Shown here piece by piece: positions 1-25,598 of a stretch of DNA of 25,598 nt; within the stretch, counting starts at the first letter, position 1; each line of letters opens with the position of its first letter. The translations under genes and the position numbers were made by a program. Below the pieces are notes generated by a model that was not told the DNA's origin, searched no databases, and saw only the letters and a list, made by a program, of their open reading frames with translations. The stretch is from the IMG/VR virus record IMGVR_UViG_3300030098_003464, positions 1-25,598 of that record. One strand, written 5' to 3'. This stretch comes from a virus.

Positions 1-771
1 GATATTCAAAGACTATTAAAATTTAGTTTTAAAAAGTCAAATATAGAAGATTCTTGTATGGGTGGACTTGTAGTTAATTATGGATATAATTATGCTACAG
101 AAAAATATGATGCTAAAACCGAACAAATAAATACAGGCGAAAATCTTTTTATATACCAAGAATATTATGGGGTAGATGATATTAATGATTTTCAGCACGA
201 AATAGATGCACCATATATACAAGATAAAAACACAGCAGAATATTTCAGAGATTATTATTTTCATAGAAACAAGCACCAAAAGTTAATTTGTAATTTTGAG
301 TTGTCAATGGCAGATGGAATAGAATATGAAGTTGGTGATATTATAAGGTTTAATGGCAATCCGAATAATACAAAACCTTATGGGCAGGATATTACACAAA
401 ATAATTTAATTATTGACCAAGAAGCAACACCATACTTTTTTATAACAAAAGTACAAAAATCATTATTTAGAGTAAAAATTGAGTGCGTACAGACACACAA
501 TATAACATACGAACAAGCAGATGATATATTGCTTGGAGATTTAAATTTGGATGGCGAAGTAACAGTAGAAGGTGATGGAAATGATTATCAAGTATTTCAA
601 GAAATGATTGATTCTGTTGGTGGTTTTTCAGCAGAAAACTTGTCATTTAGCTATAATGAATTAATGCAACAAGGATATGACATAAGGCAAATAATTAGGG
701 CAGATATGAATAAAACTGGAACAATCGATATACAAGATTTCGTATTATTTGTAACAACATTTGTAAACTAA
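1..771 (+). CDS. Tail tip or fibre protein, 3' part, with dockerin-like EF-hand C-terminus (5'-truncated)
   Basis: The frame is open from base 1, so the first ATG at 58 is probably internal and the gene starts before the window. The visible 256 residues begin with a mixed strand-rich segment containing a VGDIIRFNG stretch of the kind seen in tail-tip and baseplate proteins. The last 80 residues hold two EF-hand-like loops about 55 residues apart: GDLNLDGEVT (near nt 535-570) and ADMNKTGTIDIQDF (near nt 700-741). They have the D-x-N-x-D-G and D-x-N-x-x-G-x-I-D patterns of dockerin type I calcium loops. It is followed 6 bp later by another gene and two genes later by a terminator, so it ends a late operon. 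A virion tail role is inferred from position and composition. The dockerin resemblance is seen directly, but cohesin binding is not implied. Confidence 0.6.
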   Translation, partial: DIQRLLKFSFKKSNIEDSCMGGLVVNYGYNYATEKYDAKTEQINTGENLFIYQEYYGVDDINDFQHEIDAPYIQDKNTAEYFRDYYFHRNKHQKLICNFELSMADGIEYEVGDIIRFNGNPNNTKPYGQDITQNNLIIDQEATPYFFITKVQKSLFRVKIECVQTHNITYEQADDILLGDLNLDGEVTVEGDGNDYQVFQEMIDSVGGFSAENLSFSYNELMQQGYDIRQIIRADMNKTGTIDIQDFVLFVTTFVN

Positions 772-777
772 ATTAAA

Positions 778-1158
778 ATGAGAATATATAAAGATTTTGA
801 TAAAGTATATTTAGAAAACTATAAGCCAAGCAAGGTTATAGAAATGTTTTATAGTGGATTTTTTGATGGCAATATGGTTGCAAAAGGAAATATAATTGTA
901 ACAGAAAATAGAATATTTTTTATAGATATTAACCTTAATTCATCAGGTTTATTGTTCACATATAATGGAAACTTTGCAATAAAAAAAACTTATGCACATA
1001 TAGATGGTAAAGTTGAAATTATAAGAGCATATAGTGAATCTGACGATGTAAATGCAATACAATCAACTTGGAATGAATCAACATCTAAATATACAGATTT
1101 TTTTCGTACAAATAAGCGTAAACCATACAGGCAAACAATTTTAAGAAAGAGGAAATAG
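778..1158 (+). CDS. Unknown 126-residue protein of the late tail operon
   Basis: I do not recognise a family. The protein is rich in aromatic and charged residues, has no clear membrane segment or signal peptide, and ends in a basic tail (KPYRQTILRKRK). The start ATG lies 6 bp after the upstream stop with no good Shine-Dalgarno site, which suggests translational coupling to the tail gene before it. The next ATG follows its stop directly. Position between two probable structural genes and before the terminator suggests a minor virion or tail-assembly role, but that is inference only. Confidence 0.55.
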   Translation: MRIYKDFDKVYLENYKPSKVIEMFYSGFFDGNMVAKGNIIVTENRIFFIDINLNSSGLLFTYNGNFAIKKTYAHIDGKVEIIRAYSESDDVNAIQSTWNESTSKYTDFFRTNKRKPYRQTILRKRK

Positions 1159-2163
1159 ATGGCAGGAACAGTAGCAAGACCAAAGGTATATATAGACTAT
1201 ATAAGTTATTTTAGGGCAACAGGACTTGGTTTAGGAGCTGTTGAAACAGGTGTTAGTATTCTTGAAGATTATTCTGATATTTTAACATATAATCCAAGCA
1301 ATACAAAGACTTTCACACCACGTTGGGATAATACATCTATGAAATTTAAAGTTTTTATGGGTAATGGAACTGGAGAAGCATCTAAACTTGTTCAATCAAT
1401 GAACTATGGAGCGTTTCTAAACCATAATGCAGAGGATTTTGAGGGACGAGAGTTGAATATAGATGGTATGAAACAAGATAATAGTGCAAGTTCACTTAAT
1501 ACTTCAGAAACAAGTGGTACAAGTGGATTAAATGGCTTTAGGCTATTTAACTTAGATGTTAGTCGTTGGAATGATATTAATTGTTTTGGATTAATATTTT
1601 CATCACGACAAACTGGATCGACTACACCTTTACGTTTAGGTTCTGTTATAGCAGGTCGTTCTTATACGTTTCCACATAATGCAAATCTAAGTATGAATAT
1701 CAACTATGATGCTGATGGTATACGTTCCAGTAGAACACTTGGGGGACACGATATAGTAGATGTTAATTACTATAAGCAACCTGATTGGGATGGAAGACCA
1801 CCATTTATAGCGACTAACGCATCAGGGTTATCAGCTACTTCACATATAGGCAGAAGGTCGTGGGCATTGACGTTTTCGTTCCTTACAGCTACAGACACGT
1901 TCCCACAAGGAATGGGTGAAAATTTTATGTTTGACAATTATTTTGCAGATGATGGATCAGAAACTTGGACTAATCATACAACAGATAACATAACCTCGCA
2001 CTTTATGACATTAACTCTCAATGGTCAGCTTGGCGTTTTACTGCAGCCTGACCAAAGTAAAAACACTTTTGCGTGGTGTAAGCTACGTTCAAACAGCTTT
2101 TCAGTACAACAATCAGCACCTAATTTATACACTTGCAAAATGACATTTGACGAAACTTGGTAG
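1159..2163 (+). CDS. Probable tail or virion structural protein, last gene before terminator
   Basis: A 334-residue protein with Gly, Ser, Thr, Asn and aromatic residues spread throughout, no membrane segment and no enzyme motif. The alternating hydrophobic pattern, for example in LNGQLGVLLQ, is typical of beta-rich virion proteins. The N-terminus MAGTVARPKVYIDYISYF resembles a type of protein I associate with marine phage tail ends, but I cannot name a family. The gene starts immediately after the previous stop, with the GAGG of that gene's end serving as Shine-Dalgarno site. It closes the late operon, and an intrinsic terminator begins about 40 bp after its stop. A receptor-binding or distal tail role is possible from position, but not shown. 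Confidence 0.6.
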   Translation: MAGTVARPKVYIDYISYFRATGLGLGAVETGVSILEDYSDILTYNPSNTKTFTPRWDNTSMKFKVFMGNGTGEASKLVQSMNYGAFLNHNAEDFEGRELNIDGMKQDNSASSLNTSETSGTSGLNGFRLFNLDVSRWNDINCFGLIFSSRQTGSTTPLRLGSVIAGRSYTFPHNANLSMNINYDADGIRSSRTLGGHDIVDVNYYKQPDWDGRPPFIATNASGLSATSHIGRRSWALTFSFLTATDTFPQGMGENFMFDNYFADDGSETWTNHTTDNITSHFMTLTLNGQLGVLLQPDQSKNTFAWCKLRSNSFSVQQSAPNLYTCKMTFDETW

Positions 2164-2201
2164 ATTTCCCTCCGACATCCTGTTTTATAGGATAGCGAAA
2201 G

Positions 2202-2236
2202 AAAAAGCTCTCTCCTCGTGAAAGGGCTTTTTTTTT
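2202..2236 (+). terminator. Intrinsic terminator ending the tail operon
   Basis: A stem of 10 bp (2202-2211 with 2223-2232, one G-T pair) has an 11-nt loop and runs into nine consecutive T (2228-2236). A smaller hairpin (ATCCT at 2177-2181 with AGGAT at 2189-2193) lies between the stop codon and this stem. This is the clearest transcription end in the window and separates the late tail genes from the early region. Confidence 0.9.
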
Positions 2237-2266
2237 GCATTATTTTTAAATATATGTATTATTTTC

Positions 2267-2300
2267 TTGCACATAATTAAAATATATGTTAATTTATAAT
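2267..2300 (+). promoter_or_regulatory. Promoter region for the early operon
   Basis: After the terminator lies an AT-rich gap of about 110 bp. It holds a perfect TATAAT (2295-2300) and, upstream, TTGCAC (2267-2272). The two are 22 bp apart, too far for an ordinary sigma70 pair. TTGCAC may therefore pair with TAATTT at 2290 (17 bp), or be a phage-specific box. The block around TTGCA closely matches the block at 13107-13135 ahead of the scaffold gene, which supports a regulatory role. The exact start site is not determined. Confidence 0.55.
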
Positions 2301-2347
2301 TAAGATGTAGGAATCTTAATAAAAAATAAAGACATAGGAGAAAACAA

Positions 2348-2503
2348 ATGAATACTAAAAAAAGAGTAAAAAACATCGATGAAGATAAAATCTATTATTA
2401 TATAGACAAGGAACATTGTTTAATCGTCAATGAAGATAAAGTCTATTATATAGACAATGAAATTTGTTTAGATATAGAAGATGTTTTAACAAAAAAACAT
2501 TAA
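2348..2503 (+). CDS. Acidic 51-residue early protein with internal duplication
   Basis: The first early gene, with a good Shine-Dalgarno site (AGGAGAAA) 5 to 6 bp before the ATG. The product is acidic and built from an imperfect duplication: DEDKIYYYIDKE is followed about 17 residues later by NEDKVYYIDNE. The DNA shows the same repeat (2378-2425 and 2426-2473, one codon shorter in the second copy), so the duplication is recent. There is no membrane segment and no known motif. Small acidic proteins at the head of a phage early operon are often host-takeover factors, but nothing here proves that. Confidence 0.6.
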   Translation: MNTKKRVKNIDEDKIYYYIDKEHCLIVNEDKVYYIDNEICLDIEDVLTKKH

Positions 2504-2530
2504 CGTTGCCTACCATAAAAGGAGAAACAA

Positions 2531-2866
2531 ATGAGTATGATAGATAAATACGAATCGCTACAAGATAAACTTGGTTTTGATATACGTGAGTTATCAGAGT
2601 ATAAGTTTGCACAACGACAACAGAATGAGGTAATTATGAACAAAACTTACAAAGATGCAGAAATAGTGAGTGATGACTTACTTGTTATTAAAGAAAAGCT
2701 AAAGTTAGCAGGTTGGGGTGGTTATGAGATACTTGGCTATATTAATGGCGACAAGAACTATAAAGTTAAATTAAAAGATAATAGTAACTTTGTAACTATA
2801 ATTACAATGGAGAAAGAAGGTCGTATAATCCATATATTACAAGATAAGACTAAGGAGGTAAAATAA
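2531..2866 (+). CDS. Unknown 111-residue early protein
   Basis: A soluble, charged protein starting 8 bp after AAAAGGAG. The first half is probably helical (SMIDKYESLQDKLGFDIREL). The second half has short strands around GWGGYEILGYINGDKNYKVKL and ends in a basic TKEVK. No family is recognised. The stop TAA overlaps the ATG of the annealing-protein gene by one base, so the two are translationally coupled. A partner role in recombination or replication is possible from context. Confidence 0.6.
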   Translation: MSMIDKYESLQDKLGFDIRELSEYKFAQRQQNEVIMNKTYKDAEIVSDDLLVIKEKLKLAGWGGYEILGYINGDKNYKVKLKDNSNFVTIITMEKEGRIIHILQDKTKEVK

Positions 2867-3345
2867 TGCCTATCAATATACACGGAAAAGAATATGTTAC
2901 AGTAGCAGAACGTGTCCAAATGCTACACGATTCAGATTTAACAGAAATTAGCCTAAATACAGAGATTTTGCACGATGACGATAAAAGTATCGTTATGAAA
3001 GCAACTCTTGAAATAGATGGCAATTCTTACACAGGAATCGCACAAGAAATAAAAGGCTCAAGCAACATTAACAAAACATCAGCTTATGAGAATTGTGAAA
3101 CAAGTGCAGTAGGTAGATGTCTTGGCTTTGCAGGTTATGGATCAGTTGAATCGATTGCAAGTGCTGATGAGGTTGCAAATGCAGTTGCACAGCAACAACC
3201 TGAATATGCGACACCTAATCAAGTAAAGTATATAAAGAACTTGTGTCAAGAAAAGAATATAGATACAAGTAAATATAACTTTGATGATATGACAAAGCAA
3301 GAAGCAGGTGGAATAATTGAAAAAATAATAAAGGATAAATCTTAA
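2866..3345 (+). CDS. Erf/Rad52-like single-strand annealing protein
   Basis: A 159-residue protein. Residues 69-92 carry the signature seen in phage Erf-, Sak- and Rad52-like recombinases: NKTSAYENCETSAVGRCLG followed by FAGYG and then SIASADEV. The N-terminal part (HGKEYVTVAERV, then MKATLEIDG) matches the usual start of this group. After a Gln-rich linker (AVAQQQPEYA) the C-terminal 40 residues (TPNQVKYIKNLCQEKNID) form a small helical tail domain often attached to these proteins. The family anneals complementary single strands during phage recombination and replication of DNA ends. It sits with a SpoVG-like protein and, farther on, a RusA resolvase, a coherent recombination set. The Shine-Dalgarno site AAGGAGG lies just before the start. 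The exact subfamily is not settled. Confidence 0.75.
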   Translation: MPINIHGKEYVTVAERVQMLHDSDLTEISLNTEILHDDDKSIVMKATLEIDGNSYTGIAQEIKGSSNINKTSAYENCETSAVGRCLGFAGYGSVESIASADEVANAVAQQQPEYATPNQVKYIKNLCQEKNIDTSKYNFDDMTKQEAGGIIEKIIKDKS

Positions 3346-3614
3346 TGAGAATTTATCAAATAGTATATGGTTTTAGAGGTCATCATTACAATGAATTTTT
3401 TATGTCTTTAAAAGAAGCAGAGAAAGCTAAAGAAGAAATTGAGAGTAAGTACATTAATTTAGTTGGATTTGTTGCGATAATTGCAATGGAAGATGTGCCT
3501 AAAACAAAAAAAGGAATAGTAACTATTTTAAATAGAAGCACTCGTAAAAGAATAGATTTTATTAACGATTTAGAAGAATATTCTGAATCATTTAAAGTGA
3601 AAGGAGAAGCGTGA
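3345..3614 (+). CDS. Unknown 89-residue protein between annealing protein and SpoVG-like gene
   Basis: Begins MRIYQIVYGFRGHHYNEFF, then a helical charged stretch (LKEAEKAKEEIESKY) and a hydrophobic strand (NLVGFVAIIAME). This is an alpha/beta pattern with no known motif and no transmembrane helix. Its ATG overlaps the stop of the annealing-protein gene by one base, and its end overlaps the next GTG start by 4 bp. The tight coupling suggests it works in the same recombination or replication step, but the function is unknown. Confidence 0.55.
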   Translation: MRIYQIVYGFRGHHYNEFFMSLKEAEKAKEEIESKYINLVGFVAIIAMEDVPKTKKGIVTILNRSTRKRIDFINDLEEYSESFKVKGEA

Positions 3615-3877
3615 AAATAAACAGAATGAAAGTAGGTAGTTATGGTAAGATAAAAGCATTTTTTGATTTAGAACTTGATAATGGTATTGTTATTAAAGGC
3701 TTTAAATTAATTGAAGGCAAAGATGGACTATTTGTAGGTAATCCATCGCAGAAAAATGCACAAGGCACGTATGATCAAATGTGCTTCATACCAAAAGATG
3801 TAAATGATAATATTAAAAAGATTGCATTAGATTACTATGCAAATGAATCACAATCAGTAGGTGATGTACCTTTTTAA
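3611..3877 (+). CDS. SpoVG-family protein
   Basis: An 88-residue protein with the length and pattern of SpoVG: an N-terminal strand MKINRMKVGSYGKIKAFFDL, then LDNGIVIKGFKLIEGKDG, then LFVGNPSQKNAQGTY in place of the family's LFVAMPSKRTPDGEF, and a closing helix (NIKKIALDYYANE). Cellular SpoVG proteins bind DNA or RNA and affect gene regulation. Phage copies are often found beside annealing proteins, where a nucleic-acid-binding helper role is inferred. The start is GTG, 4 bp before the stop of the preceding gene, with AAGGAG just upstream. The tail ends in DVPF, which recalls the acidic-aromatic tips of single-strand DNA-binding proteins, but this may be chance. Confidence 0.7.
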   Translation: MKINRMKVGSYGKIKAFFDLELDNGIVIKGFKLIEGKDGLFVGNPSQKNAQGTYDQMCFIPKDVNDNIKKIALDYYANESQSVGDVPF

Positions 3878-4026
3878 TGATATATAAACTATACGAAGAT
3901 GTAGAGTGTTTTGTGTGTCTAAAATTAAAGCCATTTAAAGAAGTAGAAGAAATAATGATTGAAGTTTTAGATGCACAGGCATCTGCAAACGTATGTAAAA
4001 AATGCTTAGGAGATTTTAAGAGATGA
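3877..4026 (+). CDS. 49-residue zinc-ribbon micro-protein
   Basis: The ATG overlaps the stop of the SpoVG-like gene (TAATG) and the gene's TGA overlaps the next ATG (ATGA). The peptide has two CxxC knuckles, CFVC near residue 11 and CKKC near residue 40, separated by an acidic helix (KEVEEIMIEVL). This is a plausible single zinc-ribbon fold. The clean overlaps on both sides and the intact cysteine pairs support a real gene despite its size. Its role is unknown; candidates are nucleic-acid binding or modulation of a host protein. Confidence 0.6.
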   Translation: MIYKLYEDVECFVCLKLKPFKEVEEIMIEVLDAQASANVCKKCLGDFKR

Positions 4027-4217
4027 TAATATATGAAATAATATGTAGCAGTAGAGCAGAAGATGTATCTGTGTTTATGTCAAATTTAAGAAAAGCAAGT
4101 AGCTTTGTAGCTAAGAATAAAAAGTTATTTGATGAGTGTGATATAAAAAAACACGTTATAGGTAATAATAAATGCGAGATAATTAAATTTTTAAATAGGG
4201 AGAATGGCATTGGATAA
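4023..4217 (+). CDS. Unknown 64-residue early protein
   Basis: A short protein starting MIIYEIICSSRAEDVSVFM, followed by a Lys-rich helical stretch (KASSFVAKNKKLF). The ATGA overlap with the gene before and the 14-bp overlap with the gene after support translation in this frame. No motif is recognised. A second in-frame ATG four codons on (MKEI-type context is absent) would change little. Confidence 0.5.
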   Translation: MIIYEIICSSRAEDVSVFMSNLRKASSFVAKNKKLFDECDIKKHVIGNNKCEIIKFLNRENGIG

Positions 4218-4536
4218 TCTAACTGGACTATATGGGTTGCCTTATTATATCTATACAGATTTACTTAAGACAAGCTATAAACAACCTAAAAAATCAAAAT
4301 ACTTTGAAGATAAGTACAAAGCAAAGGGCACAGAAGTTCGTGATGCAATACGTTTGCTAAGAGTAAAACATAAACAGCCAGTATGCTCAGGTGCAACAGG
4401 TTATTATTTTGCACCAAACAAAGCACATTGGGAACGTACAAAGGCACAACTATTATCACGTGCTAATAAGCTAAGAGAAGCAGCGAACAATCCTGATGAA
4501 TATTTTTATGATGGCAAACAAGGGAGTATGTTTTAA
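4204..4536 (+). CDS. Helix-turn-helix-like 110-residue phage protein
   Basis: The middle of the protein reads GTEVRDAIRLLRVKHKQPVCSGATGYYFA. This fits a recognition-helix segment followed by a beta wing (the P-V-C-S-G...G-Y-Y-F-A turn), as in winged-helix proteins of phage early regions. A second helical segment (HWERTKAQLLSRANKLREAA) follows. The start ATG has GGGAGA just upstream and overlaps the preceding gene; the stop overlaps the methyltransferase ATG (TAATG). DNA binding is inferred from the pattern only, and no named family is assigned. Confidence 0.6.
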   Translation: MALDNLTGLYGLPYYIYTDLLKTSYKQPKKSKYFEDKYKAKGTEVRDAIRLLRVKHKQPVCSGATGYYFAPNKAHWERTKAQLLSRANKLREAANNPDEYFYDGKQGSMF

Positions 4537-5576
4537 TGAATGTTTTAAGTTTATTTAATGGTATGAGTACAGGGCATACAGCTTTAGATAATGTAGGAAT
4601 TAAAGTTGGTAAATATCATTCATCTGAAATAAAACCAGCAGCTATAAAATTAACACAACACCATTATCCTAATACAATACAATTAGGAGATGTAACTAAA
4701 TGGAAAGAATGGGATATTGATTGGAAGTCAATAGATATGGTGCTTAGTGGTAGTCCTTGTCAAGATTTATCACAAGCAGGGAAAAGAGAGGGTTTACAAG
4801 GTAGTCGTAGTAGTTTGTTTTTTGTGTTTGTAGATATATTAAACCATATAAAACAATTTAACCCTAAAGTATTGTTTTTGCAAGAAAATGTAGGATCTGC
4901 ACCTAAAAAAGATGTAGGTATTATGTCAAGGGCATTAGGCGTATATCCTGTAAGGATAAATTCAAAATTAGTTACTGCACAATTAAGAGATAGATATTAT
5001 TGGAGTAACATTAAAACAACAAAAGATGGTTTGTTTGGAGATATAGTTACAGATATACCACAACCAAAAGACAAAAAAATATTGTTCAAAGATATATTAA
5101 CAAATGGATATTGTGAAAAAGAAAAGCATACTTGTTTAATGGAAAGATATATACAAGCAAATACTTTTGCAAATAATGATTATGAATCTTGGGAAAGATA
5201 TATAAAAAAAAGACCGACTGGAATGACTACACTAATTTATATTGAAGATAAAAAAGTAAAACTTAAAACAAATACTAAAAAAGGTTATGATATAGTAACA
5301 GAAAATGATTGTATAGATTTAGCTTTCCCTAAAAGTAAAACAAGACGTGGGCGAGTTACTAAAGGTAAATCACCTTATTTAATGGAATCATCTAACCATT
5401 TATATTCTTTAAAAGATTATAAGATAAGATTAGTTAATAAAGTAGAAATGTGTCGATTACAAGGTTTTCCTGATAATTGGTGCGATATATTAACTTACAA
5501 AGAAGCAGGTAGTTTGTTAGGCGATGGGTGGACATTACCAATAATAGAACACATATTTAGTTTTATAGATTGCTAA
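4536..5576 (+). CDS. DNA C5-cytosine methyltransferase, orphan
   Basis: A 346-residue protein with the ordered motifs of C5 methyltransferases. Motif I is LSLFNGMSTGHTAL (4-17), for S-adenosylmethionine binding. The catalytic loop is SGSPCQDLSQAGK with Cys75 in PCQ (74-76). The ENV motif is at 117-119 and QLRDRYYW, with the QxRxR arginines, at 149-156. Motif IX is CRLQGFPDNW near the end, and the C-terminal helix LLGDGWTLPIIEHIF is motif X. The enzyme transfers a methyl group to carbon 5 of cytosine in duplex DNA; the target site cannot be read from sequence. No restriction endonuclease lies nearby, so protection of phage DNA from host restriction, or a regulatory role, is more likely than a restriction-modification pair. 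The variable target-recognition region (about 165-290) is short and Lys-rich. Confidence 0.93.
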   Translation: MNVLSLFNGMSTGHTALDNVGIKVGKYHSSEIKPAAIKLTQHHYPNTIQLGDVTKWKEWDIDWKSIDMVLSGSPCQDLSQAGKREGLQGSRSSLFFVFVDILNHIKQFNPKVLFLQENVGSAPKKDVGIMSRALGVYPVRINSKLVTAQLRDRYYWSNIKTTKDGLFGDIVTDIPQPKDKKILFKDILTNGYCEKEKHTCLMERYIQANTFANNDYESWERYIKKRPTGMTTLIYIEDKKVKLKTNTKKGYDIVTENDCIDLAFPKSKTRRGRVTKGKSPYLMESSNHLYSLKDYKIRLVNKVEMCRLQGFPDNWCDILTYKEAGSLLGDGWTLPIIEHIFSFIDC

Positions 5577-5597
5577 GATATGTTTCTTTACTATAAA
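5570..5597 (+). promoter_or_regulatory. Candidate promoter before the membrane peptide and replication gene
   Basis: TTGCTA (5570-5575) and TATAAA (5592-5597) are 16 bp apart, close to the sigma70 pattern, and lie across the methyltransferase stop codon. The small ORF at 5620 follows 22 bp later with a strong Shine-Dalgarno site. No terminator is seen before it, so it may add to read-through transcription. In DNA this AT-rich a chance match is possible. Confidence 0.4.
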
Positions 5598-5619
5598 TAT
5601 TAACTTACAGGAGAAAACA

Positions 5620-5718
5620 ATGAATATTTTTTTAATAATTTTAATTTTTTTAGTATTAGTATTTGTTGCTCTGTTTTGTTTTTTGCAAATTATAAACATA
5701 ATGTCTAAGTGGTATTAG
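5620..5718 (+). CDS. 32-residue single-span membrane micro-protein
   Basis: The ATG lies 6 to 7 bp after CAGGAG. The peptide is almost all hydrophobic from residue 3 to 27 (NIFLIILIFLVLVFVALFC, then FLQIINIM), ending SKWY, so it is a single transmembrane helix with a short polar C-terminus. It has the same AGGAGAAA leader as neighbouring early genes, which supports translation. Such phage peptides can be superinfection exclusion, holin-like or host-membrane modulators; none can be chosen here. Its 3' end also contains a TTTTTTGCAAATTAT tract that resembles the TTGCA boxes elsewhere in the window. Confidence 0.6.
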   Translation: MNIFLIILIFLVLVFVALFCFLQIINIMSKWY

Positions 5719-5737
5719 ACTAACATAGGAGAAAAAA

Positions 5738-6562
5738 ATGAAAGGTTGGATTTCGAAACATAGGAAGGTTTTAGAAAATCCCATAGTTAAAATGGCAAAG
5801 GTAAAAAGTCCATACGAAGCGTGGGATATATTATTATTTAAAGTAAATCACAAAGAAAGAAAAATAGTTATAGGTAACGAGATAATAAAAGTAAATAGAG
5901 GTGAAACAATAACATCATTACAGAAGTTACAAAAAGAATTTGGATGGGGATCAACAAGAACAAGATCGTTTCTAAAATTATTACAGGCTGATGGAATGAT
6001 AACATACGAAAGCAACACTAAATACACCAAAATCCTTGTCAATAACTATGAAAAATATCAAAACATACAACACGCTACCAATACGCTACCAAAAAACGAA
6101 CAAAAAACGAACAAAAAACGACCAAATACAAACAATAATGATATAAATAATGATATAAATAATGTTAATAAGAGAAAGCAAAAATTTATCAATGAAACTT
6201 TGTCTGTAATAAAAAATAAAAATATTGATATGGAAGTATCTAACTTAGAAGCCTTTACAGATTATTGGACAGAGCTTAATAGATCAAAAACTAAGATGAA
6301 GTTTGAACTGCAACAAACATTTGAAATATCACGTAGATTAAAGACGTGGCTAAATAATAATTTTAATGGAACTAAGAAAACAGCAACAAAAAAGAAATTT
6401 AAGTTTAGCTCAACCTATAAGCACTATGTCGGATACTGTGGTAATAGTTCTTGTGGTAGTTTTGGGGTGTCAGATTTTTATGATATATGGGAAACAGATA
6501 AAGGTTTATCGCAAACTAAATGTTGTGGTACAGAACTATTAAGTGAAAGGATAGCAAAATGA
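5738..6562 (+). CDS. Replication initiator-like protein with winged-helix N-terminus
   Basis: A 274-residue protein. The first 110 residues match the N-terminal domain of many phage replication proteins: WISKHRKVLENPI at the start, then RGETITSLQKLQKEFGWGST and RSFLKLLQADGMI (a winged-helix core), then VNNYEKYQ. Residues 112-144 form an Asn/Lys-rich linker encoded by three arrays of DNA repeats (6072-6169), a candidate origin. The C-terminal part has a helical region and four cysteines (C234, C239, C262, C263) that could bind zinc. Lambda O and related initiators also carry their origin repeats inside the gene, so an initiator role is the best inference. The start follows AGGAGAAA; the stop overlaps the next ATG by 4 bp. 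No DnaB-like helicase or polymerase gene is seen in this window, so host replication machinery is probably recruited. Confidence 0.7.
   Translation: MKGWISKHRKVLENPIVKMAKVKSPYEAWDILLFKVNHKERKIVIGNEIIKVNRGETITSLQKLQKEFGWGSTRTRSFLKLLQADGMITYESNTKYTKILVNNYEKYQNIQHATNTLPKNEQKTNKKRPNTNNNDINNDINNVNKRKQKFINETLSVIKNKNIDMEVSNLEAFTDYWTELNRSKTKMKFELQQTFEISRRLKTWLNNNFNGTKKTATKKKFKFSSTYKHYVGYCGNSSCGSFGVSDFYDIWETDKGLSQTKCCGTELLSERIAK
6072..6169 (+). repeat. Tandem iterons and AT-rich repeats inside the replication gene, candidate origin
   Basis: Three adjacent arrays. ACGCTACCA occurs at 6072 and 6083 (period 11). AAAAAACGAAC occurs at 6091-6101 and 6102-6112, with AAAAAACGACC at 6113-6123 (period 11). 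AATAATGATATA occurs at 6134-6145 and 6146-6157, with a partial third copy from 6158 (period 12, all A/T except one G per unit). Iterons followed by an easily melted AT-rich tract within an initiator gene match the layout of lambda-type origins. Simple low-complexity coding is the alternative. Confidence 0.5.
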
Positions 6563-7161
6563 AATTATATAAAATTATACAAAAAAATGGTAATCCAAAA
6601 AAAGTTTATCCAAAGCATATTGCGATGAATTTGATGAGAGATATGAAAAAAGGGGAGTGTTTCTATTATGACGTAACGCACCAAAGAGCATCAGATTGGT
6701 GTCAAATGTTTATGAGAAAAGAATTTTATAAACAGCATAAAGATGAAAGCAACCAGTATTATAGAAAATTAAAAGAATTTAAAAGAGTAAAAGTAGATAG
6801 TAAAACTGGGTATATAAAAAAAATAAAAGAGATTCCTATTTATACAGATGAAAAAAGAGTATATAATTTCATAAGAACAAGAAAAACAAAATTAAATACA
6901 TTAGGTTTATTACCAAGAACAGAAATTATGTTAAGACGTGCAGGATTTGAATATCTTGAAGAAATAGAAGATATTGGTGTGAGAACATTAGCTGAATATA
7001 TTTATAAATATAATTTTGGTGGTTGGGCAAACCCTAATAATGTTGAAAAAACAATTTTAGATTTAAAAAAAATGGGAAGGAGTTTACAAAAAAAACCTAA
7101 AAAGAAATTAGAAGATGAAAAAGTTGGAATACTTATACAAGATATTAATGCACAAGCATAA
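6559..7161 (+). CDS. 200-residue protein with RNA polymerase alpha-CTD-like helix-hairpin-helix domain
   Basis: Residues 1-100 are a charged, aromatic-rich domain that I do not recognise. Residues 111-176 follow the pattern of the alpha subunit C-terminal domain of bacterial RNA polymerase: LNTLGLLPRTEIMLRRAGF aligns with the family's first helices (L-x-L-x-x-R-x-x-x-x-L-x-x-x-x-I), then YLEEI, and later NVEKTILDLKKMGRSL in the place of the helix-hairpin-helix and last helix. The tail is Lys-rich and ends acidic. Alpha-CTD domains bind DNA minor groove and activators. A phage protein with such a domain could bind DNA during replication, beside which it lies (4-bp overlap with the initiator-like gene), or influence transcription. 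The assignment rests on pattern only. The gene ends one base before a structured intergenic element. Confidence 0.55.
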   Translation: MKLYKIIQKNGNPKKVYPKHIAMNLMRDMKKGECFYYDVTHQRASDWCQMFMRKEFYKQHKDESNQYYRKLKEFKRVKVDSKTGYIKKIKEIPIYTDEKRVYNFIRTRKTKLNTLGLLPRTEIMLRRAGFEYLEEIEDIGVRTLAEYIYKYNFGGWANPNNVEKTILDLKKMGRSLQKKPKKKLEDEKVGILIQDINAQA

Positions 7162-7240
7162 GCTTCACACAGGGCATCTCAACTTCCTATGTCAAACACG
7201 TACTATACCACACTACGGGGTGTCCTGTGCTTTTTGAAGT
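7162..7240 (+). ncRNA. Structured RNA element of unknown function, possibly attenuator or terminator
   Basis: A 79-nt segment that folds back on itself. CTTCA (7163-7167) pairs with TGAAG (7235-7239), and directly inside it 7168-7180 pairs with 7217-7229 over 13 bp, including three G-T pairs, with a 5-nt bulge (CTTTT) on the 3' side. The 36-nt apical loop has a possible 3-bp inner stem (GTA 7200-7202 with TAC 7214-7216). The segment is richer in G and C than its surroundings and sits exactly between two genes. A stem followed by CTTTTT resembles an intrinsic terminator with a very long loop. A leader structure controlling the next gene is the alternative. It does not fit a tRNA. Confidence 0.45.
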
Positions 7241-7241
7241 A

Positions 7242-7472
7242 ATGTTAAAATATGCAATAGCGATGATGTTAGTGCAACCAATAGAGGAAATACATAACTG
7301 CAACAATCCTAATTTAAAAGGTAAAGTAAAGCATTATGTGTGTGATTGGGATGAAGATGATTTTTATACAAATATAAATGGTCAAAAGATATTAAGACCT
7401 AAACGCAAGAAAGATAATAAGATAAAAGCATATTATAGGAAGAAATATTGGTATGGGAAAAACAATAAATAA
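7242..7472 (+). CDS. Unknown 76-residue basic protein
   Basis: I take ATG 7242 as the start. A GTG at 7227 would add five residues and follows GGGG at 7217-7220, but both would lie inside the 3' strand of the RNA stem ahead. The protein has a short hydrophobic start (MLKYAIAMMLVQP), an acidic-aromatic middle (CDWDEDDFY) with two further cysteines upstream, and a strongly basic C-terminus (RPKRKKDNKIKAYYRKKYW). No family is recognised. It overlaps the following zinc-ribbon gene by 20 bp. Confidence 0.5.
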   Translation: MLKYAIAMMLVQPIEEIHNCNNPNLKGKVKHYVCDWDEDDFYTNINGQKILRPKRKKDNKIKAYYRKKYWYGKNNK

Positions 7473-7665
7473 ACAATCAGGTGGTAGGCACGAAATACTA
7501 ACCAAGAAATATCAAGCAAGAAAAAAAGATGGTGGAATGGTGTGCAATAAATGCAAAAAAGTGCGTAAATTAAATGAATATGGCTCAAATAAAAGCTATT
7601 GCTTGAAGTGTAAGAGAGAAAAAGATAAGATAAAATATAAGAAAGCAAGTTATAAGCTATGGTAA
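7453..7665 (+). CDS. 70-residue zinc-ribbon protein
   Basis: A basic protein with two CxxC pairs, CNKC near residue 31 and CLKC near residue 50, joined by KKVRKLNEYGSNKSY. This is the arrangement of small phage zinc ribbons and of the zinc half of some HNH nucleases; no H-N-H residues follow, so a nuclease is not supported. The start ATG lies inside the end of the preceding gene, after GGTATG. Nucleic-acid binding is the likely activity, inferred from the cysteines and the Lys/Arg content. Confidence 0.6.
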   Translation: MGKTINKQSGGRHEILTKKYQARKKDGGMVCNKCKKVRKLNEYGSNKSYCLKCKREKDKIKYKKASYKLW

Positions 7666-7694
7666 ATATAGGTACAGAGATGTATCAAGTCGAA

Positions 7695-7787
7695 AAGAAA
7701 AAGGGGTAGGCAAATTAATAAAAATAACAAAGAGGAGTTATGCCTTTTTAATATTTATAATTTGGTGCATACCTACCCCAATTTCTT
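7695..7787 (+). promoter_or_regulatory. Long inverted repeat enclosing a three-codon ORF in the leader of the RusA operon
   Basis: GGGGTAGG (7703-7710) is exactly complementary to CCTACCCC (7772-7779). After a 2x2 A/A mismatch, AAGAAA (7695-7700) pairs with TTTCTT (7782-7787), giving 14 bp around a 61-nt AT-rich loop. In the loop GAGGAG (7732-7737) precedes ATG CCT TTT TAA (7740-7751), although only 2 nt separate them. The Shine-Dalgarno site of the next gene (AGGA, 7791-7794) lies just after the right arm. No T-run follows, so this is not a standard terminator. A cis-acting translational or transcript-stability element is the likely meaning. Confidence 0.45.
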
Positions 7788-7799
7788 GAAAGGAAACAA

Positions 7800-7865
7800 A
7801 TGGAACTAATAGCAATATTAATAATATCTACAATGATGTTAATGCACTACAAAAACAATGTTTAA
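7800..7865 (+). CDS. 21-residue hydrophobic peptide coupled to rusA
   Basis: ATG after AGGA with 5-nt spacing. The peptide MELIAILIISTMMLMHYKNN plus a final V is a single short hydrophobic helix with a basic end. Its stop lies 5 codons' distance inside the resolvase gene start (8-bp overlap), so ribosomes ending here can restart at 7858, which itself has no Shine-Dalgarno site. The peptide could be a mere translational-coupling leader or a membrane micro-protein. Confidence 0.45.
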   Translation: MELIAILIISTMMLMHYKNNV

Positions 7866-8268
7866 TTTTTTAATAAAACAACGACCAAAACCACAACAAC
7901 GACATAGAAGTAACGGAAGATTTCAGTACGATCCATCAGCAAAGGATAAAAAAGAATTTGCATTACTTGCAAAAGAGTATGCACCAAAGACACCACTACG
8001 ACATAAATTTGATTTACATTTAACATTCTGCTACAAACGACCAAAGAATCACTATAGGTCAGTAAATAAGCAACCAGTATTAAAAGACGATGCTCCATAT
8101 TACAATACAAGCAGACCTGATATAGATAACTTATCTAAATTTGTAATGGATAGTTTACAAGACTTTTATGTAGATGATGCACAAGTGGTATCTTTAAACG
8201 CAATAAAAGTGTATGGTGAAGAAGATTATATACACGTAAAAATGTTTCATAATAAAAAATATTGTTAA
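7858..8268 (+). CDS. rusA: RusA-family Holliday junction resolvase
   Basis: A 136-residue protein, the usual RusA length. The N-terminal strand reads FLIKQRPKPQQRHR and the diagnostic block RPDIDNLSKFVMDSL spans 86-100, followed by VDDAQV (105-110). Asp88, Asp90, Lys94 and Asp107 correspond to the magnesium-binding acids and lysine of E. coli RusA (D70, D72, K76, D91). RusA dimers cut four-way DNA junctions symmetrically; in phages they clear branches before packaging. It is the last early gene and directly precedes the small terminase, consistent with that handover. Translation is probably coupled to the 21-residue ORF upstream. Confidence 0.92.
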   Translation: MFNFLIKQRPKPQQRHRSNGRFQYDPSAKDKKEFALLAKEYAPKTPLRHKFDLHLTFCYKRPKNHYRSVNKQPVLKDDAPYYNTSRPDIDNLSKFVMDSLQDFYVDDAQVVSLNAIKVYGEEDYIHVKMFHNKKYC

Positions 8269-8297
8269 TTGCAAGACTTTATTTGTATTTTTAGCGT

Positions 8298-8657
8298 ATG
8301 GCTACAGCTAAAAAAGCACAATCTGCACAAAAAACAGACAAAAAGAAGTCTGATTTTCTTGTTGCGTTAAAAAATAATAATGGAAACATATCAGAAGCGT
8401 GTCAAGCTATCAACATAGGTAGAAGAACATATTACTCGTGGATAGAAAAAGACGAAACATTTAAGCAAGATGCTGAAGATGCACAAGAATCATTAATAGA
8501 TTTAGCAGAATCAAAGTTAGTAGAAAACATAAAAGATAACGATAATACCTCAATAATATTTTTTTTAAAGACAAAAGGGAAGAAAAGAGGTTATATAGAA
8601 AAGCAAGAGATAGAACACGTAAAACCATTTGAAGATATAGATTTCAATGGCATCTAA
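8298..8657 (+). CDS. terS: Terminase small subunit
   Basis: A 119-residue protein. Residues 28-50 (NGNISEACQAINIGRRTYY) form the helix-turn-helix that recognises packaging sites in this family. A helical oligomerisation region follows (IDLAESKLVENI) and then the typical FLKTKGKKRGY segment, preceding a variable C-terminus that contacts the large subunit. Small terminase rings bind phage DNA and regulate cutting. No Shine-Dalgarno site is evident at ATG 8298; TTGCAA at 8269-8274 with the T-rich stretch after it may belong to a promoter starting the late region. It overlaps the large terminase gene by 11 bp. Confidence 0.88.
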   Translation: MATAKKAQSAQKTDKKKSDFLVALKNNNGNISEACQAINIGRRTYYSWIEKDETFKQDAEDAQESLIDLAESKLVENIKDNDNTSIIFFLKTKGKKRGYIEKQEIEHVKPFEDIDFNGI

Positions 8658-9939
8658 AAATTTACAAATATATAAAGAAGATTATTTACCCCATCAATGG
8701 GATTTTCTAACTATACAGAAAAGACAACCACAAAAGAAACTAAACTTTTTATGTGGTGGTATGGGAAGTGGTAAGACACACATATTTTTACATAAATGTC
8801 TATATAACCACGTAACAAAGAAAAACGCAGATGGTGTTTCAAATGGTTGGTGTATATATCCTACATATTCCCTTGCAGAGGAGCTTTTTGTAGAGCCAAT
8901 GAAAGATATCTTTGAAAGAAATGGTATACGATACGAGTATAACGTACAAAAGCATAGATTTAAAACTATGTATGGTACAATAAAAATATATCAATTACAA
9001 ACACCACATAGACTTATTGGAGCAAATTTAAATTGGGTAGGAATAGATGAATTTGACCTTGAATCGTGGAAGAATTGCGAAATAGCGTATAAGAAAGCTA
9101 TAGGTAGATTAAGAGGATCAGATGACACAGAACTATTTATAGTATCAACACCTGAAGGATTCTCTTATTTACATCATATCGCAGTAGAGAAAGCTAATGA
9201 CCAAACATATTTGGTAAAAGGCAAGACAACAGACAACCCATTTCTACCTGATGGCTATGTAGATTTATTAGAAACAAACTATGATTCACGTATGCTACAA
9301 GCATATAGAGATGGTGAATTTGTAAACATACAGAACCAAAGCACATATTTATTTGATAGGAGTAGAAATGTCAAAAAATGCGAATACGACAGATCACAGC
9401 CAATACACATTGGAATCGACTTCAATGTTCACCCCTTTTGTTGTGTTTTGGCACACGTTTACCCATACTCGCCCAAAGTGCAAGTGTTTGACACAATCTC
9501 GCTCAGTCATCAAGGTCAAGGCGACTTATTAACACAACGTATGGCTGATACAATAAAGGCTAAGTATCCTAATGAAAATTATATTATTTATCCTGATGCA
9601 AGTTCAAGACAAAGAGCAACATCATCAGCGTTTTCAGATTTTGATATACTAAAAATGAATGGATTTCAAATAAGAATGGGTAACAAAAACCCATTAGTGA
9701 TTAATAGAGTAAATTCAGTTAATTCTATGTTGGAGGGAAACCAATTAGAACCTAACATTATCATTGATCCGAGATGTCAAGACCTCATCAATGATTTGCT
9801 TAAGGTAGTTAATAAACCCAATACAAGAGTATTGGATAAAAGCAATACTAAGCTCACGCATAGCTCAGATGCTTTAGGGTATTTAGTTTCATACCTGTTT
9901 CCAATAGTCAAACCAACATTAGGAGCAATACAAAGATGA
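8647..9939 (+). CDS. terL: Terminase large subunit
   Basis: A 430-residue packaging motor and nuclease. Walker A is GGMGSGKT (37-44), Walker B is VGIDE (131-135) with the catalytic glutamate, and the coupling motif is STPEG (167-171). The C-terminal RNase H-like nuclease begins at HIGIDFNVHP (Asp258), continues with YPDASS (Asp317) and ends with HSSDALGYL, whose Asp completes the metal site. Length and motif order are complete. It pumps DNA into the prohead through the portal encoded next (ATGA overlap) and cuts the concatemer. The packaging type (cos or headful) cannot be read here. Confidence 0.96.
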   Translation: MASKNLQIYKEDYLPHQWDFLTIQKRQPQKKLNFLCGGMGSGKTHIFLHKCLYNHVTKKNADGVSNGWCIYPTYSLAEELFVEPMKDIFERNGIRYEYNVQKHRFKTMYGTIKIYQLQTPHRLIGANLNWVGIDEFDLESWKNCEIAYKKAIGRLRGSDDTELFIVSTPEGFSYLHHIAVEKANDQTYLVKGKTTDNPFLPDGYVDLLETNYDSRMLQAYRDGEFVNIQNQSTYLFDRSRNVKKCEYDRSQPIHIGIDFNVHPFCCVLAHVYPYSPKVQVFDTISLSHQGQGDLLTQRMADTIKAKYPNENYIIYPDASSRQRATSSAFSDFDILKMNGFQIRMGNKNPLVINRVNSVNSMLEGNQLEPNIIIDPRCQDLINDLLKVVNKPNTRVLDKSNTKLTHSSDALGYLVSYLFPIVKPTLGAIQR

Positions 9940-11279
9940 TACCAGACGTAGGCGAATTACTTGTAAGGCAATCAAGATATGATGCACAACAAAACGAAAA
10001 AAACCAATGGCGTAAAGCAAGACTAATAGCAAGAGATTTTTATAATGGCAACACAAGTGGATATACTGAAGAATACTTTAGTGCATCATTAATTAATAAA
10101 GTTCCTATTGCTAATGTAAATATAACTAAAAGAATTATAGATAGAATTAGTTTAGTTTATATGAAACCACCTAAAAGAGAATATAGCGATGAAGGTGTAT
10201 TGGATTTCTTTCACGAAAAAGATTTAAAACTACAACGTGCAGAGCGTATGACTAATCTACTTGAGCATATCTTAATAAAGCCTACGTGGAGAAATGGCAA
10301 GATAGATTATGATTTAATTATGGACTTTGAAGCACAATTTGGTGATGATCCATTACGACCAATGTCTATAACATATCCTCTTGCTATGAGAGCATCTGTA
10401 TTAGATGATACGCCTGAGCTTAGTGTATATTGGGATGCAGAGAATACATTTATATTTGACAACAATGGTAAGATACAAAGCGACCCTGATAATCCTGACC
10501 ATATAAATCCTTACGGAGTATTGCCATTTATAGAATGTTTCAAAGAAGGGCGACCTGAGTATTCATACTTAGATACAAGTCCTGCTAATGATTTAATAGC
10601 CACAAACCTTGAAGTGAATGTGTCAGAAACAAATGCCAACGCTAATACTATGTTCCAATCATTTGGTTATATGTATGTAAATGGCTCACAAGTAGAAAAA
10701 GACACATTAGAAGTTGGTCAAGATAAAATATCATTTTTAGGTATTGATGGCACAATGAATATTGTTTCCCCACCGAATACAGTAGATGCCTTATCCTCCT
10801 CTATTGAGCATAGCTACAAGTTACTTGCTCAAAACTATCATCTAAATATATCATTCGTAGAAGGTACTGCTGCACAAAGTGGGGTTGCAATAAAACTAAG
10901 AAACCAAGAGTTAACAGATGCACGTATATCTGATGTACTTAGATGGAAAGATATAGAATACAAATTATATGACCTTGAAACAATTATACTAAACGTAGAA
11001 GCGAATAGAAGCACAGGTGAGCTTATAAAAGTAGATTATCAAGAGAATATGGAGATATTATCTGACCAAGAACAACGTGAGAAGTGGGATTGGGAACTTG
11101 CGAATGGCTTAATTGATACAGCAGACATAATGATGCAGATTGATCCTGATAGATTTCCTGACAGAGAATCAGCACAAGACTATTTGTTTGAACGAAGTGG
11201 AGCAGATATAGCAGAGCCTAATGAGGAAGAATCGCAAGAAGATAGTTTATTACAAGCACTAACACGACCAGTACAATAA
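9936..11279 (+). CDS. Portal protein
   Basis: A 447-residue protein directly after terL, with the features of SPP1 gp6-like portals. It has an N-terminal helical part with QWRKARLIARDFYNGNT, a wing and stem region with INKVPIANVNITKRIIDR, a PFIECFKEGRPEYSYLD segment and the crown-proximal helix SGVAIKLRNQELTDA, followed by a long helix and an acidic C-terminus rich in Glu and Gln. Portals form the dodecameric ring at one capsid vertex through which DNA enters and leaves. The assignment rests on position, size and these segments. Confidence 0.88.
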   Translation: MIPDVGELLVRQSRYDAQQNEKNQWRKARLIARDFYNGNTSGYTEEYFSASLINKVPIANVNITKRIIDRISLVYMKPPKREYSDEGVLDFFHEKDLKLQRAERMTNLLEHILIKPTWRNGKIDYDLIMDFEAQFGDDPLRPMSITYPLAMRASVLDDTPELSVYWDAENTFIFDNNGKIQSDPDNPDHINPYGVLPFIECFKEGRPEYSYLDTSPANDLIATNLEVNVSETNANANTMFQSFGYMYVNGSQVEKDTLEVGQDKISFLGIDGTMNIVSPPNTVDALSSSIEHSYKLLAQNYHLNISFVEGTAAQSGVAIKLRNQELTDARISDVLRWKDIEYKLYDLETIILNVEANRSTGELIKVDYQENMEILSDQEQREKWDWELANGLIDTADIMMQIDPDRFPDRESAQDYLFERSGADIAEPNEEESQEDSLLQALTRPVQ

Positions 11280-11288
11280 GGAGAAATA

Positions 11289-11420
11289 ATGGCTAAAAAA
11301 GTAAGTTGGACTTATGGTGGTAAAAGATATTATGGAACACTAATAAGAGAAACAAAGACAGCTAAATTTGCAAGAACTGCAAGTGGTAAAACAAAAAAGA
11401 TTTTAAAAAAGAGGAAGTAA
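11289..11420 (+). CDS. 43-residue basic protein, virion region
   Basis: ATG follows AAGGAGAAATA. The peptide MAKKVSWTYGGKRYYGTLI is followed by a Lys/Arg/Thr-rich half ending KKILKKRK, with a net charge well above +10. The stop shares a base with the next ATG (TAATG). Three small basic genes in a row between portal and MuF-type gene suggest DNA- or capsid-associated proteins, but no family is recognised. Confidence 0.6.
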   Translation: MAKKVSWTYGGKRYYGTLIRETKTAKFARTASGKTKKILKKRK

Positions 11421-11605
11421 TGCCTAAGACAAATTACGTAAAAGGTGTAAGTATGACAGGACTCACAAATCGACAAAAGACAGCGATGAGAAGACATAAA
11501 ACACACCACACAGCAAAACACTTAAAGCAAATGGTAGCATCTATGAAACGTGGCAAAACATTCACACAATCACATAAAATTGCTATGAAAAAAGTTGGAG
11601 TATAG
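11420..11605 (+). CDS. 61-residue basic protein, virion region
   Basis: A basic, His-rich peptide (TGLTNRQKTAMRRHKTHHTAKH) with a helical C-terminal half (SMKRGKTFTQSHKIAMKKV). The AMRRHKTHHT and SHKIAMKKVG segments resemble the DNA-binding repeats of intron-encoded nucleases (NUMOD-like), although the match is short. Start and stop overlap its neighbours by one base. Function unknown; DNA binding is likely from charge and pattern. Confidence 0.55.
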   Translation: MPKTNYVKGVSMTGLTNRQKTAMRRHKTHHTAKHLKQMVASMKRGKTFTQSHKIAMKKVGV

Positions 11606-11901
11606 TGGCAGAGTATCAAGGCAAACAAGTAAGGTTAGACAAACCAAGCCGAATAACTAAAGGCGAAGCAGGATATGGTCGCAAGAAGTTTAAGGTTTAC
11701 GTTAAAGATGGAGATAAAGTAAAGAAAGTTATGTTTGGCGATCCTAATATGAGGATTAAAAGATTTTCAGATAAGAATCGCAGAGATTTTAGGGCAAGGC
11801 ATAGATGCGACACAAACAAACCTACAGACAAAACTAAAGCACGATATTGGTCGTGTAAGTTTTGGGAATCACGAAAATCTGTAACTGATTTACTTAGCTA
11901 A
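11605..11901 (+). CDS. 98-residue conserved phage protein with FGDPNM and ARYWSC motifs
   Basis: Starts at GTG 11605, sharing a base with the previous stop. The protein has a beta-rich Lys-rich first half (KKFKVYVKDGDKVKKVMFGD) and then FRARHRCDTNKPTDKTKARY, followed by WSCKFW. The FGDPNM, RARHxCD and KARYWSC blocks recur in a group of small proteins next to portal or capsid genes of many marine and T7-like phages; this recall is from family knowledge and its function is unknown to me. Two cysteines (in RCD and SCK) and a histidine could bind metal. A head-related role is inferred from position. Confidence 0.65.
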   Translation: MAEYQGKQVRLDKPSRITKGEAGYGRKKFKVYVKDGDKVKKVMFGDPNMRIKRFSDKNRRDFRARHRCDTNKPTDKTKARYWSCKFWESRKSVTDLLS

Positions 11902-12617
11902 TGGCAGACCAAACAAAGATAGATAACATAGCAGCACAAGTGGCACGACAAACAGACCAACTACAACAAGAGTTGGTTAGAGATTTACTAACCTTATCAA
12001 AAGCAGACAGATTTCAAACAATAGACCAATTTTTATTTGCATTAGAGCAACTTGACATCCAAGAGCTTGTTAGAATTAAATCAGCAAACATATTACAAGG
12101 CTACACACAAGCACATACAATCGTATTGCAAGATATGGACTTAATTGCAGATATAACTGAAGAAACACTTAGAAGTCTAACAAACTTTAGTAGATCAACA
12201 TTTGCAGAACATTTAGGGCAGATGGGCAATATAATAAAGAAAGAAATAGTCAAGGGTGCAATAGCAGGTAGCACAGAAAAAGGCATATTTGATGCAATAC
12301 AACAACAAGCAGGATTGTCTAATGCACAAATGCGAACACTTGTAACCACAGGACTAAATGACTACTCACGTAGTGTTGGCAAGGTAATGATAGACAAGTT
12401 AGATAAAAATCAAAAGTATAGATATGTAGGTGCTATTGATGACAGAACAAGAGATGCTTGTTTGCAATATTGGAGTGCAGGAGATTTAACAAAAGCAGAG
12501 ATAGAAAGTCGTGGATGGGGCGATACATTTGTTTCAGGTGGTGGTTACAATTGCAGACATCAATGGATACCTATAGAAGAAGAATCTAAAAGCAAGGATG
12601 TAAGAACAGATGCTTGA
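11901..12617 (+). CDS. MuF/SPP1 gp7-like minor head protein
   Basis: A 238-residue protein, helical for the first 150 residues. It ends with the signature of phage head-morphogenesis proteins: YVGAIDDRTRDACLQYW, then WGDTFVSGGGYNCRHQWIPI, where two Cys and one His form the conserved C-x-n-C-R-H cluster. Family members attach to the portal and are packaged in small numbers, and some are ejected with DNA. Position after portal agrees. There is no toxin domain fused to the C-terminus, unlike polymorphic MuF proteins. Confidence 0.85.
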   Translation: MADQTKIDNIAAQVARQTDQLQQELVRDLLTLSKADRFQTIDQFLFALEQLDIQELVRIKSANILQGYTQAHTIVLQDMDLIADITEETLRSLTNFSRSTFAEHLGQMGNIIKKEIVKGAIAGSTEKGIFDAIQQQAGLSNAQMRTLVTTGLNDYSRSVGKVMIDKLDKNQKYRYVGAIDDRTRDACLQYWSAGDLTKAEIESRGWGDTFVSGGGYNCRHQWIPIEEESKSKDVRTDA

Positions 12618-13104
12618 TATTAAGTTTATGCAAAAGATGTCATCTAAGACACGTAAAGCGTATGTAGACCATATCTTTTACAAAGGTAAAGATGTATTTG
12701 GGCGAAAGTTTAAGCCATACTCAAGGAACAAAACAAAGTGGGCATCTATTTTAGCAAGAAAAGCAGAAAGAGGTAAAATACCTAAAGAAGGTATTAGTTA
12801 TGGTGAAGCAAAAAGAATGGGGATATTGCAAAGACAAAGAAGTGAATTTGCAGGTACAACAAGTCCAGTATTGTCAGCAGACTTATTAAATGACACAAAA
12901 TCATTTTTTACAGCCACATCTTTCGGTATAAGGTTTGCAAAAGATGGACATAAAGTAAAACATTTAAATAATATGAAAAGAGAGTTATCATCGCAAAAAC
13001 AGCCATTTCCTAAAAAAATTATAGAAACAATAGAGAAAGATGTACGTAGAGAAATAGCAAAACAATTTCCTAATAAAACAACTAAAATCGTTTTAGGAAA
13101 ATAA
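12610..13104 (+). CDS. Mu gpG-like virion morphogenesis or tail-completion candidate
   Basis: A 164-residue basic protein overlapping the MuF-like gene by 8 bp. An N-terminal helical region with YKGKDVFGRKFKPYS is followed by SPVLSADLLNDTKSFFTATS and FGIRFAKDGHKVKHLN. The layout 'GxLxxS / G...F' then A..H is like phage virion morphogenesis (gpG) proteins that carry PxLxxSGxLxxS and a later A-x-x-H-x-x-G. The match is partial, so this is a tentative assignment. The gene ends the first head operon, and a promoter-like gap follows. Confidence 0.45.
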   Translation: MLDIKFMQKMSSKTRKAYVDHIFYKGKDVFGRKFKPYSRNKTKWASILARKAERGKIPKEGISYGEAKRMGILQRQRSEFAGTTSPVLSADLLNDTKSFFTATSFGIRFAKDGHKVKHLNNMKRELSSQKQPFPKKIIETIEKDVRREIAKQFPNKTTKIVLGK

Positions 13105-13116
13105 TTATTTTTTTTC

Positions 13117-13145
13117 TTGCAATTAATTACTAATATTACTATGTA
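13117..13145 (+). promoter_or_regulatory. Promoter-like motif before the scaffold and capsid genes
   Basis: TTGCAA (13117-13122) preceded by a T run, then 17 bp, then TATGTA (13140-13145), in the only gap of note (75 bp) within the head genes. The block TTTTCTTGCA..TAATTA matches 2259-2280 in the early-operon leader almost base for base. A separate promoter for the highly expressed scaffold and capsid genes would make sense. The mark could instead be a phage regulator site. Confidence 0.5.
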
Positions 13146-13179
13146 AATTTGTAACTAAAAACTCACTTAAGAGGTTAAA

Positions 13180-13767
13180 ATGTCAGAACAAATCGAAAAT
13201 ACCCAAGTTGAAAACAACAACGTAAAAAATGACAGCACAGAAGCTGAAGCAAATGATAATTATAAAAACGTACCTGATGCACGTTTCAATGAAGTTATAG
13301 CTCAAAAGAATAAGGCATTAGAAGATGCTAATAATTACAAAGCACAACTTGACAAGTTTCAAGCAGAACAAGAATCTGCAAGAAAGAAAGAACTTGAAAA
13401 GCAAGGCGAGTATAAAACATTATTAGACGAAGCTAATACTAAGATTGCAAAGCTAACTACAATAGCAGACGAATATACAGAGTACAAGTCTAACAAAAGA
13501 GAAGCAATTATGAAAACGATTACAGATGATAATGACAAAGTAATCGCAGAAGGATTGTCGCTTGATAAGTTAGAAATGTTTGCAAACAGGGTTACGCAAA
13601 CAAATGCACTTGGAACTCCAAGCCAAAGACCTGCAAACTCTAAAAAAGGAACAGGTCAATTTGGTGGTTATAGTTCTTACGCTGAATGGGCAGAAAAAGA
13701 CCCTGAAGGCTATCAGAAACAAAACCAAAGTCCAAATCCATTAGGAAACTTTAAAATTGGCTATTAA
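13180..13767 (+). CDS. Capsid scaffold protein
   Basis: A 195-residue protein with an acidic, Asn/Glu-rich N-terminus, a long coiled-coil region with heptad-like Ala, Leu and Lys spacing (NKALEDANNYKAQLDKFQAE through LLDEANTKIAKL), and a Gly/Ser/Asn/Gln-rich C-terminus. This is the standard build of scaffold proteins that guide shell assembly and leave before DNA enters. It lies two genes before the major capsid protein, as expected. No protease gene is seen nearby, so scaffold removal may not need cleavage. Confidence 0.85.
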   Translation: MSEQIENTQVENNNVKNDSTEAEANDNYKNVPDARFNEVIAQKNKALEDANNYKAQLDKFQAEQESARKKELEKQGEYKTLLDEANTKIAKLTTIADEYTEYKSNKREAIMKTITDDNDKVIAEGLSLDKLEMFANRVTQTNALGTPSQRPANSKKGTGQFGGYSSYAEWAEKDPEGYQKQNQSPNPLGNFKIGY

Positions 13768-14008
13768 GAAAGACCATAGTAAGATATTAGGTATTGACTT
13801 CGATCCTAAAGGCGATATGCAAGTAGATGTAAAGCCTGATGGTGATTGCTCAGTTAAATACAAAGGTACCAATATGGACTATGATTGTTATGTTGATGAA
13901 CTTGAAGAAAGAGCAACAAGAAATCAGCAAGGCAAGTCAATTATTAATTCTATTGGTATGTTTAGTGGAGTTTCATTTGATGAAAATGGTAAAATAATCA
14001 AAAATTAA
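13757..14008 (+). CDS. Unknown 83-residue protein between scaffold and capsid genes
   Basis: The start is TTG 13757, inside the end of the scaffold gene, with AGGA 10 bp upstream; the next in-frame ATG (13817) would remove a quarter of the protein. The sequence is acidic with a strand-rich middle (QVDVKPDGDCSVKYKG), two cysteines, and a C-terminal SIGMFSGVSFDENGK. No family is recognised. Position suggests a capsid accessory or decoration role. Confidence 0.5.
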   Translation: MAIKKDHSKILGIDFDPKGDMQVDVKPDGDCSVKYKGTNMDYDCYVDELEERATRNQQGKSIINSIGMFSGVSFDENGKIIKN

Positions 14009-14029
14009 AACAAAGGTAGGTTATAAATA

Positions 14030-14980
14030 ATGAATCATTTATTAAATAATATACAAGGATTTGTTATGGGTGGTTACGCAGGTAATCATCTAATGGCAGA
14101 AACCGATACTGGCGTTGCAGCAGGTGGACTTGGAAGAACTGTTGGCGATGCTGTAATAGCTTTTAACAAAGCAAATGTAATGCTTCCACTTGTAACATCA
14201 AAACAAGCTGTAAGAGGTTCTAACCACGTGCAGTTTGCTGATTACACAAAACTTGCAACATCAGACGTTGGTACTCCTGCCGATGGTGCTGATGAAACAA
14301 CTGTAACATCAGTTACAACAACAGCAAGAACAGCAACTATTTCAGAACACGTTATTAGAGCAGATGTGTCTGATTTGGCGGTTATGGGTAATGCAGAAGA
14401 TTTAACAGGTAACGTAGGTGCAGCACTTGGTAACGCAGTTGCAGCTAAACTTGATGATGACCTTGTAGAATTAGGTAAAACATTCTCACAAACAGAGTGT
14501 GGAGCAGGTACACAATTAGCACTATCTCACATATTCGGCTCAATGCGACAGCTTAAGTCAGCAGGTGCACCAATGCCTTATAACTTAGTGCTATCACCAA
14601 AACAAGTTTGGGGTGCAAAAGGTATATCATCATTATTACAAGATGCAGCAGTATCAGGCAGTAATGTAGCAAAGCCAATGTCATTATTGGGTAGCAAAGG
14701 TGATGAGTATGTTGCAAATGGTATGATTGGATCACTTGCAGGTTTTGATGTTTATTGGTCAGACCAAATAGATGAAGATGTATCATCAGGTGGAGATGCA
14801 GCAGGGTTTGCGTTCTCACGTGGTGCTATCGGACTTGCAATCGGTGTAGATGGATTGTTTAGATTAGAAACAGAAAGAAACGCATCATTCAGAACTACAG
14901 AGTATGTAGTTTGTGGATTTTGGGGTGAAGTAGAAATCAAAGATAGCTTTGGTGTTTACGTTCTATCAGATGTTTCTTAA
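14030..14980 (+). CDS. Major capsid protein (HK97 fold)
   Basis: A 316-residue protein. The pattern fits HK97-fold shells of the type without a long N-terminal delta domain. It has an N-arm with VGDAVIAFNKANVMLPLVTS, an E-loop region rich in Thr and Gly (GTPADGADETTVTSVTTT), a spine helix (NVGAALGNAVAAKLDDDLVE), the P-domain strand FGSMRQLKSAGAPMPYNLVL, and the late A-domain segments GFDVYWSDQI and AFSRGAIGLAIGVDGLFRLE. Codons are more GC-containing and regular than in the early genes, as usual for a highly expressed gene. The Shine-Dalgarno site is AGGTAGG. A strong hairpin follows the stop. Confidence 0.92.
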   Translation: MNHLLNNIQGFVMGGYAGNHLMAETDTGVAAGGLGRTVGDAVIAFNKANVMLPLVTSKQAVRGSNHVQFADYTKLATSDVGTPADGADETTVTSVTTTARTATISEHVIRADVSDLAVMGNAEDLTGNVGAALGNAVAAKLDDDLVELGKTFSQTECGAGTQLALSHIFGSMRQLKSAGAPMPYNLVLSPKQVWGAKGISSLLQDAAVSGSNVAKPMSLLGSKGDEYVANGMIGSLAGFDVYWSDQIDEDVSSGGDAAGFAFSRGAIGLAIGVDGLFRLETERNASFRTTEYVVCGFWGEVEIKDSFGVYVLSDVS

Positions 14981-14993
14981 TAACTGATTAGTC

Positions 14994-15016
14994 GAGGGGA
15001 GTGTAATACTCCCCTC
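14994..15016 (+). terminator. Hairpin after the capsid gene
   Basis: GAGGGGAGT (14994-15002) pairs perfectly with ACTCCCCTC (15008-15016) around a 5-nt loop, a 9-bp GC-rich stem. It begins 14 bp after the capsid stop. Only CATTATAT follows, not a T-run, so it may partly stop transcription or, more likely, protect the 3' end of the capsid message and lower expression of the genes after it. Confidence 0.7.
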
Positions 15017-15033
15017 ATTATATGGAGAATAAA

Positions 15034-15207
15034 ATGGCAGATAGATTTTTTAAAAAACCAAATGGCGTGATTGTTAAGGTAATTCCTACACACGACATAG
15101 ATTCACTAAAAGATAGATTTATAGAGTGCGATGCAAAGGGAAATGAAATTAAGAAAGAAAAGCCTAAGGCAAAGCCTAAAAAGAAAGCAAAGAAAGAAGA
15201 CAAATAA
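15034..15207 (+). CDS. 57-residue Lys-rich protein after the capsid gene
   Basis: ATG 15034 is preferred over ATG 15022 because GGAG at 15024-15027 is then a correctly spaced Shine-Dalgarno site. The protein starts MADRFFKKPNGVIVKVIPTH and ends in a (K,P,A)-rich tail (KPKAKPKKKAKKEDK) like that of histone-like or ribosomal peptides. No family is recognised. Small basic proteins at this place are frequent in phages of this kind. Confidence 0.6.
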   Translation: MADRFFKKPNGVIVKVIPTHDIDSLKDRFIECDAKGNEIKKEKPKAKPKKKAKKEDK

Positions 15208-15248
15208 TATACCTTATTCACGGTAGCCAACCTTAAAGGAGAATAAAA

Positions 15249-15752
15249 ATGGCACAAACAAATTTAAGAGAAAGAGCAGTAGTAGAAAAACTCAACTCAA
15301 TGGCAGTTGATCTAATCACATCTACACCTGATATTGCAGAAGCAACATATTCAGATGGTGATTTAATGGCTGAAGGAGAAAAAATACAAGATGCAGCTGC
15401 AGTTGTAGGTGGGAAATGTATATTGCAATCTGTATCTGCAATAGATACTTCAGATACAGGTGGAGCGATATACTTGGTTATATCAGATACTACTGTTGAT
15501 TTAGGTACTGTAGGAAGTGCAATAAACGCAGCAGATTCAGCAGCAGACAATTCTATTGCTATTGTTCAATTATCTAATTGGACAGATATTGGTGGAGCAA
15601 AAGTATGTACAAAAGGCAATATTGGCTTAGTATTATCAAGCACATCAAGTTCAAGAGATTTAAGGTATGGAGTAGTAAATGCAAGTGGTGGCGATATCGT
15701 GATTGGATCAGGCGAAGATATTATTTTTAAATTCGGCGTGGTAAAAGACTAA
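15249..15752 (+). CDS. Candidate head decoration protein
   Basis: A 167-residue protein, rich in Ala, Ser, Thr, Asp, Gly and Val. Alternating strands (GGAIYLVISDTTVDLG, AIVQLSNWTDIGG, GDIVIGSGEDIIFKF) give a beta-sandwich look. It is third after the major capsid gene with a good Shine-Dalgarno site (AAGGAG), the usual place for decoration proteins. The ending -FGVVKD shares a base with the next ATG. The role is inferred from position and composition, without a family match. Confidence 0.55.
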   Translation: MAQTNLRERAVVEKLNSMAVDLITSTPDIAEATYSDGDLMAEGEKIQDAAAVVGGKCILQSVSAIDTSDTGGAIYLVISDTTVDLGTVGSAINAADSAADNSIAIVQLSNWTDIGGAKVCTKGNIGLVLSSTSSSRDLRYGVVNASGGDIVIGSGEDIIFKFGVVKD

Positions 15753-16948
15753 TGTTCCTATCACGCAGAATAACAATGGTTGGCGATGTATTTAGAGATG
15801 AGTTCTCTTTAGCGTTTGATGGTACTAATGATTTTATACAACTACCTATGCCAATTAATTATTCAGCAGTTACAATATCAGCGTGGATTAAAGTAACTGA
15901 AGATTCAAATACAAAAGTTATTGTGGGGGCAAGAGATAGTTCTTCAGATGGATTAATATTCTTTTTGGATTCATCAGAAAGGCTCGTACTAAGGGTAAAT
16001 GGTCAAGGCACATCTACGACTGGTATGGACATAACACCAAATGTGTGGACACACGTTGTAGGAACTTACGATGGTGATAAAGCTATAGCATATATAAATA
16101 CTATCGCAAGTTCACCCAAAGATATATCTACTGATGGAATTACTACTGTAACATCTAATGCAAGAATAGGGCGTAATGCACAAAGTAGTGCAAACCCTTA
16201 TAATGGAAATATATCAGAAATAGCCATATACGACAAAGCATTATCAGCATCAGAGATAAAAACACTTTACAATGGTAGAGAGCCTTATAACCACAAAGAA
16301 GGCATATGTTCATCTAACTTAAAAGCGTGGTATCGTATGGGTGATGGTAGTGCTAATAATAGAAGATTTCAATATATAGAAAATAGTGCATCATCGGCAG
16401 GTAGTAATATAATAATGTCATCAACATTTGATTCAGATGCAGATGGTTGGGAAGATTATGCTTCAGGGACAGTTGCACGAAGTACAGACATATCAAGCCA
16501 TAGTGGAAGTGCAGGGGTACTAAAATGCACAACAGATGCAACTAATAATTGGCTTGGCAAAACAACAAACATTACATCAGGAATGGAATCAGGTAAAATA
16601 TATCTTGTAGAAGCATACGTTTATATTCCATCGTCTTGGAGTGGAACATCTGATATGTATATTTATACTGCTGACCAGTTTGGAGATGCTAATACAAATA
16701 TAGGTATAAATTCATACAATGAAGCTCAAGATACAATAAAAGATGCGTGGCAGCGAGTATTTTATACGTTTTTATGTCAAGAAGATAGTGGTAGTGGTGC
16801 AATATATTTAAGAACAGCAGGTACTTCTGGTTTAGAAAATGGTGATTTTGTTTATTTAGATGACTTCAAAATCACAGAAATAGATAAACTCAGTAGTGGT
16901 GTGTTGTTAAATATGGCTCCTGAAGATTTTGAAGGAGATTCATTCTAA
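15752..16948 (+). CDS. LamG-like plus carbohydrate-binding-like virion protein
   Basis: A 398-residue protein. Residues 18-176 are a LamG/concanavalin-like jelly roll: LAFDGTNDFIQLP at the start, ISAWIKV, NVWTHVVGTYDG, then ARIGRN and GNISEIAIYDKALSASEI followed by LYNGR. A linker (LKAWYRMGDG) follows, then residues 219-380 resemble a CBM4/9-type carbohydrate-binding module: STFDSDADGWEDY, an AYVYIPSSWSG segment and the closing VYLDDFKITEI. Both folds bind glycans in other proteins. In a phage head region the protein may decorate the capsid and touch host surface sugars or mucus-like polymer. No signal peptide is present. The start shares its first base with the preceding stop. Confidence 0.75.
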   Translation: MFLSRRITMVGDVFRDEFSLAFDGTNDFIQLPMPINYSAVTISAWIKVTEDSNTKVIVGARDSSSDGLIFFLDSSERLVLRVNGQGTSTTGMDITPNVWTHVVGTYDGDKAIAYINTIASSPKDISTDGITTVTSNARIGRNAQSSANPYNGNISEIAIYDKALSASEIKTLYNGREPYNHKEGICSSNLKAWYRMGDGSANNRRFQYIENSASSAGSNIIMSSTFDSDADGWEDYASGTVARSTDISSHSGSAGVLKCTTDATNNWLGKTTNITSGMESGKIYLVEAYVYIPSSWSGTSDMYIYTADQFGDANTNIGINSYNEAQDTIKDAWQRVFYTFLCQEDSGSGAIYLRTAGTSGLENGDFVYLDDFKITEIDKLSSGVLLNMAPEDFEGDSF

Positions 16949-17184
16949 TGGATTATAGTAATAGAAAATGGGTTATAGTAAACGTATCTGATATAACAGA
17001 AGAAATGATTTATAATGCAATACAATCATCTATGGATACATTAAGAAAATCATTAGATGGCACTCAAGCGATACTTAAATGGGATGGTGACACACCTACT
17101 TGCTTTGATGGTATGACAACTTATAACCATAACGAGATATTAACAGAACTTGCCAAATCAACTTGGACAGAAGCAGATGCCTAA
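16948..17184 (+). CDS. Unknown 78-residue protein before the M15 peptidase
   Basis: An acidic protein with a Trp-containing half ILKWDGDTPTCFDGMTTYNH and a helical end (NEILTELAKSTWTEADA). AGGAG lies about 10 bp before the ATG, and the stop of the LamG gene shares its first base. I remember similar small proteins of marine phages but no function. It overlaps the peptidase gene by 8 bp and so is probably coupled to it. Confidence 0.55.
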   Translation: MDYSNRKWVIVNVSDITEEMIYNAIQSSMDTLRKSLDGTQAILKWDGDTPTCFDGMTTYNHNEILTELAKSTWTEADA

Positions 17185-17578
17185 GTTCGGTAAAAGGTCA
17201 AGAGAAAACTTAGCAACTTGCGATGAAAGGTTACAAAAGGTATTTAATGAAGTTATTAAACACGTGGATTGCTCAGTTCTCGAAGGCGAAAGAAGTGAAG
17301 AAAGACAAAACGAACTCTACAAGTCAGGCAAGACAAAGGTTAAATACCCTAATGGTCGTCATAATAGTTCCCCCTCTCGTGCTGTTGATGTTACGCCTTA
17401 TCCTGTAAACTGGAAAGACAGAGAAAGGCAAACAATGTTTGCAGGTTATGTATTAGGTACTGCAAAGCAGATGGGAATTAATCTAAGATGGGGTGGCGAT
17501 TGGGATCAAGATTTTGAAGTAATGGATAATCGATTTGACGATTTTCCACATTTTGAATTGGATAAAAGTGAGGAGTAA
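17177..17578 (+). CDS. M15-family peptidase, probable endolysin
   Basis: I choose ATG 17177; a TTG at 17150 would add nine residues lying in the preceding gene. The 133-residue protein matches VanY/Ply500-like M15 peptidases in size. RHNSSPSRAVDVTPYP supplies zinc ligands His62 and Asp71, and WGGDWD leads into DDFPHFEL with His125 as third ligand. These enzymes cut peptide cross-links of bacterial cell walls (often L-Ala-D-Glu or D-Ala bonds). There is no signal peptide, so release would need a holin, for which the genes at 18818 and 19128 are candidates. It could instead be a virion-associated wall enzyme, since it lies among virion genes. Confidence 0.85.
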   Translation: MPKFGKRSRENLATCDERLQKVFNEVIKHVDCSVLEGERSEERQNELYKSGKTKVKYPNGRHNSSPSRAVDVTPYPVNWKDRERQTMFAGYVLGTAKQMGINLRWGGDWDQDFEVMDNRFDDFPHFELDKSEE

Positions 17579-17599
17579 CACTTAATAACAGGATTCTAA

Positions 17600-18817
17600 A
17601 TGATAGATATAAATCCTAAAGAGCTTATATGTCCACATTGTTATCACGTGGGGATGAGTAAGCAGGGATTCAATGCAAGAGGGCAACAAAGATATCAATG
17701 TAAAAGTTGCCGAGTAAAAACAATATTTCCTATCTACGATGCAGACGTAGAAGTAATAAAAGAAAACGTAAGACTTTCAAAGCAGAAACAGAAAGCACAA
17801 GACAGAAATAGAATACAAAATAAAGCATTTCGTGAACACGCAAGGATCGAAAATGCAATCGAAGAATATACTAAAGAATTAAAAACGCTTTTTGAAAATA
17901 ATAGTTTAAATTGTACTACTACAAAACACAAGACAAATAATAAAGCAGTTGGTGTTATACAATTTTCAGATGTCCACCTAAACGAACTCGTTGATTTAGA
18001 AAACAATAAATATGACTTTAGTGTTGCATCCAAAAGAGCAAGACTTTTCGTAAATAAGGCTAAAACGTACTTTAAAACAGCAAATGTAAGCAATATAGTC
18101 TTTGCATTAACAGGTGACCTTATGAATAGTGATAGAAGATTGGATGAGCTATTGAATCAAGCTACAAACAGAGCTAAAGCAACATTTCTTGGGGTGGACA
18201 TATTCCAACAAGCAATACTTGATATGGCTGAAGATTTTAATGTAACAGTTGCATCGATTGTTGGAAATGAAGGTAGGGCAAATAAAGAGCTTGGGTGGAG
18301 TGATATAATAGCAACAGATAACTATGATTATACGATATTTCAATGTTTGAGATATTTATTTAGAAATAGTAATGTTAAATTTATACACGGTGATCCATCA
18401 GAATTAGTGATTAACGTAGCAGGGCAAAACCTTTTAATGATGCACGGACACGGATCGTTTAGAGGTAAACTTGATACAGCAGTTAATCAAATAGCAGGTC
18501 GCTATTCTTTGAGAGGTATAAAGATAGACTATGTTATATTTGGACACGTTCATAGTGCAAGAGTAGGTGATAACTTTGGCAGGTCATCTTCTATGGTCGG
18601 TGCAAATGATTATTCAGAGAAAGCACTTAATCTCAATGGAAGGGCAAGTCAGAATTGCTATATATTCTATGACAATGGGAATAGGGATGGGATTAAAATT
18701 GACCTGCAAAACACACAAAACGAGGGATATAATATAGATAAATCACTCGAAGCGTATAATGCAAAGTCGCATAGTAAAACAAAAACAAAAAAAACAATAT
18801 TTGAGGTAGTAGTATAA
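17600..18817 (+). CDS. Metallophosphoesterase with N-terminal zinc ribbon
   Basis: A 405-residue protein. Residues 11-37 form a zinc ribbon (CPHC and CKSC) with GQQRYQCKSC, close to the IS1 InsA transposase ribbon. A basic helical linker follows (50-110). Residues 117-390 are a calcineurin-like phosphoesterase: FSDVHLNE (D124, H126), LTGDLMNS (D173, N176), VGNEGR (N223, with E where many members have H), MMHGHG (H282, H284) and FGHVHSA (H316, H318), all in the right order. The enzyme should hydrolyse phosphodiesters or phosphomonoesters using two metals. The ribbon suggests a nucleic-acid substrate. There are no transposase catalytic residues, so this is not a mobile element. It lies between the peptidase and membrane-protein genes; AGGA precedes the ATG. 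Confidence 0.85.
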   Translation: MIDINPKELICPHCYHVGMSKQGFNARGQQRYQCKSCRVKTIFPIYDADVEVIKENVRLSKQKQKAQDRNRIQNKAFREHARIENAIEEYTKELKTLFENNSLNCTTTKHKTNNKAVGVIQFSDVHLNELVDLENNKYDFSVASKRARLFVNKAKTYFKTANVSNIVFALTGDLMNSDRRLDELLNQATNRAKATFLGVDIFQQAILDMAEDFNVTVASIVGNEGRANKELGWSDIIATDNYDYTIFQCLRYLFRNSNVKFIHGDPSELVINVAGQNLLMMHGHGSFRGKLDTAVNQIAGRYSLRGIKIDYVIFGHVHSARVGDNFGRSSSMVGANDYSEKALNLNGRASQNCYIFYDNGNRDGIKIDLQNTQNEGYNIDKSLEAYNAKSHSKTKTKKTIFEVVV

Positions 18818-19114
18818 GTGGATATATTCGAGTTAGTTAAAGAATATGGAGTAAGTTTAGTAGGACTTGTAGCTTTAGCTTATTATGTTAAAACGCAAAA
18901 CGATTGGATTACAAACGAGTTGCAAACAGAATTAAGAGAAAGTTTTACACGATTAGAATCTATTGTAATAAAATTAATTGACAATAGTAAGAAAGTAGAA
19001 ATAAAACAATCAGAACTAAAAGCATCTTATAGAGCAATAGTAGAGATTCTCGCAAGTATGAGCGGGAATGGTTTAAAAGAAAAATTTATGCGAAAGCAAG
19101 ACAAACATTATTAA
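18818..19114 (+). CDS. Single-span membrane protein, holin-like candidate
   Basis: GTG start immediately after the phosphoesterase stop. Residues 9-25 (EYGVSLVGLVALAYYVKT) form one transmembrane helix near the N-terminus, followed by a charged, coiled-coil-like cytoplasmic part (ELRESFTRLESIVIKLIDNS) and a basic end. This build resembles BhlA/UviB-type small holins. Nearness to the M15 peptidase supports a lysis role, but a virion-related membrane protein is also possible. Confidence 0.55.
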   Translation: MDIFELVKEYGVSLVGLVALAYYVKTQNDWITNELQTELRESFTRLESIVIKLIDNSKKVEIKQSELKASYRAIVEILASMSGNGLKEKFMRKQDKHY

Positions 19115-19127
19115 AAGGAGATAACAT

Positions 19128-19424
19128 ATGTTAGATTCAGTATTAGGAGTATTAGGTAACAATTCAGGATTATTAGTTGGTGGTGGATCATCTGCCATCG
19201 TTTTATGGGTATTAAAAAAGATACCTAACGAGCATATTTGCTCTGTTATTGAAACTGGATGCGAAAGCATTGGTAGAGTAATGACACTAAACCTTAGTAA
19301 ATGGAAAGCAACAGCAAAAGTGTGGAACTCAACTATAGAGCCATACTTTATTGATTTGATTGACAATGTATTTGGTAGCATTGTTAGAGGGTTTATTAAG
19401 GGATTGAGAGTTGATAACAAGTAG
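19128..19424 (+). CDS. 98-residue membrane-associated protein of the lysis region
   Basis: The Shine-Dalgarno site AAGGAG lies 8 bp before ATG. Residues 4-30 (SVLGVLGNNSGLLVGGGSSA then IVLWVLKK) form a Gly-rich hydrophobic segment, followed by an amphipathic remainder (NVFGSIVRGFIKGL). One or two membrane contacts are likely. Together with the preceding gene it may be part of a two-component holin system. The Gly-rich first half is also typical of membrane-active peptides. No named family. Confidence 0.5.
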   Translation: MLDSVLGVLGNNSGLLVGGGSSAIVLWVLKKIPNEHICSVIETGCESIGRVMTLNLSKWKATAKVWNSTIEPYFIDLIDNVFGSIVRGFIKGLRVDNK

Positions 19425-19599
19425 GATTATCGCAAAAGTATTGCCTTTCATAATGAAACAAGTGTGGAAGGCAATTTTGCCTGAATTAAAGCCTTTACAA
19501 AAATATGTAAATGAGCCAAATGATTTAGATTTAAAAGTAAAAAGAATTGAGAAAAAACTTAAAAGATTGGAAAAGCAAATAGATGGTTTATATGGATGA
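19411..19599 (+). CDS. 62-residue protein with C-terminal coiled coil
   Basis: The start is uncertain: TTG 19411 gives 62 residues and overlaps the preceding gene by 14 bp, while ATG 19453 would give 48. The first part is amphipathic (AKVLPFIMKQVWKAILPEL) and the end is a strongly charged coiled coil (LDLKVKRIEKKLKRLEKQID). Amphipathic helix plus coiled coil is a common build of small phage lysis or tail accessory proteins. The function is unknown. Confidence 0.5.
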   Translation: MITSRIIAKVLPFIMKQVWKAILPELKPLQKYVNEPNDLDLKVKRIEKKLKRLEKQIDGLYG

Positions 19600-20200
19600 A
19601 AGAAACCTAAAGCTACAACATAAGCTATCACAAGATAGACAAGTTGTAAAAATAGGCGATGATTCAACAGGATTATTATTAAAAGATAATCGTGTTTTTG
19701 TTGAACAACAACCATCTGAAGAAAACGAAGTAGCTACAAAGAAATATGTAGATGATAATTCTGGAGGTGGCACAGAGTTTAGACAGATATTACACGGTGG
19801 ATTTAATTATAGCTCATCAGCAGGTACAAAAGTATATTTACCTTTAAATGGCACGTTATCTGAATTAAGCAACACTTCAAGCGTAAATGAATTTAGATCT
19901 TACGTTGTACCATACGATGGTTATTTAAATCAAGTAATTATAAGAAGCGAAGAAGCGTGTGGCATTACTATAGTAGGTTTTCATAAATCATCAACAGGCA
20001 CAGAGATACCTAATAACACAGCAACATCAACTGTTACTATTCAAATGACAGCAGACGATACAGCGACAAAATTTGCATTTGGAAGTAGTAATACTTTTAG
20101 TGCAGGAGATATAATATCAATATCGTTTGATCCTACTAATGATGCAAATGATACAAATTTTACAGCAGAACTAATTTTAGATAGTTCATTAGGATTATAG
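19583..20200 (+). CDS. Fibre-like virion protein with ATKKYVDD motif
   Basis: A 205-residue protein (ATG 19583, or ATG 19592 giving three residues less). After a charged start it has EVATKKYVDDNSGGG, the ATKKYVD segment found near the N-terminal or collar part of many phage fibre proteins, then a beta-rich C-terminal domain (EFRSYVVPYDGYLNQVIIRS, FGSSNTFSAGDIISISFDP). This build suggests a trimeric fibre or spike head. Receptor binding is inferred from composition. It overlaps the preceding gene by 17 bp. Confidence 0.6.
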   Translation: MVYMDERNLKLQHKLSQDRQVVKIGDDSTGLLLKDNRVFVEQQPSEENEVATKKYVDDNSGGGTEFRQILHGGFNYSSSAGTKVYLPLNGTLSELSNTSSVNEFRSYVVPYDGYLNQVIIRSEEACGITIVGFHKSSTGTEIPNNTATSTVTIQMTADDTATKFAFGSSNTFSAGDIISISFDPTNDANDTNFTAELILDSSLGL

Positions 20201-20207
20201 GAGCATA

Positions 20208-20987
20208 ATGAGTTTAACAAACAAAACTTTAAAAGATACCTATGTAGATTTGCTACAATTAGATAACTCTAATAATGGTACACCAACAACGGTAACAAGA
20301 ATAAAAGATGGTGCAGGTAGTTCAACTGCTTTAATGATATCAGATGACCAATTACGGGTAAATCCAGTAAACGATGATACAACAGCAGCATTACAAGTAA
20401 GAGCTAAAGGCACAGGAAATGTTGTTTTGTCTGTAGATACTACTAATGAAGTTGTATCTGCATCAGGTAATACTCTAAATACACAATACGCTTATTTTAG
20501 TGTAGTAACCACTCACTTTAGTGCGGCAGCAGCTAATGAACATTATGCAATACCATTCGCAAATGGTAATAACGCAGCAACTACATCATATATAAGTTTA
20601 GGTACAGGAACTGATCCTGCTACATCAGTAGATACAAATAGCGTTGCATATAAACTTGTTCCTGTTATGTGGTACATTCCTGATAATATGACTATAGATG
20701 CTGTTTATTCGTTTGAAGGTGCAGATGCAGCAACTGGTGATACAACTCGTATGCACTTAATGAGCTATGATTTTACATCAGGTGCAACAAGTCCATTAAC
20801 AAACGGAACATTATTAGCACATAATTCAGATGTAACAAACGCAGGATATGAGCAACCATATTTAAGCACGTGGACAGTAGATAGTTCAGATGTAGTAGCA
20901 GGAAAAGTTATTTTAGCAGCATTTAGGTCAGATAGTAATAACTCTGACTATTCATTAACAATTAAAGTAAAATACCATTTAACGTAG
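20208..20987 (+). CDS. Fibre-like virion protein
   Basis: A 259-residue protein with AGGAG just before ATG. The N-terminus SLTNKTLKDTYVDLLQLDNS followed by TRIKDGAGSSTALMISDDQL is a typical start of trimeric phage fibre proteins of marine phages, and the rest is Ser/Thr/Ala/Asp-rich with regular strands (YAYFSVVTTHFS to SLTIKVKYHLT). It lies between two other probable fibre or structural genes. No enzyme motif is seen. The name is a structural inference. Confidence 0.6.
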   Translation: MSLTNKTLKDTYVDLLQLDNSNNGTPTTVTRIKDGAGSSTALMISDDQLRVNPVNDDTTAALQVRAKGTGNVVLSVDTTNEVVSASGNTLNTQYAYFSVVTTHFSAAAANEHYAIPFANGNNAATTSYISLGTGTDPATSVDTNSVAYKLVPVMWYIPDNMTIDAVYSFEGADAATGDTTRMHLMSYDFTSGATSPLTNGTLLAHNSDVTNAGYEQPYLSTWTVDSSDVVAGKVILAAFRSDSNNSDYSLTIKVKYHLT

Positions 20988-20996
20988 GGGAAAATT

Positions 20997-22532
20997 ATGG
21001 CAGCAGAACCATCAGGCACATATACAACACAAGATGTGGGTAGGGGTATGACAAATACAACAGCACAAAAAGTAGAAAAAGTAGATTATACAAAACCAAT
21101 ATCAACAAAAACAAAATCTATATCATATAGTGCGACAGTACACAATTTATTATTAGATTTAGCACCTACAGACGATTCAGGTGATGATGAAAAACACGTT
21201 GGCTCTGCTCCTATAAGTGCAGTAAGAGTCAGAAATGATGGGTATGTATCAGCACTTGCAATTTTTGGTTATACAAGATATACAGCAGAAACAACAGAAG
21301 CTAATACAGAATATGTACATTATCTATTAGCACCTGAAGAAGAAATTATTATACCTGCATCAAGAGCAATTATTGTAGATAGCTTAGACCAATTTGATGG
21401 AACAGCAATAACAGCAACAGCACCACATTCTGATATGTATGTAGCAAGTGGATGTTTACTTGATGAGGGAAGTAATATTACAGATTCAGTTACAAACTTT
21501 ACGGTAGATGACGGAGATTATTTTGAAGTAGGTGATTTAATTCGTCTTGATAACGAGATTATGGAAGTAACAGCAATATCAGGAACTGAGCTAAATGTGA
21601 TAAGAGCAGTTGGTGGCTCAACAGCAGCATCACACAATGACGATGTTGCAATTAGACTTCCATTTTACAACGCATATCACGACTTTGATAAATATAGTGT
21701 TGCACAGACAGATGCACTTGGAAGATATAAAGCTACTAACCTTGCAGGATATGGTAGAGTAGCATCTGATGAAGGTGGAATATCAGCAGGTAGTGTAGCA
21801 ATACAATTCTATGAAGCAGGATATGCTAAACTTGGACTTACAGATGTATCATCAAACACAGAAAGTGGACTAACAGCATCAACAGCGTATGAGTTTGATA
21901 TAACAGTAGATGCAGCAGTTAATGGGGATACATTTTCAAATCTATCTTTTACTACAGATTCAAGTAACACAAAGTTTGGTGGCTCTAATGGTATAATAGC
22001 AAAGATACAAGATGCACTTGATACACAATACTATACAGCAGGAAATCTGTTTGAAAAAAGAGTAATTGTATCAATAGAAGGTGGCGATATAATATTTAGA
22101 AGTGGCTCACACTTATCTACATCAGCAGTACATTTAGGTGCAGGATCAACTGGCACAGCAGAATTTTTAGGCTCAGGAAGAATCCCTGCAAGTCCAACAT
22201 CAGTTGCAGCACGATTAGCACAAGAAGTTTTTTATGACAAAGTAACAAACGAAGCAACATATAAAAATATATTTATTAGAGATGATGGGCGTGGTAATTT
22301 ATTATATAAAAACACACAATTTGTTGGCACAATAAACTATGAAAGTGGAGCAATAGACTTTTCTGTAGGTGATAAGCCAAATGCAGAGTTTGTAGTTAGT
22401 TTGCTACATACATCAGCTATGAGTGGAGCATTATCAACAGCAGGTAGTGGTAGAGCTAACTCATTAAGACAAGTGCTTGGGAATACACCACAACAAAAGT
22501 GTGAAGCAATACTAACAGTAGAAACATTTTAG
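20997..22532 (+). CDS. Large beta-rich structural protein with VGDLIRLDNE motif
   Basis: A 511-residue protein. Residues about 165-222 read YFEVGDLIRLDNEIMEV followed by LNVIRAVGGSTAASHNDD, a small beta domain repeated in many phage tail and baseplate proteins. A second domain (residues about 290-390) has FDITVDAAVNGDTFSNLSFT and GIIAKIQDALDTQYY, resembling insertion domains of flagellin-type or surface fibre proteins. There is no membrane segment. The gene's strong start (AAAATT ATGG after GGGGAAAA) and position between fibre genes and head-tail connector suggest a virion surface or fibre-collar protein. The exact role is unknown. Confidence 0.6.
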   Translation: MAAEPSGTYTTQDVGRGMTNTTAQKVEKVDYTKPISTKTKSISYSATVHNLLLDLAPTDDSGDDEKHVGSAPISAVRVRNDGYVSALAIFGYTRYTAETTEANTEYVHYLLAPEEEIIIPASRAIIVDSLDQFDGTAITATAPHSDMYVASGCLLDEGSNITDSVTNFTVDDGDYFEVGDLIRLDNEIMEVTAISGTELNVIRAVGGSTAASHNDDVAIRLPFYNAYHDFDKYSVAQTDALGRYKATNLAGYGRVASDEGGISAGSVAIQFYEAGYAKLGLTDVSSNTESGLTASTAYEFDITVDAAVNGDTFSNLSFTTDSSNTKFGGSNGIIAKIQDALDTQYYTAGNLFEKRVIVSIEGGDIIFRSGSHLSTSAVHLGAGSTGTAEFLGSGRIPASPTSVAARLAQEVFYDKVTNEATYKNIFIRDDGRGNLLYKNTQFVGTINYESGAIDFSVGDKPNAEFVVSLLHTSAMSGALSTAGSGRANSLRQVLGNTPQQKCEAILTVETF

Positions 22533-22541
22533 GAGGTAATA

Positions 22542-22640
22542 ATGCCATACGGAAAAGGTACATATGGTAAAAAAAGAGGGCGACCAAAGATGAAGGTCGG
22601 CAGAAAAAGAAAAAGAATCGTTAGAAGAAAAAGGAAATAA
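22542..22640 (+). CDS. 32-residue AT-hook basic micro-protein
   Basis: ATG 22542 follows a perfect AGGAGGT Shine-Dalgarno site that overlaps the preceding stop codon, one of the strongest in the window. The peptide MPYGKGTYGKKRGRPKMKVG is followed by RKRKRIVRRKRK: 17 of 32 residues are Lys or Arg, and KRGRPK (11-16) is a canonical AT-hook core that binds the minor groove of AT-rich DNA. A DNA-condensing or packaging role in the virion is plausible, matching the AT-rich genome. Function not shown. Confidence 0.7.
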   Translation: MPYGKGTYGKKRGRPKMKVGRKRKRIVRRKRK

Positions 22641-22643
22641 TAA

Positions 22644-23639
22644 ATGGCGACAGACTTTAAATATGCAAGTCAAAGTGATTTAAATAGATATGTAGGCGAT
22701 ATAGTTGCAGATGCAGATAGTAAAAGGCAAGTATATAACTGGGAAACTACAGACACTACACACTTCTACAAATCATACAATACAGGATTTATTAGCGTAT
22801 TATTTTTTGATGGTATAGAAGGAACACCTGTTACAGATGATCCTAATGCTAATTATGAATTTAGATATTCAGAAGGTAATGATTCTGTTGAGGTGTTTAT
22901 AAATACAGATAATCCAAATGATATTGTGGTTGAAGCAGGGTTTGATAATACAACTTACTACGACCAAATACTTGTAGATGCTTCAATGGAGCTAAACAAC
23001 TTACTTGATGCACGTTATCCTACGCCATTACCTAAATATGACCAATATGATGCTAATACAACACATTCAGCATCAACTACAGAGTATGATGCAATAATAA
23101 TTAAGATGACTTGTTATATAGCAGCATCAAACGCACTTAGAACAATAGGCGAAACAGAGAAAGCTGATTACTATTATGATTTAGTAACAAACGCAGAAAA
23201 AACAGGAATGGCAGATAGATTAAATGCAGGTGAGTTTAAATTAGCATTTGAAGTAGATAGCCACGATGACAAAGGCAAAGTAAGAAATATATCTAAAGCA
23301 GGTAGTATGGATATTGTAGAAACAGCAGGTGAATGGCACGGCGAAAAATATGACGTTGTTCGTATAACTTGCACAACTGGTGGTGCTTATGGTACTGCAA
23401 TAGTTAAAGCAGAAACGTATGGAAATGATGCGTTATTTGGCACTACAACTGAAAATATTAAAGTAACAGGTGGACTACAAGAAATAGTAAATGGATTATA
23501 CGTCAGATTTCAAGGTGCATCTATGAATTTAGATACAACGCCTGACCAATGGGAAGTAACTATAACAGGATCAGATAGAAAACTTACAAACGCACAAACA
23601 GGTGCAATAGACCTAACAAGACGAGGATATAGCGTATAA
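22644..23639 (+). CDS. Head-tail connector, Mu gp36/DUF1320-like
   Basis: A 331-residue protein. The N-terminus (FKYASQSDLNRYVGDI) and the helical segment LVDASMELNNLLDARYPTPL (about 110-129), followed by TEYDAIIIKMTCYIAASNAL, match head-tail connector proteins of the Mu gp36/HK97 gp6 type. A beta-rich insertion (residues 40-100) and a C-terminal beta domain (residues 215-331) are extra to the usual 140-residue core, so this is a long version. Connectors join portal to tail. The genes after it fit this order. Confidence 0.7.
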   Translation: MATDFKYASQSDLNRYVGDIVADADSKRQVYNWETTDTTHFYKSYNTGFISVLFFDGIEGTPVTDDPNANYEFRYSEGNDSVEVFINTDNPNDIVVEAGFDNTTYYDQILVDASMELNNLLDARYPTPLPKYDQYDANTTHSASTTEYDAIIIKMTCYIAASNALRTIGETEKADYYYDLVTNAEKTGMADRLNAGEFKLAFEVDSHDDKGKVRNISKAGSMDIVETAGEWHGEKYDVVRITCTTGGAYGTAIVKAETYGNDALFGTTTENIKVTGGLQEIVNGLYVRFQGASMNLDTTPDQWEVTITGSDRKLTNAQTGAIDLTRRGYSV

Positions 23640-24079
23640 TGGCTGTAACTTATGATGAAATATCATATAAGTATATAGAAAAGGGTTTAAAAACCATAAT
23701 AAACGATGAATTTCGTAATGTTTACGTTTCTCCGATGTTTACGATGCGTGGAACAGAATGTGTCCGAATAGCAGTAAGTAGTAGCGAAAACGATGAAACT
23801 ACAAATGCTTATGAAAGAAGAATTTTCAACGTCATAGTACGTTATTATCAAAAAGGCGATTTAAGGTCAGAAAAAGTTTATGCAGGAATTAGACGAAAAG
23901 CTGATAAATTACGCAAACATATACTTGACAATCAGACAGCTAATACAGCATCAGCTCAATGGGCGTTTCTTGATATAGATAGTATTAATTTTAATATACA
24001 AGACGAAGAAAACGAGGGAATAGACAATTTAAATATAACAGAGTATGAACTATCTGTAGTTCATCATAATCCATTATAA
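23639..24079 (+). CDS. Tail terminator or head-tail joining candidate
   Basis: A 146-residue alpha/beta protein, start overlapping the preceding stop by one base. A pattern of strand, long Arg/Lys-rich helix (GIRRKADKLRKHILDN) and closing strands (NITEYELSVVHH) fits tail terminator proteins such as lambda gpU. Position between connector and major tail protein is the canonical place. No diagnostic motif is seen, so the role rests mainly on gene order. Confidence 0.6.
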   Translation: MAVTYDEISYKYIEKGLKTIINDEFRNVYVSPMFTMRGTECVRIAVSSSENDETTNAYERRIFNVIVRYYQKGDLRSEKVYAGIRRKADKLRKHILDNQTANTASAQWAFLDIDSINFNIQDEENEGIDNLNITEYELSVVHHNPL

Positions 24080-24089
24080 GGAGTAAAGA

Positions 24090-25100
24090 ATGGCACAGGC
24101 AACAAACTATTTTCCAAGCCAAGATGTTTCAGTTTTTATACAAGATGAAGTAATTGTTGGTACAACACCTGACGATTCAGCATTGACACGATTACAAGCA
24201 ACATCTTTCACAATACCTGAAGCATCAGTACCACTTGAGTTTTCATCTGCAAGAAGTGGACAATATACAACAACAGCGACACAAGCACATCATTCACAAG
24301 GCACAAAGTTGTGGACATTCGATACTGTATTAAGAGGTACACCATTTTCAGTATTAAAAGCGTGTCAAGCAGTTTTTGAACAAGGCTCATCAACAGCAGA
24401 ACTTGACAATGATTATGTTTTTGATGTAGCAGGATATAGAGTAGCAACTGGCTCAGGTGCTAAAACACACGACATTAGATTCATTAATGGTGGTGCAGAT
24501 ACTACTAATCACAACATAGAGCTTAAAGGTTGCATAGGAACAGGATTCACATTATCATCAGATATTGGCTCAGAAGGTGGAGAGCTTGTATGCACAATAA
24601 ATTGGGCGACAGGATTTATGCCAGTACATAGTGCAGACGATATATCATCTCCTGCTTATGATGAAGGAACGCCAAAGAATATTAGAAATCTTGGATTAAC
24701 TACAACGGAACTTGATTCAGCAAATGATATGGTTGTTCAATCATATGAGCTGTCAGTACAAAGAACAATCGAAAGAGTACATTATTCAGATATTACAGAT
24801 GGTCAATTTCATCCATTTGGCTATGTGATGACATCACCCTTTGAAATAACAGGCTCAATGACAGTAATAAGAAATGACGATGTACACGATTTACTTGCTA
24901 ATTTTTATAATAGCACAGCAGTTGATTTAAGAATAGCTGAATCATCAGACTTCGCTATAGACATAAATAAAGCTGTTTTAGGTGAATCAACAGTAGATAA
25001 TGGTGGTGCAATATTAATGCAAACAATACCATTCACAGCAGTAGCTGATGAAGATATTGATGGATCAAATGAGCAAGTATTAGGGATTACTATAGCATAA
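24090..25100 (+). CDS. Major tail tube protein
   Basis: A 336-residue protein rich in Thr, Ser, Ala and Asp with repeated beta strands. It starts FPSQDVSVFIQDEVIVG and has TRLQATSFTIPEASVPLEF, where tube proteins often have a targeting strand, and later YELSVQRTIERVHYSDITDG and PFEITGSMTVIRNDD. The size, the strand-rich composition and the location just before the frameshifted chaperone gene fit a siphovirus tail tube subunit, with a possible extra C-terminal domain. The Shine-Dalgarno site is AAGGAG. The stop TAA shares its last base with the chaperone ATG. Confidence 0.8.
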   Translation: MAQATNYFPSQDVSVFIQDEVIVGTTPDDSALTRLQATSFTIPEASVPLEFSSARSGQYTTTATQAHHSQGTKLWTFDTVLRGTPFSVLKACQAVFEQGSSTAELDNDYVFDVAGYRVATGSGAKTHDIRFINGGADTTNHNIELKGCIGTGFTLSSDIGSEGGELVCTINWATGFMPVHSADDISSPAYDEGTPKNIRNLGLTTTELDSANDMVVQSYELSVQRTIERVHYSDITDGQFHPFGYVMTSPFEITGSMTVIRNDDVHDLLANFYNSTAVDLRIAESSDFAIDINKAVLGESTVDNGGAILMQTIPFTAVADEDIDGSNEQVLGITIA

Positions 25101-25360
25101 TGAAAATAGAACTAAAAGGCGAGAATAAGAAAAAGATTGAGGTTGAGGTAAAAAGCCTTAACCTTGATGACAGAGGTGAATTTAATGACATATATACAAA
25201 AGCCACATTTGGTGATTTAAAATGGTCATTATTTGCTAAATCTGTTTTATTAGCAACAGAGCTAACAGAAGAAGAACTTAATGAATATACTGATGTTGAT
25301 ATTATCAATATTGCAAAAGAATGTTACTCTATTGTGAATAAAAAAAAATTGAAGAAATAA
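25100..25360 (+). CDS. Tail assembly chaperone, short form
   Basis: An 86-residue protein. The N-terminal beta part is KIELKGENKKKIEVEVKSLN, followed by a helical part (EFNDIYTKATFGDLKWSLF and LTEEELNEYTDVDIINIAKE). This is the build of gpG-type chaperones that coat the tape measure. Its last codons are AAT AAA AAA AAA TTG, which carries a slippery run (25340-25348). The gene follows the major tail protein directly, exactly where lambda G stands. A -1 frameshift product is described separately. Confidence 0.75.
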   Translation: MKIELKGENKKKIEVEVKSLNLDDRGEFNDIYTKATFGDLKWSLFAKSVLLATELTEEELNEYTDVDIINIAKECYSIVNKKKLKK

Positions 25361-25598
25361 TACTTAGAGTCAATATACACATATCGGCGAATGGAATACA
25401 GAGCAAACACTCTTTGCCTGATGAGTTTCCATATAGAGCGATGAATCCGATGAGTGTAAAAGAGCAAACATTCAATAGTATAGAAGATGTATATGAAGTG
25501 CTAATAGAATGTTATGAAAAATGCGTTAAAAAGGGAGTGTCGGAAATTGGGAAAGCACTATATCAACAATCATTATTTATCTGCAACGACACAATGCT
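25342..25598 (+). CDS. Tail assembly chaperone -1 frameshift extension (partial)
   Basis: The heptamer A AAA AAA (25342-25348) lies in a run of nine A. In the -1 frame a TAA at 25339-25341 is the last stop, and from 25348 the frame stays open to the window end (IEEIILRVNIHISANGIQSK onwards, with a helical, conserved-looking stretch NSIEDVYEVLIECYEKCVKK). The +1 frame is closed at once by TGA (25350). No ATG occurs in the -1 frame before 25441. This is the classic arrangement that makes a longer gpGT-type chaperone in small amounts. The fusion is at least 166 residues in view; its end lies outside. Confidence 0.75.

Follow-up and report, generated by a model that had tools for sequence, protein, structure and literature searches.

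An origin of replication embedded in the gene of its own initiator is an arrangement already known from lambda O, SPP1 and 80alpha. In lambda, the origin repeats lie in the middle of the initiator gene with an AT-rich tract on their 3′ side (PMC7466680, PMC8022706), and the SPP1 protein gp38 binds direct repeats within gene 38 that adjoin an AT-rich element (PMC6316719). ORF20 of 80alpha was not complementable in trans, from which the authors inferred an embedded origin (PMC5499656), and in Salmonella phage L six 11-bp repeats in gene 18 were called the likely origin (PMC8022706). Here, a 25,598-nucleotide stretch of viral DNA (the window; positions 1 to 25,598 of IMG/VR record IMGVR_UViG_3300030098_003464) was analysed, and its locus is best read as a new case of this arrangement. 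The region 6068-6170 of this marine phage is very probably a replication origin embedded in the gene of its own initiator. The computation shows the array itself, an 11-bp period found at the DNA level and throughout the family, the fixed place of the array and the weakness of the duplex behind it. The single locus would be one more origin inside an initiator gene, and the useful part is the rule that holds across the family.

Repeat arrays and initiator protein of the window

The features of the locus are as follows.

5738..6562, + strand: initiator gene, 274 aa, of the phage replisome organizer / 'DnaD-like helicase loader' family (phrog and tblastn matches)
5738..6049, + strand: N-terminal winged-helix DNA-binding domain, residues 1-104 (AF2 model, structural comparison)
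5951..5989, + strand: codons of the presumed recognition helix, residues 72-84 (helix H72-84 in the AF2 model)
6068..6078, + strand: iteron unit 1, CAACACGCTAC
6079..6089, + strand: iteron unit 2, CAATACGCTAC
6090..6100, + strand: iteron unit 3, CAAAAAACGAA
6101..6111, + strand: iteron unit 4, CAAAAAACGAA
6112..6122, + strand: iteron unit 5, CAAAAAACGAC
6123..6133, + strand: decayed sixth unit, CAAATACAAAC, sharing the CAA and A/C positions only
6134..6170, + strand: AT-rich 12-bp repeats (AATAATGATATA x 2.6), proposed unwinding element (repeat and duplex stability)
6164..6361, + strand: C-terminal helical module (F..YWTE.N.S.TKM.FELQQT...RL..W..N), presumed to recruit the helicase (module recurs in L007-L021; model helices)
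6416..6562, + strand: Cys-rich tail, possible zinc site (conserved cysteines; low model confidence)

A previous sequence-only reading of this DNA described three adjoining repeat arrays, and all of these were located, at more than chance. Exact matches to ACGCTACCAA occur in the window at 6072 and 6083 only, CAAAAAACGAA is found at 6090 and 6101 with a third copy at 6112 carrying one mismatch, and AATAATGATATA is present in 2.6 copies at 6134-6164 that are 100% identical. The first two arrays form, however, one 11-bp array of five units (6068-6122), which is followed by an in-frame 12-bp AT-rich array (6134-6164), all inside the initiator gene. The division into two and three units is also sensible, as the ACG-registered cores start at 6072, 6083, 6096, 6107 and 6118 with spacings of 11, 13, 11 and 11. 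The array begins about 330 nt inside the gene and displays the strongest 11-bp periodicity of the 25.6-kb window, in which no second copy of it was found.

The codon-aligned segment 6068-6136 contained 45 offset-11 matches, compared to 30.1 +/- 3.0 under a synonymous-codon null and 24.3 +/- 3.2 under codon shuffling; 45 was reached in 0 of 20,000 randomisations either way. For the whole gene, the offset-11 segment score against the synonymous null gave a z of 6.8. A period of 11 does not divide by 3, so the reading frame shifts from one unit to the next, and a repeat in the protein therefore cannot cause the repeat in the DNA. The 12-bp array is in frame (NNDINNDINN), so that its repetition alone is inseparable from the protein, whereas its melting property is separable. 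The synonymous null, together with the relatives and control segments described below, points to direct repeats within the gene that are selected as DNA, in a coding sequence moulded by two simultaneous functions.

The 30-mer of lowest stability in the gene begins at 6141, and only 0.012% of the 30-mers in the window are weaker. An AT-rich element of low duplex stability thus adjoins the array, and the earlier proposal of the AT repeats as the melting region is strengthened by the low stability of the tract, which is unmatched in the gene and nearly so in the window. Nucleotide conservation of the tract among the four closest relatives, about 68 invariant nt, was rejected as distinctive, since runs of 61-62 nt occur elsewhere in the alignment.

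Residues 1-149 of the initiator matched phrog_2514 ('DnaD-like helicase loader') with an E of 7e-32, and further matches were to phrog_186 (2e-13) and, weakly, phrog_391 ('replication initiation O-like'). By tblastn, annotated DnaD-like and replication initiation proteins of Staphylococcus and Anoxybacillus phages were found. The profiles place the protein, by homology of its N-domain, in a phrog_2514-type family. In an AlphaFold2 model built from 29 aligned sequences, the winged-helix domain (residues ~20-104) was modelled confidently, with a pLDDT of about 88-94 over residues 20-100. Comparison of the N-domain with PDB structures revealed a CAP/CRP-type winged helix (Z 8.4, 80 aligned, rmsd 3.0); the likeness was to CAP-like winged helices in general, no replication initiator was prominent among the matches, and a sequence search found no solved structure of the N-domain family. 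The phrog_2514 match and the model together identify an initiator with an N-terminal DNA-binding domain, in which residues 72-84 are, judging from the fold, the presumed recognition helix.

The repeats had been suggested to encode a linker between the winged helix and the C-terminal part, which agrees with the model: residues 111-137, exactly the stretch encoded by the repeats, are predicted to be disordered (pLDDT < 50) and are Asn/Lys/Gln-rich. Helices follow at residues 136-160, 167-177 and 197-208. The C-terminal module (6164-6361) recurs in L007-L021 joined to unrelated N-domains, HTH_36 and Lin1244_N among them, which would suit an exchangeable part that faces the host, and it is presumed to recruit the helicase. 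Across these initiators the conserved module reads F..YWTE.N.S.TKM.FELQQT(W/F)...RL..W..N, and no Pfam family matched it in the members scanned. As for the zinc-binding C-terminus that had been proposed, it is suggested only by the tail cysteines, which are retained in L002, L003, L006, L036 and L039. The DnaD domain (TIGR01446 / PF07261) had no match in the C-terminal half of the window protein, whereas L043 and Anoxybacillus phage A403 do match. Judged by such matches, the 'DnaD-like' label is derived from the N-domain family, the window protein being without a detected DnaD domain.

The gene order, with annealing/SSB-type genes, the initiator and RusA, resembles that of phages PVL and TP901-1. 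A SpoVG-family gene (Pfam SpoVG, E 1e-12; 3611-3877) is present in the replication/recombination cluster, and a gene for a C-5 cytosine DNA methyltransferase (4536-5576) lies just upstream of the initiator. GC skew, which the sequence-only reading had named as a check, did not change sign around 6 kb, an observation of little weight in a one-direction phage fragment. The window contained four DnaA boxes, below expectation, with none in the array region, and no Rfam match or tRNA was found in it.

The 11-bp period among relatives

The close relatives L002, L003 and L004 are 86-93% identical to the window. Relative to L002, 6 of 22 linker residues differ, compared to 1 of 104 in the N-domain, and despite changed linkers L002-L004 retain five 11-bp units headed by CAA. 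The 13-bp step of L002 is shifted by one unit, giving ACG spacings of 11, 11, 13 and 11.

Profile searches of viral contigs, genomes and phage records yielded more distant relatives of the N-domain, in a first set of 43 members below 75% identity and a larger, dereplicated set of 148. Periods from 5 to 25 were compared, and a period was called significant at z > 3 against the synonymous null. In the first set, offset 11 was found in 30 members and offset 22 in 25, with any other offset in three or fewer. Among the 148, period 11 was significant in 108 (mean z 4.9) and period 22 in 88, while other periods were so in at most 17, reached at offset 23. Only 10 of 250 polar coding control segments were positive, and six of these were annotated family members left unmasked, which gives a control rate of about 4/244. 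The 11-bp period was not seen in L012-L020, which have the common C-terminal module and Asn/Lys-rich linkers on unrelated N-domains.

The units themselves differ widely (AAACGACACGA, CAACATCAAAA, GGCCAGAAAGT, AGCGGGACAGC, GACCACAAAAA), but share a register around AACNAC-A (score 320 vs 241-247 for column shuffles). Period 11 was dominant in very AT-rich and very GC-rich members alike, as in the Sulfitobacter phage pCB2047-A (AGCGGGACAGC, z 13), and the position of the array is fixed between the winged helix and the C-terminal module. The linker segment thus keeps an 11-bp DNA period whatever the unit sequence, GC content or reading frame (108/148), and the comparison of relatives proposed in the sequence-only reading came out in its favour, the period being retained while amino acids and unit sequence change. 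In 34 of the 148 relatives, no signal was detected at 11 or 22 bp; some of these have in-frame 12-bp linkers invisible to the null, and a few lack repeats. Four members without the 11-bp signal (L189, L181, L198 and L209) have four-residue protein repeats such as TTERTTDRTTERTTD, that is, in-frame 12-bp arrays, which are perhaps 12-bp iterons. Phage L aside, no description of a constant 11-bp pitch across the family was found in the literature. The rule provides a means of locating origins from sequence alone in many uncultured phages, and the family supplies paired sets of initiators and sites for studies of winged-helix recognition.

Behind the array, the AT content was 76% in the 45 nt downstream vs 66% upstream (94/108 members, p 9e-15), and for 70 of the 108 relatives the least stable 30-mer of the gene lay between -12 and +60 nt relative to the array end. 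The downstream tract prefers AAT over AAC (p 8e-9) and GAT over GAC (p 4e-7) beyond the usage of the gene itself, and a net AT excess was found in 76/108. In the same tract, AAG is preferred over AAA (AAA 44% vs 69% elsewhere); since this occurs despite the preference for AAT and GAT, simple selection for AT content is no explanation.

The units are also clade-specific: I61/N72 is found with ACGAC or ATCAC, E61/K72 with ACCAC and L61/K72 with GAAACGCA. Core mismatches averaged 1.36 where residue 72 was the same and 2.32 where it differed (p 0.0016), a difference confounded with overall similarity. Ranking by covariation put residues 73, 61 and 72 first in one scan and 72 and 61 in another. In the column scan, partial correlations between helix and unit did not exceed permutation, with clade structure as a confounder, and covariation of the recognition helix is not claimed, as the scan was not significant after allowing for overall similarity. 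The clade-specific units and the trends at residues 72 and 61 are consistent with an initiator that may bind the repeats, but are suggestive only.

Proposed mechanism and alternative explanations

The working of the origin may be depicted as follows: each 11-bp unit would be bound by the winged-helix N-domain. As these units repeat directly and are not palindromic, the bound protomers would probably line up head to tail, at intervals of about one helix turn. Assembly of the N-domains would then strain and open the adjoining AT-rich 12-bp repeats. The C-terminal module, on the flexible linker encoded by the iterons, would bring in the replicative helicase, which is probably that of the host since the window genes tested included no recognisable helicase or DnaC-like loader. 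The suggestion that all sites lie on one face of the DNA holds roughly only: with 10.5 bp per turn, each 11-bp unit adds a drift of ~17 degrees, and the sub-arrays are set ~86 degrees apart by the 13-bp step.

The iterons could instead be binding sites by which the initiator mainly controls the gene that encodes it; they would then form an internal operator or an array for copy control, and the origin would lie in another place. Iteron-binding initiators often also regulate their own genes, and this general tendency speaks for such a role, for which a promoter scan around the gene, with promoter-like sites not above shuffles, may also be counted. The array lies, however, ~330 nt into the gene and not at a promoter, and in 70 of 108 relatives it is directly followed by the weakest DNA of the gene, a feature to be expected for an origin but not for an operator. 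The failure of trans complementation in 80alpha, whose N-domain is unrelated, was likewise taken by its authors as a sign of an embedded origin (PMC5499656). We consider control of the gene as the main role improbable.

Much the same repeats might arise as a by-product of codon bias and replication slippage in a low-complexity linker maintained for the protein. An Asn/Lys/Gln-rich linker predicted to be disordered and a 12-bp array in frame would fit this, but the period of 11 is out of frame and above synonymous randomisation, it dominates in very AT-rich and very GC-rich members alike (AGCGGGACAGC in pCB2047-A, z 13), and slippage would not favour 11 over 9, 10, 12 or 13 in 108 of 148 relatives. 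Slippage and low complexity were rejected, and are very improbable as the source of the array, on three grounds: the comparison with the synonymous null, the preference for 11 throughout the family, and the control segments, which are without the 11-bp period. Equally improbable is a different cis role for the array, for instance as a signal for recombination or packaging or one of the conjugation type. Direct repeats serve many DNA-binding systems and the terminase genes are located ~2.1 kb downstream; against this, the array travels with one winged-helix initiator domain, in its gene, across differing terminases and hosts, and is annotated as an origin in homologues.

An origin inside the initiator gene, as first proposed from the letters alone, is thus supported by the 11-bp period of the relatives, the annotated origins of the homologues in phage L and HK620, and the weak AT tract. 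For phages and prophages of Bacillota, Bacteroidota and Pseudomonadota, we give about even chances to one winged-helix initiator family having an in-gene origin with a fixed 11-bp pitch whatever the unit, which suggests a head-to-tail filament with one protomer per 11 bp and a clade-specific match of recognition helix and unit. If true, such a match would allow the origins of hundreds of phages to be identified from their sequences.

Comparison with known systems

Lambda iterons are imperfect inverted repeats of about 19-20 bp that are bound by dimers. The locus differs from lambda in having 11-bp direct repeats, and resembles lambda O and ori-lambda, going by the published description, in its repeats in the middle of the initiator gene and a 3′ AT tract.

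Among the homologues, O of coliphage HK620 shares the N-domain (E 1e-16), and a rep_origin is annotated on 11-bp TACCAGCAGAT-type repeats inside O, followed by an AT tract. HK620 and HK022 differ from the window in having two short repeat blocks with a gap and a period of 11 that is weak against the synonymous null (z 2.4-2.5). Phage L gp18 has a homologous N-domain as well (profile E 3e-17); its gene carries 11-bp direct repeats (TGTCCAACGGA) midway along its length, where a rep_origin is annotated, and behind them AATAATATAAATAATATC, very like the AT tract of the window. The repeat unit and C-terminus of phage L are different, and a DnaB-type helicase gene follows, whereas none was recognised in the window. 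The origins of phage L and HK620 were themselves annotated from sequence.

The N-domain family and gene place of the window were also found in Staphylococcus phages PVL and SA12, Bacillus phages 000TH010/Ray17, Anoxybacillus A403 and Sulfitobacter pCB2047-A. Their arrays are of 11 bp (22 bp in A403), and AT-rich repeats follow in PVL, SA12, 000TH010/Ray17, pCB2047-A and A403. The units and C-terminal domains of these phages are other than in the window, with a DnaD domain in PVL-type L043 and in A403.

SPP1 gp38/oriL and 80alpha ORF20 are like the window in that the initiator gene holds an origin of direct repeats and an AT-rich unwinding element (PMC6316719, PMC5499656). In the initiator of S. 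aureus phage phi13, the ORF20 sequence of 80alpha is present, and with it the 15/30-bp repeats and the AT tract (L358:7165-7286, NC_004617 about 10164-10285). As the origin of phi13 was described as undefined in a 2025 paper (PMC12632249), this repeat region would be an obvious candidate for it. The window protein falls outside the 80alpha/TP901-1 replisome organizer class, which is defined by a homologous initiator and 15-bp in-frame repeats. The initiators of 80alpha, phi13 and TP901-1 had no N-domain profile match and an in-frame period of 15/30 bp, unlike the window. With non-homologous N-domains and 15/30-bp repeats in these three phages, the 11-bp pitch is a trait of the N-domain family and not general to embedded origins.
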